Virus record (IMG/VR): IMGVR_UViG_3300042505_000794
Span: 1-64,000 of that record
Length of the DNA stretch: 64,000 nucleotides
Origin: a virus
Reading direction: 5' to 3' (one strand)
The position numbers were made by a program, and so were the translations under genes. The notes under the pieces are model-generated. The model was given only the letters and a program-made list of their open reading frames with translations. It was not told the DNA's origin and made no database searches. Of the stretch, positions 1-64,000 are shown piece after piece; the stretch's first letter is position 1, and every line of letters starts with the position of its first letter.

Positions 1-1021
1 TTTTAGTTTTAACACCAAACTTACTTTTACCACTATTAGAGATAATATCAGCGGTTAAATCAATATTGTCAGTAGCTGTACCATTTATGTTTTTTGTAGC
101 GTTTAAGTGAATATTTTCTGCGTCTAATCTAATTGATTTTTTAGCATGAAAGTTAATATCGGTATCAGAATTAATACTTACAGATTTTGAAGCGTAGATA
201 TCAATTGTACCATCTTGATCGATTTCAATCCAATTATTACCTTCAGATGTATTGATATAGATTCGTTCATTTGTATCATCTAATATTATTGAGTGTCCAC
301 AAGTAGTTCTAATTCGAATACGTCCATTATCAGCACTATCATCCATAGATATTGCATGAAACCCCGGTGTAACGATTGAATAAACTTGTGAGTCAAATGC
401 TTGACCCGTATGATCCGTTTTTTTATCTGGATGTAGACGTGATTCTTTAAACCCTGTTTTTACATCTTTTTGTTTCGATGTAGTTAGCCCTCGATCAACA
501 CTATCTTGAGTTAAACCGGTAACACTACTATCAGCTCCTCTGGTATGGAATTCATGTGAACCACCCCCGAATGCTTTTTGCATATTACTATGCAATGGCT
601 CAATAGGTTGTTCAGTACTAGTTAGTGGACCGTCTGATCCGTCACCTAAGTATCGTCCATGCGGCATCGTATGTTCAGCGTTATCAGGTGGTAAACACCC
701 TACAAATATCCTACGTGATGGGTCACCATTAAGGCACATTACAGCGGCAACCGCTCCTACTTTTGGAATAGCCCACATGCCATATGCTATCGAACCTGAG
801 GATTTACTACCTTTTGGACCACGTGTCATATTATCAGATGTTACCATACCTCCAAACGGTGATAGGTACCTACACCATGGTAAGTCTTCTGTTTTGGTAC
901 CAGGTAAGTCACCGTAATCAGCACAGTAAATTCGTACACGACCTTTACCTTGTGGGTCACTTGTATCCATCACAATACCAGTTGTAATAGTGTTGTATAT
1001 ATCTGGACTAGGGCTATACAT
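1..1021 (-). CDS. 5: Baseplate hub spike protein, gp5-like (3' part outside window)
   Basis: About 340 N-terminal residues are visible; the C-terminus lies beyond base 1. The protein opens with an OB-fold typical of T4 gp5/VgrG (motifs GIVMDTSDPQGKGRVRIY, WCRYLSPFGG, and WAIPKVGAVAAVMCLNGDPS, roughly residues 14-90). From about residue 255 it becomes a run of short beta repeats (IDIYASKSVSINSD, IRLDAENIHLNAT) that look like the start of the gp5 triple-stranded beta-helix spike. No lysozyme domain sits between the two parts, where T4 gp5 carries one, so any hydrolase would have to lie in the missing part or in another protein. The start ATG is preceded by TTGGAG at good spacing. It is the last gene of a minus-strand operon with the two genes upstream. 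In the virion it would form the membrane-piercing needle under the hub. Assignment by fold motifs is strong. Confidence 0.85.
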   Translation of the reverse strand, partial: MYSPSPDIYNTITTGIVMDTSDPQGKGRVRIYCADYGDLPGTKTEDLPWCRYLSPFGGMVTSDNMTRGPKGSKSSGSIAYGMWAIPKVGAVAAVMCLNGDPSRRIFVGCLPPDNAEHTMPHGRYLGDGSDGPLTSTEQPIEPLHSNMQKAFGGGSHEFHTRGADSSVTGLTQDSVDRGLTTSKQKDVKTGFKESRLHPDKKTDHTGQAFDSQVYSIVTPGFHAISMDDSADNGRIRIRTTCGHSIILDDTNERIYINTSEGNNWIEIDQDGTIDIYASKSVSINSDTDINFHAKKSIRLDAENIHLNATKNINGTATDNIDLTADIISNSGKSKFGVKTK

Positions 1022-1038
1022 TTAAAACTCCAAAATCT

Positions 1039-1536
1039 TTATAGAACGTTATTCCATTTTGTTAAATCATAAACAAATGGGTGATCGCATGTGAAGAATA
1101 TTTTTATATATTTTAATGAACCTATTTTAACAGGTGAATGAATATGTGTAAAATTAGGTACACTCGGATAAATCAATAACCTACCAACTTCAGGGTCTAA
1201 TGAAAATTTAAAATTGGTAAAAACGAGTGTTCCTCCATAAACGTCTGTAGCAGGATCAAAAGGTGGAACATTATTATAACTTACTAATGGTATATAACAT
1301 GAAAAATCATAGTTTGTAACTTTTATCCATTTACCTTTTAAGATACTATTATCACATCTAAGTCGTAAATCTGTTAATATCTCCGGTTTAGTATTTTCAA
1401 CTACCGTAACATTATAATATGTTTCTATGTAAGAAATAATTTGCGGTATTTTCTGATCAACAAATTCTAATACATTTGGTAATGAACATCGTAATGGCGA
1501 TATAAAATCATCAATCAGGATTATGGGTTTCTTCAT
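1039..1536 (-). CDS. 2OG-Fe(II) oxygenase-like protein
   Basis: A 165-residue protein beginning MKKPIILIDDF. I chose ATG at 1536 over an upstream in-frame TTG at 1545. The C-terminal half matches the prolyl-4-hydroxylase-like oxygenases common in T4-type phages: GGTLVFTN, then EVGRLLIYPS, then FTHIHSPVKIGSLKYIKIFF, that is the strand pattern around the distal iron-binding His and the Lys/Arg that binds 2-oxoglutarate. The proximal His-x-Asp motif is not obvious near SYNNVPPFD, so activity is uncertain. Family members hydroxylate protein or nucleic-acid substrates; the substrate here is unknown. The gene overlaps the protease gene upstream by 26 bases and is followed closely by gp5, so all three are probably co-transcribed late. 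A degenerate, inactive family member is the main alternative. Confidence 0.55.
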   Translation of the reverse strand: MKKPIILIDDFISPLRCSLPNVLEFVDQKIPQIISYIETYYNVTVVENTKPEILTDLRLRCDNSILKGKWIKVTNYDFSCYIPLVSYNNVPPFDPATDVYGGTLVFTNFKFSLDPEVGRLLIYPSVPNFTHIHSPVKIGSLKYIKIFFTCDHPFVYDLTKWNNVL

Positions 1537-1993
1537 GTGAATCAATGTTCAAATCCAAATGATTTAATAAATTCATACCTAATAAAATTTGATCTTCTAA
1601 ATCTGATCTATCATTAAGGTTAAATTGTACCTTACGTAATGTAGATCCTTTTACTTTGCAATTTAATTCAATTACAGGACGATCTTCTGAACCGTTTGAG
1701 GTCTGTATGTTCTGCATTCCTATGCATGCTGTACGGTAACGTCTACCGTTAATTGTAAATTCAACAAGCTCACCATCACATTTTATATCTGTAGCTCCTA
1801 ATGAACAGCATTGCGCTCCTGTGTCAATTTTCGCTTTAAATGGTTCAGTGCCAATTCCATAAATTTCGATTGGTATATGTAGCTTGCTAAACTCGTTAGG
1901 TTTGGTGTTTTCTTGTTCAGTTGTCTGTTCTTCAACAATTGGTTCAACAGTTGGTGTTTCAGGTCTATCAATATCAATTAATAACGTAGTCAT
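1511..1993 (-). CDS. Retropepsin-like aspartic protease (RimB/ATP-dependent zinc protease family)
   Basis: 160 residues. The core has the hallmark motif AKIDTGAQCCSLGA (catalytic Asp in DTGA), then a beta-rich stretch and ILLGMNLL near the C-terminus, the layout of single-domain retropepsin-like proteins (the family often annotated 'putative ATP-dependent zinc protease', RimB). The first 35 residues are Thr/Glu/Pro-rich and probably disordered. An upstream in-frame ATG at 2068 exists. I prefer ATG 1993 because a late-promoter-like octamer lies 26 bases upstream of it (2020-2027) and the longer version would run across both divergent promoters. Family enzymes trim protein tails as dimers. A role in virion protein maturation is possible but not shown. 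Confidence 0.65.
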   Translation of the reverse strand: MTTLLIDIDRPETPTVEPIVEEQTTEQENTKPNEFSKLHIPIEIYGIGTEPFKAKIDTGAQCCSLGATDIKCDGELVEFTINGRRYRTACIGMQNIQTSNGSEDRPVIELNCKVKGSTLRKVQFNLNDRSDLEDQILLGMNLLNHLDLNIDSHEETHNPD

Positions 1994-2019
1994 AAGTAAT
2001 CGTATAGTTTTAAAAGAAG

Positions 2020-2027
2020 TATTTAGT
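2020..2027 (-). promoter_or_regulatory. T4-type late promoter (ACTAAATA) for protease/oxygenase/gp5 operon
   Basis: Minus-strand octamer ACTAAATA, one or two bases from the T4 late consensus TATAAATA, 26 bases before the ATG at 1993. It is half of a divergent promoter pair with 2032-2039. Confidence 0.5.
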
Positions 2028-2031
2028 TCTG

Positions 2032-2039
2032 CATAAATA
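2032..2039 (+). promoter_or_regulatory. T4-type late promoter (CATAAATA)
   Basis: Octamer CATAAATA 29 bases before the ATG at 2069, followed by an AAGGAG ribosome binding site at 2053-2058. Divergent to the site at 2020-2027. Confidence 0.6.
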
Positions 2040-2068
2040 ATGGTATTGCTATAAGGAGTACCATACAT

Positions 2069-3175
2069 ATGAGATTTACTGATTTTTTACAGGAAGAAGC
2101 GGTCGCGGGTAGCGTAGGTACCTCAGCTGTAGCTGCGACTTACAATAAGATGGGCAGCTGTACACCTATTAAACGAGGTAGAGCTAAATCTAAAAAATTA
2201 AAAATAACTACCATTAAATTGGGTGAAAGTAATATGCCAGATTTCAACAGTTTTGACGTAAAGTCAAAAATGACAAATGCTGAACGTTCTGGAAAATTGA
2301 AAAAAGATTCTGCTGTTTACGGCATTGAAGATGAAGATGGTAATATCACAAAAGTATATGTTGATAAAAATCAAGAACATGATTTTAAGCATACACTAAG
2401 TAAAATGTTAAAAGATGAAGAAAAATTAGATGTTGCAGAAATCTTATTTGATTTACGTAATACGTTTAATATTTTGTTTGTTGAGTGGCCTAAGATGCTA
2501 GAAGATGAAGAAACAATTAATGTGCTCGATCAAAAAGACGGTGAACCTGGAGACGAACCTAAAGAAGGTGAACCGGGTGCGGAAGCACCAGCTGAACCTT
2601 TACCACCACCTGCACTTGAACCTGCTGCACCAGATTCAGAAAGTATTCTATTGAAAGTTATTGATATGCTTCGAGCTGATGCTGACGCTAAAAAAGCAGA
2701 AGCAACAGCAAGAGCAAAACAAGCGGAATCTGAAACCGCTAAATTCTCTGTTCAATTATCTAACATTAAAGTAAAGAATGAAGAAGATATGTTAAAAGCT
2801 GATGAATATTTTAAAAAACAATCAGAAGCTAAAAAAGATCAAGAACGTATTGCTAAATTAGCAAAATATAGAAATGAAGTAGTTAAAAACACCACATATG
2901 AGGCAGACATGTCATTTTTACAAACAATGCTTGATAGTCAAGCTATTGAACTTTCAGAAGAAGAAACTGTTTCAGAAGATTTGAATACCGAAGTACAACA
3001 AATTCAAACACAAATTGCTGATATTACTGCTCGTAAAATGCGAGCAACTAAAGTTTATGATGATCAGTTACGTTTACTTCAACAACGTTTAGCGTCGAAA
3101 ACAAAACAAGCTAATACTCAACAACAAGCTGATAGAGCTGATCAGGTACAACAACCAGCTCAACCTGTACAATAG
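2069..3175 (+). CDS. Late coiled-coil protein with gp23-like N-terminal cleavage region
   Basis: 368 residues, function not recognised. The N-terminus (MRFTDFLQE then EAVAGSVGTSAVA) resembles a T4 capsid-targeting sequence ending in an L-x-E site. It also closely matches the predicted cleavage region of this phage's major capsid protein (LSE then TASAGSVDTSAIA). Next comes a basic patch (KRGRAKSKKLK), a central Glu/Gly/Pro linker (about residues 157-188), and a long Ala/Lys/Glu/Gln coiled coil to the C-terminus, which ends in a Gln/Pro-rich tail. It has an AAGGAG site and a late promoter, and converges with the tape measure gene 3 bases away. It may be a prohead core or internal head protein processed by gp21. 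This is inference from the N-terminus and promoter only. Confidence 0.75.
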   Translation: MRFTDFLQEEAVAGSVGTSAVAATYNKMGSCTPIKRGRAKSKKLKITTIKLGESNMPDFNSFDVKSKMTNAERSGKLKKDSAVYGIEDEDGNITKVYVDKNQEHDFKHTLSKMLKDEEKLDVAEILFDLRNTFNILFVEWPKMLEDEETINVLDQKDGEPGDEPKEGEPGAEAPAEPLPPPALEPAAPDSESILLKVIDMLRADADAKKAEATARAKQAESETAKFSVQLSNIKVKNEEDMLKADEYFKKQSEAKKDQERIAKLAKYRNEVVKNTTYEADMSFLQTMLDSQAIELSEEETVSEDLNTEVQQIQTQIADITARKMRATKVYDDQLRLLQQRLASKTKQANTQQQADRADQVQQPAQPVQ

Positions 3176-3178
3176 TTG

Positions 3179-5929
3179 TTATTTAATTGTTGATGCGTCA
3201 GTTACCTTATTAGGTTCAATTATTGAGGTGATGGGATTGACTTGTTGGTATAGATCATACCAGTCATCTATCACCTTTTTTGTACCTGTTGAATTCGTAG
3301 ATATATTTCTTAAGAAATCTTGCATCGTGCTATTTTGCATTTCAACTGTTGTCATGTATTTTGTAAACATCTGATTGAAATCGGCAGCGTTATCAGTTGC
3401 TTCAGATTTATTTATTTGACCAGATGGTAAAGGACCAGTGAGTGGAGCTGATGGTTCTACAGTAGTTGTTGATTTTTGAGCTTCAGCCGCTTCAGGTTTC
3501 TTTTCATCGTCATCACCTGTAAATTTATCAATCGCGTATACACCTAGACCAGCTGCTGCTGTAGCAATCCAACCAGCAGGTGTAACTTTTGATAGTGGGT
3601 TAGCTATTACATCTATCAACGCAGTGCGAATAACAGTTGGTGCAAAACGTTTAAACAATGCAATGCCAGCAGCAGTAATACCTGCTTTTGTTGCAATATC
3701 ACTGTATAATCCTTCACCAGTAGTAGCATTAATTCCGCGCTGAGCTTGAGCCGCTTTAAGTGTAATTTCCTCTGCAGATTTATCGGTCTTACTTTCTGCT
3801 TGAGATTTCAGCATTTTTTGCAACTCTTCAAGTGTATCAGGTAATTTTTCACCGGTTATTCCATACTTACCGAGCGCTGTAAAAGAGTTAATTATTGCAT
3901 CTATAGGTCCACTCATTTTAGTTTGTTCAAGGTTCGAATCCAATAACGATATCATTTGCTGCAAAGAATAACCTGCTTGTGATCCATATTTTCTATCAAT
4001 CTCGTTTAACTTTGTCTGTGCATCAATTTTAAATTTAGCTATTTGAAAATCCATATCAGTCTTAAACTTAATTTCTTCAGGTGATAGAGGTACTTTTGCA
4101 GCTTGTAGTCGTTCAAGTTCAAGATATTTTTTCATCTTCTGTGTATCATCTAAACCGTAATTAGATATGTTTAGACCTGATAATGACGCAATACTTCTCA
4201 TATAATTGAAAGCAGTTTGTTCTTGCCCGATCTTAGATACTGTTTCACCAGCAGACATCATTTTATTAGTTGACGCTAGCATTGCGCGCATAAACTCGTT
4301 TAACGTGTCTTTAGTCATACCTAAGCTAGCACCCAATTCCATGGTTGTGGTGATAGCCTCCATTCTAGTTTTACGATCTTTTGCATTTAAACTAGCCATT
4401 ACTGCTTGATTCTCATTCGATTCTGCAAAATTCAAGTGCATCTCAGCAAGCTCGTCGTTATTCATTCTTGCAACTTTACCTAACACTTTAAATCTATCGA
4501 GTAAATTACCTATACCGGATTCTGTTGTATTGGATAAGTTAACAAGACCTTGCATCCTACTACCCATTTTAGAAATCATCATAGGGTCTGAACCAAATAC
4601 GCTTCTAAGCTGACTGTAACGTTCGTTCATGAATGTGTCTAGCTGATTTTGACCTTCTGCACTAGATATATTCCAAAAACTTTTATTTTCTCCACGTGAT
4701 TGTCTATACTCTTCTTCAGTTAATCTTAACTGCCAAGCCATTAACCGGTTAGTAGCAACGTTATCCCGTGTTAATGAATCATACTCACGAGTATAATGTT
4801 TTAAAACAATTAAACCGATCTCAGCAAGTTTAGGTACTATTATTGCGCCTAACTTACCAATAGATTCACTTATTAATTGTCCTGCTTCATCTCTACCTGT
4901 ACCACTTGTTAATGAACCAGTACGAGTTCGAATATCTCTTAATTCATCCAACAATTCATCAAAACCGTTACGGTTCTCATGCATATATCTATTAAATTGA
5001 CCTGTAAACGATTTATAATCTCGTTCAATAGTCGTAGATAACTTTTCGTTTGAATTGTTTATAGTTTCAGCGATTGTTACTTGTGCGTCAATTACCTTTT
5101 CTATTGTATCCTGTGCAAATTGTGTTGATGAACCTGCTGTGCGTCCTTCGATACGCGATTTTAATAAATCAAACTCAGTTGATACATATCCTAGAGAATT
5201 ACCCATCTCTACGTATCTTTTACCTAATTCAGCGTTGCTATCATCTAATGCGTTATTGTTACTGATCATTGATTGAATAAATTCAGATTGTGCATTCGCA
5301 AACTGAGCTACTCTTTCAACATCGGTCATTGTTAATAACTGCTTGCTAAATGTTCCAGCAACTTGACCCGCTATCGCATCAAGCGATGAACGGACTTCTG
5401 ATGCTAATTGTCTACCAAAGAAATCTTTTTCGTACTCATTTCTGTATTGAATTGCATCACGAGTTGATTGAACAATGTCGGTTATTATATTCAACGCATT
5501 GTTGTGAGCTGTGGACGCTCTTGATTGGTCTTCAGCTGCGGATGATAATATACTGTTTAAACTTGCTAACTGTGCTCGCTGTGCAGATGTCATTATTCCA
5601 CCTGCAGCTGAAATCATTCTATTAAAATTATCAAGATTGTCAGATGCGGTTTTATAATCGGTAGTTGTCTGCTGTATTTTTTTACTGTAATCGTTAATAT
5701 TCTTAAGCGTATCTTTAAACGCGTCTGTATTAGACTTCAGTGTTTTTGATAGCTTTTCGTAATCACCTATACTTGTAGTTTGTACTCTGGATAAATTAAC
5801 CGTAGAAGTAGCACTAGTTTGTTGTGCGTTGTTCAATGCTGATGAATATCTAGCCACTGAGCTGGCTGATTGTGCTAGCTGCGACAATGATTGTTGTAGT
5901 AATATTTGATCAGATGCTGATAATGCCAT
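3179..5929 (-). CDS. Tail tape measure protein (gp29 role)
   Basis: 916 residues, the right kind of protein for tail length control. The N-terminal two-thirds is helical, polar and Gln/Ser/Asn-rich with many coiled-coil stretches. Around residues 755-800 there are hydrophobic helices (AGITAAGIALF, AGWIATAAAGLGVYAI), as in tape measures that enter the host membrane at ejection. A low-complexity linker (KKPEAAEAQKSTTT) and a helical tail follow. T4 gp29 is 590 residues, so this tail could be longer, or the protein may carry extra domains. It is transcribed alone from a minus-strand late promoter at 5974-5981. Identification rests on architecture, size and closeness to hub gene 5, not on a diagnostic motif. 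Confidence 0.7.
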   Translation of the reverse strand: MALSASDQILLQQSLSQLAQSASSVARYSSALNNAQQTSATSTVNLSRVQTTSIGDYEKLSKTLKSNTDAFKDTLKNINDYSKKIQQTTTDYKTASDNLDNFNRMISAAGGIMTSAQRAQLASLNSILSSAAEDQSRASTAHNNALNIITDIVQSTRDAIQYRNEYEKDFFGRQLASEVRSSLDAIAGQVAGTFSKQLLTMTDVERVAQFANAQSEFIQSMISNNNALDDSNAELGKRYVEMGNSLGYVSTEFDLLKSRIEGRTAGSSTQFAQDTIEKVIDAQVTIAETINNSNEKLSTTIERDYKSFTGQFNRYMHENRNGFDELLDELRDIRTRTGSLTSGTGRDEAGQLISESIGKLGAIIVPKLAEIGLIVLKHYTREYDSLTRDNVATNRLMAWQLRLTEEEYRQSRGENKSFWNISSAEGQNQLDTFMNERYSQLRSVFGSDPMMISKMGSRMQGLVNLSNTTESGIGNLLDRFKVLGKVARMNNDELAEMHLNFAESNENQAVMASLNAKDRKTRMEAITTTMELGASLGMTKDTLNEFMRAMLASTNKMMSAGETVSKIGQEQTAFNYMRSIASLSGLNISNYGLDDTQKMKKYLELERLQAAKVPLSPEEIKFKTDMDFQIAKFKIDAQTKLNEIDRKYGSQAGYSLQQMISLLDSNLEQTKMSGPIDAIINSFTALGKYGITGEKLPDTLEELQKMLKSQAESKTDKSAEEITLKAAQAQRGINATTGEGLYSDIATKAGITAAGIALFKRFAPTVIRTALIDVIANPLSKVTPAGWIATAAAGLGVYAIDKFTGDDDEKKPEAAEAQKSTTTVEPSAPLTGPLPSGQINKSEATDNAADFNQMFTKYMTTVEMQNSTMQDFLRNISTNSTGTKKVIDDWYDLYQQVNPITSIIEPNKVTDASTIK

Positions 5930-5973
5930 AATTTTTAGTACTAATAGTTAGTTAACAAATAAGTATATTTCTC

Positions 5974-5981
5974 TATTTATC
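5974..5981 (-). promoter_or_regulatory. T4-type late promoter (GATAAATA) for the tape measure gene
   Basis: Minus-strand GATAAATA, 44 bases before the ATG at 5929, facing away from the plus-strand promoter at 6031. Confidence 0.55.
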
Positions 5982-6030
5982 TCAATTAGAATATACATGT
6001 TTTTATTAGTTTTTACGTGTGCACAGAAAG

Positions 6031-6042
6031 ACTAAATAAATA
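6031..6042 (+). promoter_or_regulatory. T4-type late promoter for gp67-like gene
   Basis: Overlapping ACTAAATA and AATAAATA octamers about 50-60 bases before the ATG at 6093. Confidence 0.5.
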
Positions 6043-6092
6043 ATAGATTTGGTACCTTATTAAAAACACTTGTGTTTAGGAGTTATAAACAA

Positions 6093-6458
6093 ATGACAAT
6101 TAAAGTAAAAGAAATCGTTGATGCTATCATTGCTGAAGATCTTGAAGCAGCTGCAGCTGCATTCCACGACCACGCTGTAAAGAAATTTCAAGATTTGTTA
6201 GAAGCTGAGTATGAAGATGATGAAGAAGCTGGTGATAAAATCCCAACTGACTCAACTGAATTAGATGATGAAGAAGACGAAGACGAAGACGACAGTGAGA
6301 TTGAACCTGAAGACGACGAAGACGACGAAGACGACGAAGAGTCTGATGAAGACGGCGACGAAGAAGACGAAGATTACAAACCACACGAAGACGAAAACGA
6401 AACTGATGATGATGAATATGGTTTCGATACCGATGAAGATGATGGCGATTTAAAATAA
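6093..6458 (+). CDS. 67: Prohead core protein, gp67-like, highly acidic
   Basis: 121 residues. ATG 6093 is chosen because AGGAG lies at 6078-6082; an upstream ATG at 6072 would put that site inside the gene. The N-terminal 35 residues (EIVDAIIAEDLEAAAAAF, then KKFQDLLEAEYED) match the helical start of T4 gp67. The rest is an almost unbroken Asp/Glu tract ending GFDTDEDDGDLK. In T4, gp67 is an essential scaffold component cut up by gp21 during head maturation; IIAE here is a likely cleavage site. T4 gp67 is about 80 residues, so the acidic tail is longer here. It is convergent with gp21, separated by two hairpins. Confidence 0.8.
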   Translation: MTIKVKEIVDAIIAEDLEAAAAAFHDHAVKKFQDLLEAEYEDDEEAGDKIPTDSTELDDEEDEDEDDSEIEPEDDEDDEDDEESDEDGDEEDEDYKPHEDENETDDDEYGFDTDEDDGDLK

Positions 6459-6478
6459 TCTAGATTATTTAAAGGTAG

Positions 6479-6510
6479 TAAAATTTCAAAACCTTCTTTT
6501 TGAAATTTTA
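6479..6510 (+). terminator. AT-rich hairpin after gp67
   Basis: Inverted repeat TAAAATTTCAAAA / TTTTGAAATTTTA with loop CCTTCT, just after the gp67-like stop codon. Confidence 0.5.
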
Positions 6511-6516
6511 AACAAA

Positions 6517-6546
6517 GAAAAGGGTGAAAATATTTTCACCCTTTTC
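6517..6546. terminator. Bidirectional terminator between gp67 and gp21
   Basis: A perfect 30-base palindrome, GAAAAGGGTGAAAAT and its complement, with A/T flanks. It sits between convergent genes and probably stops transcription both ways. Confidence 0.75.
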
Positions 6547-6553
6547 TAATGTC

Positions 6554-7195
6554 TTAACGACGCTTAGAAGTTACTTCGTCACGCAACATTTTCATAATCT
6601 CTTTTACTAGGTATTTTTGTGCAGCATCATCGTGTACTACCGATTCTGCTAATGTAATGATTTGCTGACCATTTTTAGCGCGTTCAATTGATTCATAAAT
6701 TGATGATGGGTAAGCACTTGAACAGCTAGGTGTACCAACTAAGTCAATTGTGACTAAGTTGAATCCACTAACGATACCACTTTCATTGACTTCACCAGCG
6801 CCTCTACTACTAACACCAATTTTCTTTTTACTTTCCGTCATTAATACTTTTGCAATATTTCCCATAGGTGTTGGTAAGATTTTAGCTTTACCGAATACCA
6901 TGTTACCTTCCATACGCAATTCAGTAATTTCATGACTTACACGGTCACTTGCTACTGTTAATGAAGGTGGATGATCTAATTCACCCCACACGCTACCTTC
7001 TTCTTGAATCATTTTGTTGAGTTGATCAACCGCACTTTTCATTTCTGTTAATGGGTAAATCCGACCGTTGCGATTACGAGTCTCTGCTTGCATAAAGCAA
7101 CCAGTTAAATATAAACCTTTACCGTCCATTGTCGCTTCTGTAAGCAAACTATTGTCCCCATTTGACATGGTTTCGATTAATAATTGTGAAGACAT
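6554..7195 (-). CDS. 21: Prohead core protease, gp21-like
   Basis: 213 residues, the same size as T4 gp21. The S80-family prohead protease motifs are present in order: ETRNRNGRIYP (about residues 38-48), WGELDHP with the catalytic His (about 70-76), the central beta-strands, KKIGVSSRGAG with the nucleophile Ser (about 124-134), and VTIDLVGTPSC (about 148-158). The enzyme cuts scaffold and capsid proteins at L/I-x-E sites inside the prohead; its likely substrates here are gp22, gp23, gp67 and possibly the proteins with matching N-termini noted elsewhere. In T4 it lies directly upstream of gene 22 on the same strand. Here it is about 14 kb away on the opposite strand, with its own late promoter. 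Confidence 0.93.
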   Translation of the reverse strand: MSSQLLIETMSNGDNSLLTEATMDGKGLYLTGCFMQAETRNRNGRIYPLTEMKSAVDQLNKMIQEEGSVWGELDHPPSLTVASDRVSHEITELRMEGNMVFGKAKILPTPMGNIAKVLMTESKKKIGVSSRGAGEVNESGIVSGFNLVTIDLVGTPSCSSAYPSSIYESIERAKNGQQIITLAESVVHDDAAQKYLVKEIMKMLRDEVTSKRR

Positions 7196-7226
7196 TGATA
7201 CCTCTTATATTAATATGTAATTATTA

Positions 7227-7234
7227 TATTTATA
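7227..7234 (-). promoter_or_regulatory. T4-type late promoter (exact TATAAATA) for gp21
   Basis: Exact consensus octamer on the minus strand, 31 bases before the ATG at 7195. Confidence 0.7.
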
Positions 7235-7381
7235 TCATAATATACGATACATATATCATTGGAGAATTGTGGAGATTAAATGACTAATGTTAAGGTAATA
7301 CCTATATCTAAATTGATATAGTCATTAAGGACCCATAAGGTAAACAAAGGGAAACCGATATTGATATACCGGTCTTCCTTA

Positions 7382-7612
7382 TTATTTGTATTGTTGACGT
7401 AAATTAGAAATATGCCTAATATGATGAGTTGTATGCAAAAAAGCATCATGCCATTTATCTTGGTTGTCGTAATACACAATACGTAACTCTGGTAGCTCAT
7501 TAACAGTACATATTAAACAATCGCCTTGGTCTTTGTTGTATTCCCAGTCAACGGTAATATTGAATACATATGTAAACAAGCCTCGTTGTAGTGTCCAAAT
7601 ATTTTTAAACAT
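7382..7612 (-). CDS. Small hypothetical protein downstream of gp52
   Basis: 76 residues, not recognised. It is aromatic-rich with ELRIVYYDNQDKWHDAFLHTTHHIRHI. Its start overlaps the end of the gp52 gene by 8 bases, the typical translational coupling of a phage operon, which is the main reason to call it real. An alternative ORF in another frame covers 7276-7500, but it is hydrophobic, badly placed and probably a shadow. The stretch 7276-7381 beyond the stop codon contains an imperfect inverted repeat around 7343-7380 that might end the minus-strand operon. Confidence 0.6.
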   Translation of the reverse strand: MFKNIWTLQRGLFTYVFNITVDWEYNKDQGDCLICTVNELPELRIVYYDNQDKWHDAFLHTTHHIRHISNLRQQYK

Positions 7613-8921
7613 CTAATGACTCAAGGTCTTTAATGTATAGTTTCACACAGTTTGTTTTATTTAACAATTCAATGTCTTTCGTCGTTTTATCGATTTGTGT
7701 TTCCAATTTAGAGATATCATCTTTTGTTAAATTGTAGATTCTAATATCCAACAATTTTGATATATTGACAAACCGATTATCAACAAGCAATTGTTCAAGT
7801 TCTTTTTTACTTTTATTTGCAATATCTTTTGAATGGTTTAAGTAAAATTCAATAAATCTACGTTTCTCAACCATCCATTCTAAATCAACTGTCAACAGTT
7901 CAATTAATTTTTTACGTCTTTCTTCGTATTTACCTAATCTAAACTCAACAAAATGTTCAATAATTTCCTGAACATCTTCGAATACTTTGATATGACCTGT
8001 TTCTGTCCATGCTGTTAAGTTCTGAGTATCTCTACTTGATAACTTAAATTTTGCGATAATTTCTTCGTGAGTTAGTTGAGTTGTAGCTCTAGGAACACTA
8101 ACAATAAAATCAAATGAAAGTTCTGTCGAGTTATTATCAAAATCTTTAATTAAGCCAGAATCTTGTAACTTAAATAAATGTTTTTTATAGTCATCCAGGT
8201 ACACACCAATTGGTAATTCCGTAATGCGTATAGTTGTAGAGTTTACAATTTCATAGCAACCTGTATTCGTTATTTGATTTTCAACAGCTGTAACTGTACC
8301 TTTAAACCCTCTATACCATGGTAAAATTGGATTAGGTGTTTGACGTTTTAAAATCGATACAATATTATCTCGAATTTCAAGTGGGTTATGTTTTAATATA
8401 TGTGTTGCATACCCTGTTCCCATACCTCTTGCGCCGTTTATTAGGATATTAGGTATAATAGGTAAATAGAAATCAGGTTCAATTTTATCACCATCTTCTT
8501 CTAGATAATTCAATATAATATCGTCTTCTTTTTTGAAGATTTTTCTAAATGAACTTGACAGTTCTGTAAAAATATACCGAGGTGCTGACGCTTCACTTGA
8601 TAATCTACTACCAAACTGACCATTAGGTTTAAGATAATTTAAATTGTTACTACCTGTATAGTCTTGAGCTAACCCAATTAATGTTTCATTTAAACTATTT
8701 TCTCCATGATGGTACTGAGATACAGCTGATACGTGTCCACTTAATTGTGCAACCTTTCCTTCACCAGCGTTTTCACCTCGTACAAGCATACCGTATATAC
8801 ATTTACGTTGCGATGGTTTAAATCCATCAATGACGGATGGAATAGACCTTACACAATCAGCAATTGAATATAATCTAAACTCATCATCAAAAAAAGTCTT
8901 TAATTTCATTGTATTTGTCAT
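7605..8921 (-). CDS. 52: DNA topoisomerase II medium subunit, gp52-like
   Basis: 438 residues, matching T4 gp52 (442). It is the DNA-cleaving (GyrA/ParC-like) subunit. The catalytic tyrosine is in SAPRYIFTEL (Tyr116), after the helix-turn-helix region FKPSQRKCIYGM and HHGENSLNETLIGLAQDY. A GyrA-type core with INGARGMGTGYATHI and a C-terminal coiled coil follow. With the gp39-type subunit it would relax and untangle phage DNA, supporting replication initiation. It lies 5 bases downstream of a small lipoprotein gene, within the gp39 operon. Confidence 0.95.
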   Translation of the reverse strand: MTNTMKLKTFFDDEFRLYSIADCVRSIPSVIDGFKPSQRKCIYGMLVRGENAGEGKVAQLSGHVSAVSQYHHGENSLNETLIGLAQDYTGSNNLNYLKPNGQFGSRLSSEASAPRYIFTELSSSFRKIFKKEDDIILNYLEEDGDKIEPDFYLPIIPNILINGARGMGTGYATHILKHNPLEIRDNIVSILKRQTPNPILPWYRGFKGTVTAVENQITNTGCYEIVNSTTIRITELPIGVYLDDYKKHLFKLQDSGLIKDFDNNSTELSFDFIVSVPRATTQLTHEEIIAKFKLSSRDTQNLTAWTETGHIKVFEDVQEIIEHFVEFRLGKYEERRKKLIELLTVDLEWMVEKRRFIEFYLNHSKDIANKSKKELEQLLVDNRFVNISKLLDIRIYNLTKDDISKLETQIDKTTKDIELLNKTNCVKLYIKDLESLDV

Positions 8922-8926
8922 ATTGG

Positions 8927-9091
8927 TTACCAGCTATGGAAATGATGATTGTATGGATCTGGATGTCTCAGATACGGGTTATGTAAGTTAGGACGAGGAT
9001 TATAATATCCGGAACCTCGGTAATAATTACCTGGTGTATTATATACTGTGCAACCATTTAACAACAAAGCTAATAAAATTATTTTTTTCAT
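8927..9091 (-). CDS. Small lipoprotein between the topoisomerase genes
   Basis: 54 residues, easily missed because of its size. It starts MKKIILLALLLNGC: a short positively charged, hydrophobic signal with lipobox LNGC, so Cys14 should be lipidated by host Lgt and the signal removed by LspA. The mature part is Tyr/Asn/Pro/His-rich (TVYNTPGNYYRGSGYYN, ending HHFHSW). The gene fits exactly between gp39 (stop at 9096) and gp52 (start at 8921), with AGGA just before the ATG. Short phage lipoproteins can be spanins (Rz1-like) or block superinfecting phages at the outer membrane. Co-expression with early replication genes favours superinfection exclusion or envelope change over lysis, but that is inference. 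Confidence 0.75.
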   Translation of the reverse strand: MKKIILLALLLNGCTVYNTPGNYYRGSGYYNPRPNLHNPYLRHPDPYNHHFHSW

Positions 9092-9095
9092 ATTC

Positions 9096-10976
9096 CTAAT
9101 CCAATAATGCCAACCAATCTTTACGTTTGTTTGTACTCAATTTACCATCCTCTTTACTGAAGGCCAGTTTAACTGCTTCGGTATCTTGAGAATCGTCAAT
9201 GGTGTACGGTATTAAACTCTCATCAAATTTTTCCATATATTCTTTGAACTCTTTTGAAGTACTTGTACCCAACCCTTTAAAATATTTTGATGTAAACTTT
9301 TTATTCGTTTTAGCCTTCCATGCTTTGAAATCTTCTTCTGTATAAAAATCGATGATATCTTTTCCTACTGTAACCTTTACTATTGGTGTTTTAAACTTGC
9401 ACACAAAACCTAATTTAAATAATTCTGGCCAAAAAGTATTGAATAAGTTAATTAGTAGTCCCGTAATATGTACTCCATCTGTGTCCGCATCTGTTAATAT
9501 TACTAATTTACCAAAACGTAATTGTGACAATGATTCAACTTTTTCCCCTAACTTTAACCCTGTAATTGTTAAAACATTTTTAAACACTTCGTTATCCATT
9601 AACTTTTTTGGGTCAATTGTAAGCACGTTTAATGGTTTACCTTTTAACGGGTATACAGCATGTAATTTTGGATCTCTACTATTAAGAATTGCCTTAGAGG
9701 CTGAATCCCCCTCAGTTAGCAGAATTGTGCACAAGCTACGATTTTTCTTTTCTGATGCATCTTCAAACTTATCAACTCTGATAGGATCTAACCGGTCGGT
9801 TGTCTTGTTTAATTTCCGCAACTCAGCTTGTAACAATGCATTTTCTTTAGCTTGAGCCCAATCTAAGATTGATTGAACTATACTTGATTTAACTACATGT
9901 TTGATAAATGCGTCAGTTACTTCAAAAGTAGTTCCAAAATTCTTAATCTCGGTAATCATATTCTCTTTTGTTTGACTATCGAACTTTGGTTTGTTAATTT
10001 CTGAATCGATAAACAAATTTAAATGGTTTTTAATTTCACTAGGTTTAACTTGAATACGATGTTTCTTTGCTATATATTCCCGTAATTTAGCAATGATTTG
10101 ATATGCTATATAATCGACATGTTGTCCACCGATCTTTGTTTCAACTGAGTTAACAAACGATACATGACTGAATGAACCATCACTTTTACTAACTCCAATT
10201 CTCCAATGATCATTACTATCAAAAACAAACTCATCTGTATACAGTTTAATATAGTCTTTGAATGAATTGATATGAATCTGGTCACCATTCAAGTACACTT
10301 TTAATTTTGGATTACATCCAGCTACGTCGTAAACACGCTTAACAATTTTATCATAATCACCGTCAGTCATATCTGTTGGTAATTTTAATTTTTCGTAATC
10401 TAATTTATAAGTTATTTTTGTAAATTTATCTTTTGATTTTTTAATAACAGGTTTAGATTTAGTACGTGAGTTATCAGTGTGTTCTTGTTGGAATGAATTT
10501 TTTCCATCTGCAGTTTGAACAATAAACGATGTTGAGAAAATGTTAGTTAAACTTGCACCTTCGCCGTGCGTACCACCTAATTTTGATTCAGCTTGCTCTT
10601 CATCATTAAAATTAGAACCAGATCGTAATTCAAAAATCATTTCAGGTATATATTGATCATGTTCTTTATGTTTTACAACTGGAATACCACCATTGTCGTA
10701 AATAGAAATAACATTGGTATCTCTACAAATATCAACCTTAATTGTAGTAACATGTGATCCAGCTTCAGTTTTACTATGATCAACTGAGTTAGTAATAATC
10801 TCATCAAATAATTTTAAAACGCCCGGTACATATGTTGTTTCGCGTTTTTCAAATTTATCATCGATTATTAAAAACTCTTCCGATGTGTGAGATACTGTAC
10901 TCCCAATATACCTACCAGGTCTTATTAGTACGTGTTCTACCTCATCTAACTTTTTATATTTTTGTTCTATGCTCAT
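9096..10976 (-). CDS. 39: DNA topoisomerase II large subunit, gp39/gp60 fusion
   Basis: 626 residues covering both the ATPase and TOPRIM parts that T4 itself splits between gp39 and gp60. GHKL ATPase motifs are at the N-terminus (FDEIITNSVDHS, IYDNGGIPV, GGTHGEGASLTN). The TOPRIM motifs are LLTEGDSASKA (about residue 416) and ILTDADTDGVHI (about 497), followed by the type II signature region KYFKGLGTSTSKEFKEY. The enzyme uses ATP to pass one duplex through another. It is the first gene of the minus-strand operon 39, lipoprotein, 52, small ORF. A sigma70-like promoter is proposed upstream at 11098-11126. No intein or mobile insertion is seen in it. Confidence 0.95.
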   Translation of the reverse strand: MSIEQKYKKLDEVEHVLIRPGRYIGSTVSHTSEEFLIIDDKFEKRETTYVPGVLKLFDEIITNSVDHSKTEAGSHVTTIKVDICRDTNVISIYDNGGIPVVKHKEHDQYIPEMIFELRSGSNFNDEEQAESKLGGTHGEGASLTNIFSTSFIVQTADGKNSFQQEHTDNSRTKSKPVIKKSKDKFTKITYKLDYEKLKLPTDMTDGDYDKIVKRVYDVAGCNPKLKVYLNGDQIHINSFKDYIKLYTDEFVFDSNDHWRIGVSKSDGSFSHVSFVNSVETKIGGQHVDYIAYQIIAKLREYIAKKHRIQVKPSEIKNHLNLFIDSEINKPKFDSQTKENMITEIKNFGTTFEVTDAFIKHVVKSSIVQSILDWAQAKENALLQAELRKLNKTTDRLDPIRVDKFEDASEKKNRSLCTILLTEGDSASKAILNSRDPKLHAVYPLKGKPLNVLTIDPKKLMDNEVFKNVLTITGLKLGEKVESLSQLRFGKLVILTDADTDGVHITGLLINLFNTFWPELFKLGFVCKFKTPIVKVTVGKDIIDFYTEEDFKAWKAKTNKKFTSKYFKGLGTSTSKEFKEYMEKFDESLIPYTIDDSQDTEAVKLAFSKEDGKLSTNKRKDWLALLD

Positions 10977-11097
10977 TTATCGTAACCTTTTTGAGTGTTA
11001 TCATTTCCTAGATGCTCGTATATATAACGAGACGGAAGTGTAAATAAATTATTCAAAAGTATCAACCGTTATAATCAAATATAAAATCCTTAAACGT

Positions 11098-11126
11098 ATT
11101 ATACTATAATCTCTAACGTAAAACAA
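11098..11126 (-). promoter_or_regulatory. Possible sigma70-type promoter for the topoisomerase operon
   Basis: Minus strand: TTGTTT (11126-11121), 17-base spacer, TATAAT (11103-11098). The -10 is perfect and the -35 weak. The leader of about 115 bases includes the inverted repeat CTCGT...ACGAG at 11015-11031, a possible operator. Confidence 0.4.
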
Positions 11127-11182
11127 CTATAACTTGACTAAACTAATGATATTGATGTAGGTATTAGTACGTTGGTATAGCA

Positions 11183-11190
11183 GATAAATA
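11183..11190 (+). promoter_or_regulatory. T4-type late promoter (GATAAATA)
   Basis: Lies 36 bases before the ATG at 11227. The rest of the 250-base gap between this gene and the divergent gp39 holds only promoters and the inverted repeat at 11015-11031. Confidence 0.55.
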
Positions 11191-11226
11191 TGTGATTGAA
11201 TGATCAGATATAAGGTAACAATAAAA

Positions 11227-11844
11227 ATGAAACTAAGTGAAGTATCAATATTACATGAAACCCCAATGCGGATTGACAGTTTCGGTGATCTAGCTTTAGA
11301 TAACTATGAATCAAATCGTGTTCGATATGATTTGTTTGTAAAATTTCAAACAAAGAAATTATTAACAACAATCAATGATATTGAGATCTACACGTTAACA
11401 ATAGGTGGTGAAGATTTAATTGTCGGTTTAAACCACTCAATCAAACAAGTCGCATATTATTGTAACTATGAGGTCAAAGTTGAACCAAATATTGGAAGAT
11501 CATGTACGCAAATCATGCTATGGTCTGATAAGAAACCAAAAACAAAAGAAATACCACGTACTATATTCTTTCAGCATCTATTAAAAAAGTTTAAAACGAT
11601 GCAGTCAGATACAATGCAAACATCTGACGGTGAAAAATTTTGGAACTCAAATGTAAAAATTGCTTTTGATGTAGGTCTTAACGTTTATTATTATAATAAC
11701 GCAAGACATAAACTTATCCAAATACCATCATATAAAAATTTTGATATTATGCATTCTGCAGATTTACTGTGGGGTAATGAGTTTGCTCACGGTGATATTA
11801 CTGTTGTTATATCACAAAAAGATTTGAAAGCAGAAAATAGTTGA
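11227..11844 (+). CDS. Late hypothetical protein, possible internal head protein
   Basis: 205 residues from ATG 11227 (TAAGGT at 11211-11216). An upstream in-frame ATG at 11200 is only 9 bases from the late promoter and is unlikely to be used. No family recognised. The start, MKLSEVSILHETP, resembles capsid-targeting peptides of T4 internal proteins and offers L-x-E sites (LSE, LHE). The body is a mixed alpha/beta domain with aromatic-rich strands (LNVYYYNNARHKLIQI). It has its own late promoter, and the next gene has a sigma70-type one, so it looks like an independent late transcript. Packaging into the head is a hypothesis from the N-terminus and promoter. Confidence 0.7.
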   Translation: MKLSEVSILHETPMRIDSFGDLALDNYESNRVRYDLFVKFQTKKLLTTINDIEIYTLTIGGEDLIVGLNHSIKQVAYYCNYEVKVEPNIGRSCTQIMLWSDKKPKTKEIPRTIFFQHLLKKFKTMQSDTMQTSDGEKFWNSNVKIAFDVGLNVYYYNNARHKLIQIPSYKNFDIMHSADLLWGNEFAHGDITVVISQKDLKAENS

Positions 11845-11869
11845 GTATATCTATTAAATAGTATATAAT
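11841..11869 (+). promoter_or_regulatory. Sigma70-type promoter for the NADAR operon
   Basis: TTGAGT (11841-11846), 17-base spacer, TATAAT (11864-11869), 36 bases before the ATG at 11906. The -35 overlaps the stop codon of the previous gene. This looks like an early promoter read by host RNA polymerase. Confidence 0.6.
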
Positions 11870-11905
11870 ACCTCATGTATTTGATTAATAGGTGAGGTTA
11901 TAGAT

Positions 11906-12442
11906 ATGGAAGAGTATAATAAAAGTCAAGTTTGTCATTTCAGTAAAGTAAAAGAGCAATGGGGCGAATTATCAAACATGTCAAATGACTGTGCGGTAAG
12001 AGTTAACGGCATTTTAATTAAAAATACTGAAGCATTGTATCAAGCAGCAAGATTTACAGAACATCCAGAAATCCAAATGGAGATTTTAAAAGGACATTCT
12101 GGAATGGCTAGTAAAATGACAAGTAAAAAATATCGTAAAACTCATACACGGTCCGATTGGTGTGAAATTCGTGAAGATGTGATGAGGTATTGCTTAGAAC
12201 TTAAGCTATATCAAAATTACAAAACAATTTCATCAATGTTAGAAGAGACGGGTGATCGTCCAATTGTTGAAAAATCACACAGAGATACTTTTTGGGGCGC
12301 TATTGAGAAAGATAACGTACTGCAAGGTGAAAACGTATTAGGTAAATTATGGATGGATATTCGTAAAGATCCTTCAAGGTTTTATACGAGACCTAGTCAC
12401 AATATTCCATCGTTTAAATTGAATGGTGAGGATGTAAAATGA
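11906..12442 (+). CDS. NADAR family protein (YbiA-like N-glycosidase)
   Basis: 178 residues with the family blocks in order: WGELSNMSN (about 19-27), IKNTEALYQAARF (about 38-50), GMASKMTSK, DWCEIREDVMRYCLELKLYQN, LEETGDRPIVEKS, DTFWGAI, and GENVLGKLWMDIR. NADAR proteins act on ADP-ribose-linked or related N-glycosidic compounds. Some are antitoxins that remove ADP-ribose from guanine in DNA modified by DarT1-type toxins; YbiA acts on riboflavin pathway intermediates. In a phage, reversing defensive ADP-ribosylation of its DNA is an attractive role but is inferred. It opens a small operon with a sigma70-type promoter and overlaps the next start by 4 bases (ATGA). The family call is secure; the substrate is not. 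Confidence 0.88.
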   Translation: MEEYNKSQVCHFSKVKEQWGELSNMSNDCAVRVNGILIKNTEALYQAARFTEHPEIQMEILKGHSGMASKMTSKKYRKTHTRSDWCEIREDVMRYCLELKLYQNYKTISSMLEETGDRPIVEKSHRDTFWGAIEKDNVLQGENVLGKLWMDIRKDPSRFYTRPSHNIPSFKLNGEDVK

Positions 12443-12858
12443 GTTTATTTTCAAATATTAAAAACGTACTTAAAGTTAATAATGGGTTGCCTGTACCTAT
12501 CAAATCAGGTACACGAATAGTAGATGGTGATACAGGAGTTGAATATGAATTTGATGGTAAACACTGGAAACGAGTTGTAATGAATGCCTCAACAAGACCA
12601 GCGGATGTAGCAGCTCCACCAGGATCTAGCATGTTTCCACGTGGACTTGATATCAGTTCTAATATCACCTCAAATCCACGTAGAACAAGATCGAGTTCAA
12701 ATAATGATTCAGATACTTTTGTAGCATCGGCTATTTTATATGATGATAATTCAGTTAGATCAAGTAGTTCAGACTATTCATCGAGTGCATCTAGTTGGTC
12801 CAGTGATTCATCTTGTTCGAGCAGTTCGAGTGATTCCGGAGGTGGTAGCTGTGACTAA
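12439..12858 (+). CDS. Serine-rich hypothetical protein
   Basis: 139 residues. The first 50 form a small folded-looking part with a GTRIVDGDTGVEYEFDGKHWKRV motif. The C-terminal third is almost pure Ser/Asp ending in a GGGSCD tail, so it is disordered. It is translationally coupled to the NADAR gene (ATGA overlap). The next gene starts inside its last codons. No function is recognised. Confidence 0.7.
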   Translation: MSLFSNIKNVLKVNNGLPVPIKSGTRIVDGDTGVEYEFDGKHWKRVVMNASTRPADVAAPPGSSMFPRGLDISSNITSNPRRTRSSSNNDSDTFVASAILYDDNSVRSSSSDYSSSASSWSSDSSCSSSSSDSGGGSCD

Positions 12859-13243
12859 TTTAGATAACGTGCAAAATTACGACGACTTGCAAGTATTAGT
12901 TGATACTACACCTGAAGCATTTTTCGATAACCTTAGTTTAATGAGTGCCAAGTTTCCATTATATTTAACGATGTTAAAGTTTTCTGATGTAGTGATCATG
13001 GAATTCGTAAATAACGGGTTAAACCCATTATCGATATTAACATCTCAAAATATTTCTGGATATCTAAAATATTATGTACGTACATTAGAGTATGGGGTAG
13101 AAGCTGTTGATGAAATGTATTCACGATTAGAGACTCTATACCGTAATGAAGCGATATTGCAAAGGTACAACTCGTTAAATTACGATGATCCTCATTATGA
13201 AGCTTTATCAGAAGAGCTTATAAACTTAAAATTTATGTGGTGA
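12851..13243 (+). CDS. Hypothetical helical protein with GTG start
   Basis: 130 residues starting at GTG 12851, 7 bases after a strong GGAGGT (12838-12843). The open frame runs further upstream (from 12740), but that part lies in the wrong frame under the Ser-rich tail and is unlikely to be translated. The protein is acidic and helical (LDNVQNYDDLQVLVD, then EYGVEAVDEMYSRLETLYRNEAI). No family recognised. The start overlaps the previous stop by 8 bases, so it is the third member of the NADAR operon. Confidence 0.7.
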   Translation: MTNLDNVQNYDDLQVLVDTTPEAFFDNLSLMSAKFPLYLTMLKFSDVVIMEFVNNGLNPLSILTSQNISGYLKYYVRTLEYGVEAVDEMYSRLETLYRNEAILQRYNSLNYDDPHYEALSEELINLKFMW

Positions 13244-13251
13244 CACCATAG

Positions 13252-13259
13252 TCTAAATA
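13252..13259 (+). promoter_or_regulatory. T4-type late promoter (TCTAAATA)
   Basis: 29 bases before the ATG at 13289, with TTGGGG acting as ribosome binding site. Confidence 0.5.
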
Positions 13260-13288
13260 CCCTAATAACATCATATTGGGGTATTCTT

Positions 13289-15694
13289 ATGTTTAAGATC
13301 TTGTCGGAAATTCATACAACTACAAAACAAATTAAAAAAGGTAATAAAACTATTACCGTTCATGAACCTGATTGGGAAATTAGCAATGCTGACCAGAGTT
13401 CCATGGGTGTCAAGCAAATCAAAATACACAGTAAAATGTCACCTGAAGATAAGAGTGCATTTAAATTAATTCAAGATAACATCGTACAATATAAAAAATC
13501 GTTAAGATCTAAAGGTGATACGGTAACTGCTGATGCTATACCTGATAAAATTGCAAACCCTCCTGAATTTGTATTTGCATGTTGGACATACACATTTAAA
13601 AAAACACCTGATACGACTGATGAGTTAGTACGCACACTCGGAGCAATGTCTGCGATTAAAGGTCGTAACGAATATTATCAAATGGACCCGCAGCATATTG
13701 AAGACCTTGTATCACATTCATCGACGAGGTTAGCTAACAATATACAACAACTATTAGCAGCAAAACACCAAACGATTCGTGATGAAACAAATCTCGATGA
13801 TGCACTATCTAATATTGCAATAACCAGCAATTTCTACTGGCTTAATAGTTTTAAACCTGGATCTGTTAAATTCCCTGCAAACACTGTATTAGCCCCTCTA
13901 GGTTCAAGTGCAGGGTTAGTTGGAAAGTTCACTAATAAACTAAGTGAAACCACAGGCGCAAAAATCATACAAAATGCATTCATTAAAAGCAACGCTCCTG
14001 TTGTATCAAAATACACTCAAACAGATGATGAAATTGAGCTCCGATTAGGTACTGATTTCTTAGATGAATTACTCAAATCTGATTTTGGACATGATCAAGT
14101 AAGTGTTGCATTAGATGAGGTTCTACATTTTTTACGTACTTATATTGAGATTACAAACTTTAACGGAATTACGTCTAAAATTGTGAATTCCGCTATTACC
14201 AAATTATCTGATGATAAAAAAGTAAATGTTATTAAAGAGTTTGACGTACCTACAGGTGAGAAATACAATACCCCTGAAAAACAGATACGCGGGTATTACA
14301 ATAGGTTGCTAAAACAGTTACGTGTAGCTATAACTAAAGATTACGATCATTACAATGATAGTATTCGTACGTCATTGAAGCAAATATTAGATCTTAAAAA
14401 TGATAAAACAATATCAGATGAATCTAAGAAAGCAAAAAGAATTGAGTTAATCAACAATATTAAAGATATTAAGAAAGAACTTAAAACCATTCCATTACCG
14501 AATGTATCATCAGGTGGTAATGAAAACATAGCTTCATATGACAAATTTCGTAAATTGGTATCATCCGTATACAAATATGTTAATTCTCTTAATTTAAAAA
14601 CAACAGACGACGATGCTGCTATCAAGAAGATGATGGACAGTATCGATGAAAACAAAGGATTTGCAGAACAATTACAATCGTTATACTTGATTAAAAATGC
14701 AAAACTATTTAAATTTTCAGGTGCACAAGCTACAGCTGGAGGAGATTTCAATAAAGGTTTTAGTCGATTCCAATTATTAAATCTTGATACCGCTAAAACG
14801 TTACATGGTAAAAATATTGTTATTGTTGACGATAATATAAGTTCAGGTGGTACAATTAGAGATGCTGTTGTTTCATTGTACGCAAACGGTATTATTCCTT
14901 TATCTATTCTTGTTGTAGCTCCTCATTTACTCAATAACACAGCTGCTAAGTATGATCCTGAGATTGCGGGGGTTTCAAAAGAAGATTGGGTAAAACAACG
15001 TAACCTAGCTACTAAAGATATTGAAGCAGGTGATGCCGATTATCGTAAAAAAGCTATTGAAAAAATACACGATGAAGTTACGTTGAACAGTGGAAACCCA
15101 GAAGCGTTAAAACGTTTAGCTGATTTAGCTATCGATATTGTTACCGATAATAAATCTTTTTCACATATCATTGATGCTCGTAAAATCCTCGTAAACCCAT
15201 TCATGTATGATAATTTTATCGATGTAGTCGTATCAATGGGCAAAGCTAAAAATATGTACGGTGATTGGTATAATACTCACTACGAAGAAATTGAACGTGC
15301 AAGAAAAGAAGCTGATCTCTTGAAAAAAGCAAGACGTGAACAGGCTAACACGGATAGATTAGCAGCTGAACAGCGTGCATTACAAAAAGATAAAAAATTA
15401 GATAGAGCAAGAATTGATGTACCTACAATTGAAACACTCGATGATAAAATTGCTAAATTAGAGCTTCTACGTACAAGAGCTACATCAGATGAAAAGTTAG
15501 CAACACTATTACCTGAAATTGAATCAAAACTACTATTCCTTAACGTTATGAACAGTCAAGAAAAAGGTGGGTATGTACTTAATGATATGAAAAACCGGTA
15601 TGAACAGATTCGGAAGTACCTAGGTACAAAAAATTACACTGCAGCAAATTCTATTTCTAGACAGTTAGATAGAGAAATTAAAGCTAAACGGTAA
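13289..15694 (+). CDS. Large phosphoribosyltransferase-domain protein, possible injected head protein
   Basis: 801 residues. A PRPP-binding loop typical of type I phosphoribosyltransferases is at about residues 508-521 (NIVIVDDNISSGGTIRDAV). Before it, at about 180-225, is a second piece of the fold (ANTVLAPLGSSAGLVGKF, then AKIIQNAFIKS). The two are separated by about 280 residues of mostly helical insertion, so this is a PRTase with a large insert. The C-terminal 150 residues are coiled coil (DLLKKARREQANTDRLAAEQ). The start MFKILSE followed by IHTTTKQ looks like a capsid-targeting peptide with an L-x-E cleavage site, and the gene has its own late promoter and terminator. Usual family roles are nucleotide or NAD salvage. 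An enzyme delivered with the DNA, as T4 Alt is, would fit but is unproven. Confidence 0.7.
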   Translation: MFKILSEIHTTTKQIKKGNKTITVHEPDWEISNADQSSMGVKQIKIHSKMSPEDKSAFKLIQDNIVQYKKSLRSKGDTVTADAIPDKIANPPEFVFACWTYTFKKTPDTTDELVRTLGAMSAIKGRNEYYQMDPQHIEDLVSHSSTRLANNIQQLLAAKHQTIRDETNLDDALSNIAITSNFYWLNSFKPGSVKFPANTVLAPLGSSAGLVGKFTNKLSETTGAKIIQNAFIKSNAPVVSKYTQTDDEIELRLGTDFLDELLKSDFGHDQVSVALDEVLHFLRTYIEITNFNGITSKIVNSAITKLSDDKKVNVIKEFDVPTGEKYNTPEKQIRGYYNRLLKQLRVAITKDYDHYNDSIRTSLKQILDLKNDKTISDESKKAKRIELINNIKDIKKELKTIPLPNVSSGGNENIASYDKFRKLVSSVYKYVNSLNLKTTDDDAAIKKMMDSIDENKGFAEQLQSLYLIKNAKLFKFSGAQATAGGDFNKGFSRFQLLNLDTAKTLHGKNIVIVDDNISSGGTIRDAVVSLYANGIIPLSILVVAPHLLNNTAAKYDPEIAGVSKEDWVKQRNLATKDIEAGDADYRKKAIEKIHDEVTLNSGNPEALKRLADLAIDIVTDNKSFSHIIDARKILVNPFMYDNFIDVVVSMGKAKNMYGDWYNTHYEEIERARKEADLLKKARREQANTDRLAAEQRALQKDKKLDRARIDVPTIETLDDKIAKLELLRTRATSDEKLATLLPEIESKLLFLNVMNSQEKGGYVLNDMKNRYEQIRKYLGTKNYTAANSISRQLDREIKAKR

Positions 15695-15707
15695 TATACA
15701 GATAAAG

Positions 15708-15733
15708 AAAAGGGCGCATATGCGCCCTTTTTT
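15708..15733. terminator. Bidirectional rho-independent terminator
   Basis: Perfect palindrome AAAAGGGCGCA / TGCGCCCTTTT with T tracts on both strands, between the convergent PRTase and phosphoesterase genes. It runs into the phosphoesterase stop codon. Confidence 0.9.
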
Positions 15734-16478
15734 ATACTTCTATAGTACGTACATTGAAGATGTCAAAACAATCTTCAAATTTGTAACCTCTTGAATTAGA
15801 TCGAACTTTACAATCGTTGTAATCTATATCAACACTATCATGTAGATGCCCGTGAATCCAATATTTGATACCGTCCATATATTGTAACATATCTGAACAA
15901 TAACAACCTTGTATTTCAAAGTTATCACCAATTTTTGATTTGGCAGTTGTTAAGTACGTTGGACTGTGGTGAGATATCGCTATATTAATATATTTCGATT
16001 TATCAACCGATTTAAAAAAGTTAACATACTCAGCATGCTTTTCAATGATATCGTATATAGACAGCATTTCGTTACCGTTGCGTATACGTCTGTAATCATT
16101 AATCGTTCTAGATGCTTGTTTCATTGTACCAGCATCTAAATTGTTAAAATGTGTCCAACCTGTACCTCCAATAAATTGCACACCGTCGATGATTTTTGTT
16201 TGGTTGTCCAACAAATAAATGTTCTTATACGAGTTACAAAACGTACGTAGGGATTCAATTATGTTAATATCACTATCGTAATATTCATGGTTGCCCGGTA
16301 CGTATATGACGTGTTTGTATTTTTTTGATATATCTTCGAAAAATCCTGAGATGTTGTAATCAAACAACGATACATGATATATATCACCTGCTAGTATTAA
16401 AACATCACTAGTCGGTTTTTGAAGTCTCAGGGGTGATTTTTCAAGATGTAAATCTGACATGTAATCTATTTTCATCAA
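15732..16478 (-). CDS. Calcineurin-like metallophosphoesterase
   Basis: 248 residues with all five metal-site motifs in order: SDLH (8-11), GDI (31-33), PGNHEYY (61-67), SHHSP, and IHGHLHDS near the C-terminus. These bind two metal ions and hydrolyse phosphomono- or diesters. It resembles the single-domain cellular phosphoesterases often carried by phages, not the MRE11/gp47 recombination nuclease, which is larger. The substrate is unknown; candidates are nucleotides, cyclic nucleotides or ADP-ribose derivatives. AAGGTGA precedes two adjacent ATG codons, so the start could be 16478 or 16475. It has its own sigma70-type promoter on the minus strand. Confidence 0.9.
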   Translation of the reverse strand: MMKIDYMSDLHLEKSPLRLQKPTSDVLILAGDIYHVSLFDYNISGFFEDISKKYKHVIYVPGNHEYYDSDINIIESLRTFCNSYKNIYLLDNQTKIIDGVQFIGGTGWTHFNNLDAGTMKQASRTINDYRRIRNGNEMLSIYDIIEKHAEYVNFFKSVDKSKYINIAISHHSPTYLTTAKSKIGDNFEIQGCYCSDMLQYMDGIKYWIHGHLHDSVDIDYNDCKVRSNSRGYKFEDCFDIFNVRTIEV

Positions 16479-16506
16479 TCACCTTAAACAATTTGTGTAA
16501 AACTCT

Positions 16507-16536
16507 ATTATATATTAAAATGGCTAAAACCATCAA
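16507..16536 (-). promoter_or_regulatory. Sigma70-type promoter for the metallophosphoesterase
   Basis: Minus strand: TTGATG (16536-16531), 18-base spacer, TATAAT (16512-16507), 29 bases before the ATG. Confidence 0.5.
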
Positions 16537-16537
16537 A

Positions 16538-16545
16538 AATAAATA
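16538..16545 (+). promoter_or_regulatory. Possible late promoter (AATAAATA) for small membrane protein
   Basis: 24 bases before the ATG at 16570. In such AT-rich sequence a single octamer is weak evidence. Confidence 0.35.
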
Positions 16546-16569
16546 TCTATTTAATACGGGAACTTTAAT

Positions 16570-16758
16570 ATGGAACAGATTAAATCTTGGTACGATAATT
16601 TATTACATTGTGCAGCCAGTGTAACCTGCGCACCCCTGGTTATAATATTAGCAGTCGTGTTTACAGCGTGCATGGCTGTTATGGTAGCATTAGGCATAGC
16701 AGCTATCAGCATAATGTTTTTCGTTGATTATTTTTATAAACTATTTGTAAATCATTGA
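16570..16758 (+). CDS. Small integral membrane protein
   Basis: 62 residues. MEQIKSWYDNLLHCAAS is followed by one long or two tight hydrophobic segments (about 20-52, VIILAVVFTACMAVMVALG then AAISIMFFVDYF) and a short polar end. GGGA lies upstream. It could be holin-like or a superinfection/immunity membrane protein; nothing discriminates. Confidence 0.6.
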   Translation: MEQIKSWYDNLLHCAASVTCAPLVIILAVVFTACMAVMVALGIAAISIMFFVDYFYKLFVNH

Positions 16759-16783
16759 TATAAATTCAAAAATATATTATAAT
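16755..16783 (+). promoter_or_regulatory. Sigma70-type promoter for the clamp-loader operon
   Basis: TTGATA (16755-16760), 17-base spacer, TATAAT (16778-16783), 27 bases before the ATG at 16811. The -35 again overlaps the stop codon of the preceding gene. Confidence 0.6.
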
Positions 16784-16810
16784 AATATTTTTTATGAAAA
16801 CTATACTCAT

Positions 16811-17248
16811 ATGGATACAGAAAAACTTAGTATATTTGATGTTCTTAATCAAATAAACAACAAAAACTTTAATTATTTAGATACGTTATCTGATGATATG
16901 CGTAAACAATTTAGTCCGTATGTGGTATACCAGTGGTTGACATGTACGGACAACCCTGAACAATATATGTTATTAGCGCATTATGTTAATGAAAATATCT
17001 TAGCGTTATCGAACCATCCTGAATTGTTGTATAAATTGTTGTGTACAACTTCATGTGGGAGCCGTACAAGATATAATTGGATGTACAAAAAGAAAGAATC
17101 ATCGTTACCAATTACAATAATCTCTGAATATTTAAAATGTTCAAAGCGTGTTGCAAAAATGCATCTACCAAGTTTTAACCATGACGATATAGTCAAGATG
17201 GCAAAAAAGCTTGGTTATCAAGATGCAGATATTAAAAAACTTTTATAG
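16811..17248 (+). CDS. 62: DNA polymerase clamp-loader small subunit, gp62-like (cyanophage type)
   Basis: 145 residues. It matches the pattern of the divergent gp62 proteins of marine T4-like phages as I remember them: SIFDVLNQINNKN at the start, SPYVVYQWL, MLLAHYVNE, HPELLYKLL, then RTRYNWMYKKKES, and the helical end IISEYLKCSKRVAKMHLP with IVKMAKKLGY. With gp44 it would load the gp45 sliding clamp; neither partner is in this window, whereas in T4 genes 45, 44 and 62 are adjacent. It starts an operon continuing through the zinc-finger gene, from a sigma70-type promoter, fitting an early replication protein. Family assignment is from memory of a short, divergent protein. Confidence 0.65.
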   Translation: MDTEKLSIFDVLNQINNKNFNYLDTLSDDMRKQFSPYVVYQWLTCTDNPEQYMLLAHYVNENILALSNHPELLYKLLCTTSCGSRTRYNWMYKKKESSLPITIISEYLKCSKRVAKMHLPSFNHDDIVKMAKKLGYQDADIKKLL

Positions 17249-17260
17249 CAAAAGGAAATT

Positions 17261-17560
17261 ATGTTAATTACATCAGCAGCATCAACAGCCATATTATTTG
17301 TCAATTTGACAATTCCTAAAAAAATGTTTAAATCAATGAGTGAGTGTGAATCGTTTAAACACACTATTGAAAAACAAATATCAACTCATTATAATCCTGT
17401 AGATTTATTTCATCGAATGCCTACACTATCTTGTGTACTTAAACCATCTAAACCAGTTAAAGCTAAACCTGTAAAACCAAAAATCGTTAAACCTTTTAAA
17501 TCAAAAATCGTTAAACCTGTTAAACAAGATCCTAAACCGCACAACAACCTAAAGAAGTAG
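17261..17560 (+). CDS. Small Lys/Pro-repeat protein
   Basis: 99 residues, no family recognised. It has a hydrophobic N-terminal stretch (LITSAASTAILFVNLTI) that could be a signal or membrane anchor. The C-terminus is a basic KP-x repeat (KPVKAKPVKPKIVKPFK and on), like the extended proline-lysine linkers of TonB-type proteins. AAAGGA precedes the ATG. It lies 12 bases after the clamp-loader gene and 3 bases before the next. Confidence 0.65.
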   Translation: MLITSAASTAILFVNLTIPKKMFKSMSECESFKHTIEKQISTHYNPVDLFHRMPTLSCVLKPSKPVKAKPVKPKIVKPFKSKIVKPVKQDPKPHNNLKK

Positions 17561-17563
17561 CCT

Positions 17564-18232
17564 ATGTTCTATGAATGTCGTTTTTGTTCAAAACTCTTTA
17601 AACGAGAAACGTCATTTCTAAGACATAATTGTAAAGAACGTCAACGTCATTTCGAAGCATCTACCGTTGAAGCGCAGACAGCTTTTACTCTGTTTAAACG
17701 GTGGATGCTATTAAAGCATAAACGTGATGTTAATTATGATTCGTTTAAATTGTCAAGATTTTATAATGCATTCTTAAAGTTTGCAAAATATTATAGACTT
17801 ATCAATGGGTTATCACAACTTGATGAATTTTTATTGTTAATGATCAAACGCGATATTTCTCCAGCATATTGGTTAAATGAGCGAGTATTATCGTTTTATA
17901 TAACGCAAATGGATCTTTCCACGCCAACCTCAAAAATCGGTAAATCTATTAAATCGATTATAAAGCTATGTAACGCATATGATTGCGAAACTTCAAACTT
18001 TTTCAATTATATTGAATTTGATGTAATGCTATCATTTATTAAACTTCATAAGTTGTCTCCTTGGGTGTTATTAAATAGTAAACAATTCATGGTATGGGTA
18101 GAGAACCTGACAGATGAGCAACAGTATATCATGGATAATATTATTGATAGTGAAAAATGGATTTATGTTTTTAAAGAAAATACAAAAACTGTCGATTTTG
18201 CTAAACAATGCGTCAAGGAACTTGAATTATGA
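17564..18232 (+). CDS. Conserved T4-like protein with N-terminal C2HC zinc finger
   Basis: 222 residues. The N-terminus FYECRFCSKLFKRETSFLRHNC has C-x2-C then H-x-C spacing like a zinc finger. A long helical domain follows with RDISPAYWLNERVLSFYI and KLSPWVLLNSKQF, features I recall in an uncharacterised protein conserved in cyanophages and other marine T4-like phages. It is co-transcribed with the clamp-loader-like gene, so a DNA replication or transcription role is plausible. Its last codon overlaps the next ATG by 4 bases. Confidence 0.7.
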   Translation: MFYECRFCSKLFKRETSFLRHNCKERQRHFEASTVEAQTAFTLFKRWMLLKHKRDVNYDSFKLSRFYNAFLKFAKYYRLINGLSQLDEFLLLMIKRDISPAYWLNERVLSFYITQMDLSTPTSKIGKSIKSIIKLCNAYDCETSNFFNYIEFDVMLSFIKLHKLSPWVLLNSKQFMVWVENLTDEQQYIMDNIIDSEKWIYVFKENTKTVDFAKQCVKELEL

Positions 18233-18432
18233 TTATTAATTGCCCTGAGTTTAATAAAAAATATACAGCAACGCAACACGATGATGCGATTTATATTCAT
18301 CGCAAAGACAGCGATTATTGGAAAATATCAGAACAAAATGGCATTTATCGGCTTGTAGCATGGAATCGCAATTACAAATACGATGTGTATTTTGATAATT
18401 TTGATAATTTAATTAGCTACATTACAAAGTAG
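18229..18432 (+). CDS. Small hypothetical protein
   Basis: 67 residues, Tyr/Asp/Asn-rich and probably a small beta domain (AIYIHRKDSDYWKI, YRLVAWNRNYKYDVYF). It is translationally coupled to the zinc-finger gene (ATGA). Function unknown. Confidence 0.6.
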   Translation: MIINCPEFNKKYTATQHDDAIYIHRKDSDYWKISEQNGIYRLVAWNRNYKYDVYFDNFDNLISYITK

Positions 18433-18461
18433 TTGATTTACATTTAGATTTAATTTATAAT
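18433..18461 (+). promoter_or_regulatory. Sigma70-type promoter for the sirtuin operon
   Basis: TTGATT (18433-18438), 17-base spacer, TATAAT (18456-18461), 32 bases before the sirtuin ATG, with AGGAG at a good distance. Confidence 0.6.
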
Positions 18462-18493
18462 ACATTCATAGATTAAATTAACAGGAGTTGTAA

Positions 18494-19159
18494 ATGAAGG
18501 TAGTAGTATTATCAGGAGCTGGTATTAGTCAAGAATCTGGAATTAAAACTTTCAGAGATAGTAACGGTCTATGGGAAGAGCATGATATTCATGAAGTTGC
18601 TCACCCCGAAGGTTGGGAAAAAGATCGTACTCTAGTTAATCGATTCTATAATGCACGTCGTAAACAATTGCATGAATGTGTACCAAATGCTGCACATCAT
18701 GCATTAGCGGAACTTGAAGATAAACATGATGTTACAATCATTACTCAAAACGTAGACGATTTACATGAACGTGGTGGTAGCTCAAACGTTGTACATTTAC
18801 ACGGTGAAATGTTTAAAGTACGAGACGAAGTTACTGGAGAGGTATATGAATGGAAGGACGATTTAAAAGATGACGATTTAAGTCGTAAAGGTAACCCGTT
18901 ACGACCGCACGTTGTATGGTTTACTGAACCGGTACCTGCTATGGATTTAGCAATTGAGTTAGTAAACGAAGCTGATTTAATTTTAATTATTGGGACTTCA
19001 TTAGAAGTATACCCTGCTGCAAATTTATATCGATATGCGAAACCTGATTGTGACATCCACGTGTTTAACATGGATGAATTATCTGAGTTTACTGCAGGTG
19101 AACAACATATCGGTAAAGCTGGTACCACGGTACCTAATTTCATTAAAACTTTGATTTAG
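18494..19159 (+). CDS. Sir2-family NAD-dependent protein deacylase (class III, CobB/SIRT5-like)
   Basis: 221 residues. The NAD-binding and catalytic motifs are all present: SGAGISQESGIKTFRD (7-22), TQNVDDLHERGG (84-95), HLHGE with the catalytic base His103, and GTSLEVYPAA (168-177). Tyr52 and Arg55 (FYNARR) are the class III pair that favours succinyl/malonyl-type acyl groups. The zinc-binding cysteines normally found between HLHGE and LRPHVVWF are absent; that loop is short and Asp/Lys-rich instead. The protein could remove acyl groups from host proteins or act as an NAD consumer. It has a sigma70-type promoter and shares its operon with a small protein and a nucleotidyltransferase. Confidence 0.9.
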   Translation: MKVVVLSGAGISQESGIKTFRDSNGLWEEHDIHEVAHPEGWEKDRTLVNRFYNARRKQLHECVPNAAHHALAELEDKHDVTIITQNVDDLHERGGSSNVVHLHGEMFKVRDEVTGEVYEWKDDLKDDDLSRKGNPLRPHVVWFTEPVPAMDLAIELVNEADLILIIGTSLEVYPAANLYRYAKPDCDIHVFNMDELSEFTAGEQHIGKAGTTVPNFIKTLI

Positions 19160-19171
19160 AGGAAGTCAATC

Positions 19172-19360
19172 ATGTTAGAAGTTGTAGGTTTAAGTTGGGC
19201 ATTAATTATTTCGTATCCAACTATGGTATCACCACCAACGGTTGTTTATGTAGAGAGCGAAGCAGTATGTAAAAAAAATAGTGAGCATATCACTAAAAAT
19301 ATTATTCATTCAGTTGTCACCTGTATTCCTATTCGCGCAGATGTACCAGGTAAAAAATGA
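19172..19360 (+). CDS. Small protein with N-terminal hydrophobic segment
   Basis: 62 residues. MLEVVGLSWALIISYPTMV may be an uncleaved signal or anchor. The rest has two cysteines (about 16 residues apart) and a basic end. AGGAAG is upstream, and a 4-base overlap joins it to the nucleotidyltransferase gene. Function not recognised. Confidence 0.55.
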   Translation: MLEVVGLSWALIISYPTMVSPPTVVYVESEAVCKKNSEHITKNIIHSVVTCIPIRADVPGKK

Positions 19361-20280
19361 AAATTGTAGCTGAAACAGAATTTGGTAGTCATCTATATGG
19401 ATTACAAACGCCAGCATCTGATCATGACTATAAAGGTATAATTCTACCTACTAAACAAGAAATTTTATTAGGTAGATCAAAATATCATTCATCGTCTACC
19501 ACCGGTAATACTACAACAAAAAATACCTGCGATGATGTAGATAAAACTTATTACACTCTATCATACTTCATTGAGTTAGCTTGTAAAGGTGATACAACTG
19601 CAATGGATATGTTGCACGCACCGATGGATAAAGTAATAGTTAATTCTAATATTTGGAAATTTTTGCAAGATAACCGAACAAAGTTTTATACAAAGAATAT
19701 GAAAGCTTATGTAGGTTATTGTCGTAAACAAGCTGCTAAGTATGGGATTAAAGGTTCACGTTTAGGTGAGTTAGAGCGCGTTATTAACAAGTTAAATGAG
19801 TATCCAATCAACCGTGGTATAGGTGATATCGTTATTGAAGAAAGTGATGTTGTACGTTGGATCGTTTATAAAGGTAATAGGTACCTCGAAGTATGCGGTA
19901 GCAAGTTTCAAGATAACCTAAAACTATCATACGCTAAGGAAACGTTAGAACAAATCTTTAGTCAATACGGTGAGCGTACAAGATTAGCAAAAATCAACCA
20001 GTCTATTGATTGGAAAGCTTTAAGTCATGCATTTAGAGTTGGATATCAAACGTTGCATATCTTAGAAGATGGTGGGTTTGAATACCCATTAAAAGAATCA
20101 CCTTATTTGATGCAAATTAAAAAAGGTGAATTACATTTCTTAGATGTAGAGTTAGAACTAACTGAACTGGTTAATAAAGTTAACGAGTTAACTAAAACAT
20201 CTAACTTACCTGATGATGTCGATAGAGTATTTTGGGATGAGTATATAGCTAAGATACATCTCGATACCGTTAACTATTGA
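19357..20280 (+). CDS. RlaP-type nucleotidyltransferase
   Basis: 307 residues. The N-terminus ETEFGSHLYGLQTPASDHDYKGI (about 6-28) is the G-S and D-x-D metal-binding motif of the RlaP/YcgL nucleotidyltransferase family. Further family blocks follow: the VDKTYYTLSYFIELACKGDTTAMDML region and a helical C-terminal half with HAFRVGYQTLHILEDG. Such proteins transfer NMP groups to proteins or RNA, or act near RNA ligases; the phage substrate is unknown. It is the last gene of the sirtuin operon, with a strong terminator 20 bases downstream. Confidence 0.8.
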   Translation: MKIVAETEFGSHLYGLQTPASDHDYKGIILPTKQEILLGRSKYHSSSTTGNTTTKNTCDDVDKTYYTLSYFIELACKGDTTAMDMLHAPMDKVIVNSNIWKFLQDNRTKFYTKNMKAYVGYCRKQAAKYGIKGSRLGELERVINKLNEYPINRGIGDIVIEESDVVRWIVYKGNRYLEVCGSKFQDNLKLSYAKETLEQIFSQYGERTRLAKINQSIDWKALSHAFRVGYQTLHILEDGGFEYPLKESPYLMQIKKGELHFLDVELELTELVNKVNELTKTSNLPDDVDRVFWDEYIAKIHLDTVNY

Positions 20281-20296
20281 TTATCATCAAATAAAG

Positions 20297-20320
20297 AAGC
20301 CCTCGAAAGAGGGTTTTTCT
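20297..20320 (+). terminator. Rho-independent terminator
   Basis: CCCTC / GAGGG stem with GAAA tetraloop followed by TTTTT, ending the sirtuin operon. Confidence 0.9.
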
Positions 20321-20342
20321 TTGTCTCTTTGTTCCATTAACC

Positions 20343-20350
20343 GATAAATA
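20343..20350 (+). promoter_or_regulatory. T4-type late promoter (GATAAATA)
   Basis: 25 bases before the ATG at 20376, directly after the terminator, marking the switch from early-type to late genes. Confidence 0.6.
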
Positions 20351-20375
20351 CTTTTAAAACAAAGGTGTTACCACA

Positions 20376-20651
20376 ATGGAATATATCAAACTAATTGACG
20401 CTGTTGGCTTTCCAATCGCCGCTGCTTTAGCAGCTGGTTTCTTTGTGTTTATGTCAGTAAAATTTATACTATCAAACGTATCTGAAAGTGTCGATATGAT
20501 TATCAGTATTCTAGAAGGTCTTGATAAACGTATTGATTACATGACAAACGATGTTAAGAGAATTGATATTAAAACGAGTTTAGAGTTAGGTGTTCGACCT
20601 GATTATAATCTTATTGTCCGTTCTAAACCTGAAGATATACGGAAGGATTAA
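20376..20651 (+). CDS. Small membrane coiled-coil protein, copy 1
   Basis: 91 residues: one transmembrane segment at about 9-33 (VGFPIAAALAAGFFVFMSV), then a heptad-like helix (MIISILEGLDKRIDYMTNDVKRIDI). It resembles the next gene in layout (GFPI membrane segment, then D-L/R-I helix), so the two look like a diverged tandem duplication. The form also recalls BhlA/UviB-type holin-like proteins. It is transcribed late, just upstream of the scaffold gene. Confidence 0.7.
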   Translation: MEYIKLIDAVGFPIAAALAAGFFVFMSVKFILSNVSESVDMIISILEGLDKRIDYMTNDVKRIDIKTSLELGVRPDYNLIVRSKPEDIRKD

Positions 20652-20941
20652 TGGACTATGATATTGATAAAATCGCTGAATTAGTCGCTAAGCACGGCTT
20701 TCCTATTGTATCTGCTATAGGTATGGCATGGTTTGTATATTATGTATGGGTATGGGCTACAACCGACATCAAACCGAAACTAACACAAACCCATACATCT
20801 GTAATTGATTTGCTAGATAGAATTCGAAAATTAGATTTGGACATTTGCAGATTACACGAAAAAGTCGACGTTGCTATACAGTTTAGACACAAATATGAAC
20901 CGCGTCAACCTGACAATCAAGATTCAGAAAAATCAAACTAA
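20651..20941 (+). CDS. Small membrane coiled-coil protein, copy 2
   Basis: 96 residues. Its membrane segment (HGFPIVSAIGMAWFVYYVWV) and following coiled coil (SVIDLLDRIRKLDLDICRLHEK) align by eye with the preceding protein; the C-terminus is polar. The start codon shares a base with the previous stop (TAATG), so the pair is translated together and may form a hetero-oligomer in the inner membrane. Confidence 0.7.
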   Translation: MDYDIDKIAELVAKHGFPIVSAIGMAWFVYYVWVWATTDIKPKLTQTHTSVIDLLDRIRKLDLDICRLHEKVDVAIQFRHKYEPRQPDNQDSEKSN

Positions 20942-20955
20942 CCATAAAAGTGCAT

Positions 20956-21014
20956 TATAAATAACCATTTTCGATACGGTTATCTAAATACACGTATATG
21001 TTTACCACTAAATA
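20956..21014 (+). promoter_or_regulatory. Three clustered late promoter octamers before scaffold gene
   Basis: An exact TATAAATA at 20956-20963, then TCTAAATA at 20983-20990 and ACTAAATA at 21007-21014, all upstream of the gp22 ATG at 21052. The cluster suggests very strong expression. Confidence 0.65.
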
Positions 21015-21051
21015 AACAAATACATATAAATTTCAAACCCGGGAGTTTTAA

Positions 21052-21969
21052 ATGAACGAAATTTTAAAAAAATTACTTGAATCAGAAATTTTATCTGATG
21101 AAAGTAAACTGGAGCTAACGGAAGCATTTGACGCTCATATTGCTGAAGTTGTAGAAGAAGCGAAAGCGAATGCAATCGCTGACACTAAAGTTGAATTGCA
21201 TGAGCAATTTGCTCAACAAAAAGAACAATTAATTGAAGCTGTTGATAAAACAATTAATGAATTCATTATTGCTGAATTCGCTACATTAAAAGATGACATT
21301 AAAGCTTTCCGTGATTTAGAAGCAGAAAAAGCAATCGAATTAGCAAAAGAAAAACAACAATTAGGCAAAACTTTAAAAGAAGATATGTCAAAATTGGTTG
21401 CTAAACTTGACTCATTCTTAGAAGAACGCTTTGTAGCTGAATTCAAAGAAATGCGTGAAGATTTAATGGAAGCTAAAAAAGCTGACGTTGGTAGACGTAT
21501 GGTTGAAGCTTTTGCTCATGAATATCGTAAATATTGCGTTAATCCAAATGAGATTGAACGTGAATTGAACGAAGCAAAAATTAAACTCAATACATTATCT
21601 AAAAAATACAAAAACGTTAAAAAACAAAAAGAAGATTTGTATCGCAAAGTACGCGTTGAATCTGTTTTATCACCTTTGAGTGGTTCAAAACGCGATTTAA
21701 TGGATAGTATTTTATCTTCTGTTGCTACAGAAAAATTAGAAGAAGCATACAAATTGTATTTGCCACGTGTTTTGAAAGAAGGTTCTGATGTAGTTGTTGA
21801 ACCAAGCAAAGCAATCAATGAAGCTATTGAAGAAATCAATGCTAAATTAAAAGATGTTAATAATACACACATCGTAACTGGTGATACAAGTGCGCCACGT
21901 ATCGATGAAAGTGCTGAACAAACAAAATCGGTTATCAGTGATATGACACGCTTAGCTGGTATTCGATAA
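21052..21969 (+). CDS. 22: Prohead scaffold protein, gp22-like
   Basis: 305 residues (T4 gp22 is 269). It is an almost continuous Glu/Lys/Ala-rich helix with no Trp, as expected of the major scaffold. It begins NEILKKLLESEILSDESK and ends SVISDMTRLAGI, both recognisable gp22 features. Many L/I-x-E sites make it a substrate for gp21, which digests it before DNA packaging. It is followed directly by the major capsid gene as in T4, and has GGGAG before the ATG. Confidence 0.9.
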   Translation: MNEILKKLLESEILSDESKLELTEAFDAHIAEVVEEAKANAIADTKVELHEQFAQQKEQLIEAVDKTINEFIIAEFATLKDDIKAFRDLEAEKAIELAKEKQQLGKTLKEDMSKLVAKLDSFLEERFVAEFKEMREDLMEAKKADVGRRMVEAFAHEYRKYCVNPNEIERELNEAKIKLNTLSKKYKNVKKQKEDLYRKVRVESVLSPLSGSKRDLMDSILSSVATEKLEEAYKLYLPRVLKEGSDVVVEPSKAINEAIEEINAKLKDVNNTHIVTGDTSAPRIDESAEQTKSVISDMTRLAGIR

Positions 21970-21987
21970 ACCGCTTTAGTATTTTCT

Positions 21988-21995
21988 TATAAATA
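21988..21995 (+). promoter_or_regulatory. T4-type late promoter (exact TATAAATA) for gp23
   Basis: Exact consensus octamer 32 bases before the major capsid ATG. Confidence 0.75.
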
Positions 21996-22027
21996 CAAAT
22001 AATTACAAAATTTAACGGAGTTATATA

Positions 22028-23479
22028 ATGAAAGAATTAGTTGAAAATTGGGGCGAGGTTAAGTCGGCGCTTTTGCACGGTTTGAGTGCACAAAAACAAG
22101 CGATCGTTGCACCTTTATTGGAAAACCAAAAAGCACAAATGTTATCTGAAACCGCATCTGCTGGTTCTGTAGATACATCTGCAATCGCTGGTTTCCGTAA
22201 AATCATGTTACCAATGATCCGCCGTGTTATTCCAAACTCAATCGGTACAGAATTAGTTGGTGTTCAACCAATGACTGGTCCAGTTGGTCTTATCTATTCA
22301 ATGCGTTATACATATAACGAAGCTGTAACTGCACAAGCAGCTGCATCTACAGCATTGACATTTGATGCTGTTACCGGTAAATATGTTTCTGGTGGTATGG
22401 ATGGTGGTGTTGCAAACATCAATCCTGTTACTGACCCTGAAGCATTTGGTAACTACAACATGATTCGTAGATTCTATTCAGGTGCTACATCAACAGGTGC
22501 TCAAGCTGCTGGTGCATCTGGTTTTGCTCAAGGTACTATTGCTAATATTACTGGCGATGCTACTGGCGCTGGTTGGGGCTCTGCATTAGACGCTTCTACA
22601 GTTGCTTTAAACGGTGCGGGCGGTTCATTATACGGTGGTGGCGGTTCATTCTTAGAAGGTTCAGGTGGCCGTAAAATGGGTTTGCAAGTTGTTTCACAAG
22701 CAGTTGAAGCAAAATCACGTAAATTGCAAGCTAGCTGGACTGTTGAAGCTATGCAAGATCTTCAAAACCAACACGGTTTAGATATCGAAAATGAATTGAC
22801 ATCTGTATTGTCACAAGAAATTACACAAGAAATTGACAACGAAATCATCACTGATTTGTTATCACTTGCTGGTACAGTTTCAACATTTGACGGTTCAGTT
22901 CCTGCTGCAGCTGGTTATTACAAACCAACTTTCGTTGGTGATCGTTTAGCTAACTTAGGTGTTCAAATCAACTTCGTAGCTAACGAGATTGCACGTAAAA
23001 CACGTAAAGGTGCTGGTAACTTCATCGTTGTTTCACCAATGATCGTATCAGTATTACAAACAGCTGCTAAATCAGTATTTGCTCCTGCTGTTGAAGGTTC
23101 TTTCCAAGGTCCTAACAACACTAAATTAGTAGGTACTTTGAACGGTTCTATCAAAGTTTACTCATACTTGTACAATTCTGCATTACCAACAGATATCTAT
23201 AACACTACCAACACACCAACACAAGGTTTTGGTACAGGTAATGACTTGATCTTAGTTGGTTATAAAGGTGGTAATGGCGAAACCGATACTGGTTACTTCT
23301 ACTGCCCATACATTCCATTGATGTCTTCTGGTACAATTATGAACCCTGTTACTACACAACCAGTTATCTCATTGATGACTCGTTATGGTAAAGGTATCTT
23401 AAATGACAGAACTACATCGTTAGGCAACTCAGCTGATTACTACGGTAAAATTGCTGTTAAAAGCTTAAGCTTGCTATAA
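22028..23479 (+). CDS. 23: Major capsid protein, gp23-like
   Basis: 483 residues, HK97-fold. The signature ELVGVQPMTGPVGLIYSMRY (about 75-95) is the T4 gp23 block. Later conserved parts include QASWTVEAMQDLQNQHGLDIENEL, the G-rich insertion loop, and the C-terminal VISLMTRYGKG. The N-terminal 41 residues are a removable prohead peptide; cleavage by gp21 is predicted after LSE (Glu41), leaving a mature start TASAGSVDTSA. The codon choice is noticeably cleaner than in neighbouring genes, as usual for the most abundant virion protein. It has its own exact late promoter and a strong terminator. No gp24-type vertex homologue is seen nearby. Confidence 0.97.
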   Translation: MKELVENWGEVKSALLHGLSAQKQAIVAPLLENQKAQMLSETASAGSVDTSAIAGFRKIMLPMIRRVIPNSIGTELVGVQPMTGPVGLIYSMRYTYNEAVTAQAAASTALTFDAVTGKYVSGGMDGGVANINPVTDPEAFGNYNMIRRFYSGATSTGAQAAGASGFAQGTIANITGDATGAGWGSALDASTVALNGAGGSLYGGGGSFLEGSGGRKMGLQVVSQAVEAKSRKLQASWTVEAMQDLQNQHGLDIENELTSVLSQEITQEIDNEIITDLLSLAGTVSTFDGSVPAAAGYYKPTFVGDRLANLGVQINFVANEIARKTRKGAGNFIVVSPMIVSVLQTAAKSVFAPAVEGSFQGPNNTKLVGTLNGSIKVYSYLYNSALPTDIYNTTNTPTQGFGTGNDLILVGYKGGNGETDTGYFYCPYIPLMSSGTIMNPVTTQPVISLMTRYGKGILNDRTTSLGNSADYYGKIAVKSLSLL

Positions 23480-23500
23480 TCGTTAGATTTAGCAATAAAG

Positions 23501-23527
23501 ACCCTAGCTTAGGCTAGGGTTTTTTTT
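23501..23527 (+). terminator. Rho-independent terminator after gp23
   Basis: ACCCTAGC / GCTAGGGT stem with TTAG loop, followed by eight T residues. Confidence 0.95.
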
Positions 23528-23557
23528 GTTCAATTGAATCTCAAAAATCTATATTCA

Positions 23558-23565
23558 AATAAATA
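23558..23565 (+). promoter_or_regulatory. Late promoter-like octamer (AATAAATA)
   Basis: 32 bases before the metacaspase ATG. The surrounding sequence is very AT-rich, so this is moderate evidence. Confidence 0.45.
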
Positions 23566-23597
23566 TATAAAATAACAAATTTGAATAGGATACTTTA

Positions 23598-24332
23598 ATG
23601 AAAAAAGCTTTATCAGTTGCTATCAACAAATATGTAGGTGCACCATTGCGTGGGTGTATTAACGATAGTAACCATATTAAATCATGGCTTGAAACAAAGG
23701 AATATGAAGTTGTAACTCTTCACGATGATCAAGCAATTAAACAAAATATAATTAACAACCTAACAGAAATTTTAGGTACATTAACACCGGACGACCAATT
23801 TATATTCCATTATTCCGGTCATGGGTCTCAAATACCGACCAATGACGTTAATGAAGAAGATCATTTAACTGAAATATTATGTCCATTTGATCTTATCGAT
23901 GCTACCGGTAATTGGACATCAAATTATATTACTGATGATGAACTTGCTTCAATTTTTTCTAAAGCATCCTGCAAAATAGAATGTTTTATGGATTGCTGTC
24001 ACTCAGGTTCATCTACTAGAGAGTTTAGACCGAATATTGCATCCAGATATATTCAATCTCCTATTGAAAAAGAATTAACGATTACGAAATTTGAGCTAGG
24101 TCCAAAAAGTTCTGTAATTTGTTGGTCAGGATGTAAAGATGATCAAACATCTGCTGATGCATATATCAATGAAAAATACCAAGGTGCATTCACCGCAGCA
24201 TTACTTCAAACATCTGGTTCACGCGACCAAAGAAAATACAACATTGTTGAATATATGAGAACAAATGGATTTACCCAAATTCCTCAATTATATTGCCCTG
24301 GTGAATTTTTAGCTAAAGATATTTTTATCTAA
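23598..24332 (+). CDS. Metacaspase-like cysteine protease (peptidase C14)
   Basis: 244 residues, one caspase-like domain. KKALSVAINKYVGAPLRGCINDS is the typical N-terminal strand and 'L-x-G-C-x-N-D' turn. The catalytic His is in FHYSGHGSQ (His75) and the Cys in MDCCHSGS (Cys134), followed by SVICWSGCKDDQTSAD and a helical end. The acidic pocket residues expected of Arg/Lys-specific metacaspases (DHLTEILCPFD, DCCHSG) are visible. It sits alone between the major capsid terminator and the fibre locus. It could process a virion protein, act on the host, or mimic or oppose caspase-based bacterial defence proteins. The catalytic pair is intact, so activity is likely. Confidence 0.9.
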   Translation: MKKALSVAINKYVGAPLRGCINDSNHIKSWLETKEYEVVTLHDDQAIKQNIINNLTEILGTLTPDDQFIFHYSGHGSQIPTNDVNEEDHLTEILCPFDLIDATGNWTSNYITDDELASIFSKASCKIECFMDCCHSGSSTREFRPNIASRYIQSPIEKELTITKFELGPKSSVICWSGCKDDQTSADAYINEKYQGAFTAALLQTSGSRDQRKYNIVEYMRTNGFTQIPQLYCPGEFLAKDIFI

Positions 24333-24352
24333 AGTGTTAATCAATGTCCATA

Positions 24353-24360
24353 GATAAATA
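24353..24360 (+). promoter_or_regulatory. T4-type late promoter (GATAAATA) for fibre locus
   Basis: 31 bases before the ATG at 24392, with AGGAG between. Confidence 0.6.
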
Positions 24361-24391
24361 CTTTATTTGCAATTAGTTTAGGAGTGTTACT

Positions 24392-26671
24392 ATGTTGCCA
24401 CAGGGTAACGATAATCAAACAGTAATAGAGGTGGATGCAAGTGTGCAACCACATAAACACTATGCAAGCGATATTATTAACATACAATCAAGACTTGATG
24501 GTGTACTCAGCCAAATCAAAGGTCGAGTTCCAACTGAAGGTGATACATTAGAAAAACTGTACAATTTATTAATATCTAGTACTGTTGAAATTATTGTACC
24601 TAATATTGAAGCTAGAGACGCATTAGATATTCAAAATACGTTTACAAATGTATTTGTATTAGGTGATGATAGCTGGGAATTATATAAAGCAACTTCAATT
24701 GGGACTAACGCGTCGTTTGTTAAATTATCTGATTCAACAATCATTAATAATATTATAGGTGCCGATGTTTTAACCAAAAATATGTTACCTACAGGTAATA
24801 TATCAAATAGCGATCAATTAGTTCTTGGAAACGATTCAAGGTTAATGGATAGTAGATACCCTCTACCTCATAAACATAATATATCAAGTTTAACAGGGGT
24901 TGATTCATTAATTGATACTAAAATTAATAGCAAATTATCTAATGTTAATGTAGGTGTATTATCGATTAATTCAAAAACTGGTGATGTAGATATACAAAAA
25001 ACAGATGTCGGGTTAGGTAATGTCGATAATACTGCTGATATTAACAAGCCGCTGAGTACTGCTCAAATAGCTGAATTAAATAGAAAAATTGACGTAAAAT
25101 ATTTTCCAAAATTTACGACAGCATCTGAAACCGAACTTGTACTAGGTAGTGATCCGAGATTATCAGATAGTCGATATCCTAAACAACATACACATGTGCT
25201 GCAGGATATCAATAACTTTAGTTCAAGCTTACAGAACATTTTAGTGAATTTGTTTGACGTAACTGATATTACCGTTAACTCTATTAATGGTCGCAAGGGT
25301 GCTGTATCGTTAACTGCTACAGATGTAGGTTTAAAATATGTAGATAATACTCCTGATATTGATAAACCTATAAGTAGACCACAACAAGCTGAATTAAATT
25401 TAAAAATTAATAAGAGTCTATTACCAGTAGCAAACATAGCTGAATATGATCAGTTAGTAATGGGTAGTGATCCACGTCTTAACAATGCAAGACACCCACT
25501 ACCACATACAACCGACTCTATTACAGATTTTAATGAATCAGTTACAGCGTTATCAAAATCTGTATTCGGTGCATTAGTTAATTTAGATGAATTGAAAGTT
25601 GCAGATATTCCTTCGCTAGTACCAGGTACATATTCAAAAATAACTATCAATTCAAAAGGTCAAGTTACCGAAGGTATTAACACTTCTAGTATACGTGATT
25701 TAGGAATTGAAGATGTATACACTAAACCAGAATTAGATTTAAAATTATCTAGGTTCGACATTGATAATCCAACTACACCAGGTAGTTTTGTAACTGTCAA
25801 CGAGTTTGGTAAAATACCTGATGTTGTTTTACCTGACGCAATACAAACATTTACACACACTGGATATTTCCCTCATATTGGAAGTAAGAATGCACTATAC
25901 GTTGATGAGTCACATAACACTCTGTACGCATTCACCGGTACCGAATATGTTCCTGTTTCTACTCAACAAGAAACAAATTCTATAGACTTACCTAAATTTG
26001 CTAGCGTTGCTACATCTGGAGATTACAATGATTTATCTAATATTCCAAATTTAGCTAAAGTAGCTAGTACTGCAAACTATTACGATTTGAATGATATTCC
26101 TGCGTTATCAAAAGTAGCATCATCAGGTGATTATCGTGACCTAACTCATCGTCCAACATTTGCAAAAATTACTACGACCGGGTCATATAATGATTTAAAT
26201 GATCGTCCTACGTTTCAGGATGTAGCTCTATCGGGTTCATATTTAGATTTACACAATAGACCTGATTTTACAACTGTAGCTTACACTGGAAACTATAACG
26301 ATTTAACAGAGATACCTGATTTAAATCAATTCATTACAAAAACCGATAGTGTATTTACACAAACAAAAACATTAAATTTTGTAGGGTACCTTAAACCTGT
26401 TACAGGTAGTTCAAGATGGTACCCTGAACGCAATATCACATTACTGTACGCATATTTGACGGTATCTGAACCATCATCAAACAATATACTATGTGATTTG
26501 AATATGAATTCTAGTTCAATATCTAATATTACAATGGTCGTACCTCAGAACAAATTTAAAAGTATTAGATATGATTTTAATGTTAATGTATCAGAAGATG
26601 ATTACTTAACATTAGATATTATTCAAGCTGTTGACGGTCGCAATTTAGCATTAACTATTGTTTATAGGTAA
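24392..26671 (+). CDS. Tail fibre protein 1 (repeat type)
   Basis: 759 residues. It contains fibre repeats of the kind VGLGNVDNTADINKPLSTAQ (two clear copies), NDSRLMDSRYPLPH-type units, and near the C-terminus six copies of a SGxYxDLxxxP unit (SGDYNDLSNIP, SGDYRDLTHRP, TGSYNDLNDRP and others). These short units form trimeric beta structure in phage fibres. The last 110 residues are non-repetitive and may be the tip. A module near the N-terminus (GDTLEKLYNLLIS, EIIVPNIEARDAL, YKATSIGTNASFVKLSD) recurs in the two large fibre proteins downstream. It lacks the N-terminal GEIVYQT module shared by the next five genes, so it may attach differently. Confidence 0.8.
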   Translation: MLPQGNDNQTVIEVDASVQPHKHYASDIINIQSRLDGVLSQIKGRVPTEGDTLEKLYNLLISSTVEIIVPNIEARDALDIQNTFTNVFVLGDDSWELYKATSIGTNASFVKLSDSTIINNIIGADVLTKNMLPTGNISNSDQLVLGNDSRLMDSRYPLPHKHNISSLTGVDSLIDTKINSKLSNVNVGVLSINSKTGDVDIQKTDVGLGNVDNTADINKPLSTAQIAELNRKIDVKYFPKFTTASETELVLGSDPRLSDSRYPKQHTHVLQDINNFSSSLQNILVNLFDVTDITVNSINGRKGAVSLTATDVGLKYVDNTPDIDKPISRPQQAELNLKINKSLLPVANIAEYDQLVMGSDPRLNNARHPLPHTTDSITDFNESVTALSKSVFGALVNLDELKVADIPSLVPGTYSKITINSKGQVTEGINTSSIRDLGIEDVYTKPELDLKLSRFDIDNPTTPGSFVTVNEFGKIPDVVLPDAIQTFTHTGYFPHIGSKNALYVDESHNTLYAFTGTEYVPVSTQQETNSIDLPKFASVATSGDYNDLSNIPNLAKVASTANYYDLNDIPALSKVASSGDYRDLTHRPTFAKITTTGSYNDLNDRPTFQDVALSGSYLDLHNRPDFTTVAYTGNYNDLTEIPDLNQFITKTDSVFTQTKTLNFVGYLKPVTGSSRWYPERNITLLYAYLTVSEPSSNNILCDLNMNSSSISNITMVVPQNKFKSIRYDFNVNVSEDDYLTLDIIQAVDGRNLALTIVYR

Positions 26672-26679
26672 ACTAATAT

Positions 26680-26754
26680 ATGGAAGATATTGTTGAGTTT
26701 TGGGGAGATGTCGGTGATTCAGATTCCCAAGATATAATTGAATATTGGGATTAA
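26680..26754 (+). CDS. Possible 24-residue peptide
   Basis: ATG to TAA reading MEDIVEFWGDVGDSDSQDIIEYWD: two near-copies of D-I-V/I-E-F/Y-W-(G)-D. It begins 8 bases after the fibre stop, and the AGGT upstream is weak. The internal repeat and position before a terminator are the only support. Confidence 0.3.
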   Translation: MEDIVEFWGDVGDSDSQDIIEYWD

Positions 26755-26766
26755 ACACTTCATACA

Positions 26767-26793
26767 GAAAGGCTGATATTTTATCAGCCTTTC
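26767..26793 (+). terminator. Hairpin terminator
   Basis: 12-base stem GAAAGGCTGATA / TATCAGCCTTTC with TTT loop; little T tract follows, so termination may be partial. Confidence 0.7.
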
Positions 26794-26808
26794 CACTATT
26801 ATTCTAAC

Positions 26809-26816
26809 GATAAATA
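26809..26816 (+). promoter_or_regulatory. T4-type late promoter (GATAAATA) for giant fibre
   Basis: 58 bases before the ATG at 26875, right after the hairpin. Confidence 0.5.
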
Positions 26817-26874
26817 ATATATCCGCGAACAACTACACAGTTGATATTCAATACAAATTCAGGAGTTTTAATAT

Positions 26875-29800
26875 ATGTTGTCAGATGGCGTACGATACCT
26901 CGAAGGATCATCGATTGTAAATCTGGTTTTACCAAATTTTGAAGCAGATGATAAAGTAAATATTCAATCTCCTGATCCAGGCGAAATTATTTACCAAACC
27001 ACCGGTACTAAGGGTGTATATTATTACACTGGTTCATCGTGGGTAAGATTACGAGCTTCATCTGACGGTCAAACAATTGCGATTTCTGATTTACCAGCAT
27101 TCACAGGCGATGTTGAGTCTTTACCAGGAACAAACGTACTCACACTGAATAATATTACAACTGCTGGTAGCTATACGAAAGTTTCCGTAGATGCAAAGGG
27201 ACGAGTTATTTCAGGTACATCTCCAACAATACTTAGTGAATTGGGTATTACTGACGTATACACTAAATCATATATTGACAGTTTACAAACTGTTAAATCG
27301 ATAAACGGTAAATCTGGGATAATTCTTAAATTAGATGTAACAGATATTAACGGTTTAGCATCTAGTGCTACAATAGATACCACGAACGCGAGTAACATCA
27401 CATCCGGTACACTACAACGAGCACGACTACCGTTATATACCGGTGATGTCATTAGCTCAGCGCTTACATCAGATTTAATTTTAAAATCTGTTGTATCGGC
27501 AGGTACATACAATAAAGTTCAAGTTAACACTAAAGGTTTAGTTGTCAGTGGTACACAAGAATCTACGTTAGCAGGTCTAGGTATCACAGACGCCGTTGGC
27601 GCGAGTATGCTACCTCGAGGTAATGCAACACCAGCTCAATTGGTTCTGGGTAACGATACACGTTTAACAGACGCGAGAACACCAAAAGAACACACCCATA
27701 CAGTTGATCAAATTGTTTCATTAGATGAAACTATATCTAATGCTATAGATTTAGCGCAATCGACCACAAACTCTCAACTTGCACTTAAAGAAGATAAAAT
27801 CAATAAAGGTGCTGCAGGTGGATATGTTGGTTTGAACGCTGAGCAAAAAATTGATAGTATTTACTTACCTTCATTAACATTGAATAATGTATTCACAGCG
27901 ACAACACTTGAGCAGCGAAATGCCTTAACCGCTAATAAATCTGATATAGCTATCGTAGCCGGTAGCATTAATAAAACATTTATATTGCAACAATTACCTG
28001 CTAGCGATAGTAACAATTGGCTTGAAATGTTAAACCCTACTGGTGGTGTTACATCTGTCAATGCGCAGACAGGTGCAGTTTCAATATCATTAGCGTCATT
28101 ACCAGGTGTATTAAATCTTACATCATTTCCTAATTCTGGAGTTGCAGCTGGGTTATACAATTCTATATCAGTTGATGTAAAGGGTAGAGTTACATCAGGT
28201 ACATTTGCACCGGTATATAATAAAGATGAAATCGATACTAAATTATCATCTAAGTTAGATACTATCACAGCTAACGTTGCAAACGGTTACGCATCTCTTG
28301 ATAATCAGGGAAAACTTAACCCGTCGGTTTTATCTAATATTGCGTTAAACAATAGATACGTGGTACCTTCACTTCAAGCTAGAAATGAGCTAGTAGCAGC
28401 TGTTGGCGATATTGTTATTGTTACAGGCAATATTAATAAAACGTACGTACTTAATGTGTTACCTACAAGCAGTAACACAAACTGGCTAGAACTTTTATCA
28501 TCTACAGGAAGTGTAACATCAGTAAACGGGTATGATGGATCTATTAATTTATCGTTATCTGATATTCCTGGCGTGTTACCTATTAGTTCATTTCCTGTTG
28601 TTAGTGGTGATGTGTTATCTCAAGAAGGTACTGCTGTAATTAGACTGAAAGATATCACGACAGAAGGTACTTATTCTAAAGTAACGGTTAATTCAAAAGG
28701 TCTAGTAGTTAGTGGAGAATTAACAGATGCATCGAGTTTAGATGCTACCAACATAACACAAGGCACGTTAAGTGATGCTAGATTAAGCTCTAATGTGGTT
28801 TTATCAACAGATCAACGACTCATCAATGCAAGAGCTCCATTACCGCATACTACAGACGCTATTACTAATTTTACAGCTGCTGTACAAGGTGTAGTAAATA
28901 CTTCTGTCGCTGATTTAGGAAATATAGTTCATACTGTTAACGGTGAGTACGGTGATGTAAATATTACCAAGACCTCAATTGGTCTTAACCACATTGATAA
29001 CACTGCTGACATAAACAAACCAGTGAGTGCAGCGGTTGCAGCTGAATTAGCATTAAAGGAAACACCAACAAATAAAGGAACTGCCGGCGGTTACGTTGGA
29101 TTAAATTCAAGTACCAAAATTGATAGTATATACTTACCAGCTCTACCTTTATCAAACCGGTTTGTTGTTGAAAGTTTATCAGAGCGTAATGCACTAACGG
29201 TATCAGTAGGAGATATTGTTGTCGTAGCTGACGGTGTTAATAATTCATACATTCTTAACGCACTACCATCGACGTCTGATAGTAACTGGATTCAATTACT
29301 TACACCAGCTAGCGCAGTTACCTCAGTAAATGGGAACGTAGGTGAGATCATATTAGACCATGATAATATTCCCGGTATAGTACCAACTTCAAAACTACCG
29401 GCATTCACAGGTGACGCTATTTCGTCTACTGGGTCTAATATATTGTCGTTAACAACATCCGGAGTATCACCAGGTACATACAATTCTGTAACTGTTGATG
29501 CAAAAGGTCGAGTAACCGCTGGTTCAAATATTAATTCAGGATCATCAAGTTTCGAATCAGGTAACGCTAGCTTATTAAATGTTGGACAGTTACCAGTTGC
29601 AAGGTTACCAGCTTTCACAGGAGATGTTGGAGCGCCAGCTGGTACAGGTCAGCTATATTTGTCAGCTACCGGTGTTGTTGCTGGAACTTATAATTCTGTT
29701 ACAGTTGATGTTAAAGGACGTGTATTATCTGGGACTAACATATCGATCGATGTATCGAATGCGGCAAATTTAACTGTAGGTACCCTAAACAAACAAAGAC

Positions 29801-32800
29801 TACCAGCTTTCACTGGAGATGTAGTATCTCCAATTGGTACCGGTAACCTAACGCTAACCAATACAGGTGTATCAGCTGGTACCTACAATTCAGTAACCGT
29901 AGATACGAAGGGACGTGTATTATCAGGTGTAAATACATCAATGTACTCTTCAACCGAGGTTGATGCAAAACTAACAGCAAAAATAGATGCATCGAAAATT
30001 AATTCACCTAATGGTGTAGTAGGATTAAACGCTAATAGTAAAATTAATCCAGCTTACTTACCAGCGGTAGCAATAAACAACAGATATGTATGTGAGACCT
30101 TAAACCAACGTAACTTATTAAACGTTGTCATCGGTGATATCGTTATAGTAGCTGGATCGACAAATAAATCGTATATATTAAATGCGTTACCCGCTGATAC
30201 TAACGAAAATTGGTTAGAAATATTAAACCCAACAGGTGGTGTACAATCATTTAACGGTACGGTAGGTGAAATTCTCTTTTCAGCAAACGACCTAACAGGG
30301 ACCGTACAACCAGGTACATTACCACCATTCGTAGGTGATGTATCATCTGCTGGTGGCACCAATCAACTAACACTACGTACAGTTGTACAACCTGGTACGT
30401 ACAATCGAATTACGGTTAATGAAAAGGGTTTAGTTGTTGATGGTCACACTGTTAATTACGCAGCTGATGCAACCCAAATCACTGAAGGTACATTAGCTGA
30501 TGCAAGATTAAGTTCAAATGTAGTGCTTACTAATGATGTACGCTTATCAGATCACCGTATACCACTACCACATACAACGGATGTTATTACGGATTTTGAA
30601 GCTGCTGTTACCGATATAATATCAACATCTATGGTAACTTCAGCAAATAGTGTAACATCTGTTAACAGTAGATTAGGCGATATAGTACTTTCCAAAGCAG
30701 ATGTAAATTTATCAAACGTTGATAACACATCTGATGCTAATAAACCCGTTAGTACAGCTGCCCTAGCAATGTTATCTCTTAAAGAAGATAAATCGCGTAA
30801 AAACGTCGCTGGTGGATATGTAGGGTTAAATGACTCTGGTAAAATTGATACCAGTTTATTACCAGCAATGGCAATTAATTCGAGATTTGCAGTATCAACA
30901 TTAGTACAAAGAAACGCACTATCAGCAACCGTCGGCGATATTGCAATAGTAGCTGGTGTAATCAACAAATCATATATATTAAATGAATTACCTCCAAGTG
31001 TTAATAATAATTGGATGGAGTTACTTGCACCTACTGGAAGTGTAACAGCAGTTAATAACCAAACAGGTAACGTTGAAATATCATTAGCTAATATTTCAGG
31101 TAACTTACCTGTAACTAAAATGCCTGCACTATCAGGAGATATTAGTTCAATATCAGGTACCGGGACTCTCACATTAGTTAATACAGGTGTTGCAGCTGGA
31201 ACATACAACACGGTTACAGTTGATAAAAAGGGACGTGTAATATCAGGTACATTAACATCAAGTGTTAATAATGCAACAACCTTAAACGCTAATAATTTAA
31301 CATTAGGTACTGTACCAATTGGTAGATTACCTGCGTTGATTGGTGATGTTGTTACAACTATTGGCAGTAATATCACTACATTATCTAATACCGGTGTTGA
31401 ACCAGGTACATATACATCTGTCACAGTCGATAATAAAGGTCGAGTTATAGCGGGTACAGTATCTACATCAAGTGCAACAGACGCATCCAACTTAACATCG
31501 GGTACTGTACCAATCAGTCGGTTACCTGCTTTCATAGGTGATGTAACGTCTACGGTTGGAACAAATTCATTAGTATTAAACGCTACAGGTGTTGCGCCTG
31601 GAATATACAATTCCGTTACAGTAGATCGAAAAGGTCGTGTTACCGCAGGTACATCTACGTCAATTTACTCATCTAATGAAATTGATGTAAAATTACAAAC
31701 TAAATTAGATACTAATAAACTCAACCAACCAAACGGGTATGTAGGGTTAAACACCAATAGTAAAATTGACCTACAATATTTACCATCTATCACACTCAAT
31801 GAAAATTACGTTGTTAATGACTTAATTGAACGTAATGCAACATCAGCAAGTGTAGGTGACATTGCTATTGTTTTAGGTTACGTGAATTCGTCCTTTATGC
31901 TTACAGCTTTACCTGCATCAGACGATAACAATTGGGTTGAACTATTAAATCCAAGCGGTGGTGTATTAGCAGTTAACGGTAGCACAGGAACTGTGTCAAT
32001 AACCCTAGCTAATATACCTGGTGTACTTCCTGCAAATAAACTTCCGGTACTCACAGGTGATGTTAGTTCTGTTAACGATGTAGTTTCTTTATCATCTACT
32101 GGTGTATCACCTGGTGCATATAATTTAGTCACCGTGGATGCTAAAGGTCGAGTTACACAAGGTAATAATGCAACTACAGCTGCTGGGTTAGGAATCACTG
32201 ACGTTGTAAACGTTAATATGTTGCCTAGTGGTGATGCAACATCATCTCAGCTTGTTAAAGGTAACGATAGTCGGTTAACAGATTCTCGGAATCCAACATC
32301 ACACGTTCATATTTCAAGTGAAATTTCTGATCTAGAAGATGCAATTACATCAGCTATAAACAATTTAAAAGATGGTGTTGATACACAAGCTGATACACTT
32401 AAAAAATTATATGAGCTCATAATAGCTGGTACAACCGAAATTATAGTACCAAATATTACAGCAAGGAATGCATTGGTAATATCTAATACCAAAACAAACG
32501 TGTTTGTTCAAGATGATGGTGATGGACAGTGGGCATTATATAAAGCTGTTACTCTAGGTGTTAACGCTACCTACGTTAAATTATCAGATCCTACTATAAT
32601 CAACGATATCGTCGGGTTTAGCGCAGAATCATCAGCTAATAAAGATGCAGATAACACGTTGTCATCAAACAGTGATGTTAAGTATCCAACACAGAAAGCT
32701 GTAAAATCATATGTTGATACTGTAACCGCTACAAAAGTTGATGGGTACGCTTTATCTACGCTATTATCTGAAAAAGCAAGTTTGTTATATGTTAATAACA

Positions 32801-35343
32801 GTCTCGATTCAAAAGCTAGCGTTGAATACGTAGATACCGCATTAACTTCTAAACTCAACACCTCGTTATTACCTGTAAATGATAATGCATCTGTTTATCA
32901 AATTGTAATGGGTAACGATACTAGACTATCTGATGCACGTGCACCTCTCCCTCACACTACGTCATTGATAACTAATTTTGATACATCTGTATCTAATTTA
33001 ATTGCAGATTCAGTTGAATCAGCTATGTTGAGTTATGCAGGTGGTGTTACATCGATTAACAGTCTAACAGGTGACGTAACATTCAATGCTGCTTCAATAG
33101 GTTTATCAAATGTTGATGATACATCTGACATCAATAAACCTGTAAGCACAGCTGTCGCGGTAGCATTAGGTAGTAAAGAGTCAATAACTAATAAAAACAT
33201 TGCTGGTGGATACGTAGGGCTTAACAACCAAGGTAAAATTGATTCTAATTACATACCTTCAATGTCCATCAACACAAAATATGTACGTGAAACATTAGCT
33301 GAACGTAATGCGGTGTCAACTGCAAATATTGGCGATATTGTAGTGGTGACAGGACTTGTAAACTCTACATATATATTATCCGCGTTACCTCCAAGTGTTG
33401 ATAATAATTGGTTCGAGTTAACTAATACGTTAGGTGGTGTAAATACAATTAACGGAATGTCAGGTACGGTATCATTATCGTTATCATCATTACCAGGTAC
33501 CCTACCAGCTGCTAAATTCCCAGCATTCACTGGAGATGTAACATCAGTAGTTGGATCTAATGTACTTTCGTTAGCTGTTACTGGTGTTGCTCCAGGTACA
33601 TACAATTCTGTAACAGTTGATGCAAAAGGTAGAGTAACTGCTGCTGATGTGGTTTCAACAACTACTGTGAATGCAAGTTTATTAACAACAGGAACATTAG
33701 CTAAAGAGCGTTTACCTGCTTTCGCAGGTGATGTAACAGCATCGCCAGGTACAGGTACATTATCATTGAAACCGTCAGGTGTCTCAGCTGGTACATATAA
33801 CTCTGTAACAGTTGATGCAAAAGGTAGAGTAACCGCAGGTTCAATAATATCTGTTGGATCTTCTAATGCGAGTGATTTAACAAATGGTGTTCTACCTGTT
33901 GGACGTTTACCAGCATTCACAGGTGATGTTACTTCACAACCTAGTACAAATAGCTTAGTGCTATCTAATACTGGCGTAGTAGCAGATACATATAATTCTG
34001 TTACCGTTGATAGAAAGGGACGAGTATTATCTGGTTCAAAAATTCCATCATATACCGCTGCACAGATTGATTCAGCTTTATTTACAAAACTAGATATAAC
34101 AAAAGCTAATCAACCAGACGGGTATGTGAGTTTAGATTCAAACTCAAAGATAGATCAAGCATTCTTACCATCGATAACGTTAAACAACCGTCACGTTGTA
34201 ACTACGTTAACCGAACGTAACGCACTGGTCGCTAACGTCGGTGATGTTGCAATAATAGCTGGTGAGATTAACAAAACCTACGTTTTAAATCTATTACCAG
34301 TGAGCATAGATGACAATTGGTTGGAATTGGTTAACCCAGTAGAAACTGTTACGTCTTTGAATGGTCTCACAGGTGTTGTTTCGTTGACAGCTGGTGACTT
34401 AACTGGTACCCTGGATCATAGCGTACTACCTGCATTTGAAGGTGATGTGAATTCAGTTGAGGGGTCCAATATTCTTAACTTAAGTAACAGTGGTGTTACA
34501 TTAGGTACATATAACACTGTTACAGTTAATGCAAAAGGTATAGTAACCTCTGCGTATAACGCATCTACAATTGAACAATTAGGTTTAGAAAACGTATATA
34601 ATAAAATTGAAATTGCAAATTTATTACATTCGAAACACGATGATAGTAGTGAACTGAATGCATCTAAGCTCACGTCAGGTACTGTATCATCAACCGTATT
34701 ACAAGATGTTGTAGAATCTGGAACATATTTAACAGTTACTGTCGATACCAAGGGTCGAGTGATCGGTGGCGTGACTTCAACGAACACTGCTGCACCAGGT
34801 CAAGTATTTGTATCATTAGATGCACAAACAGGTGAATGGCAAGATGTACCATCAGGTACTAATGCAAGTTCACTTGTAACAGGTACTATTAGCGTTGATC
34901 GTTTACCGGTATCAGGTGCAGCTGCAGGTAACTATGGTACAGTTACCATTGATAGTAAAGGTCGTGTAACTGGAGGGGTGTCATCAACTAATACTGCTAG
35001 TGCCGGTCAAGTATTTGTAGCTTCTAATTCAACCGTAGGTACTTGGGTAGATGTTCCATCAAGTACAGATGCAGGTACACTAACAGAAGGTGAATTAGAT
35101 CCTAATCGACTTCCAAATACAGGTATATCAGCTGGTACGTACGATATGGTATCTGTAGATACAAAGGGACGAGTTGTTGGAGCAGCCGTAACGAACAAGC
35201 TCCCAGTAAGTGTATACAGAAGAAACAAAACTACAACGGACCATTTAGTAACTGTACAGATGGGTGAAACAGGATTCGATGTACTACCTATATCAGTATA
35301 TAAACGAAACACTGTAATTTCATCTTACAATATTATAGTGTAA
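26875..35343 (+). CDS. Giant tail fibre protein, 2822 residues
   Basis: The largest gene here. An N-terminal module (EGSSIVNLVLPNF, then PGEIIYQTTGTKGVYYY) is shared with the four following fibres. The body is built from repeated units. I count 19 versions of T-V-D-x-KGRV (for example YNSVTVDAKGRVTAGS), each usually preceded by LPAFTGDV and GTxxLTLxxTGV. Recurrent larger blocks have INKPVSTA, GGYVGLNxxxKID, LPxxxxNNRYVV, ERNAL, VGDIVIVAG and SYILNALP. The C-terminus (LPVSVYRRNKTTTD, LPISVYKRN) is shared with the 704-residue fibre. It is probably a long trimeric fibre that extends reach to the host surface, like the T4 gp34-37 shaft in a single chain. No catalytic or depolymerase motif seen. 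Confidence 0.85.
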   Translation: MLSDGVRYLEGSSIVNLVLPNFEADDKVNIQSPDPGEIIYQTTGTKGVYYYTGSSWVRLRASSDGQTIAISDLPAFTGDVESLPGTNVLTLNNITTAGSYTKVSVDAKGRVISGTSPTILSELGITDVYTKSYIDSLQTVKSINGKSGIILKLDVTDINGLASSATIDTTNASNITSGTLQRARLPLYTGDVISSALTSDLILKSVVSAGTYNKVQVNTKGLVVSGTQESTLAGLGITDAVGASMLPRGNATPAQLVLGNDTRLTDARTPKEHTHTVDQIVSLDETISNAIDLAQSTTNSQLALKEDKINKGAAGGYVGLNAEQKIDSIYLPSLTLNNVFTATTLEQRNALTANKSDIAIVAGSINKTFILQQLPASDSNNWLEMLNPTGGVTSVNAQTGAVSISLASLPGVLNLTSFPNSGVAAGLYNSISVDVKGRVTSGTFAPVYNKDEIDTKLSSKLDTITANVANGYASLDNQGKLNPSVLSNIALNNRYVVPSLQARNELVAAVGDIVIVTGNINKTYVLNVLPTSSNTNWLELLSSTGSVTSVNGYDGSINLSLSDIPGVLPISSFPVVSGDVLSQEGTAVIRLKDITTEGTYSKVTVNSKGLVVSGELTDASSLDATNITQGTLSDARLSSNVVLSTDQRLINARAPLPHTTDAITNFTAAVQGVVNTSVADLGNIVHTVNGEYGDVNITKTSIGLNHIDNTADINKPVSAAVAAELALKETPTNKGTAGGYVGLNSSTKIDSIYLPALPLSNRFVVESLSERNALTVSVGDIVVVADGVNNSYILNALPSTSDSNWIQLLTPASAVTSVNGNVGEIILDHDNIPGIVPTSKLPAFTGDAISSTGSNILSLTTSGVSPGTYNSVTVDAKGRVTAGSNINSGSSSFESGNASLLNVGQLPVARLPAFTGDVGAPAGTGQLYLSATGVVAGTYNSVTVDVKGRVLSGTNISIDVSNAANLTVGTLNKQRLPAFTGDVVSPIGTGNLTLTNTGVSAGTYNSVTVDTKGRVLSGVNTSMYSSTEVDAKLTAKIDASKINSPNGVVGLNANSKINPAYLPAVAINNRYVCETLNQRNLLNVVIGDIVIVAGSTNKSYILNALPADTNENWLEILNPTGGVQSFNGTVGEILFSANDLTGTVQPGTLPPFVGDVSSAGGTNQLTLRTVVQPGTYNRITVNEKGLVVDGHTVNYAADATQITEGTLADARLSSNVVLTNDVRLSDHRIPLPHTTDVITDFEAAVTDIISTSMVTSANSVTSVNSRLGDIVLSKADVNLSNVDNTSDANKPVSTAALAMLSLKEDKSRKNVAGGYVGLNDSGKIDTSLLPAMAINSRFAVSTLVQRNALSATVGDIAIVAGVINKSYILNELPPSVNNNWMELLAPTGSVTAVNNQTGNVEISLANISGNLPVTKMPALSGDISSISGTGTLTLVNTGVAAGTYNTVTVDKKGRVISGTLTSSVNNATTLNANNLTLGTVPIGRLPALIGDVVTTIGSNITTLSNTGVEPGTYTSVTVDNKGRVIAGTVSTSSATDASNLTSGTVPISRLPAFIGDVTSTVGTNSLVLNATGVAPGIYNSVTVDRKGRVTAGTSTSIYSSNEIDVKLQTKLDTNKLNQPNGYVGLNTNSKIDLQYLPSITLNENYVVNDLIERNATSASVGDIAIVLGYVNSSFMLTALPASDDNNWVELLNPSGGVLAVNGSTGTVSITLANIPGVLPANKLPVLTGDVSSVNDVVSLSSTGVSPGAYNLVTVDAKGRVTQGNNATTAAGLGITDVVNVNMLPSGDATSSQLVKGNDSRLTDSRNPTSHVHISSEISDLEDAITSAINNLKDGVDTQADTLKKLYELIIAGTTEIIVPNITARNALVISNTKTNVFVQDDGDGQWALYKAVTLGVNATYVKLSDPTIINDIVGFSAESSANKDADNTLSSNSDVKYPTQKAVKSYVDTVTATKVDGYALSTLLSEKASLLYVNNSLDSKASVEYVDTALTSKLNTSLLPVNDNASVYQIVMGNDTRLSDARAPLPHTTSLITNFDTSVSNLIADSVESAMLSYAGGVTSINSLTGDVTFNAASIGLSNVDDTSDINKPVSTAVAVALGSKESITNKNIAGGYVGLNNQGKIDSNYIPSMSINTKYVRETLAERNAVSTANIGDIVVVTGLVNSTYILSALPPSVDNNWFELTNTLGGVNTINGMSGTVSLSLSSLPGTLPAAKFPAFTGDVTSVVGSNVLSLAVTGVAPGTYNSVTVDAKGRVTAADVVSTTTVNASLLTTGTLAKERLPAFAGDVTASPGTGTLSLKPSGVSAGTYNSVTVDAKGRVTAGSIISVGSSNASDLTNGVLPVGRLPAFTGDVTSQPSTNSLVLSNTGVVADTYNSVTVDRKGRVLSGSKIPSYTAAQIDSALFTKLDITKANQPDGYVSLDSNSKIDQAFLPSITLNNRHVVTTLTERNALVANVGDVAIIAGEINKTYVLNLLPVSIDDNWLELVNPVETVTSLNGLTGVVSLTAGDLTGTLDHSVLPAFEGDVNSVEGSNILNLSNSGVTLGTYNTVTVNAKGIVTSAYNASTIEQLGLENVYNKIEIANLLHSKHDDSSELNASKLTSGTVSSTVLQDVVESGTYLTVTVDTKGRVIGGVTSTNTAAPGQVFVSLDAQTGEWQDVPSGTNASSLVTGTISVDRLPVSGAAAGNYGTVTIDSKGRVTGGVSSTNTASAGQVFVASNSTVGTWVDVPSSTDAGTLTEGELDPNRLPNTGISAGTYDMVSVDTKGRVVGAAVTNKLPVSVYRRNKTTTDHLVTVQMGETGFDVLPISVYKRNTVISSYNIIV

Positions 35344-35396
35344 AAATACACATTAAATATAAGTTACAACCAAATAAATGAACGGAGAATTTAATA

Positions 35397-36485
35397 ATGA
35401 ATTTTGACGGTATCAAGCTCGTTGAGGGATCAGCTAACTACAATATTGTAGCTACGACTCTAACACAGTCTCAACGACAATCCTTGCAAACCCTTGAACT
35501 AGGTGAAATTATATATGTTACAGATGGAACTGCCCCAGGTATACAAGTGTATAACGGTTCCGGATGGAGTAATTTATCATTAGTGACAGCTACAAATACT
35601 TCAGTTACACCTACCGGTGGTATATCAGCAACTAATGTTCAATCTGCGTTAGCAGAACTAGATACAGAAAAAGCATCTGCAAGCTCATTATCAACTGTTG
35701 CAGTATCTGGTCTATATGCTGATTTATCAAATAAACCTGATTTAGCTTTAAAAGCTGACTTAGTAAACGGTAAAGTCCCATCATCGCAAATACCAGATTC
35801 AGTATTAGGTCAACTTGAATACCAAGGTGTTTGGGATATGTCTGTTGCTATGCTACCCGCCGCTCCAGAAAATAAAGGACATTATTATGTAGCCAATGCG
35901 GCAGGTAATGGCTATAATGTCGGTGATTGGGCTGTAAGTAACGGTATGACTTGGGATAAAGTAGATAATACTGACTCTGTTTTCTCGGTCAACGGGTATA
36001 CTGGAACTGTAACTATTACAAAAACTGATATAGGTTTAGGGAACGTTAATAATACGTCAGACGCAAATAAACCAATTAGTACCGCTGCACAAACAGCATT
36101 AGATCTTAAAGCTAATCTAGCTGGCGCTTCATTTACAGGAAATGTTGGTACCTCAGGTACAATATCGGATGGCATAGGTAATGTTCGAGCTATTCCTCAA
36201 AATCTACAATCAGCAGCGTACACATTAGTCGCATCAGATGCTGGTAAACATATTAATCTTACGACAGGCGGAGTAACAATACCTGCAGGTGTATTTGCTA
36301 TTGGAGACTGTATCATTATTTACAATGATAGTTCGACAACTCAAACGATAACTTGTACAGCTGTTACTGCGTACGTTAGTGGTACTAATGCAGTAAAATC
36401 TACGGTTATTTTAGCAGCTAGAGGGTTAGCGACGTTAATGTTTAACAGATTAACAGATGTAGTTATCTCAGGTGACGTTACCTAA
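35397..36485 (+). CDS. Tail fibre protein 3 (short type)
   Basis: 362 residues. N-terminal shared module (VEGSANYNIVATTL, LGEIIYVTDGT, VYNGSGWSNL), then SGLYADLSNKPDL, a SQIPDSVLGQLEYQGVWDMS block, GDWAVSNGMTWDKVDNTD, one INKP-type repeat (GLGNVNNTSDANKPIST), and a C-terminal domain (IPQNLQSAAYTLVASDAGKHINLTT to VISGDVT). The C-terminal domain occurs in three fibres of this locus and is a candidate trimerisation or tip domain. ACGGAG precedes the ATG. I see only a weak late-type octamer (ATTAAATA, 35352) before it, so it may be read from upstream. Confidence 0.8.
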   Translation: MNFDGIKLVEGSANYNIVATTLTQSQRQSLQTLELGEIIYVTDGTAPGIQVYNGSGWSNLSLVTATNTSVTPTGGISATNVQSALAELDTEKASASSLSTVAVSGLYADLSNKPDLALKADLVNGKVPSSQIPDSVLGQLEYQGVWDMSVAMLPAAPENKGHYYVANAAGNGYNVGDWAVSNGMTWDKVDNTDSVFSVNGYTGTVTITKTDIGLGNVNNTSDANKPISTAAQTALDLKANLAGASFTGNVGTSGTISDGIGNVRAIPQNLQSAAYTLVASDAGKHINLTTGGVTIPAGVFAIGDCIIIYNDSSTTQTITCTAVTAYVSGTNAVKSTVILAARGLATLMFNRLTDVVISGDVT

Positions 36486-36496
36486 TGTATCAGGTA

Positions 36497-36504
36497 TATA
36501 AATA
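36497..36504 (+). promoter_or_regulatory. T4-type late promoter (exact TATAAATA)
   Basis: Exact consensus octamer 35 bases before the ATG at 36540. Confidence 0.7.
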
Positions 36505-36539
36505 AAACGATGTTATATAATTAAATCAGGAGCTATACA

Positions 36540-38654
36540 ATGTTAGCAGATGGCTACCAATTAGCAGAAGGTACCTCAATAACCAATTTGGTACTAACCA
36601 ACGTTACCGAAATTCAAAAACTAGCTTTACCTACACCTAGCATAGGTGAAATCGTATATCAAACTAATAACAATAACGGGGTATACGTTTATACAGGTAC
36701 TGAATGGGTTAAGACCGCAACCGGTAGTGGTAATTTAACTTTACCCGCTTTTACTGGAGATATTGTATCAGATGTCGGGTCAAACGTACTACGATTATCC
36801 AATATTACAACCGCAGGTACATACACTAAAGTAACAGTTGATGCTAAAGGTCGTATATACTCAGGGCTATCACCAACACTAATAGCTGGGTTGGGTATTA
36901 CGGACGTATATACAAAAACTGAAATAGACACTCAAATGAGAGTAACATCTATTAACGGTAAAAAAGGAGTAATATCTAAATTAGCTCCCACAGATATCAG
37001 TGGACTTTCCGCAAGTGCTACAACTGATACTACGAATGCAGCAAATATTAGTACCGGTGTATTATCTCCAGCTAGAATGCCAGTGTTTACAGGTGATCTT
37101 CTCAACTCCCGCGATGATACATCCGTTGTATTGAGATCTATTACATCTAGTGGTACCTATAATAAAGTATCTGTTAATTCAAAAGGTTTAGTCACCAGTG
37201 GATCTGTTGAAACAACGTTGGCTGGATTAGGTATAACAGACGGTGTTAGCTCCAGTATGTTACCATCAGGTAACGCAACTACCTCACAATTAGTAAGAGG
37301 TAACGATACACGGTTAAATGATGCAAGACCACCTACAGCACATACACATTACGCTACCGACGTCGTCGACTTATCATCCTTGATAATTGATTCTATTTCG
37401 ACAGCTATACAAAATAATAATGACGCTCTTAGAAATGGTGTATCATCCAATGGAGATACATTAAGAAAATTATATGATTTGATTACTGCAGGTACAATTC
37501 AAATTCCGGTACCTAATATTGCTGCAAGAGATGAATTGAATATTACCTCGATGTCTGTAACAGTATTTGTTGAAAATGATACGAATGGTGCATGGGCTGT
37601 ATATAAGCCTACGTCACTCGGTATCAATGCAAATTATATGAAGCTTACCGATAAAGCTAGTTTAACTACTGCTACCGGTACATCTGTAGAAATCGTAGCA
37701 AATAAAGATACAGATGGTACGTTTAGTATGAATAGCGATATTCGGTACCCCTCTCAACGCGCTGTAAAAACTTACATTGATAACCGTATACGAGCAGCTG
37801 GACCGCAAACAACTGGAGCTATAGCATCTAGTGTTCATTCTATCAATGGTTATACACCAGATTTAACCGGTGATGTCGTTTTACCAAACGTTTTATCAAT
37901 TAACGGGTATAGTCCTAATGTTAACGGGTATGTATCAATACCTATCATTGAATCTATCAACGGATTGTCTCCAGATATTAACGGTGATATTACACTATCA
38001 AGTATTCTAGCTATTAATGGTTTCGTTCCAGATGGTACTGGTAGCATTAATTTTGATTATATATCTAGTATCAATGGACGTACCGGAACTATTAGTAAAA
38101 TCTTACCTGGTGATACGAGTGGGATTTTCAACTCATCTACCGGAAAAGTTCTTTCATCGTTGATGCCTGCTTTTTCAGGAGATGCTACATCTAATCCTGG
38201 GACTACGACACTAACCTTAAAAGATATGCCTAATTTATCAGCTGGTATATACAATGCGGTATCCGTTGATACCAAGGGTCGTGTTGTAGCTGGGCAATTT
38301 GTCAATTATGTAACATCTGATGCTAGCACGTTACAGTCCGGTACTATTAGCGGTGAACGATTACCCGCATTCTATGGTGATATCACAACCGATGGTAGTA
38401 CAGCTGAATTACGATTAACCCCTGTACCAAACTTAACACCTGGTACATATAATAGTGTGTCTGTAGATAATAAAGGTCGGGTCACACAAGGTGGTGTATT
38501 GGATACACTACCTGTAACCGTTGTTCGTCGTGGTAGACCTAATGTATCGTACAATATACCTATTGGAAATTTAGCAGGTTATGATTCTCTACCACTGATA
38601 GTAAGACGTCGCAATGGGTCTATTATGAATTATACTGTACCAACTAACTTATAA
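36540..38654 (+). CDS. Tail fibre protein 4 (long type)
   Basis: 704 residues. It begins with the shared module (AEGTSITNLVLTNV, IGEIVYQTNNNNGVYVYTG). The body resembles a shortened version of the 2822-residue fibre: LPAFTGDIVS, KVTVDAKGRI, the GDTLRKLYDLITAG / IPVPNIAARDEL module, and a tract of five SINGYxPxxxG units (SINGYTPDLTGDV, SINGYSPNVNGYV, SINGLSPDINGDI and on). It ends with paired VVRRGRPNVSYNI and IVRRRNGSIMNYT strands like those ending the giant fibre. Probably an alternative or partner fibre with the same attachment site and tip architecture. Confidence 0.8.
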   Translation: MLADGYQLAEGTSITNLVLTNVTEIQKLALPTPSIGEIVYQTNNNNGVYVYTGTEWVKTATGSGNLTLPAFTGDIVSDVGSNVLRLSNITTAGTYTKVTVDAKGRIYSGLSPTLIAGLGITDVYTKTEIDTQMRVTSINGKKGVISKLAPTDISGLSASATTDTTNAANISTGVLSPARMPVFTGDLLNSRDDTSVVLRSITSSGTYNKVSVNSKGLVTSGSVETTLAGLGITDGVSSSMLPSGNATTSQLVRGNDTRLNDARPPTAHTHYATDVVDLSSLIIDSISTAIQNNNDALRNGVSSNGDTLRKLYDLITAGTIQIPVPNIAARDELNITSMSVTVFVENDTNGAWAVYKPTSLGINANYMKLTDKASLTTATGTSVEIVANKDTDGTFSMNSDIRYPSQRAVKTYIDNRIRAAGPQTTGAIASSVHSINGYTPDLTGDVVLPNVLSINGYSPNVNGYVSIPIIESINGLSPDINGDITLSSILAINGFVPDGTGSINFDYISSINGRTGTISKILPGDTSGIFNSSTGKVLSSLMPAFSGDATSNPGTTTLTLKDMPNLSAGIYNAVSVDTKGRVVAGQFVNYVTSDASTLQSGTISGERLPAFYGDITTDGSTAELRLTPVPNLTPGTYNSVSVDNKGRVTQGGVLDTLPVTVVRRGRPNVSYNIPIGNLAGYDSLPLIVRRRNGSIMNYTVPTNL

Positions 38655-38666
38655 GGAGTTTAATAT

Positions 38667-40181
38667 ATGGCAGAGGCCCTAAGCTTGATCGAAGGATCTG
38701 TAAATGCAAATTTAGTATTTACAAATGTAACCAAAATACAGAAAGAAGCGTTAATTAATTTAGAAAAAGGTGAAACTGTTTATCAAACAGATGGATCGCC
38801 AAGCTTACAACTATATAACGGAACACAGTGGATTGCTATTGACGCAAAAAACGTGGTTGAGTATTCTGACAGTTCTGGTTTCCCTGCAGTTGGTAGTACT
38901 AACACGTTATATATCGACAAAACAAAAAATCTGGTGTACCGTTGGTCAAATTCTCAATACGTAAACATGTCATCTGGGTATGGTAAAGTTGGGTATGCTG
39001 GATTAATTGGTAACGGTGGTGTATCAAGTTTACCTATACCAACCGTAGATATAAAAGGTGTGTATTATGTAGCATCGTCATCAATCACATCTCAAAATAT
39101 TTCACTAAAAAGTGGTGACTGGGCAGTATGTAATGGTACGTCATGGGATAAAATTAACAACAATAATGCAGTTGTAACTGTAAATAGTGTATCTCCTGAT
39201 ATTAGTGGTAACGTCATGTTAACTGCTAATGATATCTCAGGCATTCCAGGTCTATATCAAAATACATTCATCGGTAACCAAACAGCACCAATATTTGTAT
39301 CTACTGTGACAACCGGTACAGCACCATTCACCATTAATTCTACCACGGTTGTACCAAATTTAAACGTAAATTTGATAAACGGTGTGACGGTTTCAGGTAC
39401 AGCAACCTTAGGACATGCGTTAATAGCTACCAGTGGTACTCAAGCTACTTGGCAAACCTTAGAATCAAAAGCTGATCTTGTTAATGGAAAAATACCTACT
39501 GCTCAATTACCTGATTCGATAGCTGGACAACTACATTATCTAGGTGTACGAAATATGTCAACCGCTTTACCAGCTGCTGCTGGATTAGCTGGAGGGTATT
39601 ATATAACATCAGTAGCTGGTAACGGTTATGCTGTAGGTGACTGGGCTATCAGCAATGGCGCATCATGGGATAAAATAGATAATACAGATGCGGTATCATC
39701 GGTTAATGGAAAAACTGGTGCTGTAACATTAACAAAAGCCGATATTATTTTAGATTCAGTTGACAACACAGCAGATATTAATAAGCCTATTAGCACACTA
39801 ACACAAGCTGCTCTAAACCAAAAAGCGAATTTGTCAGGAGCTACATTTACCGGAGATGTGAATGATAGTAGAGGTAATCTACGAGCTGTTCCTCAAAATA
39901 GTAGAACATCTGCATATACCTTAGCTCTGTCTGATATTGGTAAACATATTAGTATAACAACCGGTGGTATTACAGTACCATCAGGGATTTTTAGTGTAGG
40001 TGATGTTATAGTCATTTATAATAATAGCTCAACAGCTCAACCTATCACTTGTTCATCAGTAACCGCATATATGTCAGGTGTCGACGTTGTTAAAACCTCA
40101 ATGTCTATGTCTCCTCGCGGTTTATGTTCTGTTCTATTTTATAGCGCTACGAGTGCTGTTATTTCTGGCGATGTTTATTAA
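38667..40181 (+). CDS. Tail fibre protein 5 (short type)
   Basis: 504 residues, 12 bases after fibre 4 with AAGGAG. It has the shared N-module (IEGSVNANLVFTNV, KGETVYQTDGS, LYNGTQWIAI), an extra block with WSNSQYVNMSSGYG and a GDWAVCNGTSWDKINN unit, then KADLVNGKIPTAQLPDSIAGQLHYLGV, GDWAISNGASWDKIDN and the common C-terminal domain (VPQNSRTSAYTLALSDIGKHI to VISGDVY). It is closely related to fibres 3 and 6, differing mainly in the number of internal blocks. Confidence 0.8.
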   Translation: MAEALSLIEGSVNANLVFTNVTKIQKEALINLEKGETVYQTDGSPSLQLYNGTQWIAIDAKNVVEYSDSSGFPAVGSTNTLYIDKTKNLVYRWSNSQYVNMSSGYGKVGYAGLIGNGGVSSLPIPTVDIKGVYYVASSSITSQNISLKSGDWAVCNGTSWDKINNNNAVVTVNSVSPDISGNVMLTANDISGIPGLYQNTFIGNQTAPIFVSTVTTGTAPFTINSTTVVPNLNVNLINGVTVSGTATLGHALIATSGTQATWQTLESKADLVNGKIPTAQLPDSIAGQLHYLGVRNMSTALPAAAGLAGGYYITSVAGNGYAVGDWAISNGASWDKIDNTDAVSSVNGKTGAVTLTKADIILDSVDNTADINKPISTLTQAALNQKANLSGATFTGDVNDSRGNLRAVPQNSRTSAYTLALSDIGKHISITTGGITVPSGIFSVGDVIVIYNNSSTAQPITCSSVTAYMSGVDVVKTSMSMSPRGLCSVLFYSATSAVISGDVY

Positions 40182-40197
40182 TTATCGGTAAATATTA

Positions 40198-41373
40198 ATG
40201 ATTTATGAAAATTTAGTTTTAATTTCCGGTTCTGCAAATGCAAACTTAATTTGTACCAGTATTTCGTATGCTGAACGAATAGCATTAATGGATTTAGAGC
40301 CTGGTGAAATCGTATACCAGTACAATACTTTTGGAACCAATACATCAGGGTTATATATCTATAACGGTACTAACTGGATTCAATTAGGGTTAAAAGGTGA
40401 TGGGTTTACAGCTACATTAGCAGATTATAATATCAATAACGCGTATACCGTAACCGATATTAATACTCTGTTACAATCTAAAGCTAGTTTGGTAAATGGT
40501 AAAATACCTGAATCGTCGCTTCCGGATTCGGTACTCGGGCAGTTAAGCTACCAGGGTACATACGATATGGCTGTGGATCTACCAACAGCTACATTAGCCA
40601 ATAAAGGTGATTTCTATATTGCTAATAATACAACTACTCAACGTGGGTATTATACCGGAGATTGGGCAATTAGTAACGGCGCAGCTTGGGAACGGATTGC
40701 CAACTCAGGTTTAGTTAGTTCTATTAATAATAGAACAGGTGCAGTAACATTAACCAAATCTGATTTAAGTTTAGGAAATGTAGATAATACTGCAGATGTA
40801 TCTAAGCCTCTAAGTGTAGCAGCTACTAACGCTCTAGCAACAAAACTTAACCTATCCGGTGGTTCACTTACAGGTCCATTAACATCATCAAGTACCATAT
40901 GTGACGCTTCAAGTACTGAAATAAGCTATTTAGCAGGTGTGACTAGTTCTATTCAGTCTCAGCTAAATTCAAAAATCAATGGAAGTAGTCCAACCATTAC
41001 CGGTACACTAACTGCTCCTACAATCTCTAGTACAACTATTAATTGTACTACAATTTCTGACGCAGCTGGTAATTTACGTAAAATACCTCAAAATTCACAA
41101 ACGAGTGCATACACCGCTACATTATCGGATGTAGGTAAACATATTTCTACACCGGTAAGTGTAAATATACCAGCTAATGTTTTTAGTACAGGTGACACTT
41201 TTATTATTTTTAATAATAGTATCTTACCTCAACTTGTTTCATGTTCAAACGTCACTGCTTACGCTTCTGGAAACACTACCGTACGTACATCAGTAACGGT
41301 AGCTGCAAAAGGGTTATGTACCGTTCTTACAACTGGCACAAATGAATTTGTACTCGCTGGCGATGTAACTTAG
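40198..41373 (+). CDS. Tail fibre protein 6 (short type)
   Basis: 391 residues. It has the shared N-module (ISGSANANLICTSI, PGEIVYQYNTFG, LYIYNGTNWIQL), KIPESSLPDSVLGQLSYQGTYDM, GDWAISNGAAWERIAN, one GNVDNTADVSKPLSVA repeat, a SYLAGVTSSIQSQLNSKI coiled segment found in many phage fibres, and the common C-terminal domain ending VLAGDVT. No clear ribosome binding site precedes the ATG, so translation may be coupled to fibre 5. It stops 9 bases before the adhesin gene. Confidence 0.78.
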   Translation: MIYENLVLISGSANANLICTSISYAERIALMDLEPGEIVYQYNTFGTNTSGLYIYNGTNWIQLGLKGDGFTATLADYNINNAYTVTDINTLLQSKASLVNGKIPESSLPDSVLGQLSYQGTYDMAVDLPTATLANKGDFYIANNTTTQRGYYTGDWAISNGAAWERIANSGLVSSINNRTGAVTLTKSDLSLGNVDNTADVSKPLSVAATNALATKLNLSGGSLTGPLTSSSTICDASSTEISYLAGVTSSIQSQLNSKINGSSPTITGTLTAPTISSTTINCTTISDAAGNLRKIPQNSQTSAYTATLSDVGKHISTPVSVNIPANVFSTGDTFIIFNNSILPQLVSCSNVTAYASGNTTVRTSVTVAAKGLCTVLTTGTNEFVLAGDVT

Positions 41374-41382
41374 GCTAATATA

Positions 41383-42813
41383 ATGATCATTTCAAGTTTT
41401 TTTAGTTCAAATTTACGTAGAACTCTAAACTGGGTTACCGCTACGAACCTCGGTAACCAAACAGATAGCACTATAACCCTTGCGTTACAAACAAATAGAT
41501 CTTGTACATTTACTATCGTTTCAGTTACACCGAATGATATCAATGTATCAATTTCAAACGGAATATTAACCGTTTCGAATAATCCGAAAAACAACGTATC
41601 TTATTCGATTACCGTACTTGCATCATCAGGTCTTATTAGTGTTAGTAGAACTTTTACGTTTATTGCGTATAATAACCCTCCTACCTGGGTTACACCTAAT
41701 AATGTTGTTTTTCCTCCTGTAACCCCTATATCGTATCAGTTACAAGTATCTGACTCTGATACGGCAGCCATTGCATATAGAATAACAGGCGGTGTATTCC
41801 ATAATAATGTTCAAATGAGCATTAGCGGATTAATTACCGGTACTAATACGTTTGACAATCTTGATAGAATTGTATCCATTGAAGCTACTGATGGTGTTAC
41901 ATACCTATCTCGAACTTTCACATTTTATATGTCGCCGTACCAAGTCACTTTATCTTTCCCTACAGCTACTACGGTACCGACATCATCTGCAACCGGTATG
42001 GGACCCATTAATATTAATGATTCGTGGCTTAACGGTTCAACATCAGGTTGGATAGGTGGACGTAAATCTGATTTAATTGTACGGTACCTTGGAAATAGAT
42101 CATATCCAGGACCTCAGGGTTATTTGAATGAGGGACTTGGTAATGGCAGTGAACCTACGGTTACCGTCAATCTAACCAATTCTAATATTAATACACTGTC
42201 AGTTGAATTTAACGGTATTATTGCTGGTCCATGGGGTAGGAAAGGTGAAAATCATAAGTATGCAGGTGATTACTATTTCCCTGGTAATGATTTTTCTGGT
42301 ACAAGCGGTGGTACAGGTCTCGCAATATATTGTCGAGGGAATTATGTTTTCACCGGGGGAGTATTTGGAGGTGCAGCTGGTGGGGGAGCGGGGGGCGGTG
42401 GCTTAAACTCCGGTACATATCCTGGAGGTGGTAACGGTGGTAGTGGTGGACCAGCTATTGTAATTTACAGTCAAGGTGTTAACATAATCAACAACTCCCA
42501 ATTCGGTATCGGTGGTGGCGGTGGCGGTGGCGGGGGTGGTTGGGGATCATCAATTGATGGCGCAAGCGATGGAGTGTCCGGCGGTAACGGTAACCCGTAT
42601 TACGGTGATAGTGGTAGTGGAGGTGGTGGTACCGGTACTGGAGCTACAGTCGGTGGTGCGGGTGGGTCATACGGCAATCCAGGTTCCAACGGTGGTTTAC
42701 ATTCTAGCGGTCAATATTCTCGAGGTGGTGCAGCTGGTCCTGCTATAATGTCACCGTATGGGTATCCGTATACAATAACAGGTACTGGTGCAGTATTTGG
42801 TACAGTAGCGTAA
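41383..42813 (+). CDS. Glycine-rich receptor-binding adhesin (gp38-like architecture)
   Basis: 476 residues. The first about 185 look like two cadherin/Ig-like beta domains (SISNGILTVSNNPKNNVSYSITV, SYQLQVSDSDTAAIAYRI, MSISGLITGTNTFDNLDRI). A middle domain follows with WIGGRKSDLIVRYLGNRSYPGP. The last 150 are dominated by glycine runs separated by short variable segments (GGAAGGGAGGGG, GIGGGGGGGGGG, GSGGGGTGTG), the composition of the polyglycine-II tip of T-even gp38 adhesins such as that of phage S16. The short loops between glycine strands would set host specificity. It directly follows the fibre array and precedes a terminator, the position expected of a fibre-tip adhesin. Confidence 0.75.
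   Translation: MIISSFFSSNLRRTLNWVTATNLGNQTDSTITLALQTNRSCTFTIVSVTPNDINVSISNGILTVSNNPKNNVSYSITVLASSGLISVSRTFTFIAYNNPPTWVTPNNVVFPPVTPISYQLQVSDSDTAAIAYRITGGVFHNNVQMSISGLITGTNTFDNLDRIVSIEATDGVTYLSRTFTFYMSPYQVTLSFPTATTVPTSSATGMGPININDSWLNGSTSGWIGGRKSDLIVRYLGNRSYPGPQGYLNEGLGNGSEPTVTVNLTNSNINTLSVEFNGIIAGPWGRKGENHKYAGDYYFPGNDFSGTSGGTGLAIYCRGNYVFTGGVFGGAAGGGAGGGGLNSGTYPGGGNGGSGGPAIVIYSQGVNIINNSQFGIGGGGGGGGGGWGSSIDGASDGVSGGNGNPYYGDSGSGGGGTGTGATVGGAGGSYGNPGSNGGLHSSGQYSRGGAAGPAIMSPYGYPYTITGTGAVFGTVA
42345..42745 (+). repeat. Polyglycine-coding GGT/GGC-rich tract
   Basis: Encodes the glycine runs of the adhesin. Its GGT/GGC/GGA runs are strikingly GC-rich against the AT-rich surroundings and are a likely site of slippage or recombination. 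Confidence 0.8.
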
Positions 42814-42822
42814 AAAATAACT

Positions 42823-42860
42823 AAAACTCTAATGTCCCTAACGTTAGAGTTTTTATTTTT
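42823..42860 (+). terminator. Rho-independent terminator after adhesin
   Basis: AAAACTCTAA / TTAGAGTTTT stem, 11-base loop, then TTTATTTTTA. Confidence 0.85.
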
Positions 42861-42862
42861 AT

Positions 42863-42870
42863 ACTAAATA
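42863..42870 (+). promoter_or_regulatory. Late promoter-like octamer (ACTAAATA)
   Basis: Lies 80 bases before the ATG at 42951, directly after the terminator. Confidence 0.4.
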
Positions 42871-42950
42871 GATACGTAACAGTTTAAAAATTAAACTTTT
42901 ACAACAATTAAAAACCCCTTTCCAAACAAAATAATATTAAGGAAAATATT

Positions 42951-43901
42951 ATGGCATGGGACGAACCAATAAAATTTAATCATGGAGTTGATAAAATGGT
43001 CGATACAGTTATAGCACAACCTTCTCAAGACGGTATGTTCGGTGGTGGCACTTTAGGTGCTGTTCTTTTAGGTTCATTATTACCTCGTTTAGTAGGCAAT
43101 GGTGCTGATGCAGCTGCAGTCGCAGCTTCACAAAACAATGCTGGTACTAACCAAATCTTACAAGCTTTAAATCAAGGTCAAAACGCTACATCAACACAAA
43201 TCATTACACAAGACGTTAACCGTTTAGGTAAAGATATTGCTACTAGCGCAGCAGCTACTCAAGCTACTGTTGCGGCAGGTAATTTAAATAATACCGTTGC
43301 AATGTTACAGGGCCAAAATAGTTTATCTAATACTATTCTTAATACAGCTGCTGATCTTACTGCTGGTTTAAATAATTCACGCAATGGCGTTATTGATGCC
43401 GTAAATCAAGCAACTAATATGCTTGATGCAGATTTACACGGTATGGCTAGTAACATGACCGCTGGTTTTGGAGCTATTACCGATAACTTAAATCGTTCTA
43501 CTCTAGCTAATTTACAAGCTGCGCATGACAATGAAGTTGCTACTTTAACATCTGCGTACGCAATTCAAACAGCAATTACAAATGACGGTTCAAAAACTCG
43601 TGATTTGATTAACGGTTATAATGTTGCTGATTTGAATCGTCAAATCGTTGTAGCTGAAAATCGTGTTGCTGAATTATTAGGTGACAATCGTCATGCAAGA
43701 AGTACTGCTGATATTATCATCAATAACAACAACAATGCTACTGCAGTTGCAACCGCAATGCAACAACAACAGCAACAACAACAAATCGGTGCATTAACCG
43801 GTACTTTACATACATTGTTAGGTCATGTTCAATCTATTAACCAAACAGTTGTTAACACAGGTACAATGCGCGGCAATGCTTTAACTCCGGTGCAAGCGTA
43901 G
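42951..43901 (+). CDS. Virion-associated protein, Gly/Ala/Asn/Gln-rich
   Basis: 316 residues. A short polar start is followed by GMFGGGTLGAVLLGSLLPRLVGNG (about residues 29-50). A long Ala/Asn/Gln-rich helical region has repeated N-L/T-A heptads (TAADLTAGLNNSRNGVIDAVN), then NNNNNAT and a run of eight Gln, and a final helix. This layout is common in small uncharacterised phage structural proteins but has no assigned function. Codon use is as regular as in the capsid gene, suggesting high expression. It is followed by a strong hairpin. Confidence 0.65.
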   Translation: MAWDEPIKFNHGVDKMVDTVIAQPSQDGMFGGGTLGAVLLGSLLPRLVGNGADAAAVAASQNNAGTNQILQALNQGQNATSTQIITQDVNRLGKDIATSAAATQATVAAGNLNNTVAMLQGQNSLSNTILNTAADLTAGLNNSRNGVIDAVNQATNMLDADLHGMASNMTAGFGAITDNLNRSTLANLQAAHDNEVATLTSAYAIQTAITNDGSKTRDLINGYNVADLNRQIVVAENRVAELLGDNRHARSTADIIINNNNNATAVATAMQQQQQQQQIGALTGTLHTLLGHVQSINQTVVNTGTMRGNALTPVQA

Positions 43902-43964
43902 AAAGATCTTTTACAGGATACTCTAGACCTAAGTATGGGTTACGTCTGTTAAGATAGTATGCCA

Positions 43965-43997
43965 ATGGTGACTAAGCAGCTTGCGCTTAGTCATCGT
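43965..43997 (+). other. Strong intergenic RNA hairpin
   Basis: 13-pair stem (GGTGACTAAGC / GCTTAGTCATC plus flanking A-T and T-G pairs) with 7-base loop AGCTTGC, in the 153-base gap between two structural genes. No T tract follows, so it is not a standard terminator. It may protect or process mRNA. The rest of the gap contains only the promoter at 44019. Confidence 0.6.
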
Positions 43998-44018
43998 ATA
44001 TGACTTATTACAACATGT

Positions 44019-44026
44019 AATAAATA
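44019..44026 (+). promoter_or_regulatory. Late promoter-like octamer (AATAAATA)
   Basis: 28 bases before the ATG at 44055; AAAGGGA lies between. Confidence 0.5.
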
Positions 44027-44054
44027 CCATATTTGATTAGTAAAGGGAATTTTT

Positions 44055-44444
44055 ATGTATAATCCGAATATTGACACAACAATTGCATCAATCCAATCGT
44101 TATTAGGCAACCTTAAAACAGCTGCACAATCACCGTACGCAGCTCCAACCTCACCATTTCCAAACAATTTTCAGGAAATGATAGACTCAGCTGTATCGAA
44201 ATCTCTTGGAAATATCGCTAATGTTATTCCAAAACCTGAACAAGCTTTGACACCCCAACCAGATCCAAACTCTTTAGAAGCAAAAATTAATCAATTCGCT
44301 GAAATGTTGCTCACACCTGACCAAATTAAATGGTTAAGTGACCCAACAATTATCAGTGGCTTGCCATTGTTTTTAAAATCTGAGAAAGGTAAGGCAGCTG
44401 TAGGTTTGCTATTTTCAGAGTACCAGGATTATGTAAATAGGTAA
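44055..44444 (+). CDS. Hypothetical structural-region protein
   Basis: 129 residues, no family recognised. A helical N-terminus (TTIASIQSLLGNLKTAAQSP), a Pro-rich linker (IPKPEQALTPQPDPNS), then a compact helical end (AEMLLTPDQIKWLSDPTIISGLPLFLKSEKGKAAVGLLFSEY, residues about 85-125). It has its own late-type promoter. Confidence 0.65.
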   Translation: MYNPNIDTTIASIQSLLGNLKTAAQSPYAAPTSPFPNNFQEMIDSAVSKSLGNIANVIPKPEQALTPQPDPNSLEAKINQFAEMLLTPDQIKWLSDPTIISGLPLFLKSEKGKAAVGLLFSEYQDYVNR

Positions 44445-44445
44445 C

Positions 44446-44453
44446 ACTAAATA
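44446..44453 (+). promoter_or_regulatory. Late promoter-like octamer (ACTAAATA)
   Basis: 29 bases before the GTG start at 44483. Confidence 0.5.
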
Positions 44454-44482
44454 TAAATTGAAAACGTTAAAAGGAATTTATC

Positions 44483-44698
44483 GTGAAAAAAACAGCTACA
44501 AATAACACACAAACAATTCAGTACACAGTCATCGAAGATGTTAATTTACCATCAACCGTAATTGTAACTGACACAGAAGGGAATCAATATTCTGTTTGCT
44601 CATCAGCACAGGTAGGCGACGTTTTAGTATTTACTGATACCGTTGAACAACCTACATTTATGTCCCTTGAATCTTTTTCGGTGGGACGGACACTTTAA
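44483..44698 (+). CDS. Small hypothetical beta protein, GTG start
   Basis: 71 residues from GTG after AAAAGGAA. It is probably a small beta-barrel (IQYTVIEDVNLPSTVIVTDTEGNQYSV). Function unknown. Close spacing to the next two genes suggests one operon. Confidence 0.6.
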   Translation: MKKTATNNTQTIQYTVIEDVNLPSTVIVTDTEGNQYSVCSSAQVGDVLVFTDTVEQPTFMSLESFSVGRTL

Positions 44699-44720
44699 AG
44701 ATTAAAAAGGTATAAAAAAT

Positions 44721-44843
44721 ATGACATTTGATAATACTGATACTTCAAAATTGTTATCATGCAATGGTGATATTACCAGTTTAACCGTAGCATACACATG
44801 TAATGCTACATTGAAATATATGTTAAATACGGAAACAGTCTAA
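44721..44843 (+). CDS. 40-residue hypothetical protein
   Basis: Starts MTFDNTDTSKLLSCNGD and ends LKYMLNTETV. AAAAGG lies 11 bases upstream, and its stop codon overlaps the next gene's ATG (TAATG), which supports it as a translated, coupled gene. Two cysteines; function unknown. Confidence 0.6.
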   Translation: MTFDNTDTSKLLSCNGDITSLTVAYTCNATLKYMLNTETV

Positions 44844-47638
44844 TGTCAAGTTATGGACCACATAAAGATTCACCAAATAACATTGTTATTGAAGGCAATA
44901 CAATTTCGGTTGAGTTAAAAGTTTCAGGATCAACTGGCACAATTAGTTGGTCCATACCTACTAATATTAATTCCGATGCTTTTTTACCGGATTCGTACGA
45001 CGGTATTTTATTGGTTGTAGATACCAAACCGATAGAAAAATCACCTGTTAGTAATAAATTTTACCAAGCTGACAATACCGTTGATACAGATAAACATGTC
45101 GGTGACAGACTAGACAATGGTCTAGTCGTTGCTGCAATTTATAATGATAAGCGTACCAATTCAGTTGAAATAACTGACTTATTACCAAATACAAATTATT
45201 ATGTAGCAGCTTTTGCTTGTGATAACGTACGTAGATATGCACCAGGTGTTTTTAGTTATTCGTTACCTTACGAAACAAAAAGATTATCATTAGATACCGC
45301 TGGATATCATAAAGTTAAATTAGGTGTTTTACCGGAAGATGAAACCGGTATAGTAGATGATAAAACGTTAAAAGTAAATATTGATGGTACAGACTATACA
45401 CTGTCGATAGCTTCAATGCCTACATATAGTGATCTTATTGAACAGATCAATTTGAAATTAGCTATGTTGAGTAATCCATTTGTTATTACAAGACCGCCTA
45501 ATACTAATAGTTACACAGTCATTAATAAACAATTAGCAAAATGGGATGGAGGTAAATCTATACCGTTGGAATGCTACTTTGGTAAAACCGCTCCTGATTT
45601 TATTCCTGAGAATACGTATTGGTATAACGACAATACATTATGGCAATGGTATGCTGGTTCATGGAATTCAAATGAACTATTTACCTTTATTCACTCTGTT
45701 GATAATTTAGTATGTGGTGATGTTTGGTATGAACCTGATACCACATTATCTCATATCTGGAATGGATATAATTGGAACAAATTTAAAACATTTGTTAATA
45801 ATGTAGATCCCAGTATATGTGTCGAACCTACTTGTAAAAATGTATGGTTTGATGGTACTAACTATTACAAATATAAAAGAACTTGGAAAAAACTAAATGT
45901 TTTTGCATCAACCGTTGACCCTCTTACCTACTATAACGGGTATTACTGGTACAATAATAATAAAATTTCACAGTTAATCAACGGTGAATGGACTGATGTT
46001 GAGGTTACAGTTTCTGAAACAGAACCAACAGATTTAACTGTTACTTGGTACAAACCATCTGATAATCAATTTAGACAATCAGTTAATAGTATTTGGGGTG
46101 TTGTCACTGCTAGTATCATTAATGTACAGTTTAATGTTTTGTTACCTGGTGAATGGTATTGGTTTGATGACACTAATTTATATACCTGGGATGAAATCAA
46201 TAATGAGTGGGATGTGGTTACAGAAATTACTACAAGTTTCACTGATCCTAAACTTAGTCCTGTAAAAACTAACGATTTCTGGCTAAATGGTACAGCATTA
46301 AAACAATGGGATGGTAGTCAGTGGGTTGATATAGCTCAATATATCAATCAAGTCGGTGAACCGACATTAACAACTGGTACAATTTGGTATAACGGTACCA
46401 ATTTTAACCAGTGGGATGGAAATAGTTGGATTTCACTTGAGGTTATTACTACATTAACTTCTACTTTTACATCACTAACTATTGGTCAATTTTGGTTTGA
46501 CACCTTATCTGAAACGTTAATGATGTGGAATGGTACAGATTGGGTACCATTAATGTATTCTGAAGCAAGTGCAGCTCCAGCCGTAGGTACATTATGGTAC
46601 GATATGCACGATATGCATGAATGGAATGGTACAGAATGGGTAGATTCTCCACCAAAAGGTATTGCTGAACTTGTAGACGGTGTTATTAAATTTACCAGTT
46701 CTACATTAGGTAGTAAATCTAAATTTGTTATCTATGAATACGACGATGATGAGAACCCTAACCTGTTTCACTATACCTCGCCACTAGGTCAATTTGAAAA
46801 ATATGTTATAGGTACTGACCATATTTCAACAGTACCAATGTATAAGCAGACTGGTGTAGGTACTGATGGTACACCAGATGAACGTAGAGTGTTAGCTAAT
46901 AATATTTTGATGTATTTGGGTTATCCATCTATTCAAATTGAACTCGATAAAGCGCAAGTTGATTTATGTATTGACATGGCTTTAGCATCATTCAGAAAAA
47001 TGTCTGCAAGTGCTTACGAAAGATCTGTTTTCTTTTTAGATTTAGAACCAAATATTCAATCTTACTTATTAACAGATGGTACTGTTGGATTAAATAAAAT
47101 TGTTGATGTACAGGCTGTGTATAGACGTAATAGCTCGTTTATGAGCGCTAGTGCTGGTAACGGTATATACGCACAACAATTTTTGCAATGGTTGTATGCA
47201 CCTAGTGCTCAAATGGATCTAACATCTTATCATATTATATCACAATATATTGAAACGATGGAAATTCTATTTGCTGTTCGATTAGTACATCGATTCAACG
47301 AAAGACAAAGACGTCTTGATTTTTATCAAAACATCGGTGTTCCTGAACGTGTACTCGTGGATTGCACGATTGAACGTACTGAGCAAGATCTGTTTACAGA
47401 TAGAACCTGTAGTAAATGGTTATTGAATTGGGCATCTGCTGAAGCGTGTCATATGTTAGCTAATATACGTGGTAAATATGGTACAGTACCAGGTGCGGGT
47501 GGTAGTGTTTCATTGAATGCAGGTGATATGCAATCAAGAGCTGACGCACTATTTGAAAGATGTCATTTTGAAATCGATAATTATATTGCTAACGAACCAG
47601 AGAATATTGGTTTAGAAAGTACATTAGTTTGGGGGTAA
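44843..47638 (+). CDS. Neck protein (gp13-like C-terminus) with Trp-rich repeat domain
   Basis: 931 residues. The N-terminus (to about 150) looks like a fibronectin-III-type beta domain (VEITDLLPNTNYYVAAFACD). Then come about ten copies of a W-Y/F-x-N/D ... W-N-G-x-x-W unit (for example TIWYNGTNFNQWDGNSWISL), about residues 255-600. The last 260 residues look like the neck/head-completion protein of T4-like phages (gp13 type): IQIELDKAQVDLCIDMALASFRK, LNKIVDVQAVYRR, then a helical region with ETMEILFAVRLVHRFNERQ. T4 gp13 is 309 residues, so the first 670 residues are an addition that may project from the neck like whiskers. The gp13 link is from remembered patterns and position. Confidence 0.65.
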   Translation: MSSYGPHKDSPNNIVIEGNTISVELKVSGSTGTISWSIPTNINSDAFLPDSYDGILLVVDTKPIEKSPVSNKFYQADNTVDTDKHVGDRLDNGLVVAAIYNDKRTNSVEITDLLPNTNYYVAAFACDNVRRYAPGVFSYSLPYETKRLSLDTAGYHKVKLGVLPEDETGIVDDKTLKVNIDGTDYTLSIASMPTYSDLIEQINLKLAMLSNPFVITRPPNTNSYTVINKQLAKWDGGKSIPLECYFGKTAPDFIPENTYWYNDNTLWQWYAGSWNSNELFTFIHSVDNLVCGDVWYEPDTTLSHIWNGYNWNKFKTFVNNVDPSICVEPTCKNVWFDGTNYYKYKRTWKKLNVFASTVDPLTYYNGYYWYNNNKISQLINGEWTDVEVTVSETEPTDLTVTWYKPSDNQFRQSVNSIWGVVTASIINVQFNVLLPGEWYWFDDTNLYTWDEINNEWDVVTEITTSFTDPKLSPVKTNDFWLNGTALKQWDGSQWVDIAQYINQVGEPTLTTGTIWYNGTNFNQWDGNSWISLEVITTLTSTFTSLTIGQFWFDTLSETLMMWNGTDWVPLMYSEASAAPAVGTLWYDMHDMHEWNGTEWVDSPPKGIAELVDGVIKFTSSTLGSKSKFVIYEYDDDENPNLFHYTSPLGQFEKYVIGTDHISTVPMYKQTGVGTDGTPDERRVLANNILMYLGYPSIQIELDKAQVDLCIDMALASFRKMSASAYERSVFFLDLEPNIQSYLLTDGTVGLNKIVDVQAVYRRNSSFMSASAGNGIYAQQFLQWLYAPSAQMDLTSYHIISQYIETMEILFAVRLVHRFNERQRRLDFYQNIGVPERVLVDCTIERTEQDLFTDRTCSKWLLNWASAEACHMLANIRGKYGTVPGAGGSVSLNAGDMQSRADALFERCHFEIDNYIANEPENIGLESTLVWG
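45610..46650 (+). repeat. Ten Trp-rich protein repeats in the neck protein
   Basis: Units such as DFWLNGTALKQWDGSQWVDI, QFWFDTLSETLMMWNGTDWV and TLWYDMHDMHEWNGTEWV, about 30-45 residues apart. They resemble the single YNGTxW segment in the shared N-terminal module of the fibre proteins. Confidence 0.8.
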
Positions 47639-47639
47639 T

Positions 47640-48134
47640 ATGAAATTGTTTGAAATACTCAATACAAGTATTCAATATCGATCTCCAACTGCACATGACG
47701 CTGAAAAAATTGTTGATTTAAAAACACAATTATATATGCAAAATGGCGATAACATGCCTACCCCTCCTCGCTTAGAAGGTGAGCATACAAATATCAACGT
47801 ATTAACATCTAAAAATAATTTTTATAAAATAGTAGTTAATGGTGAAGATATTGTTGGATATTGTTCTATGAAAGAATATAAACCATCAGAAGGTATTTTC
47901 GGTATAGGTATTTTAAATTCGTATAGTGGTCATGGAATAGGTAAAGCATTAATGACTGATCTTATTTCACATACAAAATTACATGGTATCGATTCACTAG
48001 ATTGTTATGTTGGTAAGACTAACGCACCTGCTATTGAATTATATAAAAAATTTGGTTTTGCAATAACTGGTAAAGAAGGTAATAATTTCATTATGAAACT
48101 TTCATTCAATAATCGATTAACAGGTTTAAAATAA
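47640..48134 (+). CDS. GNAT-family acetyltransferase
   Basis: 164 residues. Core motifs: IVVNGEDIVGYCSMKEY, FGIGILNSYSGHGIGKALMTDLI (the acetyl-CoA-binding R/Q-x-x-G-x-G/A region, here GHGIGKAL), LDCYVGKTNAPAIELYKKFGF, and a final strand. It would transfer an acyl group from acetyl-CoA to an amine on a protein or small molecule. Its presence inside a late structural operon, 2 bases from the genes on each side, suggests modification of a virion protein or packaging into the head; its start MKLFEILN resembles other late N-termini here but lacks a convincing cleavage site. A sirtuin elsewhere in the window performs the opposite kind of reaction. Confidence 0.85.
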   Translation: MKLFEILNTSIQYRSPTAHDAEKIVDLKTQLYMQNGDNMPTPPRLEGEHTNINVLTSKNNFYKIVVNGEDIVGYCSMKEYKPSEGIFGIGILNSYSGHGIGKALMTDLISHTKLHGIDSLDCYVGKTNAPAIELYKKFGFAITGKEGNNFIMKLSFNNRLTGLK

Positions 48135-48135
48135 C

Positions 48136-49641
48136 ATGGTATATAACCCTAATCGAGTAGTACCTCCAGAAACCCATAACAACGGCGCATTCCAATTATG
48201 GGATGAACCATTATCGAACCGGTTGATGAACGATTATGTTACCGAGAATTTAAATATCGGTGGATGCGTAGTAAACGTTCATAAACTGTTAGGTGTACAT
48301 GAGCAAAAAACGTTATCGCAATTAGCGGGTACCCCTATTTGCAACGGACAATACCCTGAATTCCCTGTTAATAACATTAGTGAGAATAACAATTATGAAT
48401 GGCATTCTATCAAATATTGTGGAGTACGTGACCCAAACACCTTTATCGGTTATGATTTTGGTCCTATTATGTTACCAAACGGTCAGGACAAATACGCGAT
48501 ACCAACAGAAGTTAAATACCACATTCGTTCCGTTTTTATTCAACAAAGTTCATTAGAAAAGAATAGAGTTTCTAAAGTACGTGTCGAAAATTCAAATAAC
48601 GGCACTGAGTGGAAAGGAGTATCATTATTAAATATACCTAACGATGATGCAGAACATTGGCTAGATATTAAAGCGAGTTACCCTGCTAGATTTTGGAGAT
48701 TAGTTCCAATCAACTATGTCGGTGATGGATTGTGGGGTATTAAAAAGTTTGCTTTATCAGAATACGATTCTACTCAACTAAGCAATGTACAAGATGTGAT
48801 CTTGCTTGAAAATAGAGATAGAAATTATTCAACCGATCCAATACCTATTAAAGCTTATTTTGATCAAAATGATATCTCTACTGATTTATCACAATTCGGT
48901 ATTAATCTGAACGACAAGTACACTTTTAAGTTTGGATTTAATTTAACTATTCAAAAAATTAAAAGACCTATCGTGGTCGGTGATATATTAGATGTACTTG
49001 CTGAAATACAATTTGATCCAAATTTGACACCAGTTAAGAAATATCTTGAGGTAACTGATGTAACTTGGACTGCTAGTGGATACACTCCTAACTGGCAACC
49101 TACATTATACACCGTTACAGCTCAACCAATGTTTGCTAGTCAGGAAACTCGTGACATTGTCGGAGAGTTGAATAATGACTTCTTTGATGCATTAACAGAT
49201 GGGTTTAATACTACTGCGTTAAAAGTTAGTAAAGCTATTCGCGCTGAATCAAATACGTTAGTACCTGAGTTTGGATCAAGTTTAAATGATTCATACGAGA
49301 TACCACCTGAATTAGTAGATATTGGTAAAAAACATGGCGTTAACTACAATAAATTAAATGTTGGACCAAAAAGATACCCATTTGAAGATGCAATGCCTCC
49401 AAACGGGCTACCATACACTGAAGGTGATACGTTCCCTGAGAATCCAAAAAATAAAGATTATCATCGCATGACGTACAGTCAATTAACTGATCCGATACCG
49501 CCTAGGTTGTACCAATACTCAAGTGTTAAATCACGTTGGATATATCTTGAAACAGATTTACGATTTGCTGATAACGGTAAAAAACCAACATTAGATCAAC
49601 ATATTGCTGGTAATGTTGATGTAAGTAAATTAAAAGGTTAA
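48136..49641 (+). CDS. Structural protein with discoidin-like domain
   Basis: 501 residues. The central part (about 95-215) looks like a galactose-binding/discoidin beta-sandwich: YDFGPIMLPNGQ, VKYHIRSVFIQQSS, KVRVENSNNGTEWKGV, DIKASYPARFWRLVPINY, WGIKKFALSEY. The start (NPNRVVPPETHNNGAFQLWD) and the region 220-330 (VVGDILDVLAEIQFDP, YLEVTDVTWTASGYTPNW) look like virion structural protein. It follows the neck protein and GNAT genes in one operon, so a neck or collar location is plausible; gp14-like function was considered but I see no diagnostic match. Confidence 0.65.
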   Translation: MVYNPNRVVPPETHNNGAFQLWDEPLSNRLMNDYVTENLNIGGCVVNVHKLLGVHEQKTLSQLAGTPICNGQYPEFPVNNISENNNYEWHSIKYCGVRDPNTFIGYDFGPIMLPNGQDKYAIPTEVKYHIRSVFIQQSSLEKNRVSKVRVENSNNGTEWKGVSLLNIPNDDAEHWLDIKASYPARFWRLVPINYVGDGLWGIKKFALSEYDSTQLSNVQDVILLENRDRNYSTDPIPIKAYFDQNDISTDLSQFGINLNDKYTFKFGFNLTIQKIKRPIVVGDILDVLAEIQFDPNLTPVKKYLEVTDVTWTASGYTPNWQPTLYTVTAQPMFASQETRDIVGELNNDFFDALTDGFNTTALKVSKAIRAESNTLVPEFGSSLNDSYEIPPELVDIGKKHGVNYNKLNVGPKRYPFEDAMPPNGLPYTEGDTFPENPKNKDYHRMTYSQLTDPIPPRLYQYSSVKSRWIYLETDLRFADNGKKPTLDQHIAGNVDVSKLKG

Positions 49642-49660
49642 GCGCACTAGGTGCGCTTTT
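49640..49660. terminator. Terminator between convergent structural genes
   Basis: AAGCGCAC / GTGCGCTT stem with TAG loop followed by TT, between the discoidin-like gene and gp15. Confidence 0.75.
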
Positions 49661-49667
49661 CCCCCGT

Positions 49668-50399
49668 CTATACTAATGTTTCCATTACATTAATTTCTGT
49701 CATTTGTAATTCACTATCTGGGATTTCTGATATCAATGATACGTCTGACACTTTTGCCACACGTATTTTAATATCTTTAATACGGTCATCTCTTATTTGT
49801 GATGGTGCTACCAAGTATATTATTAGTTCGAATGTTAATGTATCTACTATAATTCTACGGTCCGTACCCAATGGCATGTTTTCACCGCTTGTAATGCCCG
49901 TCAAATCAACTTTTGTTATTTTACTACCGTCAAACTTAGAATCACTCGTTTGAATTTGTATACTTGGATTAAATAATACTAATATCTGTTCTAATATTTG
50001 CCAACGTGTGTCTGTATTGTTTGAAAAAATATGCAGCTCCATTGACATAGTAAACGGTACCGCTGTTATTTGACTGACTGTAACCGTATCATGTGGAAAT
50101 ACACCACCTAACGGCGTGAATGCTGTCGTTTTTTCAGTATCTATACCTTTAAATCTGTCTTGCGCTAATGCCATTCCTGTCATAACAGCTGACATGATAG
50201 GTAACCGTAATGGTACGTTTTGTGTATTGTTCGTCATTATTGCTGCTACAGATCTATCCATTGACCCATACATGATTGGCACTTCAATTGTCTCAATTTC
50301 ACCAGATTTGTTTATTCCTGTTTTTACCTCTGTTCCTCGAAATATCTCCATAAATTGGACAACATGTTTTTTTATTTGTTGTTGACAGAAATAAGCCAT
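49668..50399 (-). CDS. 15: Proximal tail sheath stabiliser / tail completion protein, gp15-like
   Basis: 243 residues (T4 gp15 is 272). It shares the T4 gp15 pattern: IEVPIMYGSMDRSVAAIM at the N-terminus, LRLPIMSAVMTGM, PFTMSMELHIFSNNTDTRWQILEQILVLFNPSIQI (about 113-148), KVDLTGITSGEN, and TLTFELIIYLVAP. It forms the ring that caps the tail and joins it to the neck. In T4 it sits between genes 14 and 16 on one strand; here it is inverted relative to the neck and terminase genes and is transcribed from its own late promoter. Confidence 0.8.
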   Translation of the reverse strand: MAYFCQQQIKKHVVQFMEIFRGTEVKTGINKSGEIETIEVPIMYGSMDRSVAAIMTNNTQNVPLRLPIMSAVMTGMALAQDRFKGIDTEKTTAFTPLGGVFPHDTVTVSQITAVPFTMSMELHIFSNNTDTRWQILEQILVLFNPSIQIQTSDSKFDGSKITKVDLTGITSGENMPLGTDRRIIVDTLTFELIIYLVAPSQIRDDRIKDIKIRVAKVSDVSLISEIPDSELQMTEINVMETLV

Positions 50400-50425
50400 G
50401 TATCACCTCGTTATTCTAATTTGTT

Positions 50426-50433
50426 TATTTATA
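50426..50433 (-). promoter_or_regulatory. T4-type late promoter (exact TATAAATA) for gp15
   Basis: Exact octamer on the minus strand, 26 bases before the ATG at 50399. The rest of the 222-base gap to gp18 contains only the gp18 terminator hairpin. Confidence 0.7.
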
Positions 50434-50571
50434 ATATAAAAACCTATGTATATTCCTTTGTTCCCTTTGGGAGATCATTGGACCATTATTTTTTAATATC
50501 TAGGTATATTAAAACTGGGTCATTTGTTCTCCTCAATTCTCCAATGTTCTACAGCTATACATATAAACGGT

Positions 50572-50595
50572 AGGAAAGAGCTGTTAAGCTCTTCC
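50572..50595 (-). terminator. Hairpin terminator after gp18
   Basis: Inverted repeat GGAAAGAGCT / AGCTCTTCC around GTTA, 26 bases beyond the sheath stop codon; only a weak T tract follows on the minus strand. Confidence 0.6.
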
Positions 50596-50621
50596 CTTGT
50601 TGTAGATAGTTTTTAAAACTA

Positions 50622-53600
50622 TTACATTGTCATTGGATCACCAGTTTTAACTAAAGAGATTGGAACATAAATGAACTCAATCGTTTTAGTTGGTTTCAAT
50701 GCAATCTCAACGTACAACTCATTACGGTCAATGCTATCTGGTAAGTTATTTGTTTCATCACACAAAATAGCAAAATCGTATAAGCCGTTATTAACACGAA
50801 TATTGTTCAAGTACCCTGAGATAACTGAAACGATATTTTTGCGAACTGTATCAGTGTTTGCTTCCATCAAATATTGCATCATCATTTTTCTGATGCCTCT
50901 ACGGATATGCATAACCATACGAGCAACGTTGATACGATCTAATGATGAATTAAACGCAACATTTACGCGAGTTTTTTGTCCCCATACCGCAATCCCGTGT
51001 TGTTCAGAATCATGAATTGGGTTAATGTTGCACAAATTGTATAAACTGTCACGCATACCATCATTTAAACGTACACGATGGAACACTGCTTGTGATGTAC
51101 CTAATGTAGCCGCATCAACGTAACCTACTTGTGTTACACCTACTAAGCTTGAAATGATACCTCTATTAGGACCACCAGGAGCTGTCCAAACATGACCAAC
51201 ATTATCGTTATATGTAAATGCCGCTAACGCTAAGCCAGATGAAGCACACATTACATCATATCCATCTAAGTTAGATACAACACCATGCGGATAGTAATAA
51301 GCAATCATACCACGGTTATCAGATCTGATATTTGCAGCTGTCGATACAATTGTATTTTCATCAACTGAACGTCCCCATTGAATCACTTCACGAGGTGACA
51401 TCCAATATGGTGTATCAGCAATTACAAATGCTTCTTGTTTAACGCGATCTGCTAACTCTAACATCTCATCTGCTAACTCAGGGTAACCTGGGCATAAGAT
51501 AAGGTTAAATTCATATGCTTCAGATGTAATATCACTGACATCATCAAAATCACTTGAGATGTTGTAGTTTAATGTAGTGTTCGCTTTAATAATCTGACTT
51601 AATTTTAAAACAATACCTTGTCTACGTACCGCATCAGATGTTGTGTAAACAGATGATTTACCTTTTGGATGTGTATTGTTATACCAGCTATAAGTTTTAA
51701 CAAACTCTTCACAACCAGCACGAACAAGATTTTTAAATGCTGTTAAATCAATACCACTAAACGGATTAACTAATGTTTTTGCAATTTTTGGTTTGTTTAC
51801 AACATTAATTGTTAAGCGTGTATTAGCTGTATCTAATTCTAATGTATCTGTACCATTATCATCGTGTAAAAATTCAACAGCTGGGTTAGCAGTACTATTA
51901 GTAACTGTAATCGTAGCAGAAGTGGTTGCACCTGTGACTTCAAACACTAATGTTGATTCTAATGTACAAACCGGTGACGCTTGATTAGCATCATAGACAA
52001 ATGTACCGTAGCTGAAACCTGTGCTTTGTACTGCTTCTACTGAAGTTTTACCAACGTAGCTTAGTTTTGCATGTAAGCGATAGAATGTATCCCCAGAAAC
52101 TGTATCAATAAATTCATCTGCTGATAAAACTTCACCTGTAACCAAATTAGCATTATTTCCAGTAGCTGTTAAATCTAAGGTTACAGCTGTACCAGTTGAA
52201 CCAATTGCAGTAACATTTAGATCTGTTTCTAATGCAGTAGTGATTGGTAACGTAATATCTTTGCTCAACACTGGTGTGAAGGTATGTAAAAATTCTTCAC
52301 CTGCTGATAATGTATACTTACTAGCTGTTACGCTTGCACCAATTGTAACTGTTGAATTGAAAACAATAGCACTTACTGTTTCAACAGAACTAGCTATACT
52401 AGCGGTTGCTGGCGTATACAGAATATTACCTGTAGCTGTACCAACTACTGTACCAGGTAGTTTTGGACCTGTCGCTGGTGTCGTAATAGTGTTTCCAGAT
52501 AATACAAAATTTGTTTTACATGTGTAATTTACAATTTGTTTAGTTACTGGATCCATATTAGGTGTAATCGAATCAATAACACCACTAATTACCAAATTAT
52601 CACTACCTTGTGTGGCAATCGTTGTCAATGCAGGTAATGTTGAGAAATTAACATTTGCTTGAGCAGCATTGTATTTTAAAATTGTACCACCAATTAACGA
52701 TGTTTCGTCAATAAGAGCTTGATGTAATTTACCAACTATTCCGCGGAATAGTAAGCTATTATCAGTCTCACGTTGTAATGGATTCAACACTGACGCTGAT
52801 GTTGGTATAGCACCTTGTATTTTTCTTGCTCCGCTCGATACTAACAGGTTATATAATGTATCTTTTCCTGTAGTAACTGGATCTGTATTTTCTGCGTACG
52901 CTTCATACGCATAAACTTCATGACTACCGCCATTAACATCGTACTCAATAACAGCGTTTTCAACATCAACAAAGTTACCAGTAAGTACATCTGTAATGTT
53001 GTACATTTTTGAGTTTGGATATTGATTTCCAAATGTACTGGTAACAGATGCTAGGTCTGTAGCCGCAGCACGTATAATCTCTGCTAATTTACCATTTTCA
53101 CTGTGTACACGAACAACATTAGCGTAATACTCAGTCATTGCTTGCGCTGCTAATACTGGTGACATACCAGTTAAGTCTGGTTTTGCTACAAATCCACCTA
53201 AATTAGTAACAACTGTTGGGTCAATATCATCGACACTTGCAAGGTATGTTGAAAACATTGCAGATGCTGAGTTAACAATTTTGTCAATCGCTAATGACCA
53301 TTTATCTTGTAAATTTTCAATACTGTCATCTAAATCAATGTCAGCACGGATTACGTAAGCTCTGTTACCTAATTTCAAGAATTGGTTTAATGCAAGCAAA
53401 CCGTATTCATTACGAGCATCACCGTGTTGCGGTTGATCATACACGTCACGATAAAATACCGGAATGCCGTACATTTCGATACTTTCGCGCAATGATGTGA
53501 TTAATCTAGGCATACCTGCTTCGATCGTACCTTTTGCAACAGTATTTGAATTGGGTAGTAATTTGCCGTATTTCGTGGCAATGAAAAATAATGGTACGGT

Positions 53601-53672
53601 TGTTGCTGCTGCTGGCAAATACATCGATTTGTCAGTAACGGTAACTTGTACACCTGGGCTAAGTAATGCCAT
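50622..53672 (-). CDS. 18: Tail sheath protein, gp18-like, with large insertion
   Basis: 1016 residues against 659 in T4 gp18. The N-terminal part has typical sheath starts (LLSPGVQVTVTDKS, PLFFIATKYGK, ALNQFLKLGNRAYVIRAD). The conserved C-terminal sheath domain runs from about 634 to the end (RGMIAYYYPHGVV, GLALAAFTYND, WTAPGGPNRGII, QKTRVNVAFNSSLDRINVARM, RRGIRKMMMQYL). Between about 330 and 630 is a Thr/Val/Ala-rich beta stretch that looks like one or more Ig-like domains (TSATITVTNSTANPAVEFLHDD). These would decorate the outside of the contractile sheath. Monocistronic, with a late promoter divergent from gp19. Confidence 0.93.
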   Translation of the reverse strand: MALLSPGVQVTVTDKSMYLPAAATTVPLFFIATKYGKLLPNSNTVAKGTIEAGMPRLITSLRESIEMYGIPVFYRDVYDQPQHGDARNEYGLLALNQFLKLGNRAYVIRADIDLDDSIENLQDKWSLAIDKIVNSASAMFSTYLASVDDIDPTVVTNLGGFVAKPDLTGMSPVLAAQAMTEYYANVVRVHSENGKLAEIIRAAATDLASVTSTFGNQYPNSKMYNITDVLTGNFVDVENAVIEYDVNGGSHEVYAYEAYAENTDPVTTGKDTLYNLLVSSGARKIQGAIPTSASVLNPLQRETDNSLLFRGIVGKLHQALIDETSLIGGTILKYNAAQANVNFSTLPALTTIATQGSDNLVISGVIDSITPNMDPVTKQIVNYTCKTNFVLSGNTITTPATGPKLPGTVVGTATGNILYTPATASIASSVETVSAIVFNSTVTIGASVTASKYTLSAGEEFLHTFTPVLSKDITLPITTALETDLNVTAIGSTGTAVTLDLTATGNNANLVTGEVLSADEFIDTVSGDTFYRLHAKLSYVGKTSVEAVQSTGFSYGTFVYDANQASPVCTLESTLVFEVTGATTSATITVTNSTANPAVEFLHDDNGTDTLELDTANTRLTINVVNKPKIAKTLVNPFSGIDLTAFKNLVRAGCEEFVKTYSWYNNTHPKGKSSVYTTSDAVRRQGIVLKLSQIIKANTTLNYNISSDFDDVSDITSEAYEFNLILCPGYPELADEMLELADRVKQEAFVIADTPYWMSPREVIQWGRSVDENTIVSTAANIRSDNRGMIAYYYPHGVVSNLDGYDVMCASSGLALAAFTYNDNVGHVWTAPGGPNRGIISSLVGVTQVGYVDAATLGTSQAVFHRVRLNDGMRDSLYNLCNINPIHDSEQHGIAVWGQKTRVNVAFNSSLDRINVARMVMHIRRGIRKMMMQYLMEANTDTVRKNIVSVISGYLNNIRVNNGLYDFAILCDETNNLPDSIDRNELYVEIALKPTKTIEFIYVPISLVKTGDPMTM

Positions 53673-53712
53673 ATGTAAACTCCTAATTCGTTATCATTTC
53701 TGTAAGTTATAG

Positions 53713-53720
53713 TATTTATG
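53713..53720 (-). promoter_or_regulatory. Late promoter (CATAAATA) for sheath gene
   Basis: Minus-strand octamer 40 bases before the gp18 ATG; part of a head-to-head pair with the gp19 promoter, 8 bases apart. Confidence 0.65.
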
Positions 53721-53728
53721 TAAATACC

Positions 53729-53736
53729 CATAAATA
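53729..53736 (+). promoter_or_regulatory. Late promoter (CATAAATA) for tube gene
   Basis: Plus-strand octamer 37 bases before the gp19 ATG, followed by TAGGAGAG. Confidence 0.65.
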
Positions 53737-53773
53737 CACAATATCAAAATATAATTAGGAGAGTCTTAATAAA

Positions 53774-54421
53774 ATGGCTACTATTCATGACATGGGTATT
53801 GATGCCCTTAATACAGGCATCTACCACCCTAAACACAAAAATAGATGGAAAGCAACGTTTACAGGTTTAGGTGGATCTCGGATGTTGCCTAATCCTGCTG
53901 CTGCGATCAGTTCTGCAGGTATTTCTAACGCTGTAACAATGCAAGTGGTAAAAATGTCTCGCCCAAGTTTATCATGGGAAGAAACATCTTTGCACAGATA
54001 CAACTCAATCGCATATGTTGCTAATAAACACTCTTGGGAACCAATCAGTATTACGCTTGAAGATGATGTTAATAGTAGAGCGTCATTAGCATTGCAAAAT
54101 CAAGCTGAGAAACAACAATTATTGTTAGGCGGAGCGGGTGGTGTTGCAATCGGTGGAGCACTTCAAGGTAGTCCCAACTTCTTACAACCAGCTGCTGTAG
54201 CTAGTGAATATAAATTTGCTTGCGAATTAGCTATGTTGGACGGTGGTAACCAAATCTTAGAAACATGGGTTTTACAAGGATGCTGGTTTAAATCAATTAA
54301 CTACGGTGATGTTGATTATAGTGCTGGTGATCAAGTTACTATTGATGTTTCGTTAAGATATGACCATGCTTATCAAATCATTGAAGGTACTGATTACGGT
54401 ACTGCTATCGGTGGTTACTAA
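53774..54421 (+). CDS. 19: Tail tube protein, gp19-like
   Basis: 215 residues (T4 gp19 is 163). It has the tube-fold features KNRWKATFTGLG near the start, VKMSRPSLSWEETSLHRYNSIAYVANKHSWEPISITLEDD (about 58-97, the strand pair that lines the tube), and WVLQGCWFKSINYGDVDYSAGDQVTIDVSLRYDHAY at the end. A Gly/Ala/Gln insertion (QQLLLGGAGGVAIGGALQ) accounts for the extra length. It polymerises inside the sheath. Confidence 0.93.
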   Translation: MATIHDMGIDALNTGIYHPKHKNRWKATFTGLGGSRMLPNPAAAISSAGISNAVTMQVVKMSRPSLSWEETSLHRYNSIAYVANKHSWEPISITLEDDVNSRASLALQNQAEKQQLLLGGAGGVAIGGALQGSPNFLQPAAVASEYKFACELAMLDGGNQILETWVLQGCWFKSINYGDVDYSAGDQVTIDVSLRYDHAYQIIEGTDYGTAIGGY

Positions 54422-54431
54422 TTAAGTAACT

Positions 54432-55925
54432 ATGAGCTCATATAACGCGCTCAATTCTGCAGATGCTGCAGATGTACAGTCATTCATCAGTGGTGTTATT
54501 AAACACACCGCTGATGGCAACTACGTTCTAGATTCCGCAATTAACCCAATAACAGCAACTACCCTAGCTTCAGATAGTAGTATGTTGTTACTGAGAATGG
54601 GGTTAGATGAAACACCTGAAAATGTTAGTGCGGCAACCACTATCGCTAGAAATATTGCAGATGGTACTCTTCGAGGTGAAGAGCTATCAAACTTCAATGA
54701 CTACGATGCAAATACATCTACCAGTTTTGTTTTATCACCTTTTGGTAATATCGCAAACGCTGTTAATACATTGTATGATTCACAAGCATCACAAATACTA
54801 GAACCATCTCAAAAATCTGTATACAACGCTACCTCAGGTATCAGTACACCTAGTACAACTGCTGAATCGTTAGCTAAAACATCTCAAACAAATGGGAAGC
54901 AAGCTACAACAAACCCTGCACAAAAAAATATCAGTACTATTACAAGTCCTGATTATTATGCTAAACCGTTGATCGACTTTCAACCGAAATTTAGATATAC
55001 GTTTATTGCGCAAATAAATTTATATGGTGAATATCAGCGTGATATTCCAACCAGTTGTGCATTTCTAATTAAAAAATTCGATAAACCAAAAACGACTATT
55101 GAGTACGAAGAAGTTAATTTTTATAACTTTTTTTCGCAAGTTCCAAAAAGAACAAAATTTAGTCCTATTACGTTAAATCTACATGATGATATTAAAAATG
55201 AATCAATGAATTTCATTGTATCGTATTTGCGACGTATATGTCCTATCTTCAATCAAGAACAATCGATGAATTTCGAAGAACATGGGATGGAGTTTCAAAA
55301 TGCAAATAGCTCGTATGGTTTGCATACCACCACTAGTGCACTGAATATAATACAATCAATTAAGATATTTGATATCTATAATGGTAGTCGCACCATGGAC
55401 GTGTATACTTTTAATAATCCAAAAATTACTGAAATCTCATTAGATGATTGGAATATGGAGAGTATGGACCCAACAGAAGTTACTTTAGATATTGTATACG
55501 ATAATTGGTACGTTAATGTCGGTGTAGCTCCTAGTATACCTCAAAATGTTTTAGGTGTTTCTGAATTGCTTGCTGGTCCAGCAGCAGAACTTACAGCACC
55601 TGGTGCAAAATATGATAGTAAATATACTAACTTGTTGGTAACTGATGAGCAAGGTAGAGGATTAGATAATATCGATCAGCTTGATATTCAGGACGGTCAA
55701 GTTGGTGATAATGTATTATCACCTGAACAACTTAATACAGTATCAAATGAACCGTTTAATCTACAGAAAGAGATTGCAAACCTTAACGTACAGAAAAACG
55801 ACCCCATAACTGCACCTGCAGCAAATACATTCAACGATTCATTTAAATCTTTACCACCTGCTAATGAACAGGTACCAGGTCTTAATAATGACCAGTTAAT
55901 GAATGCGTTAGCACCTATCTTCTAA
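54432..55925 (+). CDS. Second tube-fold structural protein (gp19/gp54-like core)
   Basis: 497 residues. The central 180-400 repeats the layout of the tail tube protein: PKFRYTFIAQINLYGEY, FLIKKFDKPKTTIEYEEVNFYNFFSQVPKRTKF, PITLNLHDDIKNESMNFIVSYLRR, then a strand-rich end EVTLDIVYDNWYVNVGV. The N-terminal 170 and C-terminal 120 residues are Asn/Thr/Pro-rich. It is co-transcribed with gp19. Possible roles are a tube initiator on the baseplate (gp48/gp54 position) or a tube terminator. I cannot choose between them from sequence. Confidence 0.6.
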   Translation: MSSYNALNSADAADVQSFISGVIKHTADGNYVLDSAINPITATTLASDSSMLLLRMGLDETPENVSAATTIARNIADGTLRGEELSNFNDYDANTSTSFVLSPFGNIANAVNTLYDSQASQILEPSQKSVYNATSGISTPSTTAESLAKTSQTNGKQATTNPAQKNISTITSPDYYAKPLIDFQPKFRYTFIAQINLYGEYQRDIPTSCAFLIKKFDKPKTTIEYEEVNFYNFFSQVPKRTKFSPITLNLHDDIKNESMNFIVSYLRRICPIFNQEQSMNFEEHGMEFQNANSSYGLHTTTSALNIIQSIKIFDIYNGSRTMDVYTFNNPKITEISLDDWNMESMDPTEVTLDIVYDNWYVNVGVAPSIPQNVLGVSELLAGPAAELTAPGAKYDSKYTNLLVTDEQGRGLDNIDQLDIQDGQVGDNVLSPEQLNTVSNEPFNLQKEIANLNVQKNDPITAPAANTFNDSFKSLPPANEQVPGLNNDQLMNALAPIF

Positions 55926-55927
55926 TT

Positions 55928-56407
55928 ATGGCTGGGTTTACACAAGGCTATTATAATCCAAAGTTTCCTGAGAAATATGTCGGTAATAATATTTCTAAAA
56001 TAAGATATATGTCATCTTGGGAGCTATCTATGCATAGCTTCTTTGATAACAATGTCAATATATTAAAATGGAGTTCTGAAGGTTTAGCTATACCTTATAT
56101 TAAACCAACAGATGGAAGATTACACAAATATTACCCAGATTACTATATCGAATATATGGATAAAACAGGTAATTTACGTCGTGAAATTATTGAAGTTAAA
56201 CCTGATAAACAAACAAAAACATCTCGAGCACGCACTGCTAAAAGTAAATTGTATGAAGATATACAATATTCAATTAATATTGCTAAATGGCAAGCATGTC
56301 AACAATTTTGTGACGCTCATGGCATAGTCTTTAAGATAATTACTGAAAAAACTATGTGGGGTGATAAAAAGTCTAATAAAAAAGCGAAGTTACAACGAAA
56401 GTCTTAA
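55928..56407 (+). CDS. 4: Head completion protein, gp4-like
   Basis: 159 residues (T4 gp4 is about 150). The start GYYNPKFPEKYVGNNISKIRYMSSWELSMHSFFD is the characteristic gp4 pattern, followed by LKWSSEGLAIPYIKPTDGRLHKYYPDYYIEY and EIIEVKPDKQT. The PD...E-x-K arrangement matches the PD-(D/E)XK nuclease fold predicted for gp4, which trims DNA ends or prepares filled heads for tail joining. It begins 2 bases after the previous gene and ends before a 145-base AT-rich gap holding only the terminase promoter. Confidence 0.9.
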   Translation: MAGFTQGYYNPKFPEKYVGNNISKIRYMSSWELSMHSFFDNNVNILKWSSEGLAIPYIKPTDGRLHKYYPDYYIEYMDKTGNLRREIIEVKPDKQTKTSRARTAKSKLYEDIQYSINIAKWQACQQFCDAHGIVFKIITEKTMWGDKKSNKKAKLQRKS

Positions 56408-56511
56408 AACGTTAGAGATTATAGTATGATAGTTTAATTTTTATTAATTATCTTCTATAGTTATACAGTATAACATCATTATTACCAATAGTTTACCTTT
56501 TATATTACGCG

Positions 56512-56519
56512 TATAAATA
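56512..56519 (+). promoter_or_regulatory. T4-type late promoter (exact TATAAATA) for terminase
   Basis: Exact octamer 33 bases before the gp16 ATG, with AAGGA between. Confidence 0.75.
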
Positions 56520-56552
56520 TTTCCGTTAATATCCACTACCATAAGGATACAA

Positions 56553-56978
56553 ATGGATAAAGATTATATAGAACATCCTTTTGAACAGATGTTCGAGATT
56601 GAACCAGGTACCACCATATTACATAAACCGGATTATGATGACAACGGTATGGTTTTATACGATCAGTACGATGAAAAAGAGCAAGAGATTGAAGCTCAAT
56701 ATCAAACAATCTATACAGCTGCATTCGCAGCATTTACAGATCAAGTAATGTCTACACAACGAGGTGAGAACCCCGGAATGTACGGTAAGAACTTAGAAGC
56801 AGCTGCTAAATTTTTATCAACAGCTTTAGATGCAGTTAAAGAAAAAGCTGAACTTAAACATAAAAAAGATAAAACAATTACTAAAACTGTTACAGCTACT
56901 AATGTTACAAATAATAATTTAATTATGGATCGTGAAGATCTTATTAAAATGTTACAAGGTAAAGCACTAGATGGCTAA
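56553..56978 (+). CDS. 16: Small terminase subunit, gp16-like
   Basis: 141 residues (T4 gp16 is 164). An acidic N-terminus (PDYDDNGMVLYDQYDEKEQEIEAQY) is followed by a central coiled coil (TIYTAAFAAFTDQVMSTQR, FLSTALDAVKEKAELKHKK) that forms the oligomeric ring, and a short end LIMDREDLIKMLQG. It recognises DNA and activates the large subunit. It overlaps the start of gp17 by 8 bases, the usual arrangement. Confidence 0.85.
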   Translation: MDKDYIEHPFEQMFEIEPGTTILHKPDYDDNGMVLYDQYDEKEQEIEAQYQTIYTAAFAAFTDQVMSTQRGENPGMYGKNLEAAAKFLSTALDAVKEKAELKHKKDKTITKTVTATNVTNNNLIMDREDLIKMLQGKALDG

Positions 56979-57570
56979 AAATACAAGATTAAAAATGCCG
57001 GGTCCTCCGGAAGAGTTTACACCTGACCAAGCATTAGAGTATTTGAAATGTTTGCAGGATCCAGTATACTTTATTGAAACTTATTGTAAGATTACTCACC
57101 CTACTAGAGGTATGGTAGGTTTCAAATTATATGATTTTCAACGTGAATTAGTAAATTCATTTCATCAAAATAGATCATCAATCGTATGTGCTAGTAGACA
57201 GGTAGGTAAATCTCAAACATCATGTGGTTTCTTATTATGGTATGCATGCTTTAATTCACATAAAGAAATCTTAATCATATCTAATAAAGCAAAAAGCGCT
57301 AAAGATATGGTAAAACGTATCGTGTTTATGTACGAGAATTTACCTAATTGGATTAAACCAGCTATCAATCCAAATAACTGGAATAAGTTAGAAATTGAGT
57401 TTGCTAATAAAAATCGAATTGTATCAGAATCAACAACAGATCAGAGTGGACGGGGTATGTCCGTATCCTTACTGTTCTGCTTAGGTGGCAATACAAAGGT
57501 AACAATACGCAATAAACAAACCGGTCAAATTGAACATGTAAGCATGGAAGAATTGTATGATAGAATGTAA
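56971..57570 (+). CDS. 17: Large terminase gp17, N-terminal piece fused to split-intein N-half
   Basis: 199 residues. Residues 1-169 are the start of the packaging ATPase: FKLYDFQRELV (adenine-binding region), the Walker A-type loop ASRQVGKSQTS (74-84), and the beginning of Walker B, SVSLLF (164-169). At Cys170 the sequence switches to an intein N-terminus and stops after 30 residues. The Walker B acidic pair DE resumes exactly at the first extein residues of the gene at 58744. Trans-splicing would therefore restore SLLFCDEFAFV. This is not a simple frameshift, because a complete endonuclease gene lies between the pieces and both junctions are intein motifs. Confidence 0.93.
   Translation: MAKNTRLKMPGPPEEFTPDQALEYLKCLQDPVYFIETYCKITHPTRGMVGFKLYDFQRELVNSFHQNRSSIVCASRQVGKSQTSCGFLLWYACFNSHKEILIISNKAKSAKDMVKRIVFMYENLPNWIKPAINPNNWNKLEIEFANKNRIVSESTTDQSGRGMSVSLLFCLGGNTKVTIRNKQTGQIEHVSMEELYDRM
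57478..57567 (+). other. Split intein N-half (30 residues) in terminase
   Basis: Begins with Cys (CLGGNTKVTIRNK) and ends in EELYDRM before TAA. Cys1 plus G-N/D-T/S-x-V is intein block A. The very short length matches the atypically split TerL inteins such as AceL-TerL, whose N-half is about 25 residues. Confidence 0.9.
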
Positions 57571-58747
57571 TCGTATTAGTTATGCACCGGGTACATCATA
57601 CCCAGATATATTTTTAGATAACAAGTATGCAAAAGTATATTTCAAATTAGTACATTATCGATTGTTAACTCCAGCTACCGATGGTCATATTGAAAAACAT
57701 CATATTATTCCAAAATCGTTAAATGGTGCAAATTGTGGGCTAAATATTGTGTCTTTATCTATACGTGAGCATTTATTTTGTCATAAAATACTACTAAAAA
57801 TGATGACTTCTAAAAAAGGATATCATAAAATGTGTAGAGCAGCTTTGTTCATGTATGGAAAGTTTAAATGTTCTACTAATACAAAATTTACTGCAGTGTT
57901 AATAGCATCATTAAAATGCACTGCTCGTGAAATGTTAATTGAACGTAACCAAACGACTAACCGTGACCCTGAAAAAATTCGTAAAACCGCTGAATTTCAC
58001 CGAGGTAGGAAAAGACTTGAATCAACAAGAGCTAAAATATCAGATAAACTTAAACGCTCTATTGAGAAACGTGGTCATGGTTATTCTAAAAACTCTAAAT
58101 CGTATTACAATCCGTTAAATCCAAATGAAACAAAACTTTGTTTTACAGATGATGATATACCTAAAGGTTGGGTTCTAGGAAACCCTAAAATAAAAGGGCT
58201 TGTTAGTTATTTTGACCCTGCTACAAATGTAACAAAAAGATTTGTAGCGGGTTCACAACCTAATACTTGGGTTAAGGGAAGTCCCGCTACTAGAAATAAA
58301 TCTCATTACTTTAACGTTCATACCGGTAAAAGAGCACGGTTCCAACCAGGTACAGAACCAGAAGGTTGGTCAAAGGTATTACCAAAACCAAAAATTGAAA
58401 AACAATCAAGACGTAAAATAACATATTTTAACCCACTCAATTTTAAAGATACCTTAGTGTGTTTAGAAGGTTTAGGACCTGAAGGTTGGATCTCATATAA
58501 AGAGAAAAACCTTAAACAACTTGATACGTATTACGACCCGAATGATTATTCTCGTAACGGCGTGTATTCTCCTTATACAGCTCCAGATGGTTGGGTAATA
58601 ATTAAATCAAATAAAGGTTCAAAAAAATATATTAACACGGTAACCGGTGAATCAAAAAGATTTGGTATACATGATGCAGTTCCTGCTAATTGGAAGATGT
58701 GGTCATGGGCTGCCAATTCTGATAAAAGTAAATGGAAGGCAGCATGA
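57557..58747 (+). CDS. HNH homing endonuclease between the two terminase halves
   Basis: 396 residues. The HNH core is GHIEKHHIIPKSLNG, then NIVSLSIREHLFCHKILLK (about 44-78). A Lys/Arg-rich linker with a NUMOD-like RGRKRLESTRAKISDKLKRS follows. Next come six repeats of the form Y-(F/Y)-(D/N)-P ... GW (YYNPLNPNETKLCF, YFDPATNVTKRF, YFNVHTGKRARF, YFNPLNFKDTL, YYDPNDYSRNG, YINTVTGESKRF), probably DNA-binding modules. It overlaps the intein N-half gene by 14 bases and the C-half start by 4 (ATGA), and has GGAAG upstream of its ATG. It probably spreads the fractured intein locus by cutting intein-free terminase genes. Confidence 0.9.
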   Translation: MIECNRISYAPGTSYPDIFLDNKYAKVYFKLVHYRLLTPATDGHIEKHHIIPKSLNGANCGLNIVSLSIREHLFCHKILLKMMTSKKGYHKMCRAALFMYGKFKCSTNTKFTAVLIASLKCTAREMLIERNQTTNRDPEKIRKTAEFHRGRKRLESTRAKISDKLKRSIEKRGHGYSKNSKSYYNPLNPNETKLCFTDDDIPKGWVLGNPKIKGLVSYFDPATNVTKRFVAGSQPNTWVKGSPATRNKSHYFNVHTGKRARFQPGTEPEGWSKVLPKPKIEKQSRRKITYFNPLNFKDTLVCLEGLGPEGWISYKEKNLKQLDTYYDPNDYSRNGVYSPYTAPDGWVIIKSNKGSKKYINTVTGESKRFGIHDAVPANWKMWSWAANSDKSKWKAA

Positions 58748-59073
58748 ACGTTAAACAAAATACAGAATGGGAAATTTTAACTCCGGACGGGTTTAAAGAT
58801 TTTAATGGTATATCTAAAACATATAAAAAACTTCAAAAAATCTATATTCAAGGTCATGATCCTATTTGGGCCTCTAAAAAACATTATTTCTATGTAGGTG
58901 GGCGTAAAACTAGAGTATCAGATCTTAAGAAATCAGGTTATATTGATTCAGTAGAAGGACCTAAACGGTATCGAAAAACAACCGTTTTTGAAAAACAGCA
59001 TGCGTACGACATTATTGAAGTTAAACAAGAGAATCATCAATATCTTGTAAATGGTTGTTTTACAACAAAAAAT
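58744..59073 (+). other. Split intein C-half (110 residues)
   Basis: Begins MNVKQNTEWEILTPDGFKDF and ends YLVNGCFTTKN before extein Cys. TPDGF-x-x-FNGI resembles AceL-type C-halves. The usual penultimate His is Lys (TTKN), which may slow or alter Asn cyclisation. Confidence 0.88.
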
Positions 59074-60570
59074 TGCGATGAGTTTGCGTTCGTTGAGCCA
59101 AATATAGCTGAAGATTTTTGGACCTCAATTTCTCCTACATTATCAACAGGTGGTAGTTGTATTATTGCTAGTACACCAAATGGTGATGATAATAAATTTG
59201 CTGAATTATGGAGAGGAGCTAACCTTAATAATAATGGGTTTGTTCCGTTCTTTGTGCAGTGGGATACTGTACCAGGTCGGGACGAAACATATAAACAACA
59301 AGAGATTGGTAAAATCGGACTTCAAAAATGGGAACAAGAATATGAATGTTTGCGTGGTGATAGTTTAGTTAATTTATTAATCGATAACAAAGAACGTATT
59401 GTTACAATTGAAAAATTACATCAGTTGTCAGCAGTAAACCACCATAACTATTTACACAAAAACACGTTAGATTATAAAATTAAAACACCTAATGGGTGGG
59501 AATCTTTTGCAGGTGTAGCTTTAATGGGTACAAAACCCGTCAAAGTTTTAACATTCGATGATGGTACCAATATTAGCGGTACAGATAATCATATTTTATT
59601 TACTTCAGATAATGTAGAAATTCTTTTAAAAGATGTAGCAATCGGTACTACATTACGTGGTAAATCTAATAAGACGGTTGTAAATATTTCCAACGGTGAG
59701 ATAGAAAAAGTGTATGATGTTATTGAAACAGAATCTCATACGTTTTATGCTAATGATATTTTATCTCATAATTGTAAGTTTATTTCTTCTGATCCATTAT
59801 TGTTTAGTTCTACGTACATAACAAACTATTATTGCGATACTAAGGCTGAACCAGATGCAAGAGATATAACCTGGTTCGATAAAATTACACCTGGTATGAG
59901 TTATGTAATAGCTATTGACCCAGCATCAGGTACAGGATCAGATTACACTGTTATGATTGTATACAGTTTTCCTGAATTAAATCAAATTGCTCAGTTTAGG
60001 TCAAATACCACATCTACACCTTTAGTGTACAACACATTTAAACACATCTTGCGTACTATTCAAGCAGGTGGTGCAGAAAATTGCTATTGGAGTTTTGAAA
60101 ATAATGGTATAGGTGAAGGTTTGATTAGTATGTATGAATCAGATGAAAAACCTATTGAGTTCGGTGATCTAATTTCTGAACCTGGTAAACGACGCATCGG
60201 GTTCTTTACTGGTAAAAATAAAACTAATGTTTGTTTGCTGTTCAAACAGATATTCGAATCAGGTAAAATGACGATTAAATCACCTACAGTTATTTCTGAG
60301 ATGAAAAATTTTGTTAGACGTAGTGGATCTTTTTCTGCTCGTACCGGTAGTAACGATGATACAATATCTGCTCATCTTATTCTCGTTCGTATGTTACAAG
60401 AGTTAGTACAATATGAAGAACGTGCATACGATGTTGTGTTCCAACATAAAGAAGGTGAAGATATCTTTAACGATGATGATTATGACGATTATGAACCACC
60501 TTTACCTGTGTTTGGTAACAATGGTGGACATGACATTAATTTTGATCAGTTTTTTACTGATGGTTGGTAA
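58744..60570 (+). CDS. 17: Large terminase gp17, C-terminal piece: split-intein C-half, ATPase, second intein, nuclease
   Basis: 608 residues from ATG 58744, coupled to the endonuclease stop (an in-frame ATG at 58732 is less likely). Order: intein C-half (110 residues) to Asn at 59071-59073; extein CDEFAFVEPNIAEDFW...IIASTPNG (Walker B completion and coupling motif); a contiguous 142-residue intein after EYE; then the extein from CKFISSDPLLFSS. The RNase H-like nuclease has its acidic residues in VIAIDPASGTGSDYT, SFENNGIGEG and SNDDTISAHL. The tail is Asp-rich and ends QFFTDGW. After both splicing events the joined terminase would be 525 residues, against 610 in T4. It pumps DNA into the head and cuts it at the end. 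Confidence 0.93.
   Translation: MNVKQNTEWEILTPDGFKDFNGISKTYKKLQKIYIQGHDPIWASKKHYFYVGGRKTRVSDLKKSGYIDSVEGPKRYRKTTVFEKQHAYDIIEVKQENHQYLVNGCFTTKNCDEFAFVEPNIAEDFWTSISPTLSTGGSCIIASTPNGDDNKFAELWRGANLNNNGFVPFFVQWDTVPGRDETYKQQEIGKIGLQKWEQEYECLRGDSLVNLLIDNKERIVTIEKLHQLSAVNHHNYLHKNTLDYKIKTPNGWESFAGVALMGTKPVKVLTFDDGTNISGTDNHILFTSDNVEILLKDVAIGTTLRGKSNKTVVNISNGEIEKVYDVIETESHTFYANDILSHNCKFISSDPLLFSSTYITNYYCDTKAEPDARDITWFDKITPGMSYVIAIDPASGTGSDYTVMIVYSFPELNQIAQFRSNTTSTPLVYNTFKHILRTIQAGGAENCYWSFENNGIGEGLISMYESDEKPIEFGDLISEPGKRRIGFFTGKNKTNVCLLFKQIFESGKMTIKSPTVISEMKNFVRRSGSFSARTGSNDDTISAHLILVRMLQELVQYEERAYDVVFQHKEGEDIFNDDDYDDYEPPLPVFGNNGGHDINFDQFFTDGW
59347..59772 (+). other. Contiguous mini-intein (142 residues) in terminase
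   Basis: Begins CLRGDSLVNLLI and ends YDVIETESHTFYANDILSHN, followed by extein Cys (CKFISSD). Block B-like SGTDNHILF and the F/G end (SHTFYANDILSHN, with penultimate His) are intact. There is no endonuclease domain. Removing it joins WEQEYE to CKFISSDPLLF. Confidence 0.92.
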
Positions 60571-60625
60571 CTGGTTGATTTATATAGTTATTTATAATAT
60601 ACTATAATAAAAACGGAGGATTATT

Positions 60626-62218
60626 ATGGACTTAAAGACACAAGCATTAGTATCGAATAAATCACAAACGATCAAAGTTATTGATTTATTCGATTTAACC
60701 AACACCAACAAATATATCGTATTAAATGTATACGGGTATGCGAGCGGTTCTACAAGTGGGATATTATACGCTAGCAATAAGGTGGTACCGTATGCAAAGC
60801 TATATTCAAATGTTTTAAGTAAAACAATTATTTTTGAATTAACAAACGGTGAATACGTTAATAGTGTGCACGGTAAGTTAACTGATGTTAAGTTTAAAAC
60901 ATCTGCTACAACGAATGCGTTAAACGTTATTACTATGGGTACAGTTAGCTCAATTGACCCAAGTTATTATTCCGATAACGTTATTGGAAACATTCAAACG
61001 TTAGTTAATAAAATACTACCTACTGAGTATAGCGCAGCAATATTGACATCACCTACTGTACTCGAAACATCAGTAAAAAACTTAATTGATGTTGCTAAGT
61101 CGTATGTAGGCTTAAGTTGGGATGTTCAAAAACCATGGGCTCTAATTGAAACGATGGCTGCTAAAATAGGAACATCTTTGCCTATTGCTAGTATAGGTCA
61201 TACAAATGACGCCATATCAAACGGTAACTGGGTTTTAGAATATAACGGAAACAAACCCTTTGGTGATTGGAAGCAAATGTTAGATCCAGGTGATATTGTC
61301 ATGATGACATCACCAGACAGGTTAACCGATACTGTAGCTGTTGTAACCGGTGGGAAAAACGAAACAGCTTTAGTTATAGATACAGCTGTAAATTCAAAAA
61401 ACTTAACAAAAAATATTGTAAAAATATTACCCGAACATTTACTATCTTCTGAAGATGTGTATAGTAAAACTGATCAATATCATGTGTTTATATATACATT
61501 AAAAAATTCAGCGTATACATCACCTACTAATACATCAACCGTTATTAATACCACATCGAATTATAACACACCATCGACCCCGTATAAAATAAGCGGTTCT
61601 TACACTGATGCATACGTTACACCGGTAAATGACTTAACCTTTGGTATAAATCAAGTATTCAAAGTTGTATTACCTAAAATATTTACACCTGTATCTAAAA
61701 CAGGTAGTATAACTACAGGTAACAGCTACCAGTCAATATCTCAAGCAGTGATTAATTTACCATCATGGGCAAAGTACGATCCATATACTGGAGCGCTAAC
61801 AGGTAAAACACCAGGTGCACCAACTCAAGCTCACTTATCTGTTGTAGGGACTCTGGGTAACCAAAAATATACAGATTTCCTTGATATTAATGTTACAAAA
61901 AACTTAACGGTTAATATTAGTGATACTATTTGGACAGCAGGATATAATCATACACTACAAGTAAATACCGGACTAAAAACACCATATTTTATGTCATATA
62001 ACGGTAAGTCAAACCTAACATGGTTACATATCAACAAAACAACCGGTGAAATATCAGGAATCCCACCGTTATCCCAAATAGGTCAATCATTTGACGTTAC
62101 TGTATATCAAAAAGCTTCAGCGCAATCAGCACAATCATATACCGATAGTTTTACGTTAAGTATTTCAAATCCTATTAATTTAGTTGGGTCACCGTTAAAC
62201 GTAGATTATTATCCATGA
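60626..62218 (+). CDS. Virion protein with degenerate NlpC/P60-like domain and Ig-like repeats
   Basis: 530 residues. The N-terminal about 100 is a beta domain. Around 145-265 it resembles NlpC/P60-like domains of phage and adhesin proteins (LIDVAKSYVGLSWDVQKPW, LPIASIGHTNDAISNGNWVLEYNG, LDPGDIVMMTSP, TALVIDTAV), but the position of the catalytic Cys before W is Pro, so it is probably inactive. The C-terminal half has two putative Ig (He_PIG/cadherin-like) domains, recognised by LPSWAKYDPYTGALTGKTPGAP and LTWLHINKTTGEISGIPP. ACGGAGGA is a strong ribosome binding site. Likely a peripheral virion or baseplate-associated adhesin. The domain call is from memory of similar proteins. Confidence 0.6.
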   Translation: MDLKTQALVSNKSQTIKVIDLFDLTNTNKYIVLNVYGYASGSTSGILYASNKVVPYAKLYSNVLSKTIIFELTNGEYVNSVHGKLTDVKFKTSATTNALNVITMGTVSSIDPSYYSDNVIGNIQTLVNKILPTEYSAAILTSPTVLETSVKNLIDVAKSYVGLSWDVQKPWALIETMAAKIGTSLPIASIGHTNDAISNGNWVLEYNGNKPFGDWKQMLDPGDIVMMTSPDRLTDTVAVVTGGKNETALVIDTAVNSKNLTKNIVKILPEHLLSSEDVYSKTDQYHVFIYTLKNSAYTSPTNTSTVINTTSNYNTPSTPYKISGSYTDAYVTPVNDLTFGINQVFKVVLPKIFTPVSKTGSITTGNSYQSISQAVINLPSWAKYDPYTGALTGKTPGAPTQAHLSVVGTLGNQKYTDFLDINVTKNLTVNISDTIWTAGYNHTLQVNTGLKTPYFMSYNGKSNLTWLHINKTTGEISGIPPLSQIGQSFDVTVYQKASAQSAQSYTDSFTLSISNPINLVGSPLNVDYYP

Positions 62219-62225
62219 GGTAATA

Positions 62226-62233
62226 CATAAATA
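62226..62233 (+). promoter_or_regulatory. T4-type late promoter (CATAAATA)
   Basis: 32 bases before the ATG at 62266. Confidence 0.55.
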
Positions 62234-62265
62234 ACGATGTATTCACATTTTAATGAGTGTAATAA

Positions 62266-63228
62266 ATGTCCGCTACATCGTTTAAAATTCATTTTTCTGA
62301 TAGTGTTGTTTCAAAAAAGAAAAATATAACCATATCTCCAAATTCTGTTGATGCATCTTCTACCTCATTGGTGTTGTATGGTCCAGGAGCAAGCAATTAT
62401 GCAGAAGATTTATGGTCTAATATGCTCCATTTAATGGAGCATTTTTGTTCACCTATCAAACCTCTGAGCCCAACTGAAGGTCAGTTGTGGTATAACCCTG
62501 TCGATAAGACCTTAAAAATATATTCAACATCTAATACGGATTACGCTTGGTATGATTTATTCATAAACAATCCAACGAGTAAAAGTCCTAAGATGCAATT
62601 GGATCCAGAATCATTAAAAATTCTTGAAGGTATGCTAAAAAAATCCGGCGGTACAATGACCGGTATGTTATACTTAGTTCCTGAAGAATTTAATAGTGAT
62701 GGAACACCAATTTCATCAGCGGACGCTGATCCAAACGCTGCTGTTACGCGCCGTTACGTAGATGGAGCGATTTTAAAAGCATTTTTAGAACGTGGCACAT
62801 TTGCAAGTGGTAATTCCGGAAGCGGTGAGCAGTCATACAGCATTATTGGTAATGTTGCAACTGTAGCTGGTATATCTAATAAGAGTGACATTAAAACGAC
62901 AAAATTATACTATACTAGCGGTACCCAGTACGGTAACATATTTACATACGATGTTGATCTTCCTGATGCAGTTAAACCGTATAGTCTTGATAGTGATGGT
63001 TCACCAAGATATACAGTAAACGCATCGTGTGAATTATTCTATAATGATCCAGTTTATAATGGGTATCTACGAGATAACAAGTCCGCTTACCCTGTCGAAG
63101 TTATTAATAGAACTCATAGCAAATTTACGTTAAAAGCTACCGTTGGATTAATTTTTGACGATGATGCAATAAATAGACTAATATCAGTTTCAAGTTTCAA
63201 ATATACAGTCGTCGGAACTAAGCAATAG
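62266..63228 (+). CDS. Structural protein of the EGQLWYN family, copy 1
   Basis: 320 residues. The N-terminus (FKIHFSDSVV, then STSLVLYGPGASNYAEDLWSNMLHLMEHFCSP, then PTEGQLWYNPVDKTLKIY) is a module found at the start of many phage fibre or baseplate-attached proteins. Next come a fibre-like MTGMLYLVPEEF and AVTRRYVDGAI segment and a C-terminal beta domain. It is a paralogue of the next gene. Probably a baseplate-linked short fibre or connector. Confidence 0.7.
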   Translation: MSATSFKIHFSDSVVSKKKNITISPNSVDASSTSLVLYGPGASNYAEDLWSNMLHLMEHFCSPIKPLSPTEGQLWYNPVDKTLKIYSTSNTDYAWYDLFINNPTSKSPKMQLDPESLKILEGMLKKSGGTMTGMLYLVPEEFNSDGTPISSADADPNAAVTRRYVDGAILKAFLERGTFASGNSGSGEQSYSIIGNVATVAGISNKSDIKTTKLYYTSGTQYGNIFTYDVDLPDAVKPYSLDSDGSPRYTVNASCELFYNDPVYNGYLRDNKSAYPVEVINRTHSKFTLKATVGLIFDDDAINRLISVSSFKYTVVGTKQ

Positions 63229-63237
63229 AGGAATCAA

Positions 63238-64000
63238 GTGAATACAACTTACAATATAAATTTTTCCGATGTATCTATAGCAGGAAAAACAACATTACAA
63301 TTATTACCAAACCAAAAAGACGATACATCAACGTCGTTGATACTACATGGTTACGGTTCACTACAGTACGGTGAACATTTATGGGAGAACATGGTCCATT
63401 TAATGGAACATTTTTGCTCACGTAATATTGAACCAACAAAACCAACTGAAGGTCAGTTGTGGTACAACGCAGCTAATAAATCGTTAAATTTACGCACAAT
63501 AGGTTCAGATGGTGTACCAGCTTGGGTTAATATTATACCTAATTATGGTTTTGATGCTACTGCAGGAACGTTAGCCGATGATAGTGTACCAACTATATCA
63601 ACTATCAAAAATGTATTATTGCAAGATTATGTTAAAACCTCTGACGGCGATTACACTCTATCAGGGACTTTAACTTTAAACGATTCTACATCTAACTATA
63701 CTGTATCATCAATTGGTGCTATACCTAATGCCACCACAACAACCAACAGGTTTAATGCAGCATCGAGATATTATGTAGATAATAAAGCTGCTCAGCTAGT
63801 AGCGGCAGCTATTGCATCGGTGACCCCTTCATCGGTACCTGGCGTAACAGCTAAATCGGTTGCAGATGTACTTAAAAAATCAAATGACCCAACATTAGTT
63901 CCGTTTTTAGCACGGTCTGGTGACGCTGGTTGGCGCACAATGACTGACTCATTGATATTGAGATCAATGACGAAAGACACTATAAACGTTAATATAGATG
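63238..64000 (+). CDS. Structural protein of the EGQLWYN family, copy 2 (3' end outside window)
   Basis: GTG start at 63238 with AGAGGAA immediately upstream, 9 bases after the previous stop. The visible 254 residues begin NTTYNINFSDVSIAGK and carry STSLILHGYGSLQYGEHLWENMVHLMEHFCS and PTEGQLWYNAANKSLNL, aligning closely with the N-terminus of the preceding protein. Then come DYTLSGTLTLNDSTSN and ASRYYVDNKAA fibre-type segments. The frame remains open to base 64000. The pair is a tandem duplication. Confidence 0.75.
   Translation, partial: MNTTYNINFSDVSIAGKTTLQLLPNQKDDTSTSLILHGYGSLQYGEHLWENMVHLMEHFCSRNIEPTKPTEGQLWYNAANKSLNLRTIGSDGVPAWVNIIPNYGFDATAGTLADDSVPTISTIKNVLLQDYVKTSDGDYTLSGTLTLNDSTSNYTVSSIGAIPNATTTTNRFNAASRYYVDNKAAQLVAAAIASVTPSSVPGVTAKSVADVLKKSNDPTLVPFLARSGDAGWRTMTDSLILRSMTKDTINVNID

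Follow-up and report, generated by a model that had tools for sequence, protein, structure and literature searches.

The large terminase subunit (TerL) is the packaging ATPase that a tailed phage of the T4 type needs in order to package its DNA. Dassa and colleagues reportedly described, in 2009, fractured genes, in which a split intein breaks the host gene and a free-standing endonuclease gene lies between the two halves. Inteins have been reported in TerL (PMC3868846, PMC8228797), and the atypically split TerL inteins AceL-TerL, GOS-TerL and Cat-TerL are divided into parts of 25/104, 37/115 and 30/104 aa, respectively (PMC11766414). Additionally, a Campylobacter terL carries both an intein and an intron (PMC3322345), and terL is also found broken into two to three fragments by group I introns (PMC12363816). 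Outside the terminase, the PolB gene of Pseudomonas phage MIJ3 contains a split intein with an HNH ORF between the halves (PMC6892783). For Aeromonas phage PX29 (GenBank GU396103), the depositors annotate gp17A with an N-intein and gp17B with a GIY-YIG endonuclease and a C-intein. Fractured genes, atypically split TerL inteins and HNH genes between intein halves are already known, and the locus analysed here adds a variant to them.

This locus lies in a stretch of 64,000 nucleotides (the window), part of a 79-kb viral record, in which a virus of bacteria has its terL divided into two gene pieces, whose protein products are probably joined by a split intein (Table 1). The first piece, TerL-N (56971-57570), ends in MSVSLLF followed by CLGGNTKVTIRNKQTGQIEHVSMEELYDRM, a tail of 30 residues that precedes the stop codon at 57568-57570. 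The start of the second piece, TerL-C, which agrees with the relatives is the ATG at 58744 (a mechanical ORF listing starts at 58732), and its IntC-extein junction reads YLVNGCFTTKN-CDEFAFVEP (hyphens mark junctions throughout). Between these pieces of the host gene there is a free-standing HNH ORF that overlaps both of them, as in a fractured gene, by 14 bp with TerL-N and by 4 bp (ATGA at the HNH stop) with TerL-C, and the preceding small terminase-like gene shares 8 bp with the start of terL. No frameshift or stop was found within any piece, all ORFs being intact. On re-reading the sequence, the features listed by the first-pass annotation (two terL genes, their intein ends, the HNH gene and the overlaps) were all where it had placed them.

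Table 1. Features of the terL locus, in positions of the window.
Feature	Position	Strand	Basis
Small terminase-like gene, directly upstream	56553..56978	+	phrog_445 terminase small subunit, 2.4e-5
TerL N-extein, 169 aa: N-terminal ATPase half, P-loop SRQVGKS, ends SVSLLF	56971..57477	+	Pfam, PHROG
IntN, 30 aa, Cys1, fused to TerL-N	57478..57567	+	IntN profile built without the window, E 1.1e-9
Shine-Dalgarno-like GGAAGAA, 4 bp before HNH start	57546..57552	+	sequence reading
HNH endonuclease, 396 aa	57557..58747	+	phrog_655 homing endonuclease, E 1e-26
Shine-Dalgarno-like GGAAGG, 4 bp before TerL-C ATG 58744	58734..58739	+	sequence reading
IntC, 110 aa: block-B-like SKKH, block F ENHQYLVNG, C-terminus TKN	58744..59073	+	profile, AF2, Foldseek
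TerL middle extein, 91 aa, starts CDEFAFVEP	59074..59346	+	phmmer, sister-phage comparison
Second intein, contiguous, 142 aa, C1 ... SHN-C	59347..59772	+	CatC 4.7e-9; homology of its C-half to split IntC of sister phage L004
TerL C-extein, 265 aa, RNaseH-like nuclease domain	59773..60567	+	Pfam Terminase_6C, 6e-9

Based on the Pfam, PHROG and PDB matches, the flanking pieces are T4-type TerL. The N-extein matches Pfam Terminase_6N above the cut-off and phrog_5989 with an E-value of 7e-56, and the middle extein matches the T4 gp17 structures 3ezk and 3cpe in phmmer, with 93% identity to the sister phages. Joining SVSLLF to CDEFAF restores a Walker B motif, LLFCDE (predicted spliced junction peptide ...SVSLLFCDEFAFVEP...), and the exteins add up to 169 + 91 + 265 = 525 aa. 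The first-pass annotation had given this length correctly, but had omitted the contiguous second intein, whose removal the 525-aa product also needs.

We consider it very probable that this is a fractured large-terminase gene with class-1 trans-splicing, a second intein acting in cis and an HNH protein that is most likely a homing endonuclease. In this mechanism, TerL-N with its IntN (199 aa) and IntC with TerL-C (608 aa from ATG 58744) would be translated separately, and the short IntN strand would pair with the long IntC, completing a HINT intein. Trans-splicing would then use Cys1, Cys+1 and Asn cyclisation (with Lys in place of His before the Asn), linking SVSLLF to CDEFAF with restoration of the Walker B motif, the contiguous intein in TerL-C would splice in cis, and the end product would be the 525-aa TerL. 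The HNH protein, encoded by the overlapping middle gene, would promote homing of the split element. We infer that the three proteins of the locus are co-expressed and that splicing of the window TerL takes place.

The intein identity of both tails was assessed with profiles that left the window out (40 IntN and 22 IntC sequences, all of them taken from other phages), and the search covered the full set of 1,515 six-frame peptides of the window. The IntN profile had the TerL-N tail as its sole real match in the 64 kb (E 1.1e-9; the next was 0.029), and the IntC profile matched residues 9-116 of the TerL-C ORF (iE 4e-32) and also the second intein (2.6e-18), with nothing else below E 2.7 in the six frames of the window. 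Both pieces, which the first-pass annotation had called intein halves by eye, do match intein profiles. A 17-sequence IntC profile (window included) matched, in the PDB, CatC (1.9e-12), DnaE (1.2e-5), gp41-1 (1.3e-4) and VidaL (7.6e-4), with CatC as the best match by sequence. When an AlphaFold2 model of IntC (pLDDT 92.9) was submitted to Foldseek, 24 of the 24 PDB matches at E<=0.001 were inteins, with a TM-score (query) of about 0.8 to gp41-1, CatC and VidaL, and the model predicts a HINT fold. The class-1 residues are present (C1, SKKH with the invariant His, N110 and C+1), block B having Ser and not Thr; this block sits in IntC which, together with the lengths of 30 and 110 aa, makes the split an atypical one. 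In place of the penultimate His, which is usual but not universal in class-1 inteins, there is Lys, and Lys109-Asn110 is invariant in 17/17 aligned homologues, which rules out decay as the origin of the Lys; the earlier observation of this residue stands, but not its reading as an oddity of this locus, since it is a conserved trait of the clade. Substitutions of the His can slow Asn cyclisation. Pairwise identities are not given for IntN, where the very short alignments inflate them through free end gaps.

These results also bear on whether terL is interrupted instead by a group I RNA intron that carries the HNH endonuclease, with incidental coding tails. There is indeed an endonuclease in the terL gap, and group I introns split terL in the Jug phages (PMC12363816). 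Nevertheless, we regard such an intron as extremely unlikely here: the terL tails are significant intein halves, the overlapping ORFs leave no space for a ribozyme, Rfam gave nothing at the window locus, even at E<=1, but a sub-threshold sR2 snoRNA inside the middle extein, and at gathering level it likewise had no match in six related loci, which are multi-piece, cis or split.

In what follows, site a is the codon before the Walker B DE and site b is the site of the second intein, about 91 extein codons downstream. Site a is empty (SLLF-ADEFAFVEP) in the sister phages L003-L005 (93% TerL identity) and L006 (91%), and SLLFCDEF is uninterrupted in L007 (61-69% identity), so that intein-less alleles exist at the exact site, as for a mobile element. 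In a test for a co-conversion tract, the identity around site a dipped only slightly (0.80 versus a mean of 0.87). At site b, L003-L005 contain a fractured intein, formed by a 32-aa IntN, a 301-aa endonuclease with an HNH-like motif at its end and an IntC which is closely similar to the C-terminal part of the contiguous site-b intein of the window. This contiguous intein matches TIGR01445 and TIGR01443 weakly, below cut-off, and a scan made with it found no relatives. The comparison indicates that phages of one group differ both in the occupancy of site a and in the state of site b (split or contiguous). The linker of the window intein has no significant similarity to the ends of the sister endonuclease (77/500 and 371/500 shuffles were as good), and the change at site b may have run either way.

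Viral contigs were then scanned and their TerL segments annotated with profiles, yielding 49 non-redundant inteins at exactly the site-a codon of the window. In the IntC tree, these form clades according to their C-terminus, (T/S)KN-C with 24 members (window included), SHQ-C with 23 and SSN-C with two, and the window intein occupies a long branch (closest identity 41%, no near copy found); no relative came up in GTDB genomes scanned with the IntC profile. Most of the family is fractured around an endonuclease gene, and the coincidence of both arrangements, correctly noticed at this locus by the first-pass annotation, is consequently not a special case. Other members are split without an endonuclease (e.g. 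L097, L100, L127, L132 and L184) or contiguous (two, L104 and L150), with at least 10 changes among the three states on the tree, and the N-terminal partner is conserved in each split case. L141/L142, whose gaps contain no long ORF, were left unclassed. The breaks in L033 and L053, where the C-terminal part is interrupted without intein ends, and the "cis21" candidates of L186/L191 at the P-loop, which are short insertions only, were rejected and left out of the counts. The window being a single metagenomic contig, with no independent copy of its exact locus found, an assembly chimera or a sequencing artefact might be suspected; the recurrence of the same insertion codon and anatomy in dozens of independent assemblies, in addition to pieces with neither frameshift nor internal stop, makes the probability of this close to negligible.

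The same-site family is under purifying selection and has been recently mobile. The median pairwise dN/dS is 0.13 for IntN, 0.155 for IntC and 0.17 for the endonuclease, with 0.08 for the exteins, and L171 and L177 have nearly identical inteins (dS 0.03-0.10) in diverged terL flanks (dS 1.0-1.3), which points to a recent transfer. In L150 (contiguous) and L166 (split, with endonuclease), the IntN DNA is identical and IntC about 99% so, while the terL upstream is 85% identical; L150 lacks the endonuclease gene, and a short inverted duplication forms its junction and retains the leader and ATG of what was once a separate IntC gene. The simplest reading of these sequences is that a split form healed to a contiguous one, although the change may conceivably have run the other way, through insertion. 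It could also be supposed that the TerL pieces are genes in pieces that assemble non-covalently, with no splicing and with intein-like ends that are relics, for which an endonuclease-split phage ribonucleotide reductase with reportedly non-covalent assembly (cited within PMC10448857) is a precedent. This is very unlikely, given that IntN, IntC and the +1 Cys are all kept across the family under purifying selection, that the break is inside Walker B, directly before the catalytic DE, and that cis forms of the same intein exist (L104, L150), which are sensible only if splicing works. The core of the first-pass reading, a fractured terL in which an atypically split intein sits at Walker B and an HNH gene occupies the gap, has support from profiles, structure and comparison alike.

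The HNH protein of the window has an N-terminal HNH motif (EKHHIIP...NIVSL...REHLFCH), the HNH residues being common to L086 and L012, and about six C-terminal GW-type repeats; its AF2 model (pLDDT 43) was discarded as too weak. It is unrelated to the endonuclease family present in most other same-site elements, where 33/40 gap endonucleases have one common N-terminal domain (DYIVCPVSxxRLSM) and a C-terminal domain that is mostly Vsr-like or HNH. The label "Vsr-like" is a reading of motifs, and a PDB profile search gave no significant match for the nuclease domain of the site-a endonuclease. This outlier HNH protein and the contiguous intein at site b are the traits that set the window apart among the same-site elements. 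Judging from sequence, the HNH protein is most likely a homing endonuclease that spreads, or formerly spread, the split element into intein-less terL alleles, and it presumably cleaves the empty site.

More surprising than the window itself is the three-site family to which it belongs, with its multi-piece terminases. Related phages also have inteins at the P-loop (GK-C...HN-T/S) and at site b, and a first survey found terL in three genes at 12 non-redundant loci or lineages (L100, L108, L114, L116, L129, L132, L145, L146, L153, L155, L157 and L180). In addition, four-gene terL is present in 4 lineages, represented by 7 contigs (L122, L127 and L249/L250 with two each, L269 with one). In the four-gene cases, each break has intein sequence on both sides, IntN as a tail and IntC as a lead, with Cys1 and with Asn or Gln before +1; in L249/L250, the break of site-a type falls a few residues ahead of the codon used in the window. 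In L127 almost no endonuclease remains, from which it follows that fractures outlast endonucleases. Between sites within one phage, IntC identity is 25-36%; for one site compared across phages, its mean is 44-45% at sites a and W and 38% at site b. These phages appear, from their sequences, to build one motor from three or four separately made pieces. It is fairly likely that the window represents one state of a reversible, three-site fracturing of T4-type terL (with mutually diverged split inteins at three sites, namely the P-loop, K-T, the Walker B motif, directly ahead of DE, and one further site, and up to three trans-splicing reactions), in which breaks outlive their endonucleases, heal, and accumulate to three or four pieces without mispairing.

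Nine contigs carry TerL solely as pieces, the 79-kb record of the window and others of 178, 151, 88, 86 and 58 kb among them. In Campylobacter phage PC5 (complete), the terL halves are 26 kb apart on opposite strands, with junctions IDE-C...SHN-C. The 79-kb record may be incomplete, and the pieces might in principle be a decayed, non-functional copy, with a working terminase elsewhere in the genome, as the first-pass annotation had itself considered. We hold this to be highly improbable, since no intact or second TerL was found in the 79-kb record, the ORFs are intact with good ribosome-site-like sequences, and a search of the complete 440-kb genome of Salicola phage SCTP-2 found TerL only as three dispersed, intein-ended pieces (genes at 429, 256 and 216 kb).

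Should trans-splicing assemble the motor, no infection could do without it, which would place a strong pressure on its speed and specificity. In an incomplete literature search, we found no report of a natural protein that needs two or three trans-splicing events and, as far as this search shows, the three- and four-piece terminases would be the most fragmented naturally trans-spliced proteins, although we claim no priority. They provide sets of very-short-N split inteins that must work together in one cell, with a use in protein engineering. Furthermore, the pairs L166/L150 and, at site b, L004/window make the way in which inteins split and re-fuse directly testable, and the Lys-Asn and Gln C-termini, each found throughout a clade, represent natural variation in the active site for splicing.

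Like the fractured genes, the window has a host gene broken by a split intein and a free-standing endonuclease between the halves, but its split is atypical (30-aa IntN), and it affects terL at Walker B, with an HNH protein that bears GW repeats. With AceL-, GOS- and Cat-TerL it shares an IntN of about 30 aa, an IntC of about 110 aa and the large terminase as host; it differs from them in the penultimate Lys and in the insertion codon, site a lying in front of the Walker B DE and preceding by about 91 extein codons site b, which we take to resemble the AceL site (CEFLG C-extein). PX29 likewise has terL in two pieces with N-intein and C-intein ends and an associated endonuclease, whereas its split is at site b and its GIY-YIG endonuclease is fused to IntC. 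Similarly, an essential phage gene of MIJ3 is broken by a split intein and holds an HNH gene between the halves, but this gene encodes DNA polymerase B, and the intein has Ser1 and a long N-part comprising blocks A to N4. In SCTP-2 the C-part stops at the very codon used in the window, directly ahead of CDEFAF, but its three terL genes (gp534/gp267/gp224) are scattered over 440 kb, with an extra P-loop split and the C-terminus VSQ.

At site b, the third intein site of terL (about 91 extein codons downstream of site a, the Walker B codon), the window carries a contiguous intein of 142 aa within TerL-C, whereas in the sister phages L003-L005 its counterpart is split, with a 301-aa endonuclease between the halves. 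In the related loci L122, L127, L249 and L269, terL is formed by four genes in succession, with three split inteins (at the P-loop, in the Walker B region and at site b). The pieces can also be dispersed: Salicola phage SCTP-2 has three terL genes spread across its 440-kb genome, each with intein ends, and one of their products, gp267, carries an over-long IntN, which seems to repeat the block B that gp224 already has. Campylobacter phage PC5 has two terL halves with split-intein ends, on opposite strands and 26 kb apart; the sole intein mentioned in the genome paper is in the PC14 ribonucleotide reductase.

Coordinates of the terL-related features
Feature	Locus	Position	Strand
Contiguous intein, site b	window	59347-59772	
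Four-gene terL	L122	2839-7830	
Four-gene terL	L127	2298-5671	
Four-gene terL	L249	5762-10673	
Four-gene terL	L269	373-5438	
terL pieces	SCTP-2 (MF360958)	429356-429748, 256428-257321, 215993-218077	
terL half	PC5 (KX229736)	99273-99989	+
terL half	PC5 (KX229736)	72400-73728	-
Locus with contiguous intein	L012	2847-4885	
Nested HNH ORF	L012	3517-4209	
GW-type repeats	window	C-terminal half of 57557-58744	
GW-type repeats	L132	2570-3388	
GW-type repeats	L153	1925-2803	
ATPase-only TerL-like gene	L172	3620-4426	
ATPase-only TerL-like gene	L155	3262-4080	
ATPase-only TerL-like gene	L188	879-2271	

Upstream of the fractured terL, L172, L155 and L188 have a second TerL-like gene (ATPase only, about 230-270 aa), lacking both nuclease domain and intein. 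A P-loop-type IntC also precedes the Walker A Thr/Ser in non-TerL phage ATPases (L219, L230, L274, L248, L256 and others), which, judged by sequence, appear to be gp46/SbcC-like and DnaB-like helicase proteins; one 151-kb contig combines a three-piece terL with a gp46-like gene bearing such an IntC.

The contiguous intein of L012, inserted 3 residues upstream of site a, holds in its linker an HNH endonuclease ORF in a different reading frame, and this nested HNH is a relative of the window's. In terL gaps of the window, L132 and L153, either HNH or GIY-YIG-like nuclease domains are linked to GW-type repeats arranged in tandem, each roughly 35 aa long, which are probably DNA-binding modules. 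Endonucleases in the site-b gaps of L004, L108, L114 and L146 have a common N-terminal domain (YCxxNGxFxRHL) but differ in the nuclease domain attached to it (HNH, or DUF7487/PD-(D/E)XK-like), an exchange resembling the swap found among site-a endonucleases.
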